A stretch of 64,000 bases of DNA from Maribacter huludaoensis (GTDB lineage: Bacteria; Bacteroidota; Bacteroidia; Flavobacteriales; Flavobacteriaceae). The notes beneath the pieces are model-generated. The model was given only the letters and a program-made list of their open reading frames with translations. It was not told where the DNA came from and did no database searches. The stretch spans positions 32,145 to 96,144 of the forward strand of contig NZ_JARKMS010000002.1 in NCBI RefSeq assembly GCF_029350945.1. The letters are read 5' to 3'. The position numbers and the translations under genes were made by a program. Positions 1-64,000 of the stretch are shown here, one piece after another; position 1 is the first letter of the stretch, and the number at the start of each line of letters is the position of its first letter.

Positions 1-90
1 AAGTACAAAGTAAGAAGTACAAAGTAAGAAGTACAAAGTAAGAAGTACAAAGTAAGAAGTACAAAGTAAGAAGTACAAAGTAAGAAGTAC
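1..90. repeat. 14-bp tandem repeat array
   Basis: Six perfect copies of the 14-bp unit AAGTACAAAGTAAG plus a 6-bp partial copy. The array starts at the window edge, so its full length is unknown. It is non-coding and lies on the far side of a hairpin terminator from the minus-strand zinc-ribbon gene. Perfect identity between copies indicates recent expansion by slippage or recombination. Confidence 0.95.
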
Positions 91-97
91 ACCTATA

Positions 98-128
98 AAA
101 AAAGTCTCCTTAAAAGGAGACTTTTTTT
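98..128. terminator. Bidirectional hairpin terminator
   Basis: The arms AAAGTCTCCTT (101-111) and AAGGAGACTTT (114-124) are perfectly complementary, with an A-run before and a T-run after, so it could act on either strand. It probably ends transcription of the minus-strand genes starting at 210. Confidence 0.8.
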
Positions 129-142
129 ATAAAGTTTATATT

Positions 143-207
143 CCAACAACCAACAACCAACAACCAACAACCAACAACCAACAACCAACAACCAACAACC
201 AACAACC
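143..207. repeat. 7-bp tandem repeat array
   Basis: Nine perfect copies of CCAACAA plus a 2-bp partial copy. The array lies between the terminator at 98-128 and the stop codon of the minus-strand gene at 210. If read through, it would form a repetitive 3' UTR of that gene. Confidence 0.95.
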
Positions 208-209
208 TA

Positions 210-560
210 CTACTCCCTTTTTACGATCATGTAAAAATCATTGTCCAAGGGTAGATATCCTAGATCATATAGAAAGTAATAAGTAGTCCCTTTTTTAGTG
301 GTGTATAGATTGGTGATAAAGTCAAAGTCAAATCCTTTATCTATTAAACGCATACGGGTGGTTTTTGTTTTACCGTCCTTTAACTTGTAACTGTCAAGTA
401 TACGGTAGTTTTTGCGAAGTTTATTATTAATATTTCTAATGAGGTTTTTACTGGCAGGATTAATCTTGTTGTTATATGCATTTCTGCATTGGTCATTACA
501 GAATTTTTTGTCTATTCTGCCCATGACCTTGCTCCCACATTCTAAACATGCTCTTTCCAT
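210..560 (-). CDS. Small zinc-ribbon protein, function unknown
   Basis: A 116-residue protein whose N-terminus carries C5-x2-C8 and C21-x3-C25, a compact zinc-ribbon of the kind seen in small Bacteroidota proteins. The remainder is basic and rich in Asn, Lys and Arg (residues 27-70), suggesting nucleic-acid contact. No enzymatic motif is seen. The gene ends two bases from the CCAACAA array and starts directly after the stop of the DUF6265 gene, so the two are probably cotranscribed. The zinc-ribbon call rests on cysteine spacing; any DNA or RNA role is inference. Confidence 0.7.
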   Translation of the reverse strand: MERACLECGSKVMGRIDKKFCNDQCRNAYNNKINPASKNLIRNINNKLRKNYRILDSYKLKDGKTKTTRMRLIDKGFDFDFITNLYTTKKGTTYYFLYDLGYLPLDNDFYMIVKRE

Positions 561-1052
561 TTATTGTCTGTGGTAATTAAATGTTACTTCATTTGATGAT
601 CCTTCTTCTTCACTGACCTGCACATACATGTTTATCTCTTGATCAGATATGCGTTCAATGGTAAAATCATCAAAGTAAAACTTATCTCCTTCAATTTTTA
701 CAAGCTTAAAATCTATGTTTTCATCTTTTTCTTCCCAGCCACTTAAATTGCCATCAAAATGTTTTAGTTGAAGAATTAGAGTACCGTCTATTTCAATCAA
801 ATGTCCGAATTCATAAAAACTGACCGCGCCTTTATCCAATAACCTAAATGAGAACATCATAGAACCATCTGCGGGCGGACTCCAAATTTCCTCCGCAATT
901 CCACCAAATGCTTCTCCCTTCCAATGCCCCGCTAGCCATTCTATATCGTTTAGCGTTGCGGCAGGACTCATCATGCCTTCTTCAAAGGATATTGTGTTTT
1001 GTGCTTGTAAAAAATAAGTTGTTGAAAGAAAGAAAAGCAGTAATAGTTTCAT
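561..1052 (-). CDS. DUF6265-family exported protein
   Basis: A 163-residue protein with a Sec signal peptide (about residues 1-17, ending LQAQ), then a beta-rich domain with LNDIEWLAGHWKGEAFGG and EEIWSPPADGSMMFSFR. These segments resemble the DUF6265 family, which has a lipocalin- or THAP4-like barrel appearance and no established function. It probably resides in the periplasm. It sits immediately upstream of the zinc-ribbon gene in the same direction. Two AAACG boxes 10 bp apart (1082-1096) lie upstream. Confidence 0.75.
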   Translation of the reverse strand: MKLLLLFFLSTTYFLQAQNTISFEEGMMSPAATLNDIEWLAGHWKGEAFGGIAEEIWSPPADGSMMFSFRLLDKGAVSFYEFGHLIEIDGTLILQLKHFDGNLSGWEEKDENIDFKLVKIEGDKFYFDDFTIERISDQEINMYVQVSEEEGSSNEVTFNYHRQ

Positions 1053-1103
1053 GAGTTCATATTTGTAACAAGATACAAATTAAACGTTTACAAACGGTTT
1101 TAC

Positions 1104-1484
1104 TTATTTTTCATAAAACTCTATAGGTAAGTCATCTGGGTCTGCTATGAAAGTAAATCGTTTATTAGTGAACTCGTCTACCCTTATAGGCTCTGCAATA
1201 ACTTGATGTTTTTTACAATGGGCAATTGTTTTTTCTATATCATCTACCTCAAAAGCTAAATGGCGTAAACCACATGCTTCTGGTCTTGACGGTCGTTTTG
1301 GTGGATTAGGGAAAGAGAACAGTTCAATGATATAATCTCCGTTTAAAGCCAAATCTAACTTGTAAGATTGACGTTCTTCGCGATAAACTTCACGAATTAT
1401 TTCTAAACTCAATACATCTAAATAGAATTGTTTTGAAACCTCGTAATTAGAGCAGATTATGGCAGTGTGGTGTACTTTGTTCAT
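1104..1484 (-). CDS. VOC-family protein, YaeR/GloA2-like
   Basis: A 126-residue protein with two beta-alpha-beta-beta-beta modules of the vicinal oxygen chelate superfamily. MNKVHHTAIICSNYEVSKQFY opens module one, and GLRHLAFEVDDIEKTIAHCKKH with FIADPDDLPIEFYEK forms module two. Candidate metal ligands are the N-terminal His, the Glu in IIELFSF, the His in RHLAF and the terminal Glu. The pattern matches the YaeR/SMU1112c-like branch often annotated as gloA2. The true substrate is unknown and a glyoxalase role is only an annotation habit. Predicted cytoplasmic. Confidence 0.8.
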   Translation of the reverse strand: MNKVHHTAIICSNYEVSKQFYLDVLSLEIIREVYREERQSYKLDLALNGDYIIELFSFPNPPKRPSRPEACGLRHLAFEVDDIEKTIAHCKKHQVIAEPIRVDEFTNKRFTFIADPDDLPIEFYEK

Positions 1485-1522
1485 TGCGTTTTAACTTAAA
1501 CGTTAAATGTAATATAAAGAAA

Positions 1523-1554
1523 AAGGGTGGCTTACATTGTTGTAAGCCACCCTT
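1523..1554 (-). terminator. Intrinsic terminator of the beta-barrel gene
   Basis: The arms AAGGGTGGCTTACA (1523-1536) and TGTAAGCCACCCTT (1541-1554) are perfect complements around a 4-base loop. On the minus strand they are followed by a T-rich tract. It lies 22 bp beyond the stop of the beta-barrel gene. Confidence 0.85.
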
Positions 1555-1575
1555 ATATTATTATGAAAAGTGTTT

Positions 1576-2085
1576 TTATAACTTGTAAGTGATTCCTATT
1601 CTTCCTCCACTTACAACATTACCACCACCTACTTGAAGGTTTATTGCAAAGTTGTCATCAAAGAAATAGCGGCCACCAACTTGTAAACCTATACCAAAAC
1701 TATCTGCACCACCATAATCAACGGTGTTGCCGTCAATTTTAGTAGACCAGCTATAGTAAGTTAAATTAGCACCGGCATATAAATCCCATTGACTTGGAAT
1801 TTCAAATACTTCATTAAAATGGTAATTACCATTACCTGTAATACCAAATATGGAGCTCTTAAAATCGCTACCAAAACCACTACCGTGATTGTAAGTTTGA
1901 TAAGATAATTCACCACCAACAGAGATATTTGGTGCAACACCATATTCTAAACCTGCGTAAATAGGTACGCCCCATCCTGAGAAGCCTACTCCAGCATTTG
2001 CCTGTAATGCTCCTTCTTCTAATGGTGATTGGGCGTAAGTAAACCCAATTGTAAATAATGCTACTAATAAAGTGATTTTTTTCAT
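1576..2085 (-). CDS. Outer-membrane beta-barrel protein
   Basis: A 169-residue protein with a signal peptide (MKKITLLVALFTIGFTYAQ) followed by alternating amphipathic strands rich in Gly and aromatics, such as VGGELSYQTYNHGSG, LYAGANLTYYSW and FGIGLQVGGRYFF. It ends in a hydrophobic strand (IGITYKL), typical of an eight-strand OmpX/OmpA-like barrel of the porin-family type. Function is unknown; it is likely a small structural or adhesion-related barrel. It is transcribed alone and closed by the terminator at 1523-1554. Confidence 0.85.
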   Translation of the reverse strand: MKKITLLVALFTIGFTYAQSPLEEGALQANAGVGFSGWGVPIYAGLEYGVAPNISVGGELSYQTYNHGSGFGSDFKSSIFGITGNGNYHFNEVFEIPSQWDLYAGANLTYYSWSTKIDGNTVDYGGADSFGIGLQVGGRYFFDDNFAINLQVGGGNVVSGGRIGITYKL

Positions 2086-2285
2086 GGTTAACGTTTTGAC
2101 TAATAATCAGTTAAAAAATTGTTGTTTTTTAAATTAAATATGTGCGAAAGATAAATAAATTAAATAAGTGTTAATACGAATCGATAAATAAAAAAAAAGG
2201 ATGTTATGATAAACGAATTCTTTTGTTTAAGTAAGTTGACTCATCGTCTAAATTTTATTTTTAAGATAAAGAAAAGTGAGTTATA

Positions 2286-2840
2286 TTATTGTTCAAATTG
2301 TTTTTTCCTTTTCCAAAGTTGAAATACTCCAATTAATAACCCAATTAAACCTCCTAGGTAACTGAAATTATGAATAGTTTCTGCTCTTAAAAATGCATAA
2401 GGCGAAGTCATTATTTGAAGCGAATCATCATTAATTTTTCCATAATTAGGAAGATTAATGACTTCATAATATCTTTTTGGTTGCCATTGAAAGTAAGCAA
2501 TTAGAAATCCTATGAAACCGAACATAATAGCAGTAATACAAACTGTTAGCAATGCTTTAAATTTATCTTTAGTTGTAAGAATATCATTCCATATCCATAA
2601 TAACCCAAGGATAAATCCAATTATTAGCCCTATCCACCAAGTAGAATTCCAGCCAATTATACTGGCACCTAATCTTGCTGGTTGTGTAAAGTATTCTGGA
2701 AGGTCATTTTGAATAAATTTGAAATGTGTATAGTATTCAGAAGATATGCTAAATGTTACTTGATTATGGATAATACCGTATAAGCCAGCTAACAAAACAG
2801 TTAAAAATATAAATAAGAATAAACTTAAAAGTTTTCTCAT
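2286..2840 (-). CDS. Four-helix integral membrane protein, unknown
   Basis: A 184-residue protein with four predicted membrane helices at about residues 4-24, 64-86, 95-118 and 160-177. The 40 residues between helices 1 and 2 are probably extracytoplasmic, and the C-terminus (QLWKRKKQFEQ) is positively charged, so cytoplasmic. No family is recognised. It is last in a minus-strand run with a lipoprotein, a DUF6500-like gene and a pentapeptide-repeat gene, with a gap of 25 bp to its upstream neighbour. Confidence 0.7.
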   Translation of the reverse strand: MRKLLSLFLFIFLTVLLAGLYGIIHNQVTFSISSEYYTHFKFIQNDLPEYFTQPARLGASIIGWNSTWWIGLIIGFILGLLWIWNDILTTKDKFKALLTVCITAIMFGFIGFLIAYFQWQPKRYYEVINLPNYGKINDDSLQIMTSPYAFLRAETIHNFSYLGGLIGLLIGVFQLWKRKKQFEQ

Positions 2841-2865
2841 TGTTAGGATTCAATCTTATTGATTC

Positions 2866-3417
2866 TTACTTTTCAAACAACTCAATCGCTTTTAAGTAAT
2901 TAGTAGCGCCGTTCATAGTCATGTCATTTACAAAACCATCTAGTTTTGGGTGCTTTGTTTTAATAAAACTAACTAACGAATCTTTAGTTTGGTTCCATGT
3001 ATCCCAATTTACATCAATATAATCTAACTCTTTAAACTTTGAAATTTTTCCTGAAGCAAAAGAAACTTTGACTTTCAATTGTAAAGGATTGTTTTTTAAA
3101 AACGAATTACGGATGTTCTTTTGACGTATAGTTACTATAATGTCATCGTTTTCTTCGCTCAATTCAAGTATTTCATATGACGGATCAAAAATAGAATCCC
3201 ACTTATAAAATTCGTAAAAACCAATTTTGTCAAATGGCATGACATAATCACCGGAAACTATTGTAACACTATCATTGACAACTTCTTTAATTCTGTTGTA
3301 CGTACCACTGTCTAAAGCTTTATAGTATGTGGTTACAACATCTTTACGGCTTAGTTTTTCTTTGCTGCAGCTGGTTAATATAACAATGATAGCCAAAATT
3401 AGAAATGAGTTTTTCAT
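2866..3417 (-). CDS. Lipoprotein, NTF2-like, unknown
   Basis: A 183-residue protein with a lipobox ending at Cys17 (ILTSCSKEK). The mature part begins with a helix, KDVVTTYYKALDSGTYNRIKEVVNDSV, and continues as an alpha/beta domain that resembles NTF2-like/SnoaL folds (YYKAL, then strands such as LQLKVKVSFASGKISKFKELDYID). No catalytic residues are recognised. It is probably anchored in a membrane facing the periplasm. It starts 7 bp from the DUF6500-like stop codon, so it is probably in the same operon. The fold assignment is tentative. Confidence 0.65.
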   Translation of the reverse strand: MKNSFLILAIIVILTSCSKEKLSRKDVVTTYYKALDSGTYNRIKEVVNDSVTIVSGDYVMPFDKIGFYEFYKWDSIFDPSYEILELSEENDDIIVTIRQKNIRNSFLKNNPLQLKVKVSFASGKISKFKELDYIDVNWDTWNQTKDSLVSFIKTKHPKLDGFVNDMTMNGATNYLKAIELFEK

Positions 3418-3424
3418 AGTTCTA

Positions 3425-3643
3425 TTACTTAAAAGCTTGTATCATCTGTTTGATTTTTACCGCTTTTTCAAAATGGTCTAGTTTATGCTCTAAGATCCAC
3501 CACTTGGCCACCTCCATTAAAAGCTCCGGATTGTCATTTTTATTTTTGAAAAAAGCATAGAAAGACAACCCTACATTTTCTCCTTTAGCAGCTATTTTAG
3601 CATCGCAAACCTGTATAATTTTTAATTTAATGTCTTTGTTCAT
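3425..3643 (-). CDS. DUF6500-like small protein
   Basis: A 72-residue soluble, mostly helical protein with the signature IAAKGENVGLSFYAFFKNKND and EVAKWWILEHKLDHFEKAVKIKQMI. I recognise this as similar to small proteins annotated DUF6500, with no known function. It begins 3 bp after the pentapeptide-repeat gene ends, so the two are almost certainly cotranscribed. Confidence 0.7.
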   Translation of the reverse strand: MNKDIKLKIIQVCDAKIAAKGENVGLSFYAFFKNKNDNPELLMEVAKWWILEHKLDHFEKAVKIKQMIQAFK

Positions 3644-3646
3644 GTG

Positions 3647-4219
3647 TTATTCCAAGATTTTCAATTGGTATTTATGTAATAATCCTTCGAGCATATCTTT
3701 TGAAAATATAGCACCTTTAATCGTGTTGTTTTCTGGGTCTATGCTAAAATCGGTTGCAGTGCTAAAATCTGCCTTTTGTAAATTTGTTCTTGAAAAGACG
3801 GTACGTTTTAAGTTACAGTCCATGAATTTGGCACTGCTTAAATCACAGTCACTAAAATCTGCCTCTTCAAGTTTACATGAGTTAAAAAGTTGACCTACCA
3901 ACTTTAAATCCGTGAAAATGGAAAAACTTAAATTACAGTCAAAAAAGGCAAAACTCATTAAAAAACTGTTGCAGGTGTGGAACGCTAAACCCATAAGTTT
4001 ACAATGCGAAAATTTTACTTCGTTAAATGTGGTGTTTACTATATTGGCATTGCTAAGATTACAATCAATAAACTCGCATTCCAGAAAAATTTGGTTGTCT
4101 AAATATCCTTTAGAAAAATTACAACCTTTAAAAATGCAGTTTTCATATTCTGCCTTTGGTAGTCCTTGGCTTGTGTAGTTCTCTCCTTTAAAGGTTTTAT
4201 CTAATATTAGTGTATTCAC
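3647..4219 (-). CDS. Pentapeptide-repeat protein, Qnr/McbG-like
   Basis: A 190-residue protein made of A(D/N)LXX-type pentapeptides (for example CNFSKGYLDNQIF, CNLSNANIVNTTF, CKLEEADFSDCDLSSAKF) predicted to form a right-handed quadrilateral beta-helix. The C-terminal SIDPENNTIKGAIFSKDMLEGLL resembles the dimerisation tail of the Qnr/McbG group, whose members shield DNA gyrase. At 190 residues it is slightly shorter than Qnr (about 215). Whether it binds gyrase is unknown. It is first of a four-gene minus-strand run and shares a 190-bp divergent promoter region with the gene at 4410. Confidence 0.8.
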   Translation of the reverse strand: MNTLILDKTFKGENYTSQGLPKAEYENCIFKGCNFSKGYLDNQIFLECEFIDCNLSNANIVNTTFNEVKFSHCKLMGLAFHTCNSFLMSFAFFDCNLSFSIFTDLKLVGQLFNSCKLEEADFSDCDLSSAKFMDCNLKRTVFSRTNLQKADFSTATDFSIDPENNTIKGAIFSKDMLEGLLHKYQLKILE

Positions 4220-4329
4220 AGAATATTGAATTCTAATTAAGGGTAGGTAAGATAGTAAAACAGAACATTAAAAATTGAATTTAGTTATTCTAAGTTTAAT
4301 GGGGTATATTTTATCTTTTTCGTCAATAT

Positions 4330-4352
4330 CAATTTGTTAAAATGACAAATTG
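4330..4352. promoter_or_regulatory. Inverted repeat, candidate operator
   Basis: Perfect 8-bp arms CAATTTGT and ACAAATTG are separated by 7 bp in the divergent region between the pentapeptide-repeat gene and the cyclic-nucleotide-domain gene. The size and symmetry suit a dimeric regulator of the Crp/Fnr or TetR type. The sequence is AT-rich, so chance is possible. Confidence 0.35.
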
Positions 4353-4409
4353 GTTTTAATGTTGACAACACTTCTTTTTTCAACTTTATCTGGTTAAGTT
4401 AGAAGGAGT

Positions 4410-6998
4410 ATGATACACAATAATAGACTTTTAAGGCAAGAGATTACTACTGACAAATTGAAAACATATTTTCCAAAAGGAAAAATAAATACCTATAGCA
4501 AAGGATATGCTATCAGTTATATTCATAAAAAGGTTAAAACATTTAGATGGTTATTGGAAGGTAGTGTCAACTACTATATTTCATTGGATAATCCGGAAAG
4601 CGATATTCTGGTTTGCCAAAACTCAGAGCCATTTTCTACTGTTGGCCTAAACGGTTTCAATACTCCCAAAAGGTTTACTTATAAGGCTACCGTTGCTTCC
4701 CCAAAAGCTTCATTCTTTGAAATTCCGTTTCAAGATTTGGAAGCGTATTTGAAAAAAGGACATCAAAATATATTATTGAAGAATATTGGGGCAAAGTTGT
4801 ACCGTGTTCTACATACGGCATTGTCAAAGCAAACAGAATTACTGAGTCCTGTAAGATTTCAACCTTTTGTGGAAGACAGGAAGTTTTTTATATCGCCTGT
4901 TTCTGAACAAGAAGAAATTGTTTCGTTAATGAGGCGCTCACCGTTTTTAGATTATTTCGAGGAAAAAAACTTGGAAGCTTTGGCCGCATTGGCAGAGCGA
5001 AGAGAATATGAGCCAGATGAGGTATTGTACGTACAGGACGGCTCTAGTAACGGGTTATTTATATTGATCCATGGAGCAGTGACTATTAAAAGAATAGAGA
5101 ACACTATCGAGATCAAACAACGCTCTATTAAAAATTCTGGTTTTGTGTTTGGATGGTCTTGTCTATTAAAGGAAAAAGATATTTGTTCGGCAATAACCAA
5201 TACAAAGACCTCTGCCTATTTTATTCCTGAAGGTGATTTAATGAAATTGTTTAAAGATGACGATGTCTTTGAAGGTCAATTCTTTAAGCGATTACTTTGG
5301 CTTATGGGCAACCAGCTCAACGCCGCTTTTGTTCGTTATGTCGGTTTATTGGGCAAACATAATTTACAAGCGGTATATCAATTGATCAAAAATAATAAGT
5401 CTCGGTTATTACTGTCATCGCCCTTACACCAAGTGCCTCATCTATTAAAGAGTATTACGACCAAACCACTGGCTTATGATGCTTTGAACACGTTGGTAAA
5501 AAAGGGATCGTCCTTAGAACGTCATATTGCATCTTTAAGCTTAGAGCTACTGGTTGAAGATCAAAAAGAGCATGATTTTGTGAACGGTTTACAGCAAATT
5601 TATGAAAGCGTAGCGGAAAAGAGCGGTAAAAATCCAAAACTGAACAGAAAGATATGTGCAGAAGAGACTATTAAAGTTTTTAAAAATGTACCGTATATTA
5701 TTGAGGGGAAAGAGAATTTGCCCAATGATTCTGGTAATATCTTTATTTATAACCATCTTTTGAACGACCCATACTATACCCTAAACAATAATTTTCAGAT
5801 TACTTTAGATTCACATTTTTTAAGTGCAATGGTATTATATGAAAAATATAAAGAGCCAGGAATAAGGACAGTGCGTATTGGGCAAGGGCAAGAATATGGC
5901 CATCAGAATTATTATGACAATCTTGGTTATATAAATGTATATACCAAAGAGTCCGAACAACCTAGTGCCAATAGTAAAGAAGAGGCAAGAAGTATATTTT
6001 ATAGGGAAGCATCAAAACATTTACAACAAGATTATAATTTGATCATTAGCCCAGAAGGTACTTCATACAGAACCGATGAATCACCCGGACCTTTTAAAAT
6101 GGGCGCGTTTAAATTGGCACTGCATACAGAGCCTGAACCTTATATTATACCCGTGGTCATGGTAAATTTTGATCATAGAATAGGTAGGCCTTTATATTAC
6201 TGTGCAATAAAAGAACCTTTTTTGTTGAGCGAAAAAGTACCTTCTAAAAGTAATGCGGATTTGTATGCGTTTATGGAAGAATACCAAAAGAAATACGTTG
6301 GTTATGTACAACAGGCCATAGAAAGGGCAGAACAATTAAACGTTTCTTCTTCTGGGGCGGACAGTTTAGAAGAACCGCCTGCCATTTGGTGTAATGAAAT
6401 CAAAAGATTGAAAAGGAGAGTAGCCAAATTAGAGACTCAAGAGAATTTAATAGCTTTTTATGGTAGCTCTTCGGTACGTTTGTGGGTAAACATGAAAAGA
6501 GATCTTAGTCCGTTTAATGTGGTAAATTTAGGGTTTGGGGGATCTACATTTGCTTGGTGTATTCATTATTTTCATGAAATATTTGCCGATGCCAATCCTT
6601 CAAAAATTGTGCTATATGCAGGCGAGAATGACCTAAACGAAGGTAAAACTCCACAGGAAGTACTTTCTGGGTGTATGGAATTGGTTGGTTTAATACAGCA
6701 TAAATATCCTGGAGTAGAGCTTGCGCTGATCAGTTTAAAGCCCAGTGTAGAACGTGAGGCATTAATTCCACTGATTATGGAGACCAACCTAATGCTATCA
6801 AAATATTTCATTACAGAGCTGAACGCGCAATATATCAACGTATTTGCACAAATGATTACTACGGATAATAGACCGATACCAGAATTATACCTTTCTGACG
6901 GATTACATTTAAACAAACAAGGCTATGCACTGTGGAGCAATGCTATTAAGAAAGCACTACAGGCAGCAGATAGCCTTGAGTTAGAACAACAAATGTAA
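4410..6998 (+). CDS. Cyclic-nucleotide-binding / PlsC acyltransferase / SGNH hydrolase fusion
   Basis: An 862-residue cytoplasmic-looking protein with four modules. Two cNMP-binding-like barrels lie at about residues 20-115 and 170-300; the second holds LFILIHGAVTIKRIE and FVFGWSCLLKE. A PlsC-like acyltransferase spans about 430-610, with a NHLLND block near 448 and PEGTS near 548. A C-terminal SGNH/GDSL hydrolase spans about 680-855, with GSSS near 685, YAGEND near 738 and SDGLHLN near 829, giving the Ser, Asn and Asp/His of the catalytic set. It may make and hydrolyse acyl esters under nucleotide or ligand control; substrates are unknown. The NHX4D box is imperfect (HLLND), so acyltransferase activity is less certain. 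It is monocistronic and divergent from the pentapeptide gene. Confidence 0.8.
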   Translation: MIHNNRLLRQEITTDKLKTYFPKGKINTYSKGYAISYIHKKVKTFRWLLEGSVNYYISLDNPESDILVCQNSEPFSTVGLNGFNTPKRFTYKATVASPKASFFEIPFQDLEAYLKKGHQNILLKNIGAKLYRVLHTALSKQTELLSPVRFQPFVEDRKFFISPVSEQEEIVSLMRRSPFLDYFEEKNLEALAALAERREYEPDEVLYVQDGSSNGLFILIHGAVTIKRIENTIEIKQRSIKNSGFVFGWSCLLKEKDICSAITNTKTSAYFIPEGDLMKLFKDDDVFEGQFFKRLLWLMGNQLNAAFVRYVGLLGKHNLQAVYQLIKNNKSRLLLSSPLHQVPHLLKSITTKPLAYDALNTLVKKGSSLERHIASLSLELLVEDQKEHDFVNGLQQIYESVAEKSGKNPKLNRKICAEETIKVFKNVPYIIEGKENLPNDSGNIFIYNHLLNDPYYTLNNNFQITLDSHFLSAMVLYEKYKEPGIRTVRIGQGQEYGHQNYYDNLGYINVYTKESEQPSANSKEEARSIFYREASKHLQQDYNLIISPEGTSYRTDESPGPFKMGAFKLALHTEPEPYIIPVVMVNFDHRIGRPLYYCAIKEPFLLSEKVPSKSNADLYAFMEEYQKKYVGYVQQAIERAEQLNVSSSGADSLEEPPAIWCNEIKRLKRRVAKLETQENLIAFYGSSSVRLWVNMKRDLSPFNVVNLGFGGSTFAWCIHYFHEIFADANPSKIVLYAGENDLNEGKTPQEVLSGCMELVGLIQHKYPGVELALISLKPSVEREALIPLIMETNLMLSKYFITELNAQYINVFAQMITTDNRPIPELYLSDGLHLNKQGYALWSNAIKKALQAADSLELEQQM

Positions 6999-7133
6999 TT
7001 TTCAATTTTTGTTGACCTTTTTACAACTACAAATATTACCGGTAATTTTAAGTTGAATATAGTATTGTACCTATGTTCATTACAATGGGTGACCGTTACC
7101 CTTTATACGTAGATTTGTATGATGTAAAATAGC

Positions 7134-7337
7134 CTACCCTTGCCATTCTATTTTTCTGTGCGATCCATCACAAAATGGTTTGTTTTCCGAGACACCACAA
7201 CGACAAAAACCTGTAGTCCCTTCTTTGGTGACAATTTCACCCGATGCTAATTGAATCTTTAAATTTCCTTTGATTTTTAACGGCCCATTGTTTGCCACAA
7301 TAATATCTGTAACACATTGATCTTTGTTTTCTTCCAT
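7134..7337 (-). CDS. CDGSH iron-sulfur protein
   Basis: A 67-residue protein carrying CRCGVSENKPFCDGSH, an exact CDGSH (zf-CDGSH) signature in which three Cys and one His bind a labile [2Fe-2S] cluster. Short bacterial members have a single CDGSH motif and act in redox or iron-sulfur handling; the precise role is not known. There is no signal peptide. It is divergent from the CAT-like gene across a 150-bp region holding a 10-bp inverted repeat. Confidence 0.9.
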   Translation of the reverse strand: MEENKDQCVTDIIVANNGPLKIKGNLKIQLASGEIVTKEGTTGFCRCGVSENKPFCDGSHRKIEWQG

Positions 7338-7396
7338 AGTATTTTTAGTAAAATAAATTAATAAAAGTGAAGTAACGTTCTTTATTTAAAAGACAC

Positions 7397-7465
7397 AAGT
7401 TATCATAATTTTAAATTGAAATTTGAGGTTGTATATTTAATGCCGCAAGAAACCGATGATAACTT
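7397..7465. promoter_or_regulatory. Widely spaced 10-bp inverted repeat in a divergent promoter region
   Basis: AAGTTATCAT (7397-7406) and its exact reverse complement ATGATAACTT (7456-7465) flank 49 bp between the CDGSH gene and the CAT-like gene. The placement would suit a pair of regulator sites acting on both promoters, or a looped structure. No regulator is identified. Confidence 0.4.
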
Positions 7466-7487
7466 ATTGTCAAAGTATAGAACATAG

Positions 7488-8123
7488 ATGAAAAAGGAAA
7501 TAGATATAGCTGAGTGGAATAGAGCGGGTCATTTTAAGTTTTTTTCGCAGTTCAGTGAGCCCTTTCATGGTGTAACCGTTAAGATTAACTGTTCTAAAGC
7601 TTATGATTATGCCAAACAAACCGGTAATTCATTCTTTCTTGTTTATTTACATAGAACATTAAAGGCGGCAAATTCCATTGCCCCGTTTAAATATCGTATT
7701 GAAGAGGGTAAGGTTTTTGAGTATGATGAGGTTCATGCATCACCTACCATTGGTAGAGATAACGGTACTTTTGGTTTCTCTTATATTAAGTATAAAACGT
7801 CTTTTATTGAATTTAGAGATGCGGCCAATAAAGTAATTGCAGATGTAAGGAAATCAACTGGATTGGAACTGCCTGAATGCGGATTAAACGTTCTACATTG
7901 CTCTAGTATGCCGTGGTTAGACTTTACGTCTGTTTCCCATGCACGACATTTTGAATTTGCAGACAGTTGTCCCAAGATTTCATTTGGTAAAATGACGGGT
8001 GAAGGAGAGAAAAGGACTATGCCCGTTTCAATACACGCCCATCATGCTTTAATGGACGGTTATGAAGTTGGTTTGTTCGTTGCAGAGTTTCAAAGGTTAA
8101 TGTCCTTAGAAGGTGAAGCTTAA
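7488..8123 (+). CDS. Chloramphenicol acetyltransferase-family protein
   Basis: A 211-residue protein, close to the usual 210-220 of the type A CAT family. It has the catalytic HHALMDG motif (His186) near the C-terminus, and an N-terminal NRAGHFKFFSQFSEPFHGVTV like the CAT substrate-binding strand. CATs acetylate chloramphenicol with acetyl-CoA as trimers. Chromosomal Bacteroidota homologues are common and their natural acceptor is unknown, so resistance should not be assumed. Cytoplasmic; the next gene is on the opposite strand, 13 bp beyond. Confidence 0.8.
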   Translation: MKKEIDIAEWNRAGHFKFFSQFSEPFHGVTVKINCSKAYDYAKQTGNSFFLVYLHRTLKAANSIAPFKYRIEEGKVFEYDEVHASPTIGRDNGTFGFSYIKYKTSFIEFRDAANKVIADVRKSTGLELPECGLNVLHCSSMPWLDFTSVSHARHFEFADSCPKISFGKMTGEGEKRTMPVSIHAHHALMDGYEVGLFVAEFQRLMSLEGEA

Positions 8124-8136
8124 ATTAGAATTTAAT

Positions 8137-9630
8137 TCATTCACCAGCCTTAGATTTTTTAAAACGTAAAATGAATTCGGTGCCCTTATTGATTTCGCTT
8201 TTACAAATTATTTCTCCATCGTTCATTTCTACGAAATCTTTGGTGATCATTAACCCAAAACCAGTGCCTTTTTCCCCACTGGTACCTTCACGAACCATAG
8301 CGCTATGGTTGTTCTTGTTTTTTGAGTCGTCATGCCAATTCGTATGCATACCCAGTCCAAAATCTTTGACCCTTATTTCCACATTGTCAGAAATGCATTC
8401 AGAAGTCAATAGTACTTTTTGACCCTTTTCACTGAACTTTATGGCATTGGAAACTAAATTACGGAGCATAACTTTCAACATGTTTTCATCAATAAAGAGT
8501 TCATGGCAAGAAATGTCTAGCTCTATTTCTATGGCCTTATCATCTGCCATACGTTGAAACTCATTTTTTATACTTTTAAAAAGTGTAGCTAAATCGCAAT
8601 TTTTTTTATTTAGAGTCACCCCTTCTAATTGCTTATAAGACCAATCTAGCAAAACATTGACCATAGAAATTCTTTCAATTACTTCATTTTTTAATTTAAT
8701 CGTAATATTCTTCAGGTCACTTTCATCTAACTGGCTTTCTATCATTTCAATGATCGTACTTACGTTATTCAGCGGACCCCTAACGTCATGGGTAAGTAGC
8801 GAAAATAATTTGTTTTTAAGTTTATTTACCTTTTCAAGTTCTCTGTTTTGGTTTTCTAAGTCTTCTTTGGCTAGTTGCAAGTGCTTGGTCTGTTTTGCTA
8901 CTTCGGTTACCAGTTTATTGTTCGCCTCTATTTGAATTTTAATAGTATTATCTTCAATAGATTTATACTTATAACTGACCAAAATGGAGAAAAGAATTAA
9001 TTGTAGTGTAACAAGAGTGGAAGTAATCAATATGATAAGGTTTGAATCTATTTCATAATATTTCTGTAAAAACCATGCTCCAATATAAAATATAGAGCCA
9101 AGTAAATATGGGGAATAAGAGTATAAGTAGTATTTATTGAATTTTTCTGCATGATATAAACGCAGTCCTGAAAATAGACTTAAGAGTGCAGTTGAAAGCG
9201 CTGTAACTGCAGCCAGCATTACAAAAGAGGTATTCAACCAATTAACTTTAGTAAACAAATTATTTAAAATGTGCACACAAGGTAGAAATATCATGATAAT
9301 TGAAAATGCGCTATAGACTGCAGATAACTTTGGGTGGTTGTTTTTGGTAATGTTCAAATAGCTTTTAGTAAACATTAATAATCCAAAAGTGGAAATCATT
9401 GCCGTGGTAAGCGTAGCTTTTTCAGCAATTAAGAGAATTTGGTCACTATAAGCACCCTTTAAAAAAATAGATAAACTCCAATGCAAGGTCAACCCGAATA
9501 TTAAAATAGAATAGTAGAGTAATATCTTGTGCCTTAGAACAAAATAAGAGAGAAGGTGGTAAACACCAAAAACGCCAAAAATTGACGTGAATATTAATGG
9601 TATTAAGTTTCTAAAATCAATTGTATTCAT
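8137..9630 (-). CDS. Membrane sensor histidine kinase
   Basis: A 497-residue hybrid of an N-terminal membrane sensor with about seven helices (residues 8-220, 7TM sensor style) and a linker coiled coil (about 228-270). The HisKA domain has the phosphoacceptor in LLTHDVRGPLNN (His281). The HATPase domain has an N-box NLVSNAIKF, DFGLGM and GEKGTGFGL. It autophosphorylates and would pass phosphate to a response regulator. None is encoded nearby, so it is an orphan kinase. The 214-bp upstream region is shared with a divergent GNAT gene. Signal unknown. Confidence 0.9.
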   Translation of the reverse strand: MNTIDFRNLIPLIFTSIFGVFGVYHLLSYFVLRHKILLYYSILIFGLTLHWSLSIFLKGAYSDQILLIAEKATLTTAMISTFGLLMFTKSYLNITKNNHPKLSAVYSAFSIIMIFLPCVHILNNLFTKVNWLNTSFVMLAAVTALSTALLSLFSGLRLYHAEKFNKYYLYSYSPYLLGSIFYIGAWFLQKYYEIDSNLIILITSTLVTLQLILFSILVSYKYKSIEDNTIKIQIEANNKLVTEVAKQTKHLQLAKEDLENQNRELEKVNKLKNKLFSLLTHDVRGPLNNVSTIIEMIESQLDESDLKNITIKLKNEVIERISMVNVLLDWSYKQLEGVTLNKKNCDLATLFKSIKNEFQRMADDKAIEIELDISCHELFIDENMLKVMLRNLVSNAIKFSEKGQKVLLTSECISDNVEIRVKDFGLGMHTNWHDDSKNKNNHSAMVREGTSGEKGTGFGLMITKDFVEMNDGEIICKSEINKGTEFILRFKKSKAGE

Positions 9631-9831
9631 CTAATGCTTGAGAATTGATTGAGAGCTCAGATTATATTTGCATTGCTATATTATTGATGCCTCTTTCTCC
9701 TTGAATTTATGATATTTAATTGAGAATTCTACAATTATCTTTATGATAGTTTGCTGATAAAACGATTTTTTCACATTTTTTATTTAATAAATGTATAGTT
9801 GAGATAGGAATCAATATTTTGGCAATGATTA

Positions 9832-9839
9832 TAATTTTG
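9832..9839 (+). promoter_or_regulatory. -7 promoter box for the GNAT gene
   Basis: TAATTTTG matches the Bacteroidota TAnnTTTG -7 element and ends 5 bp before the ATG at 9845, which implies a very short leader. No good -33 element is seen at the right distance. A second TATATTTG box occurs at 9663-9670 on the same strand. Confidence 0.35.
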
Positions 9840-9844
9840 TTACA

Positions 9845-10531
9845 ATGGCAGACTTAGATACACAACTTAAAAACCCTGTTTGGTATGCATTAAATGAAAC
9901 ACATAAAAAGTTTTGTGTTGAATACGATGGAGTGCAATTCTATGATCAAGAGGTGTGCACTTTTGGAGCTTTTTTTGATGAAGGAAAAACTGCGAACGCT
10001 TCAAAACAATATTCAAAAACTACCGACAGTTTCTTTTTTGTTTCAGAAAATAAAACACCAGTAGTAGATGAAACTAAAATAATTTTAGAGAAGAAAGTTG
10101 ATGGTTGCCAAATGGTATTAAATGAATTGTCAGATGTTTTGATAACAGAAGATATAGTTCTGTTGAGCGATGAATATATAGATGAGGTGTATGATTTGGT
10201 ATGGTTGGTAATGCCCGGTTATTACCGTAGAAGAACTTTTAAAATGGGTAATTATTACGGAATTTTTAAGGATGGTAAATTGGTTTCCATAACTGGCCAA
10301 AGAATGCAGACCAATCTTTTTATTGAGGTAAGTGCCGTGGTAACCCATCCTGATTATACCAGAAGAGGTTTGGCAAAACAACTTATAGCTCATACAACAA
10401 AAGAGATTTTGAAAAAGAATAAGCAGCCTATTCTACATACCAATAAAGGAAACTTGGCAATACCACTTTATAAGAAGTTAGGGTATGAACTTACTAGGGA
10501 TATGAACTGGTGGTTGTATCGTAAGATTTAA
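9845..10531 (+). CDS. GNAT-family acetyltransferase, FR47-like
   Basis: A 228-residue protein. The C-terminal half is a GNAT fold with a strand IEVSAVVTHPDYTRRGLAKQL, where the R/Q-x-x-G-x-G/A acetyl-CoA loop reads RRGLAK. It ends with ILHTNKGNLAIPLYKKLGY, as in FR47-like proteins. The N-terminal 100 residues are unassigned and may form the substrate pocket. Acceptor unknown. It is transcribed alone between the histidine kinase and ssb. Confidence 0.8.
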   Translation: MADLDTQLKNPVWYALNETHKKFCVEYDGVQFYDQEVCTFGAFFDEGKTANASKQYSKTTDSFFFVSENKTPVVDETKIILEKKVDGCQMVLNELSDVLITEDIVLLSDEYIDEVYDLVWLVMPGYYRRRTFKMGNYYGIFKDGKLVSITGQRMQTNLFIEVSAVVTHPDYTRRGLAKQLIAHTTKEILKKNKQPILHTNKGNLAIPLYKKLGYELTRDMNWWLYRKI

Positions 10532-10632
10532 GTTACACTACTTTTTATGCAATTTATTTCTCTTTTTAAACTTTCTACTTACTAGTAATTATATTTTTTA
10601 AGTAATTGTAAATCAGTTATAAAAACATTTTT

Positions 10633-10667
10633 AAACGACTGTAAACGAATACAAACGACAGTAAACG
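10633..10667 (+). promoter_or_regulatory. Four AAACG boxes phased at 10 bp upstream of ssb
   Basis: AAACG occurs at 10633-10637, 10643-10647, 10653-10657 and 10663-10667, exactly one helical turn apart. Units 1-2 and 3-4 form a 15-bp direct repeat with one mismatch. The array ends about 33 bp before the candidate -7 box at 10700, where an activator or an array-binding regulator would sit. The regulator is unknown. Confidence 0.5.
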
Positions 10668-10699
10668 TTTATTACCCGAATTTCATATCAATGCTGTTC

Positions 10700-10707
10700 T
10701 AGGTTTG
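10700..10707 (+). promoter_or_regulatory. -7 promoter box for ssb
   Basis: TAGGTTTG fits TAnnTTTG. Transcription from about 10713 would give a leader of roughly 50 bases before the ATG at 10767. The -33 element is not clear. Confidence 0.45.
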
Positions 10708-10766
10708 CAGTGTCAAGTCAACCAGGCTTGGATTTTAAAAACTTTAAATCTATAAAAATTAGTAAA

Positions 10767-11099
10767 ATGAACGCATTAAAAAACAAAGTACAGTTAATTG
10801 GAAATTTAGGTCAAGACCCAGAAATTGTAAACTTAGAAGGAGGTACTAAACTAGCTAAGTTTTCAATAGCGACCACAGATAGTTATAAGAACGCAAAAGG
10901 CGAAAAGGTTGATGATACCCAATGGCACAATATTGTTGCTTGGGGAAAAACGGCCGAAATTGTAGAGAATTATTTGGCTAAAGGAAAACAAGTAGCCATT
11001 GAAGGTAAGCTTACCCACCGTTCATATGAAACCAAGGAAGGTGAAAAAAGATACATTACCGAAATACGGTGTAATGAGTTGTTGATGTTAGGTAAGTAA
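10767..11099 (+). CDS. ssb: Single-stranded DNA-binding protein
   Basis: A 110-residue OB-fold protein beginning MNALKNKVQLIGNLGQDPEI. It has TKLAKFSIATTD, WHNIVAWGKTAEIVENYLAKGKQVAIEGKL and the YITEIRCNELLML end of the OB fold. It lacks the acidic C-terminal tail (DDDIPF type) of long SSBs, so it is the short form found in many Bacteroidota and may be a second, specialised SSB. The in-frame GTG at 10710 would add 19 unrelated residues; the ATG at 10767 is preferred because it matches the family start. It lies upstream of recQ. Confidence 0.92.
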   Translation: MNALKNKVQLIGNLGQDPEIVNLEGGTKLAKFSIATTDSYKNAKGEKVDDTQWHNIVAWGKTAEIVENYLAKGKQVAIEGKLTHRSYETKEGEKRYITEIRCNELLMLGK

Positions 11100-11136
11100 T
11101 ATTGAACGATCATCTAGTTAAGACAATTTCAAACAC

Positions 11137-11144
11137 TATTTTTG
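11137..11144 (+). promoter_or_regulatory. -7 promoter box for recQ
   Basis: TATTTTTG matches TAnnTTTG and lies 6 bp before the ATG at 11151, so the transcript would be nearly leaderless. No matching -33 element is seen. This supports ATG 11151 over the upstream TTG at 11142, which overlaps the box. Confidence 0.4.
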
Positions 11145-11150
11145 CAGAAC

Positions 11151-13235
11151 ATGATAGCAATAGAAAAGGACCTACTACCATTATTAAAAAAACATTTTGG
11201 TTATGATTCGTTTAAACCGAATCAGTTATCTATAATTGAAGATGCACTTGGTAAAAAAGATGTATTGGCAATTATGCCTACAGGTGGTGGTAAGTCTCTT
11301 TGTTATCAATTAACGGCACTGGCACTTGAAGGTACTGCGATTGTAATATCACCGCTGATAGCATTGATGAAGGATCAGGTAGATGTGCTGAAGGCAAACG
11401 GAATTCCAGCAGAATATTACAACAGCTCACAGTCCGTAGAAACACAACAAGAAATCCTAGGGAAGTTAGAACGAGGCGAGTTGAAGCTGTTTTATGTAGC
11501 TCCAGAGAGTTTAGGTTTTTTTAATACTATTCTAGGTAACTTAAGGATTAGTCTTTTTGCCGTAGATGAAGCACATTGTATCTCTTCATGGGGTCATGAT
11601 TTTAGACCTGCTTACACTCAGTTAGGCGGATTAAAAAGAAGATTCCCCAATATTCCTGTTATGGCGCTTACTGCAACTGCGGATAAGACTACACAAGATG
11701 ATATCGCAGATCAATTACAGATTGTAAATGCCAAGCGTCATTTGGCATCTTTTAATAGGCCTAATCTATATCTTGATGTAAAACCCGCTCAGGATAGAAT
11801 AAAACATATTCTAGATTTTTTAGATGATAGACCCAATGAAAGCGGAATCATCTACTGCCTAAGCCGAAAAAGTACAGAATCTATTGCCGAGAAATTACGT
11901 AATGCCGGTTTTAATGCTAAAGCATATCATGCAGGTATGTCCTCTGATGAACGTTCTTCGGTTCAAGAAGAATTTATTACGGATAAGGTTCCCATTATTG
12001 CGGCTACCATTGCTTTTGGTATGGGTATAGATAAGAGTAATGTACGTTGGGTAATTCATTATAATCTACCCAAGAATATTGAAGGGTATTATCAAGAAAT
12101 TGGTCGTGGTGGTCGCGACGGTCTCCCTGCTCATGCGTTGTTGTTCTACAGTTTTGCAGATGTAGCACAATTACGTAGGTTCATTACCCAAAGTGAAAAT
12201 GCAGATGTTGAATATGCCAAGTTAGAGCGTATGCAGCAATTTGCAGAGGCATTGAGTTGCAGGAGAATTGCCTTGTTGAACTATTTTGGAGAACAGGTTA
12301 GCGAAGGTTGTGGTAATTGTGATATCTGTAATTCGCCACCTGCTTATTTTGATGCTACTTTGTTGGCTCAAAAAATTTGCTCCGGGGTTGCACGGTTAAA
12401 GGAACGCGAACCTATGGGAATGGTAATAGATGTTTTAAGAGGAGCCCAGAATGCACAGGTATTGGAAAAAGGATATCAGAATATAAAAACCTATGGTGCC
12501 GTGAAAGATGTCTCTTGGTTAGACTTACAGCAATATGTTATTCAATTGTTGAACCAAGGTGTGTTGAATATTAATTTTAGGGAAGGTGCCAGGCTTGGCT
12601 TGACCCCTCAGGCAAAAGAAGTATTATTTTCAGGTAAAAAGGTTCAATTGGCCGTGCTTCAGAAAGAAAAAGAAAAGAAAAAAGCGGTTGCCAAATCAAA
12701 AGTTAAGAAAACTGACTTGTTCGAAAAGTTACGATTGCTCAGACAACAGATAGCAACGGAACAGAATGTTCCTGCCTATGTAGTTTTCGGTGATGCCAGT
12801 TTAAAGGATATGGAAGCCAAATTACCTAAGAACGAAACGGAATTTATGGAGGTGTCCGGAGTAGGGCAGGCGAAACTAGAGAAGTATGCCGATGTGTTTT
12901 TACAGGAAATTAAAAAGCATGTAGGCACTAAAAAATCTAAAAAGAAAACTCACGATCAAACTTTTGAATTGTTTTCTGATGGATTATCGGTTTCTGAGAT
13001 AGCCGCCCAAAGAAACCTATCTGAAAATACCATTTACGGACATTTAATGAAACAGCATGCCGAAGGTGAGGAGCTAGATTTAGATCAGTTTGTTGACGCT
13101 AAAGAAATAGCACAAATAGAAAAAGCCAAAATAGAACTAACCGATGCTACAGGGTTAAAAGACTATTTTGAATATTTTGAAGAAAAAGTGCCTTATTGGA
13201 AAATTAAGTTTGCACTATACATGTTAGATTCTTAG
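11151..13235 (+). CDS. recQ: ATP-dependent DNA helicase RecQ
   Basis: A 694-residue superfamily 2 helicase that unwinds DNA 3'-5' in recombination and fork repair. It has Walker A ([11 protein letters not shown]), DEAH box ([17 protein letters not shown]) and motif VI (IGRGGRDG). The RecQ-C-terminal zinc module contains [12 protein letters not shown] and GCGNCDIC, followed by an HRDC domain ([22 protein letters not shown]). A helix-turn-helix module ([21 protein letters not shown]) lies at the C-terminus. Length matches the longer Bacteroidota RecQ. It lies 51 bp downstream of ssb. The ATG at 11151 is preferred. Confidence 0.95.
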
Positions 13236-13254
13236 TAATGGATATTTGTCCGAT

Positions 13255-14088
13255 TTAAAAATTAACGGTAACACCCAATTGACCTGGTCCAAAATTGAGA
13301 TTCCAACTTACCATTTTGGTATGGTCGTTATATTTTTCATCATACCTTTTATCTAGATATCGATCTATAGACTCTACGGTAGCAATACTTATGGCAAAGG
13401 CAAATACCATATCGCTTAAATAATGCTGGCCATCCCAAACACGAGATATTCCCGGTATGGCACCAATAGTATATATACCGGCTTTTACCCACGGATTTTT
13501 AAATTGCTTACCTATAGCATATGCATTCGTAAATGCAAGTAGGGCATGCCCAGATGGAAACGAATGAAAGTTTCTGCTAGAGTTGAACGGGTCAAAAGTG
13601 TCTTTGCCTAAATTTGCCAAAGGTCTTGCCCTACCTACTACAGATTTTAAAACTTGTTGTAAAAGACCTGCAGAAGTGGCCGATGATACTAAGAGCACCC
13701 CTGTACGTCTTAATTTTTCATTCTTGGTTATTAGACCTACAGCATAAACACCAGAAGTAGCTATATAATTGTTTGAAGGACTTCCGTAGAATTCACCGTA
13801 ATCACGAACAACCTTAGGTATACCTTCTCTATTATTTCTTATAAAACGAGATGTTTCATCATCTGCCAAGTAAACTAATCCGGTACCTGCAACTACAGCC
13901 CCAAATTGCGCCCATTGATTACCTTTCCAATGAAAAGGGCGTGCGTATGAGTATCCTACACCACCAACCATACTGCCCAAATCATGGGTAAACATCTTCC
14001 AACGGGTTTCTGTGGAGTCTTTAATGGAGTCTTGCGCATTTAATGAAAGACAAAAAGTTATTCCCAAAAGGATTATTAGATTTTTCAT
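13255..14088 (-). CDS. PAP2-superfamily phosphatase with exported N-terminus
   Basis: A 277-residue protein with a signal peptide (ILLGITFCLSLNAQ) and the three PAP2 acid-phosphatase motifs: KSVVGRARPL, SFPSGHAL, and SRVWDGQHYLSD. The central His residues are the nucleophile and acid. PAP2 enzymes dephosphorylate lipid phosphates such as phosphatidate or undecaprenyl diphosphate. The C-terminal strand (LNFGPGQLGVTVNF) resembles an outer-membrane closing strand. Convergent with recQ; the intergenic gap is only 19 bp. Confidence 0.85.
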   Translation of the reverse strand: MKNLIILLGITFCLSLNAQDSIKDSTETRWKMFTHDLGSMVGGVGYSYARPFHWKGNQWAQFGAVVAGTGLVYLADDETSRFIRNNREGIPKVVRDYGEFYGSPSNNYIATSGVYAVGLITKNEKLRRTGVLLVSSATSAGLLQQVLKSVVGRARPLANLGKDTFDPFNSSRNFHSFPSGHALLAFTNAYAIGKQFKNPWVKAGIYTIGAIPGISRVWDGQHYLSDMVFAFAISIATVESIDRYLDKRYDEKYNDHTKMVSWNLNFGPGQLGVTVNF

Positions 14089-14092
14089 ACCG

Positions 14093-14100
14093 CAAATTTA
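14093..14100 (-). promoter_or_regulatory. -7 promoter box for the PAP2 gene
   Basis: On the minus strand TAAATTTG matches TAnnTTTG, 4 bp upstream of the ATG at 14088. The leader would be minimal. No clear -33 element. Confidence 0.35.
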
Positions 14101-14166
14101 AAGTTATGGTGCTTTAGAATATAGTCAATTTAAAACAATGTTTTGCTCTAAACATTCCGCATCTCT

Positions 14167-15069
14167 TTAAAAATAAAGATTCTGGGCTATTCTAAACGTA
14201 TTTGCATGGGCATTTACAATGATTTTGATATCTGGGGAATAACCACCGCCCATGCTGCATTGTACGGGTATTTTTAGTCTATGGCAAGTGCTTAGAACAA
14301 ACTCGTCCCGTTTTTTGCATCCTTCTACACTCATTCCTAAAGTTCCTAATTTGTCACTTTCAAGAATGTCTACGCCGCAGAGATAAAAGATGAAATCTGG
14401 CTGTTCATTTTTAATTAGTTGGGGTAATTCTTTCTTTAAAGTAGAAAGGTAGGTCTCGTCGTTGGTTCCTTTTGGTAGGGCAATATCAAGATCAGATTCT
14501 TCTTTTTTGAACGGGTAGTTACTAGCCCCATGCATAGAGAACGTAAAGACCGACTCATCATTTTGAAATATTTCTGCAGTTCCATTGCCTTGGTGGACGT
14601 CCAGATCAACAATGAGAATTTTTTTCGCCAGCCCTTTATTCAGCAAATACCTTGCGCCAATAGCCTGGTCGTTGAGCATGCAAAAGGCTTCACCATGGCC
14701 GCTATAGGCATGGTGGGTGCCACCGGCAATATTCATGGCAATGCCATTTTTTAATGCATATTCACAACCTCGTATGGTGCCGTCGGCAATAATACGTTCT
14801 CGTTCTACCAGTTCTTCCGATAGCGGAAAACCTATTTTCCGTGCCATTTTTGGCGAAATCATAATGTTCAACAAATCATAGAAATACTCAGGATCGTGTA
14901 CCGCTACAATATACTTGTCATTTGGTATTTCTGGCTCAAAGAAATTAGCCTCGGTACATGTGCCTTCATGAATAAGTTGCTGTGGTAGCAGTTCATATTT
15001 TAGCATTGGAAACCGGTGCCCTTCCGGCAATGGATGTTTGTAAATAGGGTGATAGGCTATTTTTAGCAT
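14167..15069 (-). CDS. Histone deacetylase-superfamily protein
   Basis: A 300-residue protein with the arginase/deacetylase fold. It has GGTHHA (tandem His of the active site), LDVHQGNG (metal Asp and His), and GVDILESDKLGTLGMS. Bacterial members act as acetylpolyamine amidohydrolases or lysine deacetylases (AcuC-like); the DxDVHQGNG form resembles the class IV (HDAC11-like) branch. The metal ligands appear intact. It starts 7 bp after the stop of tex, so the two are probably translated from one message. The substrate cannot be told from sequence. Confidence 0.88.
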   Translation of the reverse strand: MLKIAYHPIYKHPLPEGHRFPMLKYELLPQQLIHEGTCTEANFFEPEIPNDKYIVAVHDPEYFYDLLNIMISPKMARKIGFPLSEELVERERIIADGTIRGCEYALKNGIAMNIAGGTHHAYSGHGEAFCMLNDQAIGARYLLNKGLAKKILIVDLDVHQGNGTAEIFQNDESVFTFSMHGASNYPFKKEESDLDIALPKGTNDETYLSTLKKELPQLIKNEQPDFIFYLCGVDILESDKLGTLGMSVEGCKKRDEFVLSTCHRLKIPVQCSMGGGYSPDIKIIVNAHANTFRIAQNLYF

Positions 15070-15076
15070 TACATTT

Positions 15077-17200
15077 CTATTTCTGAAGCTTCAATTGAAT
15101 TCTTTTTCTTGAAACATCAACATCTAATACCTTTACAATAATTTGTTGATGTAAATGAACATGCTCGTTAACATCTTTTACGAAGCTGTCCGAAAGATTT
15201 GAAACATGGATCAATCCGCTTTCCTTTATACCTATATCCACAAAACACCCAAAGTTGGTAATATTGTTTACAATACCTGGTAGTAACTGCCCACTGTGTA
15301 AATCGGTGATCGATTTAATAGTTTGATCAAAGGTGAACACCTTTGCCTTTTCTCTACGGTCTAGTCCAGGTTTTTCCAATTCTGAACGTATATCCTCCAA
15401 GGTGAGTAATCCAACTTCGGCGGTGCAATATTTTTGAAGGTCAATGTCTTTAAGGAGCGTTTTGTTGCCAATTAAGGAAAGAATTTCGGTTCCTTTATCT
15501 TTTGCCATTTGTTTTACGATACCGTAACTCTCTGGGTGAACGGCAGAATCGTCAAGCGGATTTTCCGCATCTTTAATACGTAGGAATGCTGCCCCTTGTT
15601 CAAACGCTTTGCCGCCTAAACGAGGAACATCCATAATATCTTTTCGGCTTTTAAAAGCTCCTTTTTCCTTTCTTTGGCTTACAATATTCTCCGCTAATTT
15701 AGGACCAATACCAGATACATAGCTCAATAAGGGAACACTGGCAGTATTGATATTTACGCCGACGGAGTTCACACAACTTTCAACTACCGTATCTAACGAA
15801 GTTTTTAGCTTGTTTTGGTCTACATCATGTTGGTATTGCCCTACACCAATAGATTTAGGGTCTATTTTTACCAGTTCGGCAAGTGGATCAGCCAAACGCC
15901 TACCAATAGAAACGGCGCCACGTACGGTAACATCGTAATCTGGAAACTCTTCTCGCGCAATTTTAGATGCGGAATAGATAGAGGCACCAGCTTCGCTCAC
16001 TACAAAAACTTCTACGGGATTGTTGAATAGTACTTTCTTTACAACTTGTTCTGTTTCTCTTGATGCTGTGCCGTTGCCAATAGCAATTGCTTCTATTTTG
16101 TATGCATTTGCCAATGAACTTAATTTCTTGATTGCTCCAGCAACATCATTTTGTGGCGCATGCGGATAAATAGTTTCGTTATGTACCAAATTGCCCTGTG
16201 CATCTAAACAAACCACTTTACAGCCTGTTCTAAACCCAGGATCTATGGCAAGAATACGTTTTTCGCCTAGAGGTGCGCCCAGTAATAATTGTCTTAGATT
16301 ATTAGAGAAAACAGCAATGGCATCATCGTCTGCTTTTTCCTTTGCCGCTTTTAAAAGTTCGTTGGATAAAGAAGGAAACAATAATCTCTTATAGGCATCT
16401 GCCAAAGCCATTTCAATTTGTTGGGCACAGGCATTATTTGTTTTTATAATTCTGTTTTCTATTCGGTCTAATAATCGTTCATCATCCAATTCAATTTTAA
16501 CCCGAATGAATTTTTCAGATTCGGCGCGAAGTATGGCTAATAATCTGTGTGACGGACATTTGTTCAAAGGCTCGCTCCAATCAAAATAATCACGGAATTT
16601 CTGCGCCTTTTCATCATCTTTTTTTGTACCGATTACTTTGGTGCTAATAATGGCAAATCTTGCTAATTGAGATCTGATAGATGCTCTAATATCTGTTCTT
16701 TCATTGATCCATTCAGAAATAATATGGCGTGCACCTTCTAAAGCATCATCTTCATTTTCAACACTATTGCTAAGGTATTTAGAAGCCGTATACTCAATAT
16801 CATCATTACGTTGCGCCATAATGATTTTTGCCAAAGGCTCTAGTCCGTTTTTACGGGCAACTTCGGCTTTTGTTTTTTTGCTTTTTTTGAAAGGCAAATA
16901 AAGATCTTCTAATTGGGTAAGGTCTTCAGCGCGCTCAAATTTTTGTTGTAGTTCCGTTGTAAGTACGCCTTGCTCATCAACCGCCTTTATAATTGCTTTT
17001 TTGCGTTTTTCAAGCGCTTCAAATTGTTCCTTGAATTGAACAATGGCTCCCACTTGTACTTCATCCAAATTTCCGGTTTTTTCTTTACGGTATCTAGATA
17101 TAAAAGGTATGGTGCAATCGGCATTTAAAAGCTCAATGGTATTCTGTATTCCTTTTTCGGGCAGTTGGGTGTGTTTAAGTATAAAGGGCAGTAATTGCAT
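15077..17200 (-). CDS. tex: Tex-family transcription accessory protein
   Basis: A 707-residue protein with the full Tex order: N-terminal helical domain (LPEKGIQNTIELLNADCTIPFISRYRKEK), YqgF-like RNase H fold (ILAIDPGFRTGCKVVCLDAQG), HhH helix-hairpin modules (GVNINTASVPLLSYVSGIGPKLA), and a C-terminal S1 RNA-binding domain (LLPGIVNNITNFGCFVDIGI). Tex is an RNA-binding transcription accessory protein conserved in bacteria. The ATG at 17200 matches the family N-terminus better than the upstream ATG at 17233, which would add 11 residues. It is followed 7 bp later by the deacetylase gene. Confidence 0.93.
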   Translation of the reverse strand: MQLLPFILKHTQLPEKGIQNTIELLNADCTIPFISRYRKEKTGNLDEVQVGAIVQFKEQFEALEKRKKAIIKAVDEQGVLTTELQQKFERAEDLTQLEDLYLPFKKSKKTKAEVARKNGLEPLAKIIMAQRNDDIEYTASKYLSNSVENEDDALEGARHIISEWINERTDIRASIRSQLARFAIISTKVIGTKKDDEKAQKFRDYFDWSEPLNKCPSHRLLAILRAESEKFIRVKIELDDERLLDRIENRIIKTNNACAQQIEMALADAYKRLLFPSLSNELLKAAKEKADDDAIAVFSNNLRQLLLGAPLGEKRILAIDPGFRTGCKVVCLDAQGNLVHNETIYPHAPQNDVAGAIKKLSSLANAYKIEAIAIGNGTASRETEQVVKKVLFNNPVEVFVVSEAGASIYSASKIAREEFPDYDVTVRGAVSIGRRLADPLAELVKIDPKSIGVGQYQHDVDQNKLKTSLDTVVESCVNSVGVNINTASVPLLSYVSGIGPKLAENIVSQRKEKGAFKSRKDIMDVPRLGGKAFEQGAAFLRIKDAENPLDDSAVHPESYGIVKQMAKDKGTEILSLIGNKTLLKDIDLQKYCTAEVGLLTLEDIRSELEKPGLDRREKAKVFTFDQTIKSITDLHSGQLLPGIVNNITNFGCFVDIGIKESGLIHVSNLSDSFVKDVNEHVHLHQQIIVKVLDVDVSRKRIQLKLQK

Positions 17201-17384
17201 GTAAAATCGTTTAGAACTTTTAAAAATACCCATTATTAGGTATTGAAATCAAGCTGTACAAGGTATTTATTTGTCAATAGCATCTCCCCTGTATAATTCT
17301 CCCCCGGTTATGGTATATAATAATCCAGTTATGTGGTATAGCTGAAATTATATTTTAATAATCATTAACTAAAACTAAACCATT

Positions 17385-19676
17385 ATGAAAGTAAAAGTAT
17401 TAACTATTTTCTGTGCCGTGCTGCTCACCATTGGGTGTAATAAAAACGATGACACAGTAGAAGAAACACAAGTAGAAAAACCAGAAGAGCAAGAGCTGCC
17501 CAATGAACCTACTTCTGTTACGGTATTGACCGGTAAGTTTATTGATGCTGCCGTCCAAGGACTATCTTTTGAAACCGCTACCCAAAACGGAGTTACCAAT
17601 GAGAATGGAGAGTTTTCATATGTTGAAGGGGAAGAAATCACCTTTAAGGTAGGTGAAGTAGTATTAGGCTCTGTAATTGCAAAAGAGGAAATTACACCAA
17701 TAGATATTGCTAAGGTGGCAGATGCTAGTGCGAGTATTGAAAGTCCGATAGCAAAAAACATAGCGGCTTTTTTGCAAACGTTAGATGATGATCAAAATCA
17801 CACAAATGGTATTAATTTAAAGGCGGATGTTACCGCTACATTGGGCGTACAAGATGTAAATTTTTCAGGGAGCATATCATCTACACTAGCAGATATAGTT
17901 ATTAATGTATCTCAACTTACGGGGGCTTATTTAGAGATTGTTTATCCTGAAACAGCTGCAGCGAATATGGCAACTGCTTTGGGCTTAGAATATACTCCAC
18001 AGGAGAATTTGGCATTAACACATTTACTGCCTCTTCTTGAGTCTCTATATGCTTCTGATGTACCAAAGTCAGCTGTTTATAAAAATGTTTTTAATGCAGA
18101 TGGTTCATTACTTTCTACTACAATCATTTTAAGATATTCAGGAAGAGTTTTGAATGAACTTACATTTTCTGCCTATAATGAGGTAGGGTTGCCTGTTAAG
18201 TTTACCAATTCATATGTAAGTCAGAAACTTTTAGGGGACATAGCTTTTTATCCTATAAGTTCATATTCACAATCATTTGATTTGGTTTATAATTTAAACA
18301 ATCAAGTGGAACAACTTGTATTTGATAGTGGAGCAACAAACTCAGAACATCTTTTTCAAATTTCTGAATGGAATGAAGAGAACAAGGCTTTAACATATAT
18401 AGAAAGTTTTACCGAAGAAACCAATGTTTATAGTCAAGAGAAAACCTATATAAACACATATGAAGAAGGAAAACTTAAATCTCAATCGATAATTGATGTT
18501 TCTGAAACTAATGATGTTTTAGGGCAGTTTTATTCTAATAGGAATTATACAATAACTACTAATTATCAATATAATGAGAAAGAAAATTTTTCAGAAATCA
18601 GTAATTCCTCTAGTAGCGAGTATTCATCGCAATATCAAAATGATTTGCCATATGAAAGCGTGTCCAGTTCTACTCAAGTTTGGGCGTTAAGCTATAGTGA
18701 TGCATTTACTCTTACGGAATTAAATATTGAAAGCAATACGGTAGGTCAAGATTATATTTCTTCATTCGAAAACAATTTTATGTATGATGAAAATGAATTG
18801 GTAGTTGCCAATACTTTTACAAATAGTGATGGTTTTCAGCAAGTACGAACCTTACAAGGAGGATATTTACTTACTTCTGAAAATTTTAATAATGGAGTAT
18901 TAACTTATAGCACCACTTATAAAACTGATGGTTCATATGTTGAAATGATAAATCAGTATAATTACAATTCGGAAATTACTTTTTCATATGCCAATAGCTG
19001 GGTCATACTTTCTACAGGATATTATGCAATTCAAAAAACTGAATATTTTGACGAAGATGGGGTTTTAACTGACTATTTAAGTTATGAATTTCATGATAAT
19101 GGATTTGTTAAAGAAACACGTTCATACGATGCTTCAGACGAACTCAATTGGATCGATTATTATGACGAAACTGGCTACTTAATTAAAACTGAGTATTTTG
19201 ATTTAGGTTCAATTTACTATACGTATCTCTATGAAAATGATGAAAATGGGCATAGGTTAAGTTCAGAAGGTTATGATGTGAATGGAATCTTGTCTGTAGC
19301 ATTTTATTACAATGATTTAGGTGATGTTTCTTATGAAGAGTACTATGTAGAAGGAGTTTTAGCGGAATATTTCAATTATAACTATGAGAACAATATTCTT
19401 ATAACGGTAGAAGGTTATTTAGCAAATGGGCAACTATTTTTAATTGAATATTATGAAGATGGTATTTATGTAAGATCTGAGTTTTATGATGCAGATGGTA
19501 ACGTGACAAACAACTCTACTGGAAAGTCATTTAACATTCAAGCAAATAGACGTTCGGCATCCTTAAAATTAGACGTTGCTAAAAGGTTACATGACGTTTA
19601 TGAATCTAAATCGGTTAAGCGTATCATTAAATCTAAATACGCTCTTAAAGACAAACGCATGCTAGATCAGTATTAA
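17385..19676 (+). CDS. Surface lipoprotein with repeated YD-like C-terminus
   Basis: A 763-residue protein with a lipobox at LTIGC (Cys18), followed by the acidic stretch NKNDDTVEE that resembles a Bacteroidota surface-export signal. Residues about 43-110 (LTGKFIDAAVQGLSFET through FTFKVGEVVLG-like strands) look like a small beta domain with an NENGEFSY motif, as in carboxypeptidase-regulatory-like folds. Residues about 520-715 contain degenerate 20-25-residue repeats (EYFDEDGVL, SYDASDELN, EYFDLGSIY, GYDVNGILS, FYDADGNVT) with a Tyr-Asp or Phe-Asp turn, like YD/MORN-type repeats. No catalytic residues are recognised. It is closed by a strong terminator. Confidence 0.75.
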   Translation: MKVKVLTIFCAVLLTIGCNKNDDTVEETQVEKPEEQELPNEPTSVTVLTGKFIDAAVQGLSFETATQNGVTNENGEFSYVEGEEITFKVGEVVLGSVIAKEEITPIDIAKVADASASIESPIAKNIAAFLQTLDDDQNHTNGINLKADVTATLGVQDVNFSGSISSTLADIVINVSQLTGAYLEIVYPETAAANMATALGLEYTPQENLALTHLLPLLESLYASDVPKSAVYKNVFNADGSLLSTTIILRYSGRVLNELTFSAYNEVGLPVKFTNSYVSQKLLGDIAFYPISSYSQSFDLVYNLNNQVEQLVFDSGATNSEHLFQISEWNEENKALTYIESFTEETNVYSQEKTYINTYEEGKLKSQSIIDVSETNDVLGQFYSNRNYTITTNYQYNEKENFSEISNSSSSEYSSQYQNDLPYESVSSSTQVWALSYSDAFTLTELNIESNTVGQDYISSFENNFMYDENELVVANTFTNSDGFQQVRTLQGGYLLTSENFNNGVLTYSTTYKTDGSYVEMINQYNYNSEITFSYANSWVILSTGYYAIQKTEYFDEDGVLTDYLSYEFHDNGFVKETRSYDASDELNWIDYYDETGYLIKTEYFDLGSIYYTYLYENDENGHRLSSEGYDVNGILSVAFYYNDLGDVSYEEYYVEGVLAEYFNYNYENNILITVEGYLANGQLFLIEYYEDGIYVRSEFYDADGNVTNNSTGKSFNIQANRRSASLKLDVAKRLHDVYESKSVKRIIKSKYALKDKRMLDQY

Positions 19677-19700
19677 GCGATGATATAATATGATAAAATA

Positions 19701-19735
19701 AAAAGCCTTGGTGAAGATTTCACCAAGGCTTTTTA
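19701..19735. terminator. Terminator between the lipoprotein gene and metG
   Basis: The arms AAAAGCCTTGGTGAA (19701-19715) and TTCACCAAGGCTTTT (19719-19733) are perfect complements with a 3-base loop and T-run. It lies 25 bp after the lipoprotein stop and 20 bp from the metG stop, and can serve both converging units. Confidence 0.9.
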
Positions 19736-19754
19736 AATGTATAAAAATTGTGTG

Positions 19755-21842
19755 CTAATTTATCCCTTCACCATTACCAACTCCATCCTCATCTGGGTTG
19801 ACGAATACCAATTTTCCATCGGCATTTTCAGTCATTAGAATCATACCTTCACTTTCAACACCGCGCAATGCTCTTGGTGCCAGGTTGACTAACACTGTTA
19901 CCTTTTTACCAACTATTTCTTCTGGTTTAAAGCTTTCTGCAATACCGGAAACTATGGTTCTAACATCTAATCCGGTATCAACTTTAAGTACTAAAAGCTT
20001 TTTGGCTTTCGCCATTTTTTCAGCTTCGATAATGGTACCTACTCGCATATCCAATTTAGAAAAATCATCAAAGGTAATCGTATCTTTTTGTGGCATTACT
20101 TGTTTGTTTTCGTTCTCGTTGGCTTTTTTGGTCGCTTCTAATTTATCTAACTGAGTTTGTATCTCGGCATCCTCAATTTTTCTGAAAAGTAACTCTCCTT
20201 TATTTATTTGATGTTCAGGTTTCAATAATGCTTCTTTATTAGAAACATCTTTCCAGTTAAGACTTCGGCTACGCTCAGTCCCAGAAGAAGATAGATTTAA
20301 AATATTCTTTAATTTATTAGAAGTAAATGGTAAAAATGGCTCACTTAAAACAGCTAAACCTGCAGCTATTTGTAAAGCCACGTTCATAATTGTTTTTACG
20401 CGTTCTTCATCTACCTTGATGACCTTCCATGGTTCTTCATCGGCTAAATATTTATTACCTAAACGAGCCAAATTCATTAATTCTTGACCAGCTTCTCTAA
20501 AACGGTAGCGCTCAATAGAACTTGAAATGATTTCAGGGTATTTTGTTAATTGTTCTAGGGTTTCAGTATCAACGTTGGTTAAACTACCTGTAGCTGGTAT
20601 TTTACCATCATAATATTTGTTGGTCAGTACAACTACCCTGTTAATGAAATTACCTAAAATGGCAACTAATTCATTGTTGTTACGTGCTTGAAAATCTTTC
20701 CAAGTAAAATCATTATCCTTAGTTTCTGGAGCGTTTGCTGTAAGTGTATAACGTAGCGAATCTTGCATTTCTGGAAAATCCACTAAGTATTCATGTAACC
20801 AAACCGCCCAGTTTTTGGATGTGGATAGTTTGTTGCCCTCTAAATTTAAAAACTCGTTTGCCGGTACATTTTCCGGTAAAATATAGCTTCCTTCTGCCTT
20901 TAGCATGGATGGGAAAATAATACAGTGAAAAACAATATTATCCTTTCCTATAAAGTGAACTAATTTAGTGTCTTTATCTTTCCAATAGGGTTCCCAGTCT
21001 TTACCTTCACGGGCAGCCCATTCTTTGGTAGATGAAATATACCCTATAGGGGCATCAAACCATACGTATAATACTTTGCCTTCTCCACCTTCAACAGGTA
21101 CAGGTATTCCCCAGTCTAAATCCCTGGTGACAGCCCTTGGCTCTAAGCCACCATCGATCCAAGATTTACATTGGCCGTAAACATTTGGTTTCCAATCGTC
21201 TTTATGCCCTTTTAATATCCAATCTTTAAGAAAATCCTCATATCTGTCTAATGGTAAGAACCAGTGTTTTGTTTCCTTGGTGGTCGGTACCGTTCCGGTA
21301 TTGGTCGACTTCGGGTTTATTAAATCCGTCGCATTTAAACTAGATCCACAATTTTCACACTGATCACCGTATGCTTCTTCATTTCCACACTTTGGACACG
21401 TACCTATTACAAACCGATCAGCTAAAAATTGCTGGGCTTCCTCATCATATAATTGAGCCGTAGTTTCCTCTATGAAGTCTCCTTTCTTGTAGAGTGTCGT
21501 AAAGAAATCTGACGCTGTTTTGTGATGAACGGGCGCAGAGGTTCTAGAATAATTATCGAACGTAATACCAAAATCCATAAAGGATTGTTTGATAATTGCG
21601 TGGTATTTGTCAATAATATCTTTAGGGGTAACTCCTTCTTTTTTGGCTTTCATTGAAATGGCTACGCCATGTTCGTCGCTACCACAAACAAATGCGACAT
21701 CCTTACCAGTTAATCTTAAATAACGGGCGTAAATATCTGCAGGCACATAAACACCGGCCAAATGACCAATGTGTATTGGACCATTTGTGTATGGTAATGC
21801 TGCGGTAATCGTATATCTAGAGGGTGTTTTAATATTGGACAT
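19755..21842 (-). CDS. metG: Methionyl-tRNA synthetase
   Basis: A 695-residue class I synthetase charging tRNA-Met. HIGH-type motif HIGHLAG and the KMSKS-type KLSTS are both present. Four zinc Cys ([15 protein letters not shown]) support the zinc knuckle of the MetRS group. A C-terminal EMAP-like tRNA-binding domain ([16 protein letters not shown] to GVESEGMIL) gives dimerisation and tRNA affinity. ATG at 21842 follows the alternative TTG at 21845. One copy of a 24-bp repeat, shared with the DNA ligase gene, is read in frame as TERSRS near residue 523, in the linker before the tRNA-binding domain. Confidence 0.95.
20261..20284 (-). repeat. Dispersed 24-bp repeat, copy inside metG
   Basis: The core TTCGGCTACGCTCAGT (20264-20279 on the plus strand) matches copy 3 of the array in the ligase gene at 40119-40142 without mismatch. 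It is read in the same strand and frame as in the ligase, giving GTERSRSL. It lies between the anticodon-binding and tRNA-binding parts, where MetRS sequences vary. Confidence 0.75.
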
Positions 21843-21860
21843 CAAAAATTAATTAGGCCA

Positions 21861-21868
21861 CAAAAATA
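21861..21868 (-). promoter_or_regulatory. -7 promoter box for metG
   Basis: On the minus strand TATTTTTG matches TAnnTTTG and ends 18 bp upstream of the ATG at 21842. The -33 element is not clear. Confidence 0.4.
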
Positions 21869-22053
21869 CTGAATTTGCGGGGAGAATTACTACTATCCAA
21901 ACAATTGAAGTTCTCGTTTTATTGAAACCGACGTCAACATTTGTTTGTCAATGGACGTAAAAGCTGATGTCACAATTGAAAATTATACTAAAACGATTAA
22001 AAAAAAGTTCTATTGTAAGAAAAAACTTATTTTTTAATCTAAACATATAAGAT

Positions 22054-22233
22054 ATGGGTGTTGGTAATTCTAAAAAAATTTTATTGGACAACGGTCTGGA
22101 CGAAATAGAAAAGGCCATTGAAAACTCTAGTACCAGTAAAGAGGATGTGGTAAGACTTTACAAGGACAAAAATCACAGGGTTAAAAAGGAACTGCGGTTC
22201 GAGTCTAAAATGAACAATTCTAAGTTAACATAA
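22054..22233 (+). CDS. Small 59-residue charged protein, unknown
   Basis: An ATG at 22054 opens a 59-codon frame: MGVGNSKKILLDNGLDEIEK, then AIENSSTSKEDVVRLYKDKN and HRVKKELRFESKMNNSKLT. It is helix-rich and highly charged, with no membrane or signal segment. It is followed by a strong hairpin terminator 3 bp after the stop. Upstream is AT-rich DNA with no gene within 200 bp. The organised start, stop and terminator support a real small gene, but no family is recognised. Confidence 0.6.
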   Translation: MGVGNSKKILLDNGLDEIEKAIENSSTSKEDVVRLYKDKNHRVKKELRFESKMNNSKLT

Positions 22234-22235
22234 TT

Positions 22236-22272
22236 AAAAAGCCCTATTCAAAGAAATTGAATAGGGCTTTTT
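22236..22272. terminator. Terminator after the 59-residue ORF
   Basis: The arms AAAAAGCCCTATTCAA (22236-22251) and TTGAATAGGGCTTTTT (22257-22272) are perfect complements with a 5-base loop. It sits between the small ORF and the converging DUF1501 gene and can serve both. Confidence 0.9.
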
Positions 22273-22288
22273 ACATTTGGGAAACAAA

Positions 22289-23992
22289 TTAAGCTACCAT
22301 CACTGATTTACTCATATTTTGGTTTTGTACATTGATACGATAAATGTACTTACCTGTTGATAGCTGTTCGGGCATGCGCTCTCGTATATTTATTTCGGTA
22401 GAACCTTCAAACATCATCTCATTGAAAATGGTACCTACTTTTTGTCCTAAAATATTATATAGCTGAATATCTACATGTGCAGAAAATGGCATTTCCAGGT
22501 AAATATGTGGTGTACTATCTGTTGGGTAAAATGGTTTATGAACCACGGCGTTCAGCAAATCTGGAGTTATAGGGGATTGTGATTCTTCGTCCGGGTAAAC
22601 CGGCGGTGTAACTTCACCATCACTATATGCAATGTCAGGAAAAGCTTCGCCGCTACAGCTAAATCCTAAATCTACCGGTACATATGGTTTGTAGTTCAGT
22701 AAATGAGCTTCTACCAAAGGTATATCTACACACAACCATTCAGCAAGAACAGTGGCATATAAGTCCCTAAAATCCATGGTATATTCTAAATTTCCCCTTC
22801 CGTCCGGATCATCTAAGGTGGGGTGGTCACCTACAAATGCACTACCATTTAAGCCTGATCCAAAGAACAATGTTGGTGTGGCCTTACCGTGATCGGTACC
22901 ATTTGATCCGTTTTCAAAAATACGTCTTCCAAATTCAGAAAAAGTCATGCTCAACACTTTGTCATCTTGTTGGGTAAAGGCAATATCTTCATAGAAATTA
23001 TTTACCGCAACAGATAAAGTTGTCATTAATTTGGCATGAGTCTGTGGTTGATTACCATGTGTGTCAAAACCACCCATAGAAATCATATATACTTTGGTAC
23101 CTAAGTTACCTTTGATCAGTCTTGCAATAAGTGCCAATTGGCGTGCAAAACTATTATCCTGATATTCAACTTGGTTTTGCCCACGTGTATAAGCATCATG
23201 TATAATACCGGAATATTCATAGGTTGTGTTGGCAACGCCCCTTAAAAATTTAAGTTGATCACCATACATACAATCATTGAACAAGTTATCTTCTAGACCA
23301 TATACTACACCAGATTCTGCAATTTCTTCTAATTGATCTACATTTGATGTTACAAAGGCATAATTAGTTTCGTCCCCTTGAAAGACCAAACTACCGAATT
23401 GACCAATTTGAATGGCTGCCGGTGCCGCTGGCGGATTTACCAAATAATCTGGGTAAATACTTTCAAAGTGCCTGCCCATCCATCCGGTATTTAAACCGCT
23501 AAAACCTGTTGTTTCTATATCAGTATTGGCAAAAATATCCGAGCCGGTAAAGTGTGATAGACTTTGTCCTTCATAACCTACACCATGTACAGCCTTAAAC
23601 TGCCCTTCTTCCCACATAGGTGCCAGAGCACTCATATAAGATGGTACACCAAATTCATCGGTCAATTTTAAGATTTTACTTTCCGGTACATAAATGTTGG
23701 GCCTGGCATTTGCATAACTATCATATTGTTCTATGGGTATTACGGTACTTAGGCCATCATTACCGCCAGATAGGCGAATGAGTATAAGTATATTATCTGT
23801 CTCCGCTCCAGAAATAGCGGCTGATAAGGGCGATGGCGCAGATGCCGAAAGCATATTCGATCCTAACATCATAGAGCCAGAGCCAGCGATGCCCATTGCT
23901 TGTAAAAATGAGCGTCTGCTCCAAGTTTTATGTTCTTCATCATGGCCTTCATGATGTAGGCCTTTAAATGGGGTATGGTGTGTATTGCACAT
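22289..23992 (-). CDS. DUF1501 protein with Tat-like leader and T9SS C-terminus
   Basis: A 567-residue secreted protein. The N-terminus has a twin-arginine leader (SRRSFLQAMGIAGSG) and the core is a DUF1501 domain related to the alkaline-phosphatase/sulfatase-like fold (LIRLSGGNDGLSTVIP, GFDTHGNQ, FSEFGRRIFENGSNGTDHG). The last about 80 residues (HIYLEMPFSAHVDIQLYNILGQKVG ... LSTGKYIYRI) are a type A C-terminal sorting domain for the type IX system. DUF1501 is usually paired with a DUF1800 gene, as here (24004-25497, 11 bp upstream). The enzymatic role is not established. Confidence 0.88.
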   Translation of the reverse strand: MCNTHHTPFKGLHHEGHDEEHKTWSRRSFLQAMGIAGSGSMMLGSNMLSASAPSPLSAAISGAETDNILILIRLSGGNDGLSTVIPIEQYDSYANARPNIYVPESKILKLTDEFGVPSYMSALAPMWEEGQFKAVHGVGYEGQSLSHFTGSDIFANTDIETTGFSGLNTGWMGRHFESIYPDYLVNPPAAPAAIQIGQFGSLVFQGDETNYAFVTSNVDQLEEIAESGVVYGLEDNLFNDCMYGDQLKFLRGVANTTYEYSGIIHDAYTRGQNQVEYQDNSFARQLALIARLIKGNLGTKVYMISMGGFDTHGNQPQTHAKLMTTLSVAVNNFYEDIAFTQQDDKVLSMTFSEFGRRIFENGSNGTDHGKATPTLFFGSGLNGSAFVGDHPTLDDPDGRGNLEYTMDFRDLYATVLAEWLCVDIPLVEAHLLNYKPYVPVDLGFSCSGEAFPDIAYSDGEVTPPVYPDEESQSPITPDLLNAVVHKPFYPTDSTPHIYLEMPFSAHVDIQLYNILGQKVGTIFNEMMFEGSTEINIRERMPEQLSTGKYIYRINVQNQNMSKSVMVA

Positions 23993-24003
23993 AGAAGTAG
24001 GTG

Positions 24004-25497
24004 TTATTTTAATTGAAACTCAGGTTGTCTTGCTAAATATTGAAAAAGTAGATATACTTGAAACGGACCTTGTGGCCAAGTAGCCAATGTCCATGATTCT
24101 TGATTACCACCTTCGTAGTAAACATCTTCTACATCACTTCTGAATATAGCAAACGCTTTGGCATATTCTTCTTCGTTTAGCAGTCCCTTCGTTAAAACGA
24201 AATCTATAATCAATCTTGCAACGACATCTGGATTAGGATTAGTTAGTCCTTCATTGCCAGAAATTGCAAGGCCAAATGAACGAAACTGCTCATTATCTGC
24301 CATATAGAATTCCTCTAGAATACTTTCAATGGTCAGCCAACGGCCGATCATAAAATTTGTGTTGATCCAAGATCTGTCTCTTTGCCAACCGGCAACGTCA
24401 AATGGTTCAAATATTTCTTGACTTAACAATGCACTATAGTTGACCATTTCGGAAACGTTAGTGTCAGTGTAGTTAAAATTAGATTCATTTAATGTGTTAA
24501 AATAGAAGTCTACAGGGCTCTTTATGATTACTCCAATAGCTTCATCATCAAAAAAGTGTTGGCTTTTGAACAAAAGCCTTAGTACTGGTGCCAACTCAAA
24601 ATTATTGTTCATAAATGTTGCTGCCAGACCATCTATGATCATCTGGGCATTATTTGCATCGTCCCTAGAATCTGGGTGTACAAAAAACTCATATAGTTTT
24701 CGGCATATAAATTCTGCAATTTCCGGAGCTCTTTGTTCAAAAAGAATATTGATGACATCGTCATAGCCCCAGTTGCCTGTTTGGCCTAATATAGTTTTGG
24801 GACCTGCATCATGTTTTGTAGGGTCAAAAGTAACTGCCGAACACCCCACTTCACCACGTTCAACATAACCACTTAGGGCTTTTGCGGTCTCTATAATATC
24901 TTCTTCGGTATAACCGTTGCCTTCACCTAGGGTAAAAAGTTCGTATAGTTCACGAGCATAATTTTCATTAGGGTTGTTACCGTTATTATACACGCCATCT
25001 AGGTAATATAGCATGGCATTGGACAATCCAATTTCGCTAGTGAATGTTTTAAAGTTACCAAGAGAATGTCTTTGTAGGCAATCTATATACTCGTACAAAA
25101 ATGCATTACAGTTATAGACTTCCAACTCGGTTACAAAATGGTTGCTCCAGAAAAAACTTAATCTATCCCTTAGATTATTGTTCAGTAAACCTTTGGCATA
25201 ATTAAGTTGAAATTCCGTTTTTTGCTCTCTTTTTAGTTGATTTCTTGCATCATTATCTGCGGGGTAGTTGTCATTGTTCCAGTTGGCCCAAGTAGGTGCC
25301 GCAATTTCCGGCATACTTAAGGCTTCATCTATTAAGGTGTCTACCAACGCACCGGCAGATTGTCCAACAGCTTGGTTAATTGTTTCCACAGAGGCACTAA
25401 ATCCTAAGCGGCGATATAAATGGGCTGCTCTTAGCTGATCTAGATTAGCTGTGTACGGAGCAAGAGTAGAAGTATTACAATTAATGAAATATTCCAT
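24004..25497 (-). CDS. DUF1800-family protein
   Basis: A 497-residue protein with the DUF1800 signatures HLYRRLGFSASVE near the N-terminus, RLSFFWSNHFVTE, and NENYARELYELFTLGEG. No convincing signal peptide is seen. It is followed 11 bp later by the DUF1501 gene in the same direction, so the pair is one operon, the standard arrangement in Bacteroidota and Planctomycetes. Function unknown; the pairing suggests a joint role at the cell surface. Confidence 0.88.
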   Translation of the reverse strand: MEYFINCNTSTLAPYTANLDQLRAAHLYRRLGFSASVETINQAVGQSAGALVDTLIDEALSMPEIAAPTWANWNNDNYPADNDARNQLKREQKTEFQLNYAKGLLNNNLRDRLSFFWSNHFVTELEVYNCNAFLYEYIDCLQRHSLGNFKTFTSEIGLSNAMLYYLDGVYNNGNNPNENYARELYELFTLGEGNGYTEEDIIETAKALSGYVERGEVGCSAVTFDPTKHDAGPKTILGQTGNWGYDDVINILFEQRAPEIAEFICRKLYEFFVHPDSRDDANNAQMIIDGLAATFMNNNFELAPVLRLLFKSQHFFDDEAIGVIIKSPVDFYFNTLNESNFNYTDTNVSEMVNYSALLSQEIFEPFDVAGWQRDRSWINTNFMIGRWLTIESILEEFYMADNEQFRSFGLAISGNEGLTNPNPDVVARLIIDFVLTKGLLNEEEYAKAFAIFRSDVEDVYYEGGNQESWTLATWPQGPFQVYLLFQYLARQPEFQLK

Positions 25498-25683
25498 ATT
25501 CTTAAATAGGCGTTTGTATTACGTTCGTAGAGTTGGGGCTTCTATGCTAAACGTTAGGAAATTAGGTATAGTATTTAAAACTATCTATTTTCGATAATCA
25601 CATTTCAAATAACGAGATTTATTGATAAAAAGGCGTTGAAATTCCTATATTTTCGATGAATTACTTAATCTGTTAACTATATC

Positions 25684-26043
25684 ATGGGAAAACATAACGA
25701 ATTTGGAAAAGAAGGGGAGCAGATAGCTGTAGATTACCTTATAAAAAACGGGTATGCCATTAAATACAAAAATTATAGATATTTAAAGGCCGAGGTAGAT
25801 ATTATAGCAATGAAGGATGATATTTTGGTAATTGTTGAAGTGCGTTCTAGAAGTACGGACTTTATTAAGAACATTGCCGAAACGGTAACACCTAAGAAAA
25901 TAAAGCTATTGGTGATGGCTGCAGATCATTACGTAACGGATAATGATCTTGATGTAGAAGTGCGTTTTGATATTGTTACGATACTAAAAAACAGAAATAA
26001 ATTTGAGCTAGAACATTTAGAATCTGCCTTTTATCATTTCTGA
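25684..26043 (+). CDS. YraN/UPF0102 putative endonuclease
   Basis: A 119-residue protein of the UPF0102 family, with a PD-(D/E)XK-like core: GKEGEQIAVDYLIKNGY, then EVDIIAMKDDILVIVEVRSRS, in which Asp and the EVR segment occupy the catalytic positions. Members are putative Holliday-junction-type nucleases of unknown role. It is the first of two genes on the plus strand, 88 bp before the ACT-domain gene, which has its own promoter. Confidence 0.85.
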   Translation: MGKHNEFGKEGEQIAVDYLIKNGYAIKYKNYRYLKAEVDIIAMKDDILVIVEVRSRSTDFIKNIAETVTPKKIKLLVMAADHYVTDNDLDVEVRFDIVTILKNRNKFELEHLESAFYHF

Positions 26044-26080
26044 ATAATCTACTAAAATAGTAGATTTATTAAAAAACATT

Positions 26081-26111
26081 TTGTTTTATTTATAACAAGT
26101 TGTTATATTTG
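26081..26111 (+). promoter_or_regulatory. Strong Bacteroidota-type promoter
   Basis: A TTG -33 element (26081-26083, in a TTTTG context) is followed after 20 bp by TATATTTG (26104-26111), a full TAnnTTTG -7 element. Transcription would start near 26116, giving a leader of about 15 bases before the ATG at 26132. It is the best promoter match found in the window. Confidence 0.75.
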
Positions 26112-26131
26112 CACAACAACCATACAATAAA

Positions 26132-26791
26132 ATGAAAACAATATCATCAGTCGTTGAGGAGTACATCAAGAAAAAGCCATTTTTACAAAGTGCTCTAGCA
26201 CAGGGTATAATCAATCTTACATCACTATCTAGAATAGTAAAACCAGAGATCGAGCATGAATTAGGAAAAGATATTCGTAATGGCGCTATAGTAATGGCGT
26301 TAAAACGTCTTTCAGATGACCTGGAGTTTAGGGCAACCCATAAAATTCTAAAAGTGCTTAAGAATATTGGCGAGATAACCGTAAGATCTTCTTTGACGGA
26401 TTATACTTTTTTAGCTTCTGATAAAATATTGGTACACCAAGCTAAATTACTTGAAGAAATCAATGACAACCAAGATGTTTTCTATACTTCTAGCCGTGGT
26501 GTCAACGAGATTAATATTGTTATCAGTAATTTGATGGATAAAACGGTAGAAAGACTATTTAAGGATGAAAAGTGTACTCAAAAGGCTGAAGAGCTATCAT
26601 CCATTACCGTAAAGTTGCCTGCAGAAAATGTATCGGTACCTGGTATCTATTACTTTATCTTTCAAAGGTTGGCCTGGGAAGGTATCGTTCTTTATGAAGT
26701 AATTTCAACGACCAATGAATTTACCATCTTAGTTAACGATGAGCAAGTGGATATGGCGTTCAAAACAATCAAAGATTTAAAATCTCTTTAA
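26132..26791 (+). CDS. Two-domain protein with C-terminal ACT domain
   Basis: A 219-residue protein of unknown function. The N-terminal half (SVVEEYIKKKPFLQSALAQG, then LTSLSRIVKPEIEHEL) is helical and resembles a winged or HTH-like region. The C-terminal 65 residues (SSITVKLPAENVSVPGIYY, AWEGIVLYEVIST, EFTILVNDEQVDMAFKTIK) have the order of strands and helices of an ACT domain, like the second ACT of aspartate kinases. The ACT points to amino-acid-dependent control; the ligand is unknown. A strong promoter lies just upstream. Its stop overlaps that of the converging thioredoxin gene by 4 bp. Confidence 0.7.
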   Translation: MKTISSVVEEYIKKKPFLQSALAQGIINLTSLSRIVKPEIEHELGKDIRNGAIVMALKRLSDDLEFRATHKILKVLKNIGEITVRSSLTDYTFLASDKILVHQAKLLEEINDNQDVFYTSSRGVNEINIVISNLMDKTVERLFKDEKCTQKAEELSSITVKLPAENVSVPGIYYFIFQRLAWEGIVLYEVISTTNEFTILVNDEQVDMAFKTIKDLKSL

Positions 26792-28107
26792 TTCTTTAGA
26801 AATTCAACTACTTCTTTATCAGATTCAGGTTTGGCAATAAATCGTTTTTCGCTGTCCAGAATGAAATAGGTAGGTGTGCTTTGTATGCCAAATATTTTAA
26901 CGTATTCATTATCCCATCTACCTAAACCTATTGCGTGATTGAAATTGGGCATTGTTGCAGATACATTTTTCCAGTTTTCTTCTTCTAGTTCCAGTCCTAC
27001 GGCAATTACTTTAAGATTTTCGTAATCTTTTAGTTCTTTGTGAAGCTGAGGCAGCTCTTTTAGGCAATGTGAGCATGTACTGCTCCAAAAAACCAACACA
27101 TAGTTTTCTGCACCTTCCAAAGTTAAAAGAGAATGTTCCTTGCCATTTGACTGCCAAGTAACATCTGGGGAAATTGCACCAATTCTTAACCGCGTTGCCA
27201 TTTCTATCTCATCCACCAACTTTTGATTATTGTTCGTGATCGCAAGCTTTTTCAAATGATTTTTGAAGATATAGTCTTGTACCGCTGGCAAACCATTCAC
27301 TTCTGCTATTTGCCATAATTGGTATACGGCTCTTTCTTTGAAACCAATAGGGGTAGGTTTTATAAACGCTACCGTTGTTTCTATATTTTTAATAACCTCA
27401 ACGGTCAATTGCTCTTTTGAGGTAATATCTGCAGGTAACGCAGAAAAGACATAGCTAGCAAATTTGTCAGTTAAAAAATTAGAGCCCTGTAGAACCGGGT
27501 CGTTTATTGCTAAATGATCAAAATGATGTTGTTTCTTGTGTTTAAGAAATGTTTTTAGATCTTCAAATTCAGCCGGTATGTAATTTCTATTTGCCTTTAT
27601 GAATTTGTGGGCAATTGTTGTTGTATGTTTTTCTTCAAAAGTGGTCTGTATCGTATTCAGTTCTTTAATGATATTGTTGAATTCCCTATTAGGTTCATTT
27701 TGGTTTTCATAGAATTCAATTAACTTATCCTGTGCGGCCGTAATTTTAGAAAAGTATTCATTGTACCACTTATTCTCTACAGAATTGGTAATGGTTAACC
27801 CATCTTTTAGATTAAAATTGAATGTTACATCTTCTTCTTTATTGTAGATTACATCTATATAAAACTCATCTTGCGGTACAGCATAAACCAATCTATACAT
27901 ACCAGCTTGAGCGCTTACTGGCATTTCTAATTTAAAAGTACCATCTTTTACGGCAGTGTCAGTGCTATAACGTTCACCGTTTGCAGTTAGCTCATAGGCA
28001 ATTAACCATTTAAAATCTTTGGCAGGGGAAAAGTTTCCGGAGATGGAACCTTGTGCTTTAATACTTAATGAAAAAAATAACAGGCAAATACTAATGAGAA
28101 CTTTCAT
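26788..28107 (-). CDS. TlpA-like thioredoxin with DUF4369 domain
   Basis: A 439-residue exported protein with a signal peptide (MKVLISICLLFFSLSIKAQ), a DUF4369-like N-terminal domain (SISGNFSPAKDFKWLIAYE) and a C-terminal thioredoxin fold with CSHC (FWSSTCSHCLKELPQLHKE) and a cis-Pro in GIQSTPTYFIL. Such TlpA/ResA-like proteins reduce periplasmic disulfides or feed cytochrome c maturation. The upstream ATG at 28173 would add 22 residues with no signal; ATG 28107 starts directly at the signal peptide and is preferred. Its 3' end overlaps the ACT-protein stop. Confidence 0.85.
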   Translation of the reverse strand: MKVLISICLLFFSLSIKAQGSISGNFSPAKDFKWLIAYELTANGERYSTDTAVKDGTFKLEMPVSAQAGMYRLVYAVPQDEFYIDVIYNKEEDVTFNFNLKDGLTITNSVENKWYNEYFSKITAAQDKLIEFYENQNEPNREFNNIIKELNTIQTTFEEKHTTTIAHKFIKANRNYIPAEFEDLKTFLKHKKQHHFDHLAINDPVLQGSNFLTDKFASYVFSALPADITSKEQLTVEVIKNIETTVAFIKPTPIGFKERAVYQLWQIAEVNGLPAVQDYIFKNHLKKLAITNNNQKLVDEIEMATRLRIGAISPDVTWQSNGKEHSLLTLEGAENYVLVFWSSTCSHCLKELPQLHKELKDYENLKVIAVGLELEEENWKNVSATMPNFNHAIGLGRWDNEYVKIFGIQSTPTYFILDSEKRFIAKPESDKEVVEFLKN

Positions 28108-28237
28108 ATATTTTAAAAAACAATTATCGGACCAATGTGTATATTTTATTCTTAATAATATGGATTTTATCAAGAATACTACAAAGTCAATAAAAATAAT
28201 ATTTGGAAAGCAATTGTGGACTTAAATTTTGAAAAGC

Positions 28238-28570
28238 TTATGAAAATTCCTTTTCTATCTCCATATGAGCAAGTGCCTCGGTTATTTTTAGAAGCTCCTT
28301 ATCATGAACAAAACCGTCAGAAATGGCCACTTCATCTAATAGTTTGGCAAGTTCTCTTTTTTTAGGAAGAGACATTAAGCTTAGAATCTTAAAAGCTTTT
28401 TCTTTATTCAGATTTCTAGCATGGCCTACAAAGAAACTATCAAAAGAAAAACGATCCATAAGTTGGGTTAGATAGCGCATTTCCGCAGGGTCTACTTTGC
28501 TATCTGCTAAAATAACATAGTCTACCATCTTAACAACAGCTAATTTTTCTTCTTCTGTGTACTCTATCAT
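28238..28570 (-). CDS. TerB-like protein, copy 1
   Basis: A 110-residue helical protein with two acidic blocks: ILADSKVDPAEMRYLTQLMDRF and VAISDGFVHDKELLKITEAL. These resemble the metal-binding-like D-G-x-x-x-x-x-E segments of the TerB/TerB-like fold. It is 9 bp downstream of a second copy and shares the FDS or FDDAF block and AKLLDEVAISDG with two more genes in this window. The family is associated with metal or stress response but has no defined activity here. Confidence 0.75.
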   Translation of the reverse strand: MIEYTEEEKLAVVKMVDYVILADSKVDPAEMRYLTQLMDRFSFDSFFVGHARNLNKEKAFKILSLMSLPKKRELAKLLDEVAISDGFVHDKELLKITEALAHMEIEKEFS

Positions 28571-28578
28571 ACTATTAT

Positions 28579-28908
28579 TTACTCCGTTTCTTCTCCTAAT
28601 CCTATATTTATAAAAGTATCTATAATAAGGTCCATTTCTTTTTTATGGATAGCACCATCTGAAATAGCGACTTCATCAAGAATTTCTGCTAGAGCCGTTT
28701 TTTGCTCATGAGGTATATTATAAAGGGTGATTAAAGCATTGTCATAATCCAATAATTTTGCGCGTTCTAAAAATGCGTCGTCAAATCCAATACCAACTTT
28801 TAGTTTGTTCAATATTTCTAGCTCGCCTGGGTGAATTTCACCATCAGCCTCTATAACCTCGTAAATCATCTTAACAAAAGCTGCCTTTACAAACTCTTCA
28901 AACTCCAT
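28579..28908 (-). CDS. TerB-like protein, copy 2
   Basis: A 109-residue paralogue of the neighbouring gene: VIEADGEIHPGELEILNKL and LAEILDEVAISDGAIHKKEMDLI carry the two acidic DG blocks. It is in one operon with copy 1 (8-bp gap). The acidic residues are more regular than in copy 1, where the first block is ADSKVDPAE and lacks the Gly. No catalytic motif is seen. Confidence 0.75.
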   Translation of the reverse strand: MEFEEFVKAAFVKMIYEVIEADGEIHPGELEILNKLKVGIGFDDAFLERAKLLDYDNALITLYNIPHEQKTALAEILDEVAISDGAIHKKEMDLIIDTFINIGLGEETE

Positions 28909-29136
28909 TCTTTAATTTTAGGAGCTGAAAGATATGAAAAACAAGAGGATCTAGCATAGATTTTAACTTCTACTTATTCACTAAAATGATGTTGTTCAAT
29001 TTCTGCATTTGAAAAAAGATTTGCTAAACGTAGTAATCTTGATGTTATGTAGGCTAACATTAAATGATAAAATATAGGCTTTACAGAAAGTACTATTTAC
29101 TATACTTAATTTTCACTATTGGGTCAGCATTCTTTT

Positions 29137-30150
29137 TTAATCTACTAATTCAAGAATTTCTTCCCATATTTTTGAGCTTACCTGCATACCTTCTACTTCA
29201 GATTTTTTTCTGGTAGCCAAGGTTCGTTCCCCTGGGTAGAATGTTCTGCCATCCTTTTTCATATAAGGGCCGTCATGTGTAAATTTAATAATTTCGTTCA
29301 ATAGATTTTGTTGTATCTCCGTATCTGAAAAAGTACTTGGGTCTATACACATAAATACCTGCGAGAGTGCGGTTTCATTTTTCTTAAGCCCTATTTTGTA
29401 GGTAGAATTTCCTGCAGACAATAATGTTGCCAGCATATCCAATATCATAGATAGTGCAGATCCTTTCCAATAGCCAACGGGTAATGCGCGCCCAGAATCC
29501 ATTATATCCTTAGGATGTTTGGTAAGCTCATTGTAATTGTCCCAACCTCCATGAAAGGGTAGTTCTTCATTTTTTAATTCCAAGCTTTGCATTTTTCCGA
29601 ATGAAAACTGTGAAAGTGCCATATCTAAAACTACATGGCCATTTGGTCTTGGTATGGCAATAACTAATGGATTATTGCCAATTCTGTTCTCTTTTCCTCC
29701 CCAAGCGGGCATATTGGGTATGGTATTGGTAAATAGTATTGAAATACAACCTTGTTCCGCTGCACGCCAACCATAAGTTCCACCACGCATCCAATGGTTG
29801 GTGTTTTTTAGGGCAACTAAGCCCAAACCGTAGGTTTTGGCCAATTTAATGGCTTGATCCGTACATGTAAGTGCATTTAAGATTCCGGACCCCAAATTGC
29901 CGTCCCATCTTTCAATGCTGCCCATTGAAGCTGTTTTGGTGGCAATAGCATCGGTTTTTATCAAACCTTTCTTTATATAATCTATAAATACCGGAACCCT
30001 GTTTACACCGTGGGAGTAAACACCATCTAAGGTGCTTTCTGTGTGAATTTTAGCCAATGTAAAGGCTTGTTCTTTTGTAAAAGAGTGCTTTTGGAACAAA
30101 GACTCTAAAACAGATTTCATTTTTTTAGATGAAACTCTAATCTCGCTCAA
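29137..30150 (-). CDS. dlgD: 3-dehydro-L-gulonate 2-dehydrogenase-like (YiaK/DlgD)
   Basis: A 337-residue member of the malate/L-lactate/ureidoglycolate dehydrogenase family (Ldh_2 fold), not the Rossmann LDH. It matches the E. coli YiaK pattern: STLDGVYSHGVNRVPVFI, LKNTNHWMRGGTYGWRAAE, PAWGGKENRIGNNPLVIAIP, YWKGSALSMILDMLATLLSAG. The His in YSHGVNR and NHWMRG are the family's active-site positions. It reversibly reduces 2,3-diketo-L-gulonate with NAD(P)H. The start is TTG at 30150; the ATG at 30120 would lose residues conserved with YiaK. No other sugar genes are nearby, and it sits between TerB-like genes. Confidence 0.85.
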   Translation of the reverse strand: MSEIRVSSKKMKSVLESLFQKHSFTKEQAFTLAKIHTESTLDGVYSHGVNRVPVFIDYIKKGLIKTDAIATKTASMGSIERWDGNLGSGILNALTCTDQAIKLAKTYGLGLVALKNTNHWMRGGTYGWRAAEQGCISILFTNTIPNMPAWGGKENRIGNNPLVIAIPRPNGHVVLDMALSQFSFGKMQSLELKNEELPFHGGWDNYNELTKHPKDIMDSGRALPVGYWKGSALSMILDMLATLLSAGNSTYKIGLKKNETALSQVFMCIDPSTFSDTEIQQNLLNEIIKFTHDGPYMKKDGRTFYPGERTLATRKKSEVEGMQVSSKIWEEILELVD

Positions 30151-30249
30151 AACGGTAATTTTAAATTTAACCGTTAAGATACATAAGTTGTTTAGCTCCG
30201 TAAATTATATAAAGAACAATGTAGCTAAAAGGTTTTAAATAAAGTAGAA

Positions 30250-30576
30250 CTAGGCTTTCTTGGATAGACCTATTTGTGAGAAGACATGACGTATGACCAC
30301 ACTTTCTTTTTCATGAATATAACCGTCGGAAATTGCAACTTCTTCCAATATTTCCGCTAGCTTACTTTTTTTTGATTCTGACATGTCTTTTAGAATATGT
30401 ACGCTTTGGTCTATATCTATGGTACGGGCCTGAATTAAAAAGTTACTGTCAAAATCTATGATAGGCATTAATCTACTTAACGCGTTTATTTCACCATTAT
30501 GGACTTCGCCATCAGCTACAATAACAGAGTCAATAAGATGTACGATCGCTAATTTCTCTGGTATATCAAATTTCAT
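30250..30576 (-). CDS. TerB-like protein, copy 3
   Basis: A 108-residue paralogue of the genes at 28238 and 28579: IVADGEVHNGEINALSRLMPIIDFDSNFL and ILEEVAISDGYIHEKESVVI. It begins 1 bp after the stop of mfd, so it is almost certainly the distal gene of an mfd transcript. The ATG at 30576 is preferred over an upstream start at 30606 that would overlap mfd by 29 bp. Confidence 0.75.
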   Translation of the reverse strand: MKFDIPEKLAIVHLIDSVIVADGEVHNGEINALSRLMPIIDFDSNFLIQARTIDIDQSVHILKDMSESKKSKLAEILEEVAISDGYIHEKESVVIRHVFSQIGLSKKA

Positions 30577-30577
30577 A

Positions 30578-33500
30578 TTATCCAGTTGTTTTTTCTTTAA
30601 TTTCAAATGGCTTCAGTGCCAAATATGCCCTGTCTACAGATCGTATATTTTCAAATACCAATAATAATCGTAAACCGTTACGGGTCTTTTTTTCTTTTAT
30701 TTTACATTGTTGTGCATGTGATTGCACGTATTGCAATACTCTTGTAAATGTTGAAGTTTGATAAAATGCCGATTGTTGGTCACTTATAAAGTACCCGATC
30801 ATTTTACCTTGCTTCATTACTATTTTCTCTAGACCTATACCATTGGCAATCCATTTTATACGAACTGAATTTAATAAGTCTTGAGCTTCTTCCGGTAATT
30901 CACCAAAACGATCAACTAATTGTGCTTCAAACTTTTGAAGTGCTGCTTCGTCTTTTACCTGGTTCAACTCTGTATATAACGTAAGTCTTTCAGTAATATT
31001 ATTGATATAGTCATCAGGAAAAAGAAGTTCAAAATCAGAATCTATCTGGGTTTCTTTTACAAAAACCTTCTCCTGTTTGCCTTCTACCTCTTCATACAGG
31101 TCCTTAAATTCGTTTTCCTTTAATTCATCTATGGCTTCTGCTAAAATTTTCTGATAGGTCTCAAAACCAATTTCATTTATAAAACCGCTCTGTTCCCCTC
31201 CCAGTAAATCTCCTGCACCTCTAATTTCCAAGTCTTTCATAGCAATATTGAAACCACTGCCCAATTCTGTAAATTGTTCCAAAGCTTCAATACGTTTGCG
31301 GGCATCTGTAGTCATTACTTCATAGGGCGGTGTAATAAAATAACAGAACGCCTTTTTATTTCCACGACCAACTCTACCGCGCATTTGGTGCAAATCGCTT
31401 AACCCAAAATTGTTGGCATTATTAATGAAAATTGTGTTGGCATTGGTAACATCTAAACCACTTTCAATTATTGTTGTCGATACCAGAACATCAAACTCAC
31501 TGTTCATGAAGCCCAGCATTAACGCTTCTAATTTTTTGCCTTCCATTTGACCGTGGCCAATACCTACTTTTGCATCGGGTACCAATCTTTGGATCATAGC
31601 GGCCACTTCTTTTATATTTTCAATGCGGTTATGTATGAAGAAGACTTGTCCGCCTCTTTCGATCTCATAGCTTACCGCATCCCTAATAGTTTCCTCGTTA
31701 AAGCGAATAACTTGACTTTCAATTGGATACCTGTTTGGTGGTGCGGTGGTTATGGTAGATAAATCTCTGGCGGCCATTAAACTAAACTGAAGTGTTCTTG
31801 GTATTGGCGTAGCTGTTAGCGTTAAAACATCTACATTCTCTTTAATAGATTTTAATTTGTCTTTTACCGCAACCCCAAATTTTTGTTCCTCATCAACGAT
31901 CAATAGACCTAAATCCTTAAATTTTACATTCTTGTTCACCAGTTGATGTGTACCTATGATGATATCAACTTTTCCTTCACCTAAACGCTGTATCGTATCT
32001 TTTTTCTCTTTAGCCGTTCTAAACCTGTTTAAATAATCTACGGTTACAGGCATGTCTTTTAATCGTTCAGAAAAGGTTCTGTGATGTTGAAAAGCCAATA
32101 TGGTAGTTGGTACTAAAACCGCAACTTGTTTGCCGTTATCTACTGCTTTAAATGCCGCACGTATGGCAATTTCCGTTTTTCCAAAACCTACATCGCCACA
32201 TATTAAGCGATCCATAGGACGCTCGCTTTCCATGTCTTTCTTAACATCTTCCGTAGCGGTACTTTGGTCTGGCGTATCTTCATAGATAAAAGATGCTTCT
32301 AGTTCATTTTGTAAGTAGCTGTCAGGGTTGTATTGAAACCCCTTTTCCAGCCTTCTTTTTGCATAGATTTTAATAAGGTTGAAGGCAATTTTTTTGACGC
32401 GGGATTTGGTCTTGTCCTTAATTTTTTTCCAGGCACCAGAACCTAATTTGTAAATTTTAGGCGGTGCGCCATCCTTACCGTTAAACTTGGATATTTTATG
32501 TAAAGAGTGAATGCTCACGTATAAAATATCTCGCTCGCCGTACATTAATTTAATGGCTTCTTGCTTTTTACCTTCAACATCTATCTTTTGTAATCCGCCG
32601 AATTTTCCAATTCCGTGGTCTATATGGGTTACATAGTCTCCAATTTCAAGCTTATTCAGCTCTTTTAACGTTATGGCCTGTTTTTTTGCATAACCGTTCT
32701 TTAAATGGAATTTATGATAGCGTTCAAAAATTTGATGGTCGGTATAACAAACTAATTTTTGGTCATCATCAATAAAACCTTGAAAAAGCGGAGAAACAAT
32801 GGTTTGGTAATGAACTTGTTGGTTCACTTCTTCAAAAATGTCATGAAAACGTTTTGCCTGCTGCTCACTGGCGCAAAAGATATAATTGGTATACCCTTGT
32901 TCTTTATAACCATTTAAATTTTCGATCAATAAATCGAATTTTTTATTGAAAGATGGTTGTGGTTTTGAGTGGAACTCAATTAGATTAGGTGCGTCTCGCT
33001 TGGCATCTTGGGTTAAAACCGTAAAATTAGATAGTTGCTGATTAAATTCTTTGCCGCCCATGAACAACTCTTCGGGTTCGGCGTGTTTTATGTCTTTTGA
33101 TAATTTTGTAAAGGCTTCTTTTGCTTTACCAAAAAAGTCATCTAAACGATCGTAAAGAAAATCTGTATTCTTGGCAAAGACAAGTGTATTAGATGCTATA
33201 TAGCTCAAAAAACTTTGTCTTTTGTCTATCAAGAACTTATCTGCCATGTTAGGTACAATCGTAATGGACTTCACTTTTTCTTTGGACAGCTGTGTTTCTA
33301 CATCAAAAGTTCTAATACTATCTATTTCATCACCAAAAAATTCAATTCTATAGGGTTCATCATGAGAAAATGAATAGACGTCCACGATACCTCCACGAAC
33401 AGAAAATTCACCAGGTTCGGTAATGAAATCTACTCGCTTAAATTTATATTCAAATAAAATTTCGTTTAAAAAGTCTAAAGAAAGTGTATCCCCTAGTTTC

Positions 33501-33946
33501 ATTTTTAAGGTATTCTTGTCCAACTCCTTTCTTGTTACTACTTTCTCAAATAACGCATCTGGGTAAGTGACGATTACCGCAGGCTTTTTTCTAGAATTTA
33601 TTCTGTTCAATACCTCTGCCCGTAAAAGCACATTGGCATTGTCCGTCTCTTCAATTTGATAAGGTCTTCTATAACTTCCGGGATAAAAAAGTACTTTGTC
33701 TTCCCCGATCAATCGTTCAAAATCGTTTAGATAATAGGCAGCCTCTTCCTTATCGTTCAAAATCGCCAAAAATGGGCGGTCTTCCGATTCAAAAATACTG
33801 GAAAGTACAAAGGATAACGACGACCCTACAAGACCCTTTAATTGAACATTTTTATTACCTGAATTTTCAGATTTGGAAATAGCTGCTTGCAGTTTCCCTA
33901 TTTGGGGAGACTGGCTATACCGTTGTTGGATAGAAGAATGACTCAA
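30578..33946 (-). CDS. mfd: Transcription-repair coupling factor Mfd
   Basis: A 1122-residue translocase that removes RNA polymerase stalled at DNA damage and recruits UvrA. It has UvrB-like N-terminal domains (LIGEDKVLFYPGSYRRPYQIEETDN), a CarD-like RNA polymerase interaction domain (IGDYVTHIDHGIGKFGGLQ), superfamily 2 motor motifs (GDVGFGKTE; VDEEQKFG; SGLDVTNAN; GRVGR) and a C-terminal TRCF domain. A TTG at 33964 overlaps the -7 box at 33962-33969, so the downstream TTG at 33946 (MSHSSIQQRY) is the more likely start. Confidence 0.93.
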   Translation of the reverse strand: MSHSSIQQRYSQSPQIGKLQAAISKSENSGNKNVQLKGLVGSSLSFVLSSIFESEDRPFLAILNDKEEAAYYLNDFERLIGEDKVLFYPGSYRRPYQIEETDNANVLLRAEVLNRINSRKKPAVIVTYPDALFEKVVTRKELDKNTLKMKLGDTLSLDFLNEILFEYKFKRVDFITEPGEFSVRGGIVDVYSFSHDEPYRIEFFGDEIDSIRTFDVETQLSKEKVKSITIVPNMADKFLIDKRQSFLSYIASNTLVFAKNTDFLYDRLDDFFGKAKEAFTKLSKDIKHAEPEELFMGGKEFNQQLSNFTVLTQDAKRDAPNLIEFHSKPQPSFNKKFDLLIENLNGYKEQGYTNYIFCASEQQAKRFHDIFEEVNQQVHYQTIVSPLFQGFIDDDQKLVCYTDHQIFERYHKFHLKNGYAKKQAITLKELNKLEIGDYVTHIDHGIGKFGGLQKIDVEGKKQEAIKLMYGERDILYVSIHSLHKISKFNGKDGAPPKIYKLGSGAWKKIKDKTKSRVKKIAFNLIKIYAKRRLEKGFQYNPDSYLQNELEASFIYEDTPDQSTATEDVKKDMESERPMDRLICGDVGFGKTEIAIRAAFKAVDNGKQVAVLVPTTILAFQHHRTFSERLKDMPVTVDYLNRFRTAKEKKDTIQRLGEGKVDIIIGTHQLVNKNVKFKDLGLLIVDEEQKFGVAVKDKLKSIKENVDVLTLTATPIPRTLQFSLMAARDLSTITTAPPNRYPIESQVIRFNEETIRDAVSYEIERGGQVFFIHNRIENIKEVAAMIQRLVPDAKVGIGHGQMEGKKLEALMLGFMNSEFDVLVSTTIIESGLDVTNANTIFINNANNFGLSDLHQMRGRVGRGNKKAFCYFITPPYEVMTTDARKRIEALEQFTELGSGFNIAMKDLEIRGAGDLLGGEQSGFINEIGFETYQKILAEAIDELKENEFKDLYEEVEGKQEKVFVKETQIDSDFELLFPDDYINNITERLTLYTELNQVKDEAALQKFEAQLVDRFGELPEEAQDLLNSVRIKWIANGIGLEKIVMKQGKMIGYFISDQQSAFYQTSTFTRVLQYVQSHAQQCKIKEKKTRNGLRLLLVFENIRSVDRAYLALKPFEIKEKTTG

Positions 33947-33961
33947 CAGTTTAAATTTTTG

Positions 33962-33969
33962 CAAATATA
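33962..33969 (-). promoter_or_regulatory. -7 promoter box for mfd
   Basis: On the minus strand TATATTTG is an exact TAnnTTTG element. It overlaps a putative TTG start at 33964, which therefore cannot be translated from this promoter, supporting a start at 33946. Confidence 0.5.
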
Positions 33970-34071
33970 CGTATACCTAATTAATGGATACCACTCATTA
34001 TTATCACATATGGGCTACACATTGCCCTTAAAAAGTTGGAAATTGTGGCGTAGCTAATAAAGTAAGGTTTT

Positions 34072-35421
34072 ATGGAAGAGAATAATTTTGATGTTTTTGT
34101 AATAGGTAGTGGTATTGCAGGGCAAACCGTGGCAAAATCTTGTACGGAAGCTGGTTTGAAGGTTGCCATTGCGGACAATCGTGAATTTGGCGGTACTTGT
34201 GCAAATAGAGGTTGTGATCCTAAGAAAATATTATTGGGTGCAATAGAGGCTTATGAGCTAGGAAAGAATTTAAAGGGAAAAGGTATTGGAAAAGTTGCCA
34301 AAATTGATTGGAAACAATTGCAGAAGTACAAGCGTAATTTTACTGTAAATATTCCAGTTTCTACAGAGCGTGTGCTTAAGGAACTGGACATAAAACTCTT
34401 TCATCAATCTCCGAGCTTTTTAGACGAACATACACTTCTTGTAGAAGGTAAAATTGTTACTGCCAAAAAAATAGTAATTGCCACAGGGCAAGTTCCAAGA
34501 ACCCTGGCTATTCCTGGAGCCAAACATTTTAAAAATAGCGATGACTTCTTGGACCTTAAAAAATTACCAAAGAAAATTGTCTTTGTTGGTGGTGGTTATA
34601 TTGGAATGGAATTTGCCCATATGGCCGTTAGGGCCGGTGCCCAAGTTACTATTGTGGATACCGGCAGTAGACCATTACATGCTTTTGATCCAGATTTAGT
34701 AAAAGAACTTAGAAAATATTCCGAATCCATTGGTATAAAATTTATTTTCAATGCAGAGCCTACAAAACTTAAAAAGAAGGAAAAGAAGCTCACATTAACT
34801 TATGAAGTTAATGGTAATGAAAAGACCATTGAAGCTAACATTGTATTTAATACCGCTGGTCGTGTACCGGCATTGGCCGGTTTAGACTTGGGCAACGGTA
34901 ATGTACAGTTTACTGATAAAGGTGTGGAAACCAATAGTTATTTACAAAGTATTAGTAATGCTAATGTTTATGCTTGTGGGGATGTTTCCGATAAGAATTT
35001 ACCACTTACGCCACTTTCGGGTAGACAAGGTTATGTGGTGGCGGAAAATATTATAAACGGTAATAAAAAGGAATTGGAAGTACCCAAAATACCTTCTGTA
35101 GTATTTACTCTACCGAATTTGGCTACGGTAGGCTACTCTGAAGAAGAAGCGGCCTCTAGATATAAGAATATTCGAGTAGCTTATAATGTAGCTACAGATT
35201 GGTTCAATGCCAAACGGATCAATGCGCCTCTATATGCTTATAAAATAATTATGAACGATAGAACGGGTGAAATTGTAGGAGCTCATTTGGTGGGTCCCGA
35301 TGCTGGGGAGACCATCAATATTTTAACCATGGCAATCAATAACGGAATGACGGATAAGGATATAAAATCTACAATTTTCTCATATCCGTCCTGGGTAAAC
35401 GATATTAAGAATATGGTTTAA
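34072..35421 (+). CDS. Pyridine-nucleotide disulfide reductase-family flavoprotein
   Basis: A 449-residue FAD enzyme of the dihydrolipoamide dehydrogenase/glutathione reductase family. It has the FAD motif VIGSGIAGQTVAKS, the redox pair in CANRGCDPKK (C-x4-C), NAD(P)H Rossmann motif VGGGYIGMEFAH, and the second FAD motif VYACGDVSDKN. The C-terminus reads FSYPSWVNDIKN, so the His-Glu dyad of DLDH and GR (HPTxxE) is replaced by Tyr and Asn. Tyr at that site also occurs in MerA- and SthA-like members. Substrate unknown. It is convergent with, and overlaps by 4 bp, the TspO-like gene. Confidence 0.85.
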   Translation: MEENNFDVFVIGSGIAGQTVAKSCTEAGLKVAIADNREFGGTCANRGCDPKKILLGAIEAYELGKNLKGKGIGKVAKIDWKQLQKYKRNFTVNIPVSTERVLKELDIKLFHQSPSFLDEHTLLVEGKIVTAKKIVIATGQVPRTLAIPGAKHFKNSDDFLDLKKLPKKIVFVGGGYIGMEFAHMAVRAGAQVTIVDTGSRPLHAFDPDLVKELRKYSESIGIKFIFNAEPTKLKKKEKKLTLTYEVNGNEKTIEANIVFNTAGRVPALAGLDLGNGNVQFTDKGVETNSYLQSISNANVYACGDVSDKNLPLTPLSGRQGYVVAENIINGNKKELEVPKIPSVVFTLPNLATVGYSEEEAASRYKNIRVAYNVATDWFNAKRINAPLYAYKIIMNDRTGEIVGAHLVGPDAGETINILTMAINNGMTDKDIKSTIFSYPSWVNDIKNMV

Positions 35422-36221
35422 GGTTGGTTGTTTAAACGTTGTTGAAGCTTTTTTAGCGGACTTGTTTCGTGATTTTTTATGCCGTGTATGGCAGCTGCAA
35501 TTAACAGAATTATTGCACCTGTTATTGCTGAGTAGGCTATGTAGATATTAGACCCGTTATGTCTTATGAAAATTGCGAACAATGCCCAAACACCAACCAA
35601 GGCAAACTCTCGCATGTTTCTTTTCCAAATCATCAGAAGATTAATGAATGTTGCCGCTACTATCATATTAATTGTCCAGGCCTGTTCGGTTAGGATTCCA
35701 CCGTTCCAGTCCAGTTTACTTAGATAAGCAGAAATATTGGCAATTGTGGCAACCGATATCCATCCGCTATAAAGACATATTGGCCACCAAACAAAGGCCA
35801 GTATTTCTATAGGTGCATCCCAACGCTCCATATTCGTGTTCAGAATAATTTTTATCAGGGAAAGCAGAATGCCAAACATAATTATAACTGAAACGCCAGT
35901 GTAATTGTACATAAAAGCAAATACCCAGCAGCAGTTTAAAATGTTGGCAATAAAGAACCAATATCCTGTTTGTTCAATAAAATCACTTGGTTTATCACTA
36001 AAAAAAGCTCTTCTTACTTGAAAAATGCCATAAGCCAGTAAGCCTAGAAATATTACACCCCAAATGGCAAAAGCGTATCCTGCCGGGGTAAATAAGTTTT
36101 CATATTGGGCGCTCATTTCACCTATGGTAGTATCATTAAGTGAAAATGCTTGTGAAATATAATTGACGGCAATAACCAAAATAACCGATGCCAAATTAAG
36201 AACAGATAATTTCTTTTTCAT
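35418..36221 (-). CDS. TspO/MBR-like tryptophan-rich membrane protein
   Basis: A 267-residue protein with about seven predicted membrane helices rich in Trp, Phe and Tyr. The signature FTPAGYAFAIWGVIFLGLLAYGIFQ matches the tryptophan-rich sensory/TspO-like group often annotated as such in Flavobacteriia. Length is greater than TspO itself (about 160, five helices). The function is not established. Convergent with the flavoprotein gene through overlapping TTAA stops. Confidence 0.7.
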   Translation of the reverse strand: MKKKLSVLNLASVILVIAVNYISQAFSLNDTTIGEMSAQYENLFTPAGYAFAIWGVIFLGLLAYGIFQVRRAFFSDKPSDFIEQTGYWFFIANILNCCWVFAFMYNYTGVSVIIMFGILLSLIKIILNTNMERWDAPIEILAFVWWPICLYSGWISVATIANISAYLSKLDWNGGILTEQAWTINMIVAATFINLLMIWKRNMREFALVGVWALFAIFIRHNGSNIYIAYSAITGAIILLIAAAIHGIKNHETSPLKKLQQRLNNQP

Positions 36222-36279
36222 AAGGGTAAAAGTATAATGGTTATCTTATAAAGTTATGCTCTTTAGCACATTAAACGAA

Positions 36280-36951
36280 CTATTTTCGGTAAGAACGCTT
36301 CTTTTTTACCTCTTTTATGGGCACGGGCAATACTGCATCACCTAAAAGCGCATAGACTTCACAGCCATCGCAAGGTTCTAATGTATACGTTCCCGTAAAT
36401 TCTCCAAAAGCGGGTACAATCATTTGATGTTCCGTTTTGTAGAAGCACGGTAAACGTACCGATTGTCTACCTAATCCACTCAATTTAATGGCAGGATGTA
36501 TGTGCCCCGAAAAATTGAATAAGCCGTCTCTTTCTTCAGGGTGATGGGTTAGAAGAAATGATTCTAAAATTAACTCAGGAATTACTTTAATATGTAATTC
36601 TTCATATTTCAGCGGAGAAATAATATCGTGATTACCACTCACTAAAATTATTTCTTGAGCGGTTTTCTGTACCCAATTTTCAAATAACAGCCATTCCGTA
36701 TTTAAGGCAGAATGGAATAAATCTCCTAAAAAAACAATCGTTTTAGTTTTAAAATGGTCTACAACTGCAGTTAAGGCATCAAAATTTTGTTGTACGGCTT
36801 GTTGTGGTACCGCTGCACCATATTTTCTAAAATGGGAAACTTTGCCCAGATGCACATCACTGATCAACAGCATTGATTGTTCTGCCCAATAGAGCGCTCC
36901 AGAAAAGTGCATTTCAAAAGTTTGCTTATGAAGGGTAATGGAATGAGTCAT
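36280..36951 (-). CDS. pdeM: Ligase-associated phosphoesterase PdeM
   Basis: A 223-residue calcineurin-like metallophosphoesterase with LISDVHLGKVSHFRKYG, VFLGDLFHS, VSGNHD and FSGHIHPAIKL, the four metal motifs. It matches the ligase-associated DNA damage response endonuclease family PdeM. It is the last gene of the repair operon (37043-42239), 52 bp after the helicase stop. The ATG at 36951 is preferred; an upstream ATG at 36990 would add 13 residues. A CAAAATTA sequence (36957-36964, minus-strand TAATTTTG) resembles a -7 box directly before it. Confidence 0.9.
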   Translation of the reverse strand: MTHSITLHKQTFEMHFSGALYWAEQSMLLISDVHLGKVSHFRKYGAAVPQQAVQQNFDALTAVVDHFKTKTIVFLGDLFHSALNTEWLLFENWVQKTAQEIILVSGNHDIISPLKYEELHIKVIPELILESFLLTHHPEERDGLFNFSGHIHPAIKLSGLGRQSVRLPCFYKTEHQMIVPAFGEFTGTYTLEPCDGCEVYALLGDAVLPVPIKEVKKKRSYRK

Positions 36952-37042
36952 TGATGCAAAATTACGAGAAAGTCCGGATTTAAAATTCATTTTAAACTCA
37001 AGAACATGAATTCCCCCGTTGTGGGTTAAGGGGCAAGGTTCT

Positions 37043-39511
37043 TTATTTCTTCATCAATAGTGCAGCCATTTTTTTAATTCGGTCTGCTAGTTTCTCGCTA
37101 GATAGTTTTTCGCGCCCAACACGTTCTGTAATTAACGGGAAGGAGAATGGTGTGGGTTGCTTACAAGCTTTCCAAATAATTTCTTGTGTTGCAATTCTTT
37201 CTAAGGATAATCGTAATCGCCCTTCTTCCAACTGGTGTTCAAAGGTTTCTGTAAAGGCTTGTTGGAAGAGTAAATTTTCTGGTTCGTAATCCCTAAATAC
37301 ATCGAACAATAGCTGGGAACTACTTTGCAAGTGCTTCATTTTAATACCTTTTTTTGGGTATCCGGTAAAGACCATACCGCTTATAATGGCAACATCCCTG
37401 AATCTTCGGCGAGCCATTTCTGTGGCATTCAGACTTTTTTGCAAATCATCCAGCATAAAATCTGTAGTGAACAGGTCATTGTCCAATACTTGCTTAATGT
37501 CTATGGGTTGGTCAGACAATAGTTCAAAACCATAATCATTGAATGCCAGCGAAAATGTAATAGGCGATAATAAACTTATGCGATAGCCCAATAAACTGCC
37601 CATGGCTTCATGAACAAATCTGCCTTCAAAAGGGTAGAAGAGGTGGTGATATCCGTCTCTGGTCTTAAAGGTTTCAATTAAAAATTCTGATGGTTTGGGT
37701 ACAATGCTATCTCGTCTTTGTCTTTCAAAAAGTGGTGCCAAAGCCCTTATTTCCTCAGATTGATTTTTTATTGGTTCACCCGAGCTATACAGTTCGTTTC
37801 TCAATAACTCTGACATTTGTGCGGAAAGGGTGAGTCGGCTCCCCATCCAACTCGATATTTTGTTGGTTTTCTTATTGCTATTACGCACCTGCACCGTCAT
37901 TTCTTTTATTCGGATGAATTCTAAGTTTCTACCGGCAAATGTAAACACGTCGCCTGTGTTGAGTTTAGAAACAAAAAACTCTTCTATAGACCCTATATAT
38001 CCTCCTTTTTGATATTTAACAGATAAATTTACATCGCCAACAATAGTACCTATTTGAAAACGGTGCCGCATGGCAACACCACGGTTATTGACCTTAAATT
38101 TGCCATCCTCCTCAATTTCTACCTTTTTGTACTCATCATAACTTTGCAGACTTTGACTGCCCATCACCAAAAAATTCAATAACCATTGCCATTGGTCTTC
38201 GGTCAACGTTTGGTAGCAAAAAGTTTGCTTCACCTCTTTAAAAATTTCTTTAGGGTAGAATCCGTCAGATATGGCCAAGGTGGTCAAATATTGCAAAAGC
38301 ACATCATAGCTGTTAAGGTAGGGTATACGGTCTTCAACAGAATTCATTTTTACCGCTTTTTGTAAAGCCGATGCTTCAATAAGCTCAATGGCGTGTGTGG
38401 GTAAAAAATAAATGACACTTTCCTTACCGGGACTATGACCACTGCGACCGGCACGTTGTAAAAAACGGGCAACACCTTTGGGTCCTCCTATCTGTACTAC
38501 CGTTTCTACAGGGGCAAAATCTACTCCAAGATCTAAACTAGAGGTGCAAACCACCGCTTTCAACTGTTCATTGCGAATTGCATTTTCAACCCAAACGCGA
38601 GTTTCTTTATTAATGCTGCCATGGTGCATTGCCATTTCTCCCGCATATTCTGGGTGCTTTTCCAAGATTTTTTGAAACCAAATTTCACATTGGCTACGGG
38701 TATTGGTAAAGAGCAAAGTGGTCTTGCTATTATTGATGATGGGGACAACATCTTCTAAAAGGTGTAAACCTAAATGACCACGCCATGGAAAGGTTTCCAT
38801 TTTTTTTGGAATGATACTTTTAACCGTAATCTTTTTGTTGAGCTTGGCTTTTATGAGTACCGAGTTTTCTATCGTTTTAGAATCAATGCCCAACAAAACA
38901 TCTCGTGCCTGTTCTAGATTGCCAATGGTTGCAGAGATGCCCCAAATTCTTAATTGCGAGGATATATTTTTTAAACGTGATAAGGCAAGTTCCATTTGTA
39001 CGCCACGCTTGGTGCCCAATATTTCATGCCATTCATCTACTACAATTGCCGAGCAGTCTTTAAAAATTTTGTCATAACCTTTTGTAGCAAGAAGTAACTG
39101 AAGACTTTCTGGAGTGGTGATCAACAGATCGGGCATATTCTTTTTTTGCTGCGCCCGCTCTTTGGTGGTAGTATCTCCAGAGCGAATACCCACGGTCATC
39201 TGTGTTCCCAGGTCTTGTGTAATGCGTTCTGCCGATTGCTTAATTTCTTGCGATAATGCACGTAATGGCGTTATCCAAATAGCTTTTAGCCCTTTTTTAT
39301 GTTTGGTCTTGTAGTTGGGATTGTTCTTTATGTAATTTAAAACAATAGGAAACCATAAAGCATAGGTTTTACCACTACCTGTTGGAGCATTTAGTAATCC
39401 GTCTTTACCTTGTAGAAACGCTTTCCAAGTATCTTTTTGAAACTTGAAGGGTTTCCAATGCTGTTCGGCGAACCAGTTTTCTGCGATGTTGTATAATTGT
39501 TCTCGGTTCAT
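37043..39511 (-). CDS. Ligase-associated DEXH-box helicase (Lhr-like)
   Basis: An 822-residue superfamily 2 helicase: Walker A NAPTGSGKTYALWFP, DEWH in VVDEWHEILG, SAT in GISATIGN, and motif VI QRAGRSGHSPG. It matches the ligase-associated DNA damage response DEXH family, related to Lhr helicases with the winged-helix and C-terminal domains typical of the group. It overlaps the ligase gene by 4 bp (ATGA), so coupling is tight. Likely works with the ligase and exonuclease in nick or gap repair. Confidence 0.92.
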   Translation of the reverse strand: MNREQLYNIAENWFAEQHWKPFKFQKDTWKAFLQGKDGLLNAPTGSGKTYALWFPIVLNYIKNNPNYKTKHKKGLKAIWITPLRALSQEIKQSAERITQDLGTQMTVGIRSGDTTTKERAQQKKNMPDLLITTPESLQLLLATKGYDKIFKDCSAIVVDEWHEILGTKRGVQMELALSRLKNISSQLRIWGISATIGNLEQARDVLLGIDSKTIENSVLIKAKLNKKITVKSIIPKKMETFPWRGHLGLHLLEDVVPIINNSKTTLLFTNTRSQCEIWFQKILEKHPEYAGEMAMHHGSINKETRVWVENAIRNEQLKAVVCTSSLDLGVDFAPVETVVQIGGPKGVARFLQRAGRSGHSPGKESVIYFLPTHAIELIEASALQKAVKMNSVEDRIPYLNSYDVLLQYLTTLAISDGFYPKEIFKEVKQTFCYQTLTEDQWQWLLNFLVMGSQSLQSYDEYKKVEIEEDGKFKVNNRGVAMRHRFQIGTIVGDVNLSVKYQKGGYIGSIEEFFVSKLNTGDVFTFAGRNLEFIRIKEMTVQVRNSNKKTNKISSWMGSRLTLSAQMSELLRNELYSSGEPIKNQSEEIRALAPLFERQRRDSIVPKPSEFLIETFKTRDGYHHLFYPFEGRFVHEAMGSLLGYRISLLSPITFSLAFNDYGFELLSDQPIDIKQVLDNDLFTTDFMLDDLQKSLNATEMARRRFRDVAIISGMVFTGYPKKGIKMKHLQSSSQLLFDVFRDYEPENLLFQQAFTETFEHQLEEGRLRLSLERIATQEIIWKACKQPTPFSFPLITERVGREKLSSEKLADRIKKMAALLMKK

Positions 39512-41217
39512 TGCGGAATTAGGTTTTTCAAATCATCCAAGGTATTTGCTTCATGGATGTTCTTATCTTTTCTCCAGCGTAGCATTCTGGGAAAACGGGT
39601 AGCAACACCACTTTTATGTCTTTTTGATAATGCTATACCCTCAAAGGCGATTTCAAACACGTGATGAGGAGTAACACTACGAACGGGTCCAAATCTTTCC
39701 AAAGTATTTTTCTTTATCCAAGCATCTAGTTTTCTGAATTCTGCATCGGTTAATCCGGAATATGCCTTTGCAAAGGTTACCAGTTCTTTTTCTCCTTCTT
39801 CATTATCCTTCCAAAGGGCAAAAGTATAATCTGTAAAAAGATTACTTCGCCTACCATGACCGCGCATGGCATAGGTAAGAACCGCATCTATGGTTAGTGG
39901 GTCAACTTTCCATTTCCACCAATCGCCCTTCTTACGACCAACTAAATAGGGCGAATCTTTGCTTTTTAGCATTAAGCCTTCACTGTGCATTTCGCGAGAG
40001 CGGTCTCTTTCTTCAGCCATCTCTTCCCATGAATTAAAATACATGGTTTTAGAGAGGTGAAGGGGAACATCACTTCGACTAGGCTCAGTGACCTCGTTTC
40101 GGCTACGTTCAGTGTCCTCACTTCGGCTACGCTCAGTGACCCCACTTTGGCTATGCTCAGTGACCGCATTTTGGTTTTGCTCTGTGACATTTTTAAAAAG
40201 ATGTTCTAAAATTTCTCTACGTTCTACAAAAGGTAATTGGCGAATATCTTCTCCTTCCCATTCAAGAATATCATATGCTTTTAAAATTACCGGAACTTTT
40301 TTTAAAAGTGCGGCGGTTACGTTTTTTCTACCAATGCGGGTTTGTAAATCGTTAAAGGTGCCAATAGCACCGTTTGGAAAAGGTAGAATTTCACCATCTA
40401 TGACCGTACCGTTTGGGATAACGCGTATGAATTTTTCAAACTCGGGATACTTATCCGTTACCAATTCTTCGCCACGGCTCCAAACAAATAATTCATTGTT
40501 TCTTAAGATCACTTGAGAACGAATTCCGTCCCACTTATGTTCTGCAGACCATTCTTGTATATCGCCTAAGTCTGACACTTCACCTTCAATGGCATACGCC
40601 AAATAGAAAGGATATGGTTTTGAAAGGTAATCGCTCTCATTTTCCTCTAAGACCAATTGCTGAAAAGTAATTTTATTCGGGTCCCAGTTGCCCATTAATT
40701 TATAGGCTAGAATATCTTCGTCAATTTCGGTGGCTTTTGCAAGGGCACGTGTCATTAGTTTTTGACTTACCCCAATTCTGAATCCGCCAGTAATCAGTTT
40801 AGTGAATACAAACCGTTCGTAGTAGTTTAAAACACTCCAATTTTCGCAGAGATATGCTCTTTTTTCTTCGTCTGTTTTCTTTTTAAGAGCAATCATTTCT
40901 TGAAGAAAATCGGTTAAACTTTTGTCCGATGATTGGTCAGCTGCCGGAATGACCAAGGCGATAGTTTCTGCAAGATCACCAACAATATGATAGCTTTCTT
41001 CAAATAACCACAGTGGAATATTTGCCAGTTCTGAAGCCCAAGTTCTTAATAGCGTTGTATTTACCGGTCTTGGTGGTCTACGATGCGATAAAATTGCGAT
41101 GGTCCAAACCTTATCGGCATCATCGGCTTTAAGAAAATAGTCGGTCAATGCCTGTACCTTAACCGTAGTTTTATTGGTACTATCCAAGGTTTTTATAAGC
41201 TGTGCAAAATTTCTCAT
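39508..41217 (-). CDS. ATP-dependent DNA ligase with an inserted 40-residue repeat
   Basis: A 569-residue ligase of the ligase-associated damage response type. It has an N-terminal helical domain, an adenylation domain with Lys228 in EHKWDGIRSQ, VIDGEILPF, and an OB-fold region (EGLMLKSKDSPYLVGRKKGDWWKWK). Between about residues 343 and 383, in the loop before EGLMLK, sits a five-copy 8-residue repeat, VTEQNQNA, VTEHSQSG, VTERSRSE, DTERSRNE, VTEPSRSD, encoded by five 24-bp tandem copies. The loop is probably at the surface, so activity is likely kept. Overlaps both neighbours by 4 bp. Confidence 0.93.
   Translation of the reverse strand: MRNFAQLIKTLDSTNKTTVKVQALTDYFLKADDADKVWTIAILSHRRPPRPVNTTLLRTWASELANIPLWLFEESYHIVGDLAETIALVIPAADQSSDKSLTDFLQEMIALKKKTDEEKRAYLCENWSVLNYYERFVFTKLITGGFRIGVSQKLMTRALAKATEIDEDILAYKLMGNWDPNKITFQQLVLEENESDYLSKPYPFYLAYAIEGEVSDLGDIQEWSAEHKWDGIRSQVILRNNELFVWSRGEELVTDKYPEFEKFIRVIPNGTVIDGEILPFPNGAIGTFNDLQTRIGRKNVTAALLKKVPVILKAYDILEWEGEDIRQLPFVERREILEHLFKNVTEQNQNAVTEHSQSGVTERSRSEDTERSRNEVTEPSRSDVPLHLSKTMYFNSWEEMAEERDRSREMHSEGLMLKSKDSPYLVGRKKGDWWKWKVDPLTIDAVLTYAMRGHGRRSNLFTDYTFALWKDNEEGEKELVTFAKAYSGLTDAEFRKLDAWIKKNTLERFGPVRSVTPHHVFEIAFEGIALSKRHKSGVATRFPRMLRWRKDKNIHEANTLDDLKNLIPQ
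40071..40190 (-). repeat. Five tandem copies of a 24-bp repeat inside the ligase gene
   Basis: Copies lie at 40071-40094, 40095-40118, 40119-40142, 40143-40166 and 40167-40190. The central copy has the core TTCGGCTACGCTCAGTG; outer copies diverge. It is also present once in metG (20261-20284). Each unit is a multiple of three and has no stop on the coding strand, so copy number can change without frameshift. Confidence 0.85.
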
Positions 41218-42239
41218 ACAGATGCTGTCGATTTTGAAGCTAATGCAGCTTCTGTTTCTTCTTCACCGTATTGCGTTGCTTCTGTACGGGCATCATAACC
41301 TTGTTCCCGTAAATATTTCGAGAATATATCTGTATAGCCATGTGTACAGATAATTTTTTCGGCGCCTGTGGCTTCAATACTTTCTAAAAGACCGGGCCAA
41401 TCGCAATGATCGCTTAAAACAAAACCTTTGTCAATAGCCCTTCTTCGTCTTGCTCCCCTAAAGGTCATCCATCCGCTTGCGGAAGCAGTAACATAGGGCA
41501 CCATTTTTCTAATCCAAGTACTACCATGTGCACTTGGTGGTGCCAATACTATATTGCCCAATAGCTGCTCTTTTTTGGTGTCTCTGGTAATTAAAGTGGT
41601 CTTGGGAAAATCTACCAACGGTCTTAGTACCTGGGTCATATTTTCAATGGCGCCATGGGTATATATTTCTCCAATGTCGGTGTCTAGGTATTTTAATAAT
41701 CGTTGTGCTTTGCCCAAACTATACCCAAAGAGTATGGATGTCTTACCTTCAGCTCTATTTTCTGCCCACCAATTGTTAATGTTTTCTAGAACTTTTGCCT
41801 GGGGTGTCCATTTAAATGCGGGTAATCCAAAAGTACATTCTGTAATAAAGGTGTTACATTTTATAGGTTCATAAGGTGTGGAAATACCATCATTTTCAGT
41901 TTTATAATCTCCTGTAAAAACCCAAACTTCACCTTTATGTTCTACCCTAATTTGTGACGATCCAATAATATGCCCGGCGGGATGTAGGCTAAATTTTACG
42001 TTGTTAATGATAAAAGTTTCGCCCCATTCTTTTCCAATAACGTTTATTTCACCTAAACGATGTTGTATAATGGGTACATTTCTGTGATGGGTTATATATT
42101 TTTTGTGCCCATATCTACTATGGTCCGCATGCCCATGTGAGATTATGGCATGGTCTACAGGTTTCCAAGGGTCAAGATAGACATTGGCCGTTTCGCAATA
42201 TATGCCATTGCTTGTAAATTGTAATAAAGGAGATTTCAT
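41214..42239 (-). CDS. Ligase-associated exonuclease, MBL fold
   Basis: A 341-residue metallo-beta-lactamase-fold nuclease with the HxHxDH motif as SHGHADHSRYG, the further metal His in LHPAGHIIGSSQI, and Asp in VFTGDYKTEND; the beta-CASP-like region follows (ILFGYSLGKAQRLLKYL, DHCDWPGL). It matches the ligase-associated damage response exonuclease family. First gene of the minus-strand operon; its stop overlaps the ligase start as ATGA. Confidence 0.92.
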   Translation of the reverse strand: MKSPLLQFTSNGIYCETANVYLDPWKPVDHAIISHGHADHSRYGHKKYITHHRNVPIIQHRLGEINVIGKEWGETFIINNVKFSLHPAGHIIGSSQIRVEHKGEVWVFTGDYKTENDGISTPYEPIKCNTFITECTFGLPAFKWTPQAKVLENINNWWAENRAEGKTSILFGYSLGKAQRLLKYLDTDIGEIYTHGAIENMTQVLRPLVDFPKTTLITRDTKKEQLLGNIVLAPPSAHGSTWIRKMVPYVTASASGWMTFRGARRRRAIDKGFVLSDHCDWPGLLESIEATGAEKIICTHGYTDIFSKYLREQGYDARTEATQYGEEETEAALASKSTASV

Positions 42240-42311
42240 AGCGATAACAAGTTACGAATTTCACATGCAAACAAAGTTGATGTCAAACTAAACTATGACC
42301 TCTAAAAAATT

Positions 42312-42319
42312 TATATTTG
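42312..42319 (+). promoter_or_regulatory. -7 promoter box for the TerB-like gene
   Basis: TATATTTG is an exact TAnnTTTG element, giving a leader of about 18 bases before the ATG at 42342. No -33 TTG at the usual distance. Confidence 0.5.
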
Positions 42320-42341
42320 CTCAATAATTAAAAAATAAGAT

Positions 42342-42764
42342 ATGTCTTTTGCAGATTTATATACCAGTGGGGAGCATAGAAGAAACCTGGCTCACTTTGC
42401 GGCCTTGGCAACTTTAGCTTCTATTGATGGTGAAATTAGTACTGAGGAAAAAAAATTATTAGACCGTTTTGCTAGTAAACTGGATATTACCGAGACGGAG
42501 TATAACGAAGTATTTAAGAAAGAAAATAAGTACCCAATAGATTCTACACCAGATTCTGAGAAGAGGTTAGAGCGTTTATATGACCTATTTAGAATTGTTT
42601 ATTCTGATCATGAAATTGATGATGAAGAAAGGGTGCTGATTAAAAAGTATGCGATCGGTCTAGGCTTTACAGATGAAAAGGCAGATAAAATTATTCAACG
42701 TTCTGTTGCTATTTTTGGTGGTAAAATAGACTTTGATGATTATTTATACTTAGTAAAGCGCTAA
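42342..42764 (+). CDS. TerB-family protein, longer form
   Basis: A 140-residue helical protein with two acidic blocks, ASIDGEISTEEKKLLDRFASKLDI and IVYSDHEIDDEERVLIKKYAIGLGF, in the TerB fold order. It is longer than and clearly diverged from the three TerB-like genes at 28238-30576. Family members are linked with metal or phage stress responses, but no tellurite genes are present here. Closed by a strong terminator shared with fbp. Confidence 0.8.
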   Translation: MSFADLYTSGEHRRNLAHFAALATLASIDGEISTEEKKLLDRFASKLDITETEYNEVFKKENKYPIDSTPDSEKRLERLYDLFRIVYSDHEIDDEERVLIKKYAIGLGFTDEKADKIIQRSVAIFGGKIDFDDYLYLVKR

Positions 42765-42783
42765 GTGTTTATTTGAACGATAT

Positions 42784-42814
42784 AAAAAAAGGGAGCCAAA
42801 GGCTCCCTTTTTAT
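42784..42814. terminator. Bidirectional terminator between the TerB-like gene and fbp
   Basis: The arms AAAAAGGGAGCC (42786-42797) and GGCTCCCTTTTT (42801-42812) are perfect complements around AAA, with A and T runs on the outer sides. It serves the converging TerB-like and fbp units. Confidence 0.92.
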
Positions 42815-43825
42815 TTAATGATATTTATTCAAGAATTCTTGGAGTTTTTTGACCATATTTTTGCTTCCACAGAAGAAAGGAACACGTTGGTGTAATTCAG
42901 TTGGTTGAATATCCATAATTCTATTTTTACCGCCAATGGCCAATCCATTTGCCTGTTCGGCCAGAAAAGCCATAGGGTTGCATTCATACAACAATCTTAA
43001 TTTTCCACTTTCACTAACACTACTCTTAGGATACATATAAATACCACCTTTGATCATGTTTCTATGAAAATCCGATACTAAAGAACCTATATACCTAGAA
43101 GTATAGGGTCTGTCATCTTCTTCCATTTGGCAGTATTTAATATAATCTTTTACACCTTGGTGAAAATGAACGTAGTTACCTTCGTTTACGGAGTAAATTC
43201 TACCATCTTCTGGAAATTGCATATTTGGGTGCGATAGATAGAAGGTGCCTAATGCCGGGTTTAGTGTAAACCCGTTTACGCCGTCACCTGTTGTGTACAC
43301 CAACATGGTAGATGTACCGTAAACCACATAACCTGCAGCAACCTGCTTGTTGCCGGGTTGTAGAAAATCTTCCATTGTTACCGGTGTGCCTACGGGAGTA
43401 ACACGTCTATAAATGGAAAAAATAGTACCTACGGATACATTTACGTCTATGTTGGAAGAACCGTCCAAAGGGTCTATAAGTACAACATATTTGTTTTGAT
43501 GATTTTCATCGTTACTGTTAATACTGATGAAGCTGTCTTCTTCTTCAGAAGCAATACCACAGACAATTTCTCTGTTCTTTAATGTTTGAATGAATTTGTC
43601 GTTCGCGAAAAGATCTAATTTTTGTTGGTCTTCACCTTGAATGTTGGTTTCTCCAACTCCGCCTAAAATATCTATTAGCCCTGCTTTGCTTACCTCGTGG
43701 TTAACAACTTTTGCAGCTAATCTAATTGCATTGATAAGTTTTGATAATTCACCTGAAGAGTATTGAAATGAATCTTGATTTTCAATAATAAACTCCCCTA
43801 GGGTCTGATTTCTTTTTGGAGACAT
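42815..43825 (-). CDS. fbp: Fructose-1,6-bisphosphatase, class 1
   Basis: A 336-residue class I FBPase of gluconeogenesis. It has the metal motif [22 protein letters not shown] and a [21 protein letters not shown] segment for substrate binding, with [10 protein letters not shown] for the upstream acidic cluster. Length is usual for the family (about 330). It is transcribed alone and closed by the shared terminator. The divergent GNAT gene lies 107 bp away. Confidence 0.95.
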
Positions 43826-43905
43826 TTTTTAGTTTATGGTTTATACAAATATCGTGTATTTTGTTAAACGTTTCATTTTCATTTTAATTACATTTTTTAA
43901 ATTTA

Positions 43906-43913
43906 TAACTTTG
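43906..43913 (+). promoter_or_regulatory. -7 promoter box for the SSAT-like GNAT gene
   Basis: TAACTTTG matches TAnnTTTG, with the ATG at 43933, 19 bp further. The -33 element is not clear. Confidence 0.45.
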
Positions 43914-43932
43914 TGTTTTATTTGTAACAATT

Positions 43933-44418
43933 ATGGATTATACAATTAGAGTTGCCCAAAGAGAAGACATGAAGCAAGTGCTTCGTTTAATTCAGGAATT
44001 GGCCACGTTTGAAAAGGAAGAAGATGCTGTAGAAGTAAGTGTGCAAAATCTAGAGGAAGATGGGTTTGGTAAACAAAAATTGTTTCATTGTTTTGTTGCT
44101 GAAAGTGACAATAAAATTGTTGGTATGGCATTGGTGTACCCTAGGTATTCTACTTGGAAAGGACCGGTCATACATTTAGAGGATTTAATTGTTACCAAAG
44201 AAATGCGCGGTACGGGTTTAGGTACTGCTCTATTAAACGAGGTAGTGAAATATGGTGATGAATTGGGAGTGAAGAGAATATGTTGGGAAGTATTGGACTG
44301 GAACGAACCTGCCATAGGTTTCTATGAAAGTAAAGGTGCCAACGTAATGAGAGATTGGGACGTGGTTCAATTAGATGAAGCCGGTATAAAGGAGTACTTA
44401 AGTACTCTGGCGAATTAA
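43933..44418 (+). CDS. GNAT acetyltransferase, spermidine/spermine (SSAT)-like
   Basis: A 161-residue GNAT enzyme with the acetyl-CoA loop MRGTGLGTALLNE. It resembles the SSAT family in LIQELATFEKEEDAV, LEEDGFG, HLEDLIVTKEMRG and WNEPAIGFYESKGA. SSATs acetylate polyamines, but a diamine or other amine acceptor is possible. It lies 30 bp before the aspartate kinase gene in the same direction, so the two may be cotranscribed. Confidence 0.8.
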   Translation: MDYTIRVAQREDMKQVLRLIQELATFEKEEDAVEVSVQNLEEDGFGKQKLFHCFVAESDNKIVGMALVYPRYSTWKGPVIHLEDLIVTKEMRGTGLGTALLNEVVKYGDELGVKRICWEVLDWNEPAIGFYESKGANVMRDWDVVQLDEAGIKEYLSTLAN

Positions 44419-44448
44419 AAATCAAAAGAATTTAGATAGATATTGAGT

Positions 44449-45696
44449 ATGAGGGTTTTTAAATTTGGGGGAGCATCCGTTAAAGATGCAGATGCTGTTA
44501 AAAATGTAGTAAAGGTTTTAAAAGAAGTAGGGTATGAGAATACGCTTTTGGTTGTTTCTGCAATGGGCAAGACTACCAATGCTATGGAAGATATCATAAA
44601 TGCTTATTTCAACGATAAACAGGAAATACCTTCCAAGGTCGCTGAGATGGTAGATTATCATTTAAGTATTGTTTCAGAATTGTTTCCAAATTCGCAGCAT
44701 GCCATTTATAAAGATATAAAAGTATTGGTCGATGAGATCAATGGTTTTTTGGTGTGGAACAAGTCACCCAACTACAATTTTGTTTATGATCAAATTGTTG
44801 GTTACGGAGAATTGATCTCTACCACCATCATTAGTGCTTACTTCAAAGAAGTTGGCATTAAGAACAATTGGCTAGATGTAAGAAACTTTATTAAGACTGA
44901 TAGTAATTATAGGGATACTACGGTTGATTGGGAACGTACTCAAGAAAACGTTACTAAAATAGACCAAAAGGTTTTAAACATTACCCAAGGTTTCTTAGGT
45001 AGCGACGACAATAACTTTACAACAACTTTAGGTCGTGAAGGTTCCGATTATTCCGCTGCAATACTTGCGTATTGCCTGAATGCAGATTCAGTAACTATTT
45101 GGAAAGATGTACCCGGTGTTTTAAATGCCGATCCAAGGTATTTTGAAGAAACCCAATTGCTAAACAACATCTCTTATAGAGAGGCTATTGAATTGGCGTT
45201 TTACGGTGCATCTGTAATTCATCCAAAAACATTACAACCATTGCAACGTAAAGAAATTCCGTTACACGTAAAATCTTTTGTAAACCCTAAGGGAAAAGGT
45301 ACAACGGTTGGTAAAGGAGTTGGTATTGAACCAAAGGTTCCTTGCTTTATTGTTAAAAAGAACCAGGTATTGGTAAAATTATCTTCGCTAGATTTTTCTT
45401 TTATTGTAGAAGATAGTATCAGCGAACTTTTTAAACTGTTTCATCAGCACAAGATAAAAGTAGATTTAATTCAGAATTCAGCTATTAGCTTTTCCGTTTG
45501 TATCGATAATAAATTTGGAGGTTTGGAAAAACTTTTGCAACAATTAAAAAGTAGGTTCAAGGTAGCTCATCATGAGAACGTATCATTATATACCATTAGG
45601 CACTTTGATAACAAAGCGTTAGAAACTTTACAGAATGGGCACGAGCTGCTATTGGAGCAACGTGGTACGGAAACCGTTCAGCTTGTGGTGAAGTAA
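44449..45696 (+). CDS. Aspartate kinase
   Basis: A 415-residue enzyme with the aspartokinase signature VFKFGGASVKDADAVKNV and GREGSDYSAAILAYCLNADSVTIWKDVPGV. It phosphorylates aspartate, the first step to Lys, Thr and Met. C-terminal sequence (SISELFKLFHQHKIKVDLIQNS, FSVCIDNKFGG) forms ACT-like domains for feedback. It has no homoserine dehydrogenase fusion. The ATG at 44449 (MRVFKFGGAS) is preferred over the TTG at 44443. It follows the GNAT gene. Confidence 0.92.
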   Translation: MRVFKFGGASVKDADAVKNVVKVLKEVGYENTLLVVSAMGKTTNAMEDIINAYFNDKQEIPSKVAEMVDYHLSIVSELFPNSQHAIYKDIKVLVDEINGFLVWNKSPNYNFVYDQIVGYGELISTTIISAYFKEVGIKNNWLDVRNFIKTDSNYRDTTVDWERTQENVTKIDQKVLNITQGFLGSDDNNFTTTLGREGSDYSAAILAYCLNADSVTIWKDVPGVLNADPRYFEETQLLNNISYREAIELAFYGASVIHPKTLQPLQRKEIPLHVKSFVNPKGKGTTVGKGVGIEPKVPCFIVKKNQVLVKLSSLDFSFIVEDSISELFKLFHQHKIKVDLIQNSAISFSVCIDNKFGGLEKLLQQLKSRFKVAHHENVSLYTIRHFDNKALETLQNGHELLLEQRGTETVQLVVK

Positions 45697-45777
45697 AATC
45701 AAGGTCATTTCAGACATGTTTAATAGGTAGCTGCAAAAGCTATTTTCCTATATTTACAGTCTAATCGATGATGATTT

Positions 45778-47598
45778 ATGGGTTTAGTTACCGCGAAGGA
45801 AGTTGCCAAGGCTATCAACCTCTCTAAATACGGAGTGTTAGGTACCTTTATTGGTTGGATATTGTTGAAAGTTACCAGAATATCCAGTATTAATCGATTT
45901 TATGATACTATTGCCCATTTAGAGGGTGAGGACTATGCCAATGCCATTCTAGAGCATTTTGAAATTGATTTTGAAATTCCTGAGGAAGATTTTAAGCGTT
46001 TGCCCAAAGAAGGGTCTTACGTAACCATTAGTAATCACCCATTGGGTGCCATCGATGGTATTTTGCTGTTCAAACTAATGGTCAAGCAACGACCGGATTA
46101 TAAAATTATGGCCAATTTTCTTCTGGAAAGAATGGTGCCTTTAAAACCCTATATATTACCGGTCAATCCTTTTGGCGACCATAAAGATGCCAGAAGTAAC
46201 TTGGCCGGATTCAAAAAAACACTGGAACATTTACAAAACGGCCATGTTTTAGGTGTATTTCCGGCAGGAGAAGTTTCTACCTATAAAGACGGCAAGCTCA
46301 TAGTTGACAAACCATGGGAAGAGGCGGCTATAAAATTGATAAGAAAAGCTGAGGTACCCGTTGTGCCTATATATTTTCATGCCAAAAATAGCTCTTTGTT
46401 CTATCGCATTTCTAAGTTAGGAGATTCGTTACGGACGGCCATGATTCCTTCTCAAGTGTTTTCCCAAAGAAATAGGCCAATTAAAGTGAGAATAGGGCAA
46501 CCTATCTCCGTAACAGCACAAAAAGAACAGAATAGTTTAGAAGAGTATACAGATCTATTACGACGTAAAACCTATATGCTCTCCAATGCTTATGAAAAAG
46601 AGCGTTTGATCGATCAAATACCTACATCGCTTAAATTGCCCAAGCAACCTAAGAAAATTGCGGATGCTGTTCGTAAAGAGGTTATGGAGGGTGAAATAGA
46701 GAAGCTTAGGGAGAAAGAATGTCGTTTGCTTCAAAGCAAAAATTACGAAGTGTTTCTTGCAAAAGAAAAGGATATGCCTTTTATTTTAAAGGAAATAGGG
46801 CGGCAGCGAGAAGTTACCTTTAGGGCAATAGGGGAAGGGACTAATAAGGCTATTGACCTGGATAGTTTTGATAGTTATTACCACCATTTGTTTTTATGGG
46901 ATGATGAGGCTAAATGCATTGTTGGCGCTTACAGAATGGGAATGGGTTCTGAAATATTTGCCCAGCACGGGATTAACGGTTTTTATGTTCAAGATCTTTT
47001 TAGGGTTGAGCCAGAGTTGTATGATATGATGGAGCACTCTATTGAAATGGGACGTGCCTACATTACCAAAGAGTATCAACAAAAACCTATGCCTTTATTT
47101 TTACTTTGGAAAGGTATTGTGCATACTACCTTAAGATTTCCTGAGCATAAGTATTTAATAGGTGGCGTAAGTATCAGTAACCAGTTTTCCAACTTTTCTA
47201 AATCGTTGATGATCGAATTTATGAAGTCTAATTACTGGGATCCCTATGTTGCACAATATATAAGGCCAAAGAAGGAGTTTAAGGTAAAGCTGAAAGATGC
47301 TGATAAGGAGTTCGTTTTTGATGAAACCCAAGCCGATTTAAATAAATTTGATCGTTTAATAGATGAGGTAGAGCCAGGTAGTCTTCGTTTACCGGTTTTG
47401 ATTAAGAAGTACATTAAACAGAATGCAAAGGTGGTTGCTTTTAACGTAGATCCCTTATTCAATAATTCAGTTGACGGATTAATGTATATCAAAATCGCCG
47501 ATTTACCAGAGAGTACCGTAAAACCGGTTATGGAAGAGTTTCAGGCAGAGCTGGAGCGAAAATTGTTGGAATCTCAAAACCCCGAGCCGGAAGTATAA
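45778..47598 (+). CDS. olsF: Bifunctional OlsF-like ornithine/glycine-type lipid acyltransferase
   Basis: A 606-residue protein with an N-terminal lysophospholipid acyltransferase domain (NHPLGAIDGILLF, then FPAGEVSTYKDGK; the O-acyltransferase half, OlsA-like) and a C-terminal hemolysin/OlsB-like N-acyltransferase (KDMPFILKEIGRQREVTFRAIGEG, YRMGMGSEIFAQHGINGFYVQDLF). This order matches OlsF, the bifunctional enzyme that makes ornithine lipids in Serratia and Flavobacterium johnsoniae. The amino acid acceptor (ornithine or glycine) cannot be read from sequence. Phosphorus-free membrane lipids are plausible. It lies 81 bp after aspartate kinase. Confidence 0.85.
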   Translation: MGLVTAKEVAKAINLSKYGVLGTFIGWILLKVTRISSINRFYDTIAHLEGEDYANAILEHFEIDFEIPEEDFKRLPKEGSYVTISNHPLGAIDGILLFKLMVKQRPDYKIMANFLLERMVPLKPYILPVNPFGDHKDARSNLAGFKKTLEHLQNGHVLGVFPAGEVSTYKDGKLIVDKPWEEAAIKLIRKAEVPVVPIYFHAKNSSLFYRISKLGDSLRTAMIPSQVFSQRNRPIKVRIGQPISVTAQKEQNSLEEYTDLLRRKTYMLSNAYEKERLIDQIPTSLKLPKQPKKIADAVRKEVMEGEIEKLREKECRLLQSKNYEVFLAKEKDMPFILKEIGRQREVTFRAIGEGTNKAIDLDSFDSYYHHLFLWDDEAKCIVGAYRMGMGSEIFAQHGINGFYVQDLFRVEPELYDMMEHSIEMGRAYITKEYQQKPMPLFLLWKGIVHTTLRFPEHKYLIGGVSISNQFSNFSKSLMIEFMKSNYWDPYVAQYIRPKKEFKVKLKDADKEFVFDETQADLNKFDRLIDEVEPGSLRLPVLIKKYIKQNAKVVAFNVDPLFNNSVDGLMYIKIADLPESTVKPVMEEFQAELERKLLESQNPEPEV

Positions 47599-47599
47599 T

Positions 47600-48100
47600 C
47601 TAGTCTACACCAACAACGCTACTTCGCCTCTCAAAAAGTACATTGTCTACCCATTGCCCGTGTAATTTGCCAACGCGCTCACGTTTGCCGATCATTCTAA
47701 ATCCTGTGGTTTCATGAAGTTTAATGCTACCATGGTTAGTTGGGAAAACACCGGATTGTAGTGTCCAAATACCTTCTTGTTCACTAGCGGAGACTACGTG
47801 TTCCAATAATACCTTGCCCAAACCTTTACCCCTGCTATTTCTAGAAACATAGACACTTATTTCGGCTACGCCGCCATAGACGCATCTATTGGAAACTGAG
47901 GATAGGGCTACCCAACCCAATATTTCATCTTTTTGTTCCGCCACAAAACGGCAGTTGCTCATATGTGCTTTGTCCCAATTTTCAAACGTGGGTACCTTGG
48001 TTTCAAAAGTGGCAATGCCGGTATCAATACCTTCTTGATATATTTTGGCAACAGAATCCCAGTCCTCAGCCAACATCTTTCTTATAATTAAATCCTTCAT
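47600..48100 (-). CDS. GNAT N-acetyltransferase, ArsN1/phosphinothricin-type
   Basis: A 166-residue GNAT protein with SVYVSRNSRGKGLGKVLLEH (acetyl-CoA loop) and the PAT/ArsN1 pattern: IYQEGIDTGIATFETKVP, GWVALSSVSNRCVYGGVAEISVYV, LHETTGFRMIGKRERVGKLHGQWVDNVLFER. Such enzymes N-acetylate arsinothricin or phosphinothricin. The gene begins 9 bp after an ArsR-type regulator, the arrangement of ars-linked arsN1. No arsenic transporter or reductase is nearby. Substrate inferred. Confidence 0.78.
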   Translation of the reverse strand: MKDLIIRKMLAEDWDSVAKIYQEGIDTGIATFETKVPTFENWDKAHMSNCRFVAEQKDEILGWVALSSVSNRCVYGGVAEISVYVSRNSRGKGLGKVLLEHVVSASEQEGIWTLQSGVFPTNHGSIKLHETTGFRMIGKRERVGKLHGQWVDNVLFERRSSVVGVD

Positions 48101-48109
48101 ATGTAGTTT

Positions 48110-48433
48110 TTAGCAACAATTATCTTTAGTGGTTTCAAAAAAAGAATTTAGAAGTGTTTGTACCGCCGTCCATTGTTTAAGATTAATACAATAGCATACT
48201 TTCTTGCCTTCAATTTCACCTCTTATTAAATCTATACTCTTAAGTTCTTTTAAATGCTGTGAAATAGTAGGCTGTGCCAATCCTATTTCATCTACAATAT
48301 CATTACAAATACAAGCATTTTGCTGACTTATATATTGTAAAATAGCAATACGGGCAGGGTTAGAGAGTACTTTGAACATGATTGCAAGTTCATTTTGCTC
48401 TGTATTGAATATTTGCGTTTTGGTTATTCCCAT
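48110..48433 (-). CDS. ArsR-family transcriptional repressor
   Basis: A 107-residue winged-helix protein (KVLSNPARIAILQYI, QPTISQHLKELKSIDLIRGEIEGKKVCYCI). The ACICNDIV segment matches the CxC metal-sensing motif of the ArsR alpha-3 helix, and the protein ends NCC, further thiols. It is therefore likely an arsenite- or thiol-metal-responsive repressor. It is cotranscribed with the ArsN1-like gene 9 bp downstream. Confidence 0.85.
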   Translation of the reverse strand: MGITKTQIFNTEQNELAIMFKVLSNPARIAILQYISQQNACICNDIVDEIGLAQPTISQHLKELKSIDLIRGEIEGKKVCYCINLKQWTAVQTLLNSFFETTKDNCC

Positions 48434-48476
48434 TTCATATTTTAATATTGCTATATTACGATGATATATGATGTAA

Positions 48477-48506
48477 AAAAAGCCAGATGAGTTCTCATCT
48501 AGCTTT
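48477..48506 (-). terminator. Terminator of the TM2 gene
   Basis: Arms AAAAGCCAGATGAG (about 48478-48491) and CTCATCTAGCTTTT (about 48494-48507) complement with one G:U-type mismatch on the minus strand. It lies 6-7 bp past the TM2 stop at 48513, with T-rich flank. Confidence 0.7.
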
Positions 48507-48512
48507 TGTAGT

Positions 48513-48896
48513 TTAGAACCAAGGTTTTCTACCTACCTGGTATGTGTTGTAAAATTCTTCGTCTGATTTTGTTAGGTATATAATACCTTCAATAATGCCT
48601 ACCACCCACATAGCAGATGCACCAATACCACAGGTTACAGCTCCCAATACCAGGGTAATAACTAACATTATAATTCCTTCTTTCTGATATCCTAGAATAA
48701 ATTTGTGAATACCTAACGAACCTATTACGATAGCCAATATACCAGCTAACATTTTTTTGTTTTCTCCTCCAGGGCCTCCACTGAAAGCTTCTTTTGCTCC
48801 TGCGGTAAAATCACTGGCTGCTTTTTTAGCTCCTTCGCTAAATTCTTTTGCAGATTCCTCTGCCTTATCTCCGAAATCTTTGTTTTCTTCTGACAT
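48513..48896 (-). CDS. TM2-domain membrane protein
   Basis: A 127-residue protein with a charged, Ala/Glu-rich N-terminal segment (KAEESAKEFSEGAKKAASDF) and a C-terminal TM2 domain with two helices (ILAIVIGSLGIHKFILGYQKEG, MLVITLVLGAVTCGIGASAMWVVGIIEGIIYL). TM2 proteins are small membrane proteins with no established function in bacteria. The ATG at 48896 (MSEENKDF) is preferred; an upstream frame start at 48971 would add a dissimilar 25 residues. Confidence 0.8.
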   Translation of the reverse strand: MSEENKDFGDKAEESAKEFSEGAKKAASDFTAGAKEAFSGGPGGENKKMLAGILAIVIGSLGIHKFILGYQKEGIIMLVITLVLGAVTCGIGASAMWVVGIIEGIIYLTKSDEEFYNTYQVGRKPWF

Positions 48897-48951
48897 TTTA
48901 ATTGTTGTTTGGTGGTTATTATAAGTTTTAAATGTAACGATTATATTAACA

Positions 48952-49338
48952 TCATAAAAATGCTTTATCAACTGGTTCCGAAAGTTCTATCTTGTTTCCA
49001 TCTGGGTCTAAAATCCAACCAAATTTTCCATATTCAAATTCTTGGATTTCACCAACCACTGTTACCCCCTCTTCCTTAAGCACTTTTAATAATTCTACAA
49101 GATTCTTCACCCTAAAATTCATCATAAAACTTGATTGACTTGGTTCAAAATACGATGTATTTGCATTCATAGGGCTCCATTGAGTAGAACAGTCGTTTCC
49201 TTCTTTATCTTTCCACCAAAAAGTACAACCGTATTGGTCAGTGTTTAATCCTAAATGCTTGTTATACCAATTTTTAGAATAATCGGGATCTTTAGTTTTG
49301 AAAAAGAAGCCTCCTAAGCCTGTTACTCTGTTTTTCAT
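48952..49338 (-). CDS. VOC-family protein
   Basis: A 128-residue VOC superfamily protein: MKNRVTGLGGFFFKTKDPDYSKNWYNKHLGL opens module one; FMMNFRVKNLVELLKVLKEEG and GWILDPDGNKIELSEP form module two. No strong substrate call is possible. It is 6 bp from the DUF1801-like gene, in the same direction, so likely cotranscribed. Confidence 0.8.
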   Translation of the reverse strand: MKNRVTGLGGFFFKTKDPDYSKNWYNKHLGLNTDQYGCTFWWKDKEGNDCSTQWSPMNANTSYFEPSQSSFMMNFRVKNLVELLKVLKEEGVTVVGEIQEFEYGKFGWILDPDGNKIELSEPVDKAFL

Positions 49339-49344
49339 AACTGT

Positions 49345-49800
49345 CTATTTTTTGATGTTATTCTCGTATAAATCAATCCATTGTTGGGGAGTCATTTTAG
49401 TGCATAGTTCGGCAATAAGCTCGTATGGTATATCATCCATGCTTTTAAATCTGATACAACTTTTGCCCATATCTAGTTTGCGTTTGCAGTGTTTAGGGTA
49501 TTCGCTCTTAAACCAGTTCATTAAAGTAATATCTGCATAAATACCAGAGTGATACAAGGCGATAAAATTCTTTTGTGAAGCCAAATTGATAAACGGTAAC
49601 GGTAGTTCAGGTTTTACATGATAACCTGCCGGATAAATATAATGTGGCACTACATAGCCCAACATACCATAACTTAATTGCTCTTCAAAACGATGGGGTA
49701 ATTCTTTTAAAATAATACCTCTTAGTTTTTCAATTGCCACTTTACGTTCCGGTGGCAATTGTGCAATATAATCATTTGGTGAGTTGGCTTCATATTTCAT
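49345..49800 (-). CDS. DUF1801/YdhG-like protein
   Basis: A 151-residue soluble protein with YIAQLPPERKVAIEKLRGIILK, FEEQLSYGMLGYVVPHY, and SCIRFKSMDDIPYELIAELC, the pattern of DUF1801 proteins. Function unknown. It lies 1 bp before the hydroxyacid dehydrogenase, and 6 bp from the VOC gene, suggesting one operon of four genes (48952-51134). Confidence 0.78.
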   Translation of the reverse strand: MKYEANSPNDYIAQLPPERKVAIEKLRGIILKELPHRFEEQLSYGMLGYVVPHYIYPAGYHVKPELPLPFINLASQKNFIALYHSGIYADITLMNWFKSEYPKHCKRKLDMGKSCIRFKSMDDIPYELIAELCTKMTPQQWIDLYENNIKK

Positions 49801-49801
49801 A

Positions 49802-50746
49802 TCACTCTAAAAATTTAGCTTTTACTTTATCGACTACCGTTTGGGCAAGTTTAATTTTACTTTCTACCGTCCAACCTGCTACGTGTGGCGATAGAATTAC
49901 TTGGTCAGAATTTATCAAGTATTGAAAAGCTTCTGGTAAAGTATCATCGGTAAACATATGTTCAAAAGATGCTTTTTCGTATTCCAAAACATCTAAACCT
50001 GCACCAAGAACCTTGCCCGATTTTATAGCATCGACCAAATCTGAGGTAACTATGCATTTTCCTCTGGCGGTATTTATAATCCAAATAGGGTTATCGAACT
50101 TTTCTAGAAATTCGGTATTTACCATACCAATGGTCAGTTCTGTCTGTGGTACATGTAAGCTTATAACATCAGCTCTATTTTGAAATTCCATAATACCTAC
50201 TTGGCGCGCATTTTCATCTTCTACACCACCTTTTATGTCATAGCAAATTACCTCTTCCACATCAAAGCCTTTTAACTTTTTAGCAAAAGCTTTTCCCATA
50301 TTGCCATAACCTATAATACCTACTACTTTGCCTTCTAGCTCTATGCCACGGTTACCTTCACGGTCCCATTTGCCACTTCTAACTTCTTTGTCCGCACTGT
50401 TCAATTTATTAAAAAGTGATAATAGCATACCTAAGGCGTGTTCGCCAACCGCGTTACGATTGCCTTCTGGCGCTGCGGCAAGAAAAATACCAAGAGATTT
50501 GGCATATTTTGTATCTATATTTTCAAGTCCCGCGCCTAATCTGCCTATAAATTTTAGATTTTTTGCCTTATCCAAAAAATGCTCGTCTATGGTAAACCTG
50601 CTTCTAATAATGAGTCCGTCATAATCTTCTATCTTAGCTTCAATCTGTTCTTTGGTAGAGCTATAATCTTCATAGTTCTGAAAACCTAATTCTGAGAATT
50701 GCTCAATAATCAATGGGTGATTGATGTCTACGTGTAATACTTTCAT
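49802..50746 (-). CDS. D-2-hydroxyacid dehydrogenase, phosphoglycerate dehydrogenase-like
   Basis: A 314-residue NAD-dependent enzyme with VGIIGYGNMGKAFAKKL (Rossmann), NTARGKCIVTSDLV (catalytic Arg region), and HVAGWTVES (catalytic His in SPHVAGW). The group reduces 2-oxoacids to D-2-hydroxyacids; it lacks the C-terminal ACT domain of SerA. Substrate unknown. It lies 10 bp after the cupin gene. Confidence 0.85.
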   Translation of the reverse strand: MKVLHVDINHPLIIEQFSELGFQNYEDYSSTKEQIEAKIEDYDGLIIRSRFTIDEHFLDKAKNLKFIGRLGAGLENIDTKYAKSLGIFLAAAPEGNRNAVGEHALGMLLSLFNKLNSADKEVRSGKWDREGNRGIELEGKVVGIIGYGNMGKAFAKKLKGFDVEEVICYDIKGGVEDENARQVGIMEFQNRADVISLHVPQTELTIGMVNTEFLEKFDNPIWIINTARGKCIVTSDLVDAIKSGKVLGAGLDVLEYEKASFEHMFTDDTLPEAFQYLINSDQVILSPHVAGWTVESKIKLAQTVVDKVKAKFLE

Positions 50747-50756
50747 TTAAACTTTA

Positions 50757-51134
50757 TTATATTTCGGGGTAATCTGTTTTTGTTTTTTCGTCTTTAATGT
50801 TTCCGGTGTGGGAAGTGCTTAATTTTTCAAAAAGCATAACGTGTACTTCTTCATTATTTTTGGTCATAGGGCAATGCTCAACACCTTTGGGGACTATAAT
50901 AATTTCGCCTTGTTGTACTATTTCTGTACGTTCTCTAAACTGCATGTATAAAGTTCCTTTTAGAACTTGAAAAAGCTCATCTTCATTTTCGTGTGCATGC
51001 CATACAAATTCACCTTTTAACTTTGCCAGCAATACTTGCATATTATCTACAACACCTATTTGGTGCGGATGCCAATGCCCGTCTATAAAATCAAATTTTT
51101 CTTTTAGTTTGATGCTTTTCATGGGTATGTACAT
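50757..51134 (-). CDS. Cupin-domain protein
   Basis: A 125-residue single-cupin protein. The metal block is HAHENEDELFQVLKGTLYM and the second block is GEIIIVPKGVEHCPMTKNNEE, giving His, His, Glu and His ligands. Small cupins of this type are dioxygenases, isomerases or regulators; no specific assignment. Two starts are possible: ATG 51134 or ATG 51122 (MKSIKLKE); the first is annotated. Confidence 0.82.
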   Translation of the reverse strand: MYIPMKSIKLKEKFDFIDGHWHPHQIGVVDNMQVLLAKLKGEFVWHAHENEDELFQVLKGTLYMQFRERTEIVQQGEIIIVPKGVEHCPMTKNNEEVHVMLFEKLSTSHTGNIKDEKTKTDYPEI

Positions 51135-51218
51135 TCTATCTTAAACTATGAACGAAAGAAATTCAATATAGTAATATACGGAAAGCCACAGTATTCTAAA
51201 AAGGAGAAGGGCAGTTTA

Positions 51219-52571
51219 TTATATGCCCAAAATCAATTTGGCTATAGAGAAATAAATTAAAATACCAAAAATATCATTACTTGTGGTAATGAACGGGCCA
51301 GTTGCAATGGCGGGGTCAATGCCCCTTTTATCTAAAAATAGCGGTACGAAAGTACCTATGAATCCGGCAACAACGATTACCGCGATCAATGAAATTGAAA
51401 TTGCCAATGAGGTAAGAAAATCTCCTTTCCAGATCCACGTAAAGATCAGTAATAAGCACGAAAGAATAAATCCGTTCAACAATGCTAAAAGCATTTCCTT
51501 AATTAAACGGCTGCTTATACTTCCTTTAATATCGTCATTGGCAAGACCTTGAACTATTATGGCACTAGACTGTACGCCAACGTTACCGGCCATTGCGGCT
51601 ATTAAGGGCGTAAATAGAAATAGTACCGTGTACTCACGAAACATTTCTTCAAAGCCGCCCATAATCAAGGCTGCACCTGCACCACCAAAAAGTCCTAAAA
51701 TTAACCATGGTAAACGCGCACGTGTAAGATCCCAAATACTATCATCTGCTTCTACATCTTGAGATATACCTGCCGCCATTTGGTAATCTCGCTCTGCTTC
51801 TTCCTTAATAACATCAACGATATCGTCAATAGTAATACGACCCACCAATCTGCCAATTTCATCAACTACAGGTATGGCTTCTAAATCATATTTACTCATT
51901 ATTCTAGCAACTTCTTCTGGATCTTCATTAACGTTGACAGAATCTACGTTTTTTATAAAAACATCTTTAATATGTGTTTTGGTTGAAGTGGTCAATAGAT
52001 CTTTTAACGATAATCTTCCTTTTAGCTTGTCCTCATCATCTACCACATAAATGGAATGTACGCGCGTTACATTTTCTGCCTGTGTGCGCATTTCCTTAAC
52101 GCAAGTAAGCACATTCCAGTTTTCATTGACCTTTACGAGCTCTTTTGCCATAAGACCACCTGCGGAATCATCTGCATATCTTAAAAGATCAACGATATCT
52201 TTTGCGTGTTCTCTATCTTCAATTTTAGAGATGACGTCTTGTATCTGATCTTTTGGAAGCTCGCCAATAATATCTGCAGCATCATCGGTGTCCAGTTCCT
52301 CTAATTCGTCTGCTATTTCTTTTGTAGATAGGCTGCTTAATATGGCTTCACGGACATCTTCATCTAGTTCTGTAAGAACATCGGAGGTCTTGTCACTATC
52401 CAATAATTTAATAAGATAGGTTGCTTTGTCCTTGTCTAATTCATTGATGATTTCAGCGACATCGGCATAATGAACGGCACTTAACATAGAATTTAGTTCA
52501 GTATCATTGTTTTGTTCAATGAGCTGTTCTATCTCTACTACAAGTTCTTCGGTAAGCTTAAAGGGTGTCAT
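51219..52571 (-). CDS. mgtE: Magnesium transporter MgtE
   Basis: A 450-residue Mg2+ channel with an N-terminal MgtE_N helical domain ([21 protein letters not shown] to [21 protein letters not shown]), paired CBS domains ([37 protein letters not shown]) and a C-terminal membrane domain with about five helices ([22 protein letters not shown]). Acidic residues in the N domain gate the pore in response to Mg2+. Its start overlaps the rsmA stop by 14 bp, so it is translated with rsmA. Confidence 0.95.
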
Positions 52572-53424
52572 CTGCTATTTTCTTCGTCAATGCTATAAAA
52601 TCGGCAACTGCCAACTGTTCCGGTCTAAGGTCAAATATAGCATCTTCTCTTAGATTATCTGATAAAGAGAATGTTTTTAAACTGTTACGTAACGTCTTTC
52701 TTCTTTGATTAAAAGCTGTCTTCACCACTCTGTACAGCAATTGCTCATCACAAGAAAGCTCAAAGTTAGTTTTGCGTGTTAATCTAAGAACGCCGGACTG
52801 TACTTTTGGCGGAGGTTCAAACACATCCGGTTCTACCGTAAAAAGGTATTCAGCGTCGTAAAACGCTTGGACCAAAACAGATAGAATACCGTAAGCCTTA
52901 CTACCTTCTGATGAACAGATACGTTGCGCAACTTCTTTCTGAAACATTCCCGAAAATTCAGGAATTTGATGGCGTAGCTCCAACATTTTAAAAACGATCT
53001 GTGTAGATATGTTATATGGGAAGTTGCCGGTAATGCCAAATTGCTCATCACCGAACAAACTAGCAATATCAAAATTTAGAAAATCTGCTTCAATCACTTT
53101 AAAAGAGCCTTCGCCTTCAAATGCCTTTGGGTGTTCTAAAGGAAAAGTTTCGTTTAGGTACGTAATGGACTCCGTATCTAAATCCATAGCTACCAAATTA
53201 CTATTATTTCGTAAAAGGTATTTGGTCAAAACACCGGTACCCGGACCAATTTCTATAACATTCTTGTACCCTTGTTGTAATAGGGTTTCTGCAATTTGTT
53301 TGGCAATGTCCTCATCTTTTAGAAAATGTTGGCCTAAATGTTTCTTTGCTTTTACAGGACCTTTTTCATGATGTTTTTTATGAGCATACTTATCACCTTT
53401 GTTCTTCTTTCTCTTCGTTCCCAT
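52558..53424 (-). CDS. rsmA: 16S rRNA dimethyladenosine methyltransferase RsmA
   Basis: A 288-residue methyltransferase modifying A1518 and A1519 of 16S rRNA. It has HLGQHFLKD, the SAM motif [15 protein letters not shown], and the catalytic NxPY as NFPYNIS. A basic N-terminal extension of about 25 residues precedes HLGQHF. It ends within the start of mgtE and lies 20 bp after the DUF4286-GGCT gene. Confidence 0.95.
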
Positions 53425-53444
53425 AAATCTCTTTTAACGGTACC

Positions 53445-54077
53445 TTATTTTGCAATATAGGCCCATGCATTTTTTCCTGAAGCCAATTGGATCTGAATTC
53501 TTTCGTAAGCTTCACCTTCATATCTATCCGCTTTTTGTAATTCTTGATGAGATAGGGTGTATACTTGACCTTTAATAGCATCTTCTTTTGATCCCGTATG
53601 TTGTAATGTTGGGTACAGTCCCGCCACCTTACTATCAGATATGGTGTACAACGGTAATTCATCTTCAGAGCCGATCAAAGGCCTGGCGAATACGTCTAAT
53701 TGTACTTCTCTTTCCTGTAAAGTGCCATAAGTGAACAAATAGTGTGTTGCCGCCGCTCTTTGCACAAAGAATTCATCTACCACTTCTAATTCAGTTTTAA
53801 AAGAAACCAACTGACCGGCAAATTTTTTCTGAATACTTTCTATTAGTGCCGGTGCATCTTCCTCATAATACCTTTCTAGAGTAGCTTTGTCCGGTACGGT
53901 ATACTGAACAGAATATGTGAAGCCTCCCATATCTTCTTCAACCAAAACTTTGGTAAATTTTGCGCTTAAGAATTTACCTGTTGAAAGTACTTGCGGTATA
54001 TGGCTTTCTTTCATCCATTGCAACCAAGCATCATGGGCAGATTCTTCTATATTGGTGGTAACGTTATAAATATACAT
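53445..54077 (-). CDS. DUF4286 and gamma-glutamylcyclotransferase-like fusion
   Basis: A 210-residue protein. Residues 1-102 (MYIYNVTTNIEESAHDAWLQ, MKESHIPQVLSTGKFLSAKF, EVVDEF) are DUF4286. Residues about 108-210 (HYLFTYGTLQEREVQLDVF, SKVAGLYPTLQHTGSKEDAI, QVYTLSHQELQKADRYEGEAYER) are a GGCT-like fold with the YGTL motif and the catalytic-type Glu in DRYEG. DUF4286 is usually a stand-alone protein beside rsmA. The joined form would be a gene fusion; frameshift is unlikely as the frame is continuous. Confidence 0.82.
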   Translation of the reverse strand: MYIYNVTTNIEESAHDAWLQWMKESHIPQVLSTGKFLSAKFTKVLVEEDMGGFTYSVQYTVPDKATLERYYEEDAPALIESIQKKFAGQLVSFKTELEVVDEFFVQRAAATHYLFTYGTLQEREVQLDVFARPLIGSEDELPLYTISDSKVAGLYPTLQHTGSKEDAIKGQVYTLSHQELQKADRYEGEAYERIQIQLASGKNAWAYIAK

Positions 54078-54104
54078 GCGTTATATCTAGTTCTATTTGA
54101 ATTG

Positions 54105-54112
54105 CAAAGTTA
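54105..54112 (-). promoter_or_regulatory. -7 promoter box for the DUF4286-GGCT gene
   Basis: On the minus strand TAACTTTG matches TAnnTTTG, 27 bp upstream of the ATG at 54077. It may allow separate transcription of the DUF4286-rsmA-mgtE unit. Confidence 0.4.
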
Positions 54113-54152
54113 GTTCAACTAGGTCTTATAACGAATTTGATAACGTGCGATT

Positions 54153-55940
54153 TTAATTTATGGCGTCTCCCCTTAAAATTCTGAAGTTTTTTCGGGCTTC
54201 TGGAAAGTAGTAACTGTCTTGATAATTATAGATAATTTTCTCGTACTGCTCTTTTGCTTTAGTAGGGTCGTTGAATTCTTTTCGGTAAAGTTCTCCTAGT
54301 GCATAATAGGCATCATCGGCAAGAATACCATTGCCATAAAACGTGATAATCTTTTGATAGTTTAATTGGGCATCCTCGTATTTCTTTTGCTTTTCATATA
54401 GCTGTGCTTGTTTTAAAAGCGCCTCGTCTTCAATTTTTTCGCCCTTATGATTTTCTAAAATGTCGCCCAATGCGGTAATGGCTTCATTGGTTTTATTCTG
54501 ATAGGCTAAAAAATCTGCCCTGGCATATTTTTTCAATGCGGTTTGTGTAGAATCTTCTAATGAATTGTCCGATATCAATAGGCTCAACTGCATGGCATCA
54601 TTTGCAATAAGCTGAGAAGTAGAACTTCTAAGTACCTTTAATTGGGTTAAGGCCCATTCAAAATCACCTTTGTAAAAACTGGTTTGCGCCACCTTAAAAC
54701 GAGCATCTTGACCTAATACATCGTTTTTTAATTTCGATTGTATCTGTGAGAAATAGATGAGAGCTTCGTTAAACTTTTTATTATATACCAAAATATCGCC
54801 CAATGCCAATTTTAAATACGCGGTACCCCTGTCGCTCAAGGGTAATTCTAGACTATTTTTCAGTAATTTTTCCGCAGGTGCGGGATTGTTCTTGTTAAAC
54901 GTAAGAAAATTTGCGTAGGCAACTTGTAACTGCAGTGATTGCGATTTATACCCATAAACATCAACAAGTGCGTCATACTTTTTTTGAATAGCATCTAACT
55001 CTCCGTTTGTTGCGTTTATTAAATCAATATCAATAAGGTTTAGTTCTGCGTCTAATTGCGTAATCTTATTACTGGTGTTCTCAATAATGTAGCTGTAAAT
55101 ATCTTTTGCAGTGTCATATTCTTCATTAGCTAGGGCATCATTGCCCAAATTTTCCAAACGTGTGGTAGAGCTGCCGTTCATACGTTTAAAAATGGCTTTT
55201 TCTTGTCTAAACGCGCTTCCATATTGTTTCTGTTGAATGAATAGCCAACTTAGAAGCTCGTTCCAGAGAATATCAGGATTTTTCTGTGCACGCTCTAGCA
55301 ATACTTTTTTTAACAGGAGGTTATTTTTATTCTCGGCATTTTCGGAAATAAAATCATCTATACTTCTTAGAATGTTAGATTTAGATGTTTTGCCATCAAT
55401 AACAAGGTTTAAGTAAGAATTGTACATGGCTTCAACATTTCCTTGTTCCCCATAGATTCTTGCCATTTGAAAATTAAAGTTCAACGCAGGATTCAGTTCC
55501 ATGGCATTTTTAAAGGCTTCTATGGCAAGGTCCAATAAATTATACTTTTGAAATTGTAGGCCTAGAGCATAACCATAATTAGGATTTTTAGAGATGATCT
55601 TCAATGCTTTGTCATAATAGGTCTGTGCCATTGTCTCATTCTCCTGAAGGGTGTGATTATAGCCTAAATCAATCAATAGCGTAGGGTAGGGGTTGCGGTC
55701 CTTTAGTCTTGCGTTCAAAAAGTCTTCTGCTTCTTTATAGCGTTGTAACTGCTGGTAACATGCAACTAAGTCCTGGACATACTCAGTTCTTCGTGGGTTT
55801 TTTTCAACCAATTTTTCATAAAAAACCACAGCTTTTTCAAAATTACCATCGGCAAAATATTGCTTTGCCAAAAAATCATCTTGGGCAAAGGCGAATGTAG
55901 ATAACGTAATATATGCAAAAATGAAAAGGATAAACCGCAT
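54153..55940 (-). CDS. TPR-repeat exported protein
   Basis: A 595-residue protein with a signal peptide (MRFILFIFAYITLSTFAFAQ) and many tetratricopeptide-like helical pairs: DGNFEKAVVFYEKLVEKNPRR, NETMAQTYYDKALKIISKNP, LLDLAIEAFKNAMELNPALN, and towards the end KKYEDAQLNYQKIITFYGNG and FNDPTKAKEQYEKIIYNYQD. It is a periplasmic scaffold of unknown partner. The ATG at 55940 is preferred to the TTG at 55946, because it starts the signal peptide. A TATCTTTG box (55944-55951, minus) is directly upstream. Confidence 0.88.
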   Translation of the reverse strand: MRFILFIFAYITLSTFAFAQDDFLAKQYFADGNFEKAVVFYEKLVEKNPRRTEYVQDLVACYQQLQRYKEAEDFLNARLKDRNPYPTLLIDLGYNHTLQENETMAQTYYDKALKIISKNPNYGYALGLQFQKYNLLDLAIEAFKNAMELNPALNFNFQMARIYGEQGNVEAMYNSYLNLVIDGKTSKSNILRSIDDFISENAENKNNLLLKKVLLERAQKNPDILWNELLSWLFIQQKQYGSAFRQEKAIFKRMNGSSTTRLENLGNDALANEEYDTAKDIYSYIIENTSNKITQLDAELNLIDIDLINATNGELDAIQKKYDALVDVYGYKSQSLQLQVAYANFLTFNKNNPAPAEKLLKNSLELPLSDRGTAYLKLALGDILVYNKKFNEALIYFSQIQSKLKNDVLGQDARFKVAQTSFYKGDFEWALTQLKVLRSSTSQLIANDAMQLSLLISDNSLEDSTQTALKKYARADFLAYQNKTNEAITALGDILENHKGEKIEDEALLKQAQLYEKQKKYEDAQLNYQKIITFYGNGILADDAYYALGELYRKEFNDPTKAKEQYEKIIYNYQDSYYFPEARKNFRILRGDAIN

Positions 55941-56004
55941 ATTCAAAGATACATAGAAAGCCGTAAGATGTTGTTAACGCTTTGATAAGAAGTGCATAAT
56001 GGAA

Positions 56005-56331
56005 TTAATGCGATACTACCTTTAAGCCTATTATAGAGCCTATTAATGTGCTGATAAAAAGAATACGTAAGAAGGTTGCCGGTTCTTTGAATACAAATAT
56101 GCCTACCAGTACGGTTCCTACCGCTCCAATACCTGTCCAAACTGCGTAAGCTGTACCTATTGGTAATGTTTGTGTCGCTTTCACTAATAGTATCATACTT
56201 ATGGCAAGTGCAACTAAAAAACCAACATACCAAAGATACATTTCGTTGCCAGTAGTTTCTTTGGCTTTGCCTAAACAGAAAGCGAAGGCTACCTCGAAAA
56301 GACCGGCGATTATTAATAGTGCCCAATTCAT
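56005..56331 (-). CDS. sugE: Small multidrug resistance protein, SugE/Gdx type
   Basis: A 108-residue protein with four helices: LIIAGLFEVAFAFCLGKA, WYVGFLVALAISMILLV, LPIGTAYAVWTGIGAVGTVLVGIFVF, and ILFISTLIGSIIGLK. The membrane-embedded Glu (FEVAF, residue 13) and the GTAYAVWTGIG block match the SugE/Gdx branch that exports guanidinium, not the EmrE branch. It lies 44 bp after the GH114 gene stop, with which it is collinear. No guanidine riboswitch is visible in the leader. Confidence 0.88.
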   Translation of the reverse strand: MNWALLIIAGLFEVAFAFCLGKAKETTGNEMYLWYVGFLVALAISMILLVKATQTLPIGTAYAVWTGIGAVGTVLVGIFVFKEPATFLRILFISTLIGSIIGLKVVSH

Positions 56332-56375
56332 AATATACCTGTTTATTTATACTAAAGGTCGGCATTCTCTCTAGT

Positions 56376-57278
56376 TTACTGATTATAATGCAGGTATTTT
56401 TTTAGATCAATGTCCTCACAGATATATGAAAGATTTTCGTTGTAAATAGCCTGGTAGTCCGTATATACTTGGTCGCAGTTGCTTTCGTTATAATGAATAA
56501 TAACAACTGGTTTTTCATCATCCAAAAAACTTTGTGCACCAGAGGCATCCCACCAATTTTTATCGTCATTATAAGATTCATAAGTAACGCCATCAAAATC
56601 TTCGGCATTTTCAACGAAGTTCTTAGCCATACACTTCATTCCTTTTTCATGTACATAATTGCAAAGTTCTTGAAAATAGGCTATGCTTTGTTCTTTTGTT
56701 ACTTGTATGCCATATGTTTCTCTTGTTTCATCATACAAAGCCCAGTCCATATTATCGAATTCTACCCAATCATAGCCTAGATCGGCAATCTTATCTATTC
56801 TGGCTTTCATCACATCAACTATTCCTGTGGTAGTCGTATTTACGAAATATTCCCCTTGCCATTCCGCCCACTGTTGGGTAGTGAGAAAAGGCTGTAAATC
56901 TGAAAAATCATCTCTCCAATCTTCACCTGTACCAATACTTATGTAAGCTGCAATTTGATTTCCGTTCTCTTTTATTTCTGCTATAGATTCAATAACGTCA
57001 TCATTGAATGGGTCTACCAAAACATATGCGTTGGATGCATTTAATACTATGTATGCTACCTGGTCTACTTCATAATTTTCAATATATGCATGGTTGAAAA
57101 CTGGTATGGCGTTAAAATTTTCATTTTCTTCCGATACGTCATCCGATACGTCATCCGATACGTCATCCGATACATTATCCGATACTTCCTCGGTTACAGT
57201 TTCTGTAATACTACTGTCATCTTGATTGTTGCAGGCTATAATAGTTAAAAGTATAATAAGTAGAATACTGTTTTTCAT
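56376..57278 (-). CDS. GH114-like (endo-alpha-1,4-polygalactosaminidase-like) lipoprotein
   Basis: A 300-residue lipoprotein (lipobox LTIIAC, Cys16, then NNQDD). A low-complexity linker of VSD(D/N/E) repeats (about residues 29-48) precedes a TIM-barrel-like domain with QIAAYISIGTGEDWRDDF, DLGYDWVEFDNMDW and EKGMKCMAKNFVENAED, as in GH114/TM1410-type glycosidases. The Asp in EFDNMD is a candidate catalytic residue. Substrate not known; a galactosamine-containing polysaccharide is the family expectation. Surface display inferred from the acidic stretch after Cys. Confidence 0.8.
   Translation of the reverse strand: MKNSILLIILLTIIACNNQDDSSITETVTEEVSDNVSDDVSDDVSDDVSEENENFNAIPVFNHAYIENYEVDQVAYIVLNASNAYVLVDPFNDDVIESIAEIKENGNQIAAYISIGTGEDWRDDFSDLQPFLTTQQWAEWQGEYFVNTTTTGIVDVMKARIDKIADLGYDWVEFDNMDWALYDETRETYGIQVTKEQSIAYFQELCNYVHEKGMKCMAKNFVENAEDFDGVTYESYNDDKNWWDASGAQSFLDDEKPVVIIHYNESNCDQVYTDYQAIYNENLSYICEDIDLKKYLHYNQ
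57133..57192 (-). repeat. 12-bp tandem repeat in the GH114-like lipoprotein gene
   Basis: Five copies of GATACGTCATCC or variants at 57133-57192; the first three are identical and the last two diverge. On the coding strand they give VSDD-type repeats. Each copy is four codons, so length changes keep the frame. Confidence 0.9.
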
Positions 57279-57381
57279 ACGAGTTATTTAAAAGCAGTGT
57301 GTCCACAGATTTTTATCTGCTTGTTTATATACGCCTTAGAATAACAAATAGTCTATATATCTTTAATTTATCTTTTGTCAA

Positions 57382-58923
57382 CTAGTTTAACTTGGGCGGT
57401 TTTCTGTGTTTAGTGCCTTGTTCATAAGAATACGTAAGTCCTATCAAAATTGGTTCGTCATACATTCTGCCTAAAAATTGGAGTCCCGCTGGTAAATTTC
57501 CACTTGTAAACCCCATAGGCACTGTAAATGCAGGTTGACCGGTATGCGGACTAATTACCTGACTATTATCTCCTTTGTATTCCTTTTGAAATTGATCAAT
57601 TGGGGCTGGTGGGTTGTTCCATGATGGGTAAACAATGGCATCTAGTTTTAAAGAATCCATTACATTTTCAATAGCTTCCCTAAAAGCTATCCTACGTATA
57701 TCTGTGTAGGCATCTAAGCATGGGATTTCTGAATCTTCCCATCTGCCCGAGTGTGCCGCGTTTCTAACTAACCTTTCTCTAGCAAAATCAGATGTACTGC
57801 CAACAGCAATAATATCTTCAATAGTTTTTAAAGAATCATTTTTAACGTAGTCTTCTAAAAAGGTTTCTACATCTGTTCTAAATGTTGCACACCATTGGTT
57901 CTGTCTTAAATCTTGAAATTGGGGAACGACAACAGAATCTATAACCGAAGCACCTAAAGAGTCTAACTGTACAAGGGCATTATTAAATAGCTTGGTAATT
58001 TCAGGGTGGGGGTTATCTTCACTTAATGTTCTAAAAACACCTATTCTAGAACCTTTAAGTGCATCTTTTTTAAGAAACTGCGTATAATTTTCAGGTTTTT
58101 TACCTTCTGAATATTTTGTAAGTGGATCCTTAGCGTCTATGCCTGCAATGACTTCTAATACCTTGGTAGCATCTTCAACTGAACGGCACATTGGTCCTAC
58201 TACATCATTTCTTAAATAAAGCGGAACAATAGCACTACGACTTACCAAACCTAGTGTTGTTCTAAAGCCTACCAGGGCATTATGGGAAGATGGTCCTCTA
58301 ATAGAATTCCCCGTATCTGTACCTAGACCTATGGTGCCAAAATTGGCAGCTATCGACGCGCCAGTACCACCACTGGATCCCGCCGGCACATAATCTGTGT
58401 TATATGGATTTCTAGTAGTACCGGCAGTAGAACTTTCGCTATGCATTGGGCTAAATGCCCATTCTGCCATGTTAGATTTTGCTATGATTATAGCGCCTGC
58501 ATTGACCAGTTTTTCAATAATAAAGGCATCTTCCTCTGGTATGTAGTTTTGTAAAGCCAAAGAGCCTGCCGTAGTTGGTAAACCGGCGGTATTAATGTTA
58601 TCTTTTACAATTAGGGGAATACCGTGCAACGGACGTAAAACTCCTGTACTTGCATATTCTTCATCAAGAGATCTGGCAATGTTAAGAGCATTTTCATTTA
58701 TTGTGGTAAGAGCATTCGTTAAAGTGTCATATTTTTCAATTCTACTTAAATATGCTTGTACTAATTGTTGGCTATTATAGGTTTTGGCTTCATACGCTTT
58801 ATGAATGTCAGAAATAGTCAGTTCTTCAATATCAAATTCTTTATCTTCTGTAATTTTTTCATCAGAACAACTGAATAAAACCATACTGATAATCAACAAA
58901 TAGTAATTGAATTTAAAATTCAT
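57382..58923 (-). CDS. Amidase-signature lipoprotein
   Basis: A 513-residue lipoprotein (lipobox LFSC, Cys19). Amidase signature: catalytic Lys107 in PLIVKDNINTAG, and the GSSGGTGASIAANFG and IGLGTDTGNSIRGPSS Ser-cisSer pair. It hydrolyses amides; the substrate is not determined. The mature protein is anchored at a membrane, unusual for family members, most of which are cytoplasmic. It lies between serS and the GH114-like gene and is transcribed toward them. Confidence 0.87.
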   Translation of the reverse strand: MNFKFNYYLLIISMVLFSCSDEKITEDKEFDIEELTISDIHKAYEAKTYNSQQLVQAYLSRIEKYDTLTNALTTINENALNIARSLDEEYASTGVLRPLHGIPLIVKDNINTAGLPTTAGSLALQNYIPEEDAFIIEKLVNAGAIIIAKSNMAEWAFSPMHSESSTAGTTRNPYNTDYVPAGSSGGTGASIAANFGTIGLGTDTGNSIRGPSSHNALVGFRTTLGLVSRSAIVPLYLRNDVVGPMCRSVEDATKVLEVIAGIDAKDPLTKYSEGKKPENYTQFLKKDALKGSRIGVFRTLSEDNPHPEITKLFNNALVQLDSLGASVIDSVVVPQFQDLRQNQWCATFRTDVETFLEDYVKNDSLKTIEDIIAVGSTSDFARERLVRNAAHSGRWEDSEIPCLDAYTDIRRIAFREAIENVMDSLKLDAIVYPSWNNPPAPIDQFQKEYKGDNSQVISPHTGQPAFTVPMGFTSGNLPAGLQFLGRMYDEPILIGLTYSYEQGTKHRKPPKLN

Positions 58924-59074
58924 AATGTAGAAGATTTTAAGTTTATGCCAATTTGCGTTACCAATGAAAATTGAACGTTCTACTAAAATAATGAATATAG
59001 ATGGGGATGGGTGGTAGCGTTAGGAATGAAAAGATAATTTTATCATTTCCATATTTTTAGATATATTTTTTTAA

Positions 59075-59113
59075 TATAAAACGCCGTAAAACAGAGGTTG
59101 TACGGCGTTTTAT
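59075..59113. terminator. Terminator after serS
   Basis: The arms ATAAAACGCCGTA (59075-59087) and TACGGCGTTTTAT (59101-59113) are perfect complements with a 13-base loop, and A/T tracts flank them. It lies 57 bp past the serS stop. Confidence 0.75.
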
Positions 59114-59169
59114 TCAATATTATATGTTGGCAAAATCTATTAGTTACTAGAAGACAGCTTTTTTAGTGG

Positions 59170-60441
59170 TTAATCAATCATATCAAAACCACAATAAGGC
59201 ACTAAAACATCCGGAATTTTAATTCCGTCTGCAGTTTGGTAGTTTTCCAGTATTCCGGCCAGAACACGTGGTAAGGCCAAAGAGCTACCGTTTAATGTAT
59301 GTGCCAATTGGTTTTTACCGTTTTCATCCTTAAAACGTAGTTTTAATCTATTGGCCTGGTATGTTTCAAAGTTAGAGACAGAGCTAATTTCTAACCATCT
59401 ATCTTGTGCAGTTGAAAATACTTCAAAATCAAAAGTTAGCGCAGCGGTAAAGCCTAGATCACCACCACATAGTCTAAGAATACGGTATGGTAATTTTAAT
59501 TCTCTAAGAATATTCTTTACATGCTCAACCATGCCATCCAATGCATCATAAGATTTTGTAGGGTGTTCTACACGTACAATTTCTACTTTATCGAATTGGT
59601 GTAAACGATTTAATCCGCGTACATGTGCCCCGTAACTACCTGCTTCTCTTCTAAAGCAAGGTGTGTAGCCGGTATATGTTATAGGAAAATCGCTTTCGTT
59701 TACAATCGTATCCCTAAAAATGTTGGTTACAGGTACCTCTGCCGTTGGTATTAAATAAAGATCATCTGCAGTTACATGGTACATTTGACCTTCTTTATCC
59801 GGTAATTGACCGGTGCCATAACCAGATAGTTCGTTTACCAAATGTGGCACTTGAATTTCTGTATAACCAGCCTCGGTATTTTTGTCCAGGAAATAAGCAA
59901 TTAAGGCACGTTGTAAACGAGCGCCTTTTCCTTTGTAAACTGGGAAACCTGCACCGGCTATTTTAACACCTAGTTCAAAATCTATAATGTCGTATTTTTT
60001 TGCCAGCTCCCAATGTGGTAAGGCACCTTCTGTTAATTTAGGTATTTCGCCTTCACTGAATATTTCTTCATTGTCCTCTTCTGTAGAACCTTTTTTAACA
60101 GATAAATGTGGGGCGTTTGGTAGTTGGTATAGCAGTGTTTGTAACTCTTCTTCCGCTGAGCTTAGCGCTTCACTTAACTGCTTTGATTCTTCCTTTAATT
60201 TAACCGTTTGTTCTTTAAGGACATTGGCTTCCTGAGCTTTTCCGGTTTTGTACAATACGCCAATTTCTTTGGAAATTTTATTCGATTCTGCTAATACATT
60301 GTCCAAACTTGTTTGGGCAGCACGTCTATTTTCATCTAATTGAAGCACTTTTTCAATTAAAGGCAGTGCGTCAATGTTTCTTTTTCCAAGGGCAAGGATA
60401 ATATCTTCTTTATTATCTCTTATGGTCTGTATTTGTAACAT
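59170..60441 (-). CDS. serS: Seryl-tRNA synthetase
   Basis: A 423-residue class II synthetase: an N-terminal coiled-coil arm (about residues 28-105) binds tRNA-Ser and class II motifs follow (GTGQLPDKE; FRREAGSYG; GSSLALPRVLAGILENYQ). Length is usual. A TAAATTTG box (60462-60469, minus) sits 20 bp upstream. Monocistronic, closed by a hairpin. Confidence 0.97.
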   Translation of the reverse strand: MLQIQTIRDNKEDIILALGKRNIDALPLIEKVLQLDENRRAAQTSLDNVLAESNKISKEIGVLYKTGKAQEANVLKEQTVKLKEESKQLSEALSSAEEELQTLLYQLPNAPHLSVKKGSTEEDNEEIFSEGEIPKLTEGALPHWELAKKYDIIDFELGVKIAGAGFPVYKGKGARLQRALIAYFLDKNTEAGYTEIQVPHLVNELSGYGTGQLPDKEGQMYHVTADDLYLIPTAEVPVTNIFRDTIVNESDFPITYTGYTPCFRREAGSYGAHVRGLNRLHQFDKVEIVRVEHPTKSYDALDGMVEHVKNILRELKLPYRILRLCGGDLGFTAALTFDFEVFSTAQDRWLEISSVSNFETYQANRLKLRFKDENGKNQLAHTLNGSSLALPRVLAGILENYQTADGIKIPDVLVPYCGFDMID

Positions 60442-60461
60442 TGTAAAAATCTATTTGACTG

Positions 60462-60469
60462 CAAATTTA
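60462..60469 (-). promoter_or_regulatory. -7 promoter box for serS
   Basis: On the minus strand TAAATTTG matches TAnnTTTG with a leader of about 16 bases to the ATG at 60441. No obvious -33. Confidence 0.5.
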
Positions 60470-60521
60470 CATTAATCCTACATTTATAATGGGCACTTTT
60501 AGGTACTAAAAACGTATAGAA

Positions 60522-61853
60522 TTATTTTTTAGGCTTTTCAAGGTTAGACGGTAGGATCCAGTCATGGTGTTTTGTTCTGTACCAAGTCTCGGCAGCTAAA
60601 TCCGTACTGGAATCTATAAAAGGAACATAAGGTTTGCGGTTAATACTGATTTTTGAATTTTCTATATATACCGAAACGTTTCTGTCTTCTTTTTTAAACT
60701 CCTTTTTTAAGTATTGGGCAAACTGCCATGTAAAATCTGGATAGGCAAATATTTTCCGTTCTTGGCTTTTAGATACAAAATCTTTAGGTTTTATGATAAA
60801 TACTTCTTTAGTGTCCTTGTCAACTACTTTAAACCTGCCTTTGCCTTGTCTGCTGCGTAGCATCATGCGCCAGCTCATTCTATGGCCTTCTTCTGTCCAA
60901 AGAACATTGTCGTTAATTGCATGGTGCCTTACTGGTAGCAGTAATTGAATGATAAAATATACAGTAAAGCCTGATAGAAGTGCGTTTTTGTGTCTTGGAA
61001 CAATTAGTTCTGACGAAGTATACGGTCTCTTAGATTTGAAAAATATCTTGCGAATAGTTTCTGGTTCAAAAAAGAATACGCTAAAGGCAATGGATAGGTA
61101 GGGGAAAATGCCGATCTGAAATATAATAGAATTGAATAGATGAAAGAACAGTGAAAGAAAGAATGCAATTTTTCTTGTTGGTTTCCAGAGTAATGCAGGT
61201 ACAATAAGCAAATCGAACAAAATACCAACTGATCCAATGATACTATGGATCCATGGTTCTTGTAAAATATTGCCTACAAGCCAATAATTCTTTTTTGCAT
61301 GCATTAAAACGGCTATGGTGCTGAAGTCTAACCAGTCTCCATATAATTTTGCTACCGAGGCATAAACGTAAACGATGAAGAGTTGTAGTACTACTATCCA
61401 TTTTATATAGGCGTACATGGAATTACTTTCCAGTTCCGGATTCATTTTTACATCATACGACCGACTTCTTTCCGCTGGAAAAAAACACATGATCAACGAA
61501 ATAAGTATAAGTAGGTAGTAGTGGTTGTTGTAAGCTGTTTTTTGCATTAAATAGGTAATAGTCCATAATACGGTAAACGATATAATACTGGCTCGGTATT
61601 TAAATCCAATGGCTATAAAGAGACCAAGTAGCCCCATCAGTACAAAATAAAAATACATGCCGTTGCCGGGCAATGGCCGTAAAAACTCAAAATCAATGAA
61701 AGGGAACGTGTATTTGGGTGAAATTAAATTTCGGTTTACCCAACCTGTAGCAATAGCTCCAAAACATTCTAGGGAAATAAGAATACCAAAAAATATACGG
61801 AAGATAATTAATGGGCTATTATCTATACGTTGAAATAATAACCTGTTGAGCAT
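60522..61853 (-). CDS. HTTM-domain membrane protein (vitamin K-dependent gamma-carboxylase-like)
   Basis: A 443-residue protein with about seven to eight hydrophobic helices in residues 15-320 and the HTTM pattern: IDNSPLIIFRIFFGILISLE, WLDFSTIAVLMHAKKNYWLVGN, HHAINDNVLWTEEGHRMSWRMMLRSRQGKGRF. The C-terminal soluble part contains PYVPFIDSSTDLA. HTTM proteins are related to animal gamma-carboxylases; bacterial function is undetermined. It starts 2 bp after the ribF stop, so the two are cotranscribed. Confidence 0.8.
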   Translation of the reverse strand: MLNRLLFQRIDNSPLIIFRIFFGILISLECFGAIATGWVNRNLISPKYTFPFIDFEFLRPLPGNGMYFYFVLMGLLGLFIAIGFKYRASIISFTVLWTITYLMQKTAYNNHYYLLILISLIMCFFPAERSRSYDVKMNPELESNSMYAYIKWIVVLQLFIVYVYASVAKLYGDWLDFSTIAVLMHAKKNYWLVGNILQEPWIHSIIGSVGILFDLLIVPALLWKPTRKIAFFLSLFFHLFNSIIFQIGIFPYLSIAFSVFFFEPETIRKIFFKSKRPYTSSELIVPRHKNALLSGFTVYFIIQLLLPVRHHAINDNVLWTEEGHRMSWRMMLRSRQGKGRFKVVDKDTKEVFIIKPKDFVSKSQERKIFAYPDFTWQFAQYLKKEFKKEDRNVSVYIENSKISINRKPYVPFIDSSTDLAAETWYRTKHHDWILPSNLEKPKK

Positions 61854-61855
61854 AA

Positions 61856-62782
61856 TTACCGATTAATGAATTGTAAAGATTTTTCTTTGTCCCTTCCCAA
61901 CTGGGTTTTAAGGGCATCTATAGACTCAAATTTATGTTCATCTCGTAAACGAACCAAAATATTAACTTGAATTTTTAAGTCGTACAGATCTGCATCAAAA
62001 TCGAAAAAATTAATCTCTATAGACTGGTCCGTGCCATTTACGGTTGGGTTGTACCCTATGTTCATCATTCCATGAACAACTTTTCCGTTCAATGAACTAT
62101 TTACAATGTAAGCCCCGTTTTTTGGTATTAGCTTATAATCTTCGGCTATGGACAGATTTGCCGTTGGGTAGCCCAACTGTTTGCCAATGCCTTTGCCTTT
62201 AATGATGGTGCCGGTAAGCATATATTCATAGCCCAAGTAGCTATTTGCTGTTTCAATATCACCGTCTTCTAGCGCTTTTCTAATTTTCGTTGAACTTACG
62301 GATACATCGTCAATTTCTTGAGCAGGAATTTCATCTACCGCAAAATCATAAGTGCCGCCAAAAGTGATCAGGTCTGATATATTGGCATTTCTATTGCGGC
62401 CAAATCTATGGTCATAGCCAATGATGACTTTTTTGATCTTCAAGGTGTTTACAAGCATATCTCGAACAAATTCTGTTGCCGTAAGTCTAGAGAATTCTTT
62501 GGTAAACGGGTGAATAATAAGTATATCAAGACCTAATTTTTCCAAAATGCCAATTTTTTCGTCTATCGTATTCAGCAATTTTATATTGGTGTCTTTTTGT
62601 AACACCATTCGCGGATGCGGAAAAAATGTAAGTACCGAAGATTTCAATTCGGTATTCTTGGCATGATTTATGATTTTGTTAAGTATTTTAAGGTGGCCTA
62701 TATGAACCCCGTCGAACGTGCCTATGGTAATGACCGTAGGATGTTCTTCTTTGTATTTAGAAATGTTGCGGACTGTAATCAC
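61856..62782 (-). CDS. ribF: Bifunctional riboflavin kinase / FAD synthetase
   Basis: A 308-residue protein with an N-terminal FAD synthetase (TIGTFDGVHIGHLKIL) and a C-terminal riboflavin kinase (GTIIKGKGIGKQLGYPTANLS, NGAYIVNSSLNGKVVHGMMNIG, VNILVRLRDEHKFES). It makes FMN then FAD. The start is GTG at 62782, because an in-frame stop precedes it. No FMN riboswitch precedes it. It is cotranscribed with the HTTM gene and divergent from the metalloprotease gene at 62836. Confidence 0.95.
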   Translation of the reverse strand: MITVRNISKYKEEHPTVITIGTFDGVHIGHLKILNKIINHAKNTELKSSVLTFFPHPRMVLQKDTNIKLLNTIDEKIGILEKLGLDILIIHPFTKEFSRLTATEFVRDMLVNTLKIKKVIIGYDHRFGRNRNANISDLITFGGTYDFAVDEIPAQEIDDVSVSSTKIRKALEDGDIETANSYLGYEYMLTGTIIKGKGIGKQLGYPTANLSIAEDYKLIPKNGAYIVNSSLNGKVVHGMMNIGYNPTVNGTDQSIEINFFDFDADLYDLKIQVNILVRLRDEHKFESIDALKTQLGRDKEKSLQFINR

Positions 62783-62805
62783 CTATGATAGAAAATAAAA
62801 AGACT

Positions 62806-62813
62806 TATATTTG
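62806..62813 (+). promoter_or_regulatory. -7 promoter box for the metalloprotease gene
   Basis: TATATTTG is an exact TAnnTTTG element, with the ATG at 62836, 22 bp further. It lies in the 53-bp region divergent from ribF. The -33 is not clear. Confidence 0.5.
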
Positions 62814-62835
62814 ATTTTGAGTTAAAAGCCTCTTA

Positions 62836-64000
62836 ATGATTGCAAAATTACGCCTTGTTTTTACAATTACCATAGTATTTCTTTCCTTTTCCGGTTTGGC
62901 TCAAACTGCTTATTGGAAAAATACGGAATTGAACAATACGGCCAAACAATTCACTAAGCAACAGTTGCGAGTAAATAAAGGAACTGCTTTTAAGCTTGAT
63001 CAGCAACAGTTTTTACGGTCGTTAACAAAGAAAGAAGTATCTAAGATTGTTTATTTTCCGGATGAAACGGGAAAGCTAATTCCTTTTTTGGTGGAAGATG
63101 CCCACCTTTTTTCTAAAGAACTTGCGCTTAAATATCCATCTATAAAATCATACAAAGGTGTTGCTTTGCATGATACTACCAAGCAAATTAGATTTAGTGT
63201 TTCTGATAGGGGAATACAGAGTACCATGATGACTTCTGGTGAAAATGGAGCGTTATTTATGCAAAAATCTACCGATGACACCTATATTTTGTACCGCAGG
63301 ACAGAGCAAGATGAACGCGATGTGGATTTTGTATGTAAAACTATGCCAGAGGTCAAAGAATATTCACAAAACCTTACCGCAAAACTTGTAGATGATCAAA
63401 AATTGAGAAAGTTTAGGGTTGCCATTTCAGCATCGGGCGAGTATACCGAGTTTCATGGTGGTACAAAAGCAGACGCCCTTGCGGCAATCAATGCTACCTT
63501 AACCAGGATCAATGCAATTTTTGAGCGTGATCTGGCAATAACCCTAGAGTTAATAGCCAATACAGATCTTGTAATCTATACCGATCCGGATACGGATCCA
63601 TATACAGGTAGTTTAAGTAGCCAAGTACAAAATACATTGACCAGCGTAATAGGTGAGGCCAATTATGATATAGGACACCTTTTTAATCAACAGAATAATA
63701 CTTTGGACGGTAACTCTGGGTTCATAGGTGCTGTCTGTATAGATAGTAGAAAGGGCAGTGGTTATACCACATTATCCTCTCCCGTGGGCGATGCTTTCGA
63801 TATTGATCTGGTGGCACATGAAATGGGACATCAGTTTGGGGCAAATCATTCTTTTTCACATATATCTGAAGGTACAACGGTACAGGTAGAACCTGCTAGT
63901 GGAACCACTATTATGGGGTATGCCGGTATTACGGGAGTAAATAATGTTGCCTCTAACAGTGATGACTATTTTCATTACGTGAGTATTGTGCAGATACGTG
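62836..64000 (+). CDS. Reprolysin-like zinc metalloprotease (5' part, cut by window end)
   Basis: At least 388 residues from the ATG at 62836, open to the window edge with no stop. A signal peptide (about residues 1-23, ending SFSGLAQT) is followed by a propeptide-like region. The metzincin zinc motif HEMGHQFGANH lies at residues 328-338 and a Met-turn region (TIMGYAGI) follows. This places it in the M12B-like group of secreted Bacteroidota proteases; a T9SS C-terminal domain is expected but lies outside the window. Confidence 0.88.
   Translation, partial: MIAKLRLVFTITIVFLSFSGLAQTAYWKNTELNNTAKQFTKQQLRVNKGTAFKLDQQQFLRSLTKKEVSKIVYFPDETGKLIPFLVEDAHLFSKELALKYPSIKSYKGVALHDTTKQIRFSVSDRGIQSTMMTSGENGALFMQKSTDDTYILYRRTEQDERDVDFVCKTMPEVKEYSQNLTAKLVDDQKLRKFRVAISASGEYTEFHGGTKADALAAINATLTRINAIFERDLAITLELIANTDLVIYTDPDTDPYTGSLSSQVQNTLTSVIGEANYDIGHLFNQQNNTLDGNSGFIGAVCIDSRKGSGYTTLSSPVGDAFDIDLVAHEMGHQFGANHSFSHISEGTTVQVEPASGTTIMGYAGITGVNNVASNSDDYFHYVSIVQIR

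Follow-up and report, generated by a model that had tools for sequence, protein, structure and literature searches.

The DNA ligase gene considered here contains a run of 24-bp repeats that lengthens its product without breaking the reading frame, and it raises the question of whether such a run is old protein sequence belonging to the enzyme, a purely local duplication, or the mark of an element that is dispersed through the genome. The gene lies in a stretch of 64,000 nucleotides from Maribacter huludaoensis, which is the window to which plain coordinates refer. A dispersed REP-like element plus tandem expansion is highly probable as the explanation. What is repeated is an imperfect, REP-like hairpin of about 24 bp that occurs dispersed; it consists of the core TGAGCGNAGYCGAA, a short stem whose arms vary but are self-complementary, and a GTC-type tag on the 5' side. 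Related palindromes are probably common in many genomes.

The ligase is encoded on the minus strand (39508..41217), and its 569-amino acid ORF matches TIGR04120 (cisplatin damage response ATP-dependent DNA ligase) and NF006701 above their cut-offs. Its neighbors on the same strand match profiles for a ligase-associated DEXH helicase (TIGR04121, 37043..39511) and a ligase-associated exonuclease (TIGR04122, 41214..42239). The five tandem in-frame repeats of the original prediction are confirmed at 40071-40190; Tandem Repeats Finder calls a period-24 array at 40070-40165 and at 40071-40188, and in codon phase the array occupies 40069-40188. In protein order, residues 344-383 read VTEQNQNA / VTEHSQSG / VTERSRSE / DTERSRNE / VTEPSRSD. 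Numbered from the 3' end of the gene, and all on the minus strand, unit 1 (40071..40094, encoding TEPSRSD) has one mismatch to the 20-mer consensus, unit 2 (40095..40118, TERSRNE) has three, unit 3 (40119..40142, TERSRSE) is the exact consensus with none, unit 4 (40143..40166, TEHSQSG) has two, and unit 5 (40167..40190, TEQNQNA), the most diverged, has more than three. These residues fall within the PF01068 match of the ligase (221-437). When the protein is aligned to two solved ligases, the match of the query ends at residue 340 or 344 and restarts at 386 or 398, and the two solved chains continue after 6 and 14 residues; the alignments therefore place the array in a predicted surface loop. 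Three further tandem arrays are present in the window, at 1-91 (14-bp unit, 6.5 copies), 143-207 (7-bp unit, 9.3 copies), and 57130-57185 (12-bp unit, 4.7 copies).

The history of the array can be followed in 30 ligase loci of the genus together with that of G452, a genome of the same species. The 31 loops range from 11 to 54 codons, and 25 of them fall into three series spaced by eight (11/19/27/43/51, 12/20/28, and 23/31/39 codons). No copy within four mismatches is present at 8 of the 30 genus loci, decayed copies are found in some loops, and an inverted copy is present in 9 of the 31. In G452 and in the sister species G407 the array is 48 bp (two units) shorter and the rest is alignable, so the proposed change in copy number is seen between two genomes labeled as one species. 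Outside the genus, a ligase match was obtained in 5 of 60 genomes (G001, G432, G441, G445, and G447), and the insert is absent from all five, their matches ending at residue 342-345 and restarting at 380-388. An insertion shared with distant genera had been named as the observation that would speak for ancestral protein sequence, and these five ligases do not have it. Within the genus, the ligase insertion is widely shared and its copy number changed later.

The eight-codon steps between relatives are what replication slippage would be expected to leave, and the array might be nothing but local slippage of a chance sequence, with the dispersed copies unrelated to it. This is barely credible, since slippage accounts for copy number but not for dispersal: the dispersed copies are far above chance, and most sites in the M. 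huludaoensis genome hold single copies. Within the window, the 17-mer core with up to three mismatches has 5 matches, compared with a mean of 0.04 in 100 shuffles. In the genome as a whole, the 20-mer consensus with up to two mismatches has 18 matches (reversed control, 0), and CTGAGCGNAGYCGAAG has 17 exact copies (control, 0), some genic and in frame and others intergenic. The same pattern is found in 209 of 397 genomes of the family, at 0-75 copies each and with no match for the reversed pattern, and in 72 of 247 genomes of the phylum, where the control has a single match in each of two genomes. When named genome contigs were scanned with CACTGAGCGNAGYCGAAGTG, at least 118 stretches matched, and the best 80 of these come not only from Bacteroidetes but also from Cyanobacteria, Spirochaetes, Chloroflexi, Planctomycetes, and Proteobacteria; the same 80 also include records from Kapaibacterium and Woesebacteria/Daviesbacteria, for seven non-Bacteroidetes phylum-level groups in all. 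Viral contigs carry the element too, and among the matches listed GTC lies within 10 nt on the 5' side in 41 of 148 copies, compared with 14 on the mirrored side. A literature text match for the core and octad strings returned no relevant report among the matches listed.

The second copy considered in the window is in metG (methionine--tRNA ligase by Pfam, 19755..21845, minus strand), where the unit had been said to occur once. The core is indeed found again at 20261..20280 on the minus strand, as a single in-frame hairpin element that encodes TERSRS and has the arms GACT/AGTC. Among 30 genus loci, the metG loop is empty in some species, has a TERSRS-frame copy in others and an LSAVE-frame copy in others again, and holds two opposed copies in a few. 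The claim of a dispersed element, as opposed to a local duplication, is supported by the whole-genome copies, the orthologous loops without a recognizable copy, and the varied frames and orientations. It could also be proposed that the octads are an ancestral repetitive peptide of the ligase kept by selection and that the resemblance elsewhere is incidental. That is very improbable: the same DNA core occurs outside long ORFs in the M. huludaoensis genome, other frames and the reverse orientation are in use, the arms covary at the DNA level, and the insert is absent from the five matched ligases outside the genus.

Some intergenic copies have surroundings of their own. Those at L006, L007, and L016, and their relatives, adjoin short arrays (for example, of CAACGAG or AGCGTAT units), and the length of these arrays varies among G000, G452, and G407. 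At L504 (G254:C1:2577000-2577255), six exact copies with a 40-bp period lie outside ORFs of 120 aa.

On the CTGAGC strand, the copies have the core in common, and the arms vary from copy to copy but are largely complementary within each copy. Arms and tags were studied in 149 distinct copies from the M. huludaoensis genome and from listed places in the family and phylum, a set that is not a random draw. In these, the first three arm positions outside CT/AG are complementary in 85, 77, and 52% of cases, compared with 33-34% when the right arms are re-dealt, and stem pairing spans about three positions beyond CT/AG. There are 38 distinct arms, pairing beyond CT/AG is absent in 23 copies, and the base at -3 is A in only 48%. 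The tag is asymmetric, with GTC within 10 nt on the 5' side in 74 of 149 copies and on the mirrored 3' side in 12. One of CGTC, TGTC, GGTC, or CCTC is found at -7..-4 in 44 copies (TGTC in 41 and CGTC in 3), compared with 5 mirrored; GTC and TGT are the most frequent 5' 3-mers, and GGT or GGTC precedes the stem in many copies of the M. huludaoensis genome. The composition of the 3' flank in the 149 copies shows no CCA-tail motif. When folded as DNA, three of six sequences (two being both strands of one copy) formed the expected hairpin, with z of -2.5 to -3.2, and the other three gave it no support; a GNA triloop and tandem G-A pairs may stabilize the structure. Copies also occur in pairs. In G519 and G606, from the same class, the inverted pairs CGTCATGCTGAGC...GAAGCATCTC have their tags outside and are about 50-70 bp apart, and all nine of the listed close pairs are HH; most of the listed dimers in both genomes have an exact CGTC, and those in G519 start with AT. 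Over all loci studied, pairs within 130 bp comprise 33 HH and 31 TT, and the commonest same-orientation spacing is exactly 24 bp (seven pairs counted).

For copies within genes, a copy was considered genic if it had at least 30 aa on both sides in an ORF of at least 150 aa. Genic copies number 24 of 149, compared with 459 of 715 positions drawn at random from those loci, and 43 of 172, compared with 494 of 708, in the loci of the CACTGAGCGNAGYCGAAGTG contig scan. Copies in long ORFs are depleted (16-25% against a background of 64-70%), some of the ORFs counted, mainly at GC-rich loci, being possibly spurious. One of the six frames of the element has a stop, and 61 of 67 genic copies use three of the six: TERSRS (21), LSxxE (21), and TSTPLS (19), with 5 and 1 in the remaining open frames. 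Besides the ligase and MetG, 20 host proteins were searched with Pfam, and in-frame copies occur in unrelated genes, among them those for LeuS, an ORF with GatB and AspS, topoisomerase IA, an Mfd-like helicase, three HsdS-type specificity subunits, a PurL-type synthase, a NuoF-like protein, a ketoacyl synthase, two aminotransferases, and a TonB receptor; L517, L527, and L553 had no Pfam match. In the region of LeuS where the M. huludaoensis genome reads AERSQS, a second Flavobacteriaceae contig (L169) carries a copy in the LSGAE frame, and a HisH ORF from Spirochaetaceae has two in-frame units 24 bp apart. Because the copies in metG, leuS, and hsdS differ in frame or orientation, insertion recurs.

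Several hosts deserve separate mention. In the Methylase_S subunits of type I restriction systems (L027, L056, and L548), the element is near residue 194-213 of 399-452, twice in a reverse-orientation frame and once in a forward frame. At L512:1-3015, GatB and an aspartyl-type tRNA synthetase share a single open frame in which the element separates the two; a gene fusion at the site of insertion is possible. The ORF at L260 that reads TERSRSVIGVDLGRRDIAT, which we take to be TnpB-type, also carries the element.

The pairing of the arms was followed at one orthologous genic site, in the ketoacyl synthase, where 30 loci gave 29 segments; 20 were kept and nine were dropped with a core unrecognizable in register (of the latter, L650 and L652 resemble decayed copies, and L653 is core-like in another register). 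Among 19 distinct rows, two stem pairs have each changed on both sides in 7, and G-U intermediates are seen. Double-changed cells number 15, compared with 5.1 when shuffled, and the covariation score is 0.344, compared with 0.269; 0 of 500 shuffles were as high in either case. The relatedness of the rows inflates the shuffle control. Structures slid along the sequence reach at most two double-changed cells. Two further measures gave a weak signal. Pairs with a double change numbered 3 (1.4 when shuffled), a value reached in 34 of 500 shuffles, and further pair types numbered 8 (7.6 when shuffled), a value reached in 313 of 500. The copies of the M. huludaoensis genome and G452 differ by two double changes, and the former allele is 18 bp shorter beside the element; because these 18 bp are present in G452, recombination is possible at this site.

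Arms that covary through G-U/G-T intermediates are what would be seen if the hairpin had a cellular job, as mRNA structure, terminator, or protein binding site, and were selected at each site, including the genic ones; the 12 aligned sites common to the M. huludaoensis genome and G452 also agree with such a role. It is quite unlikely even so, given a distribution that is patchy (209 of 397 genomes), copy numbers that run from 0 to 75 per genome, and the decayed copies in ligase loops. Templated quasipalindrome correction, moreover, would yield equal covariation.

The age of the copies was considered by comparing 21 loci of the M. huludaoensis genome, for 15 of which a G452 counterpart was obtained; for L017, L027, L036, and L037 none was obtained from G452 or G407. 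The element is present in G452 at 12 of 12 aligned loci, a count in which empty sites are invisible, as the G452 and G407 sites were chosen by their known copies. Since all 12 are filled, most copies would be old, and site turnover looks slow beside that of array length. Empty and filled loops of the ligase and metG differ by more than one clean insert. One suggestive insertion event is L609 in G452, which has 24 bp extra that hold an inverted copy, lodged in the loop of an older one; the older copy is found without it at L012/L020 in the M. huludaoensis genome (C7:751076-751133) and at L617 in G407, and two neighboring bases differ as well.

REPs of the classical GTAG type are moved by their own RAYT (REP-associated tyrosine transposase), and the element might be one of these. 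The size and hairpin are REP-like, inverted dimers are found in G519 and G606, and genomes with the core are associated with Y1_Tnp across the 397 family genomes (raw odds ratio 3.3), with p = 0.005 in genomes under 2.5 Mb (48 genomes). The three strata above 2.5 Mb are not significant, however, and stratification by size lowers the Mantel-Haenszel odds ratio to 1.9 (236 of the 397 genomes, those with sizes). PF01797 (Y1_Tnp) was searched in the 397 family genomes, 24 chosen family genomes, and 15 chosen phylum genomes; the M. huludaoensis genome has 0 matches, and 29 of the 67 genomes with at least 10 cores have none. Of the 90 best-scoring Y1 loci, a single one has the core within 1.5 kb, about what copy density gives by a rough estimate, and no REPtron (a RAYT gene flanked by the repeat) was found among them. 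With a tag that is GTC-like, not GTAG, such a RAYT-driven GTAG element is highly unlikely here.

RAYT was accordingly rejected as the mover on the lack of Y1 in the M. huludaoensis genome, the 1 of 90 Y1 loci near a core, and the weaker association after genome size. No mobilizing enzyme was found, the Y1 family being the one tested.

For the dispersed REP-like element with tandem expansion, the following course may be envisaged. One copy would have entered the linker in the catalytic (PF01068) domain of the ligase, probably early in the genus, and may have stayed because additional residues are tolerated there and because five of the six frames of the element are open. The 24-bp unit, equal to eight codons, would let head-to-tail copies come and go without a frameshift, and the loop could have grown to five units because this length keeps the frame; slippage or unequal recombination between the direct repeats would change the number of copies. 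New copies might form from single-stranded hairpin DNA at replication forks, through a transposase borrowed in trans or through template switching, and any one of these ways of movement is less likely than not. Selection on the hairpin or templated (quasipalindrome) correction would keep the arms paired. A bolder reading, which we consider unlikely as a whole but worth stating, is that a single hairpin family, its 14-nt core shared across phyla, spreads without a dedicated transposase, that template switching may lay down its copies, the arms being re-templated at each site, and that the result is a stackable 24-nt loop module that has repeatedly entered the linkers of ligase, tRNA synthetase, and restriction specificity proteins.

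A small dispersed DNA element here lengthens an enzyme in fixed eight-codon steps. The case is tractable, as the genus is densely sampled and its orthologous sites in the ligase, metG, and ketoacyl synthase include empty, single, tandem, and opposed forms, to which the same-species pair with different copy numbers can be added. These sites are offered for telling apart the two causes of stem covariation, hairpin selection and templated mutation.

Among known systems, GTAG REPs and REPINs with RAYT, in particular those of TnpAREP subclass 2.4, resemble the element in their hairpin and inverted dimers, and the available text of PMC6006769 reports in-frame REP insertions in genes and an abundance of subclass 2.4 in Cyanobacteria and Bacteroidetes. 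Unlike them, the element has no GTAG/GTGG guide on its 5' side, and neither a REPtron among the Y1 loci examined nor a Y1 match in its own genome was found. RepRanger gives REP counts for Flavobacterium genomes (PMC12306157), and the string 'CTGAGC' is absent from the part of that text available. The original prediction had likened the repeat in concept to the Rickettsia palindromic elements (RPEs), and in one respect this stands: both are dispersed palindromic repeats in frame in unrelated genes, a likeness of description and not of RPE sequences. RPEs, however, are about 150 bp with a conserved ORF, as far as the accessible text of PMC10969869 describes them, compared with 24 bp here, and they belong to another host group. 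The best-matching known kind is instead a published REP class, the CGTC super-family (Di Nocera et al. 2013, PMC3733652), in which RPE-4 and RPE-6 are themselves counted.

The element was set beside the CGTC REPs by described features and not by consensus sequence. In the part of the 2013 survey available (PMC3733652), these are likewise short palindromes with a GTC-type 5' tag, there a CGTC, TGTC, or CCTC tetranucleotide at one foot of the stem; they occur in several phyla including Bacteroidetes (G. forsetii is named), and they have alternative complementary stem residues, HH dimers, intragenic units, and no association with transposase genes. The differences from that description lie in the details: the tag at its fixed position reads CGTC or TGTC in no more than 44 of the 149 copies here; the 8-9 bp stem starting with AT is replaced by a short stem with an internal mismatch; the 3-nt tail, mostly CCA, does not show in the 3' flank composition of the 149 copies; and head-tail dimers, called negligible for CGTC REPs, are represented here by 24-bp head-to-tail arrays. 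In the CGTC class HH dimers predominate and TT are rare; the evidence here is mixed, with 33 HH and 31 TT overall and HH alone among the nine listed pairs of G519 and G606. The element is REP-like, is related in kind to the CGTC REPs, and works like them; it is not assigned to their class, since its stem and tail differ and its tag agrees in part only. The same survey, in the text available, left open what mobilizes CGTC REPs and whether copies still form. Its lists of REP-carrying genes, which pool the GTAG and CGTC elements, name genes for repair and for tRNA synthetases, and a DNA ligase in O. terrae, a species counted under GTAG. The intragenic habit, and the presence of REPs in ligase and tRNA-synthetase genes, are therefore already known from that work (PMC3733652); what is added here is a core found across phyla with variable paired arms, an eight-codon ladder with change within a species, and the reuse of the same linkers.
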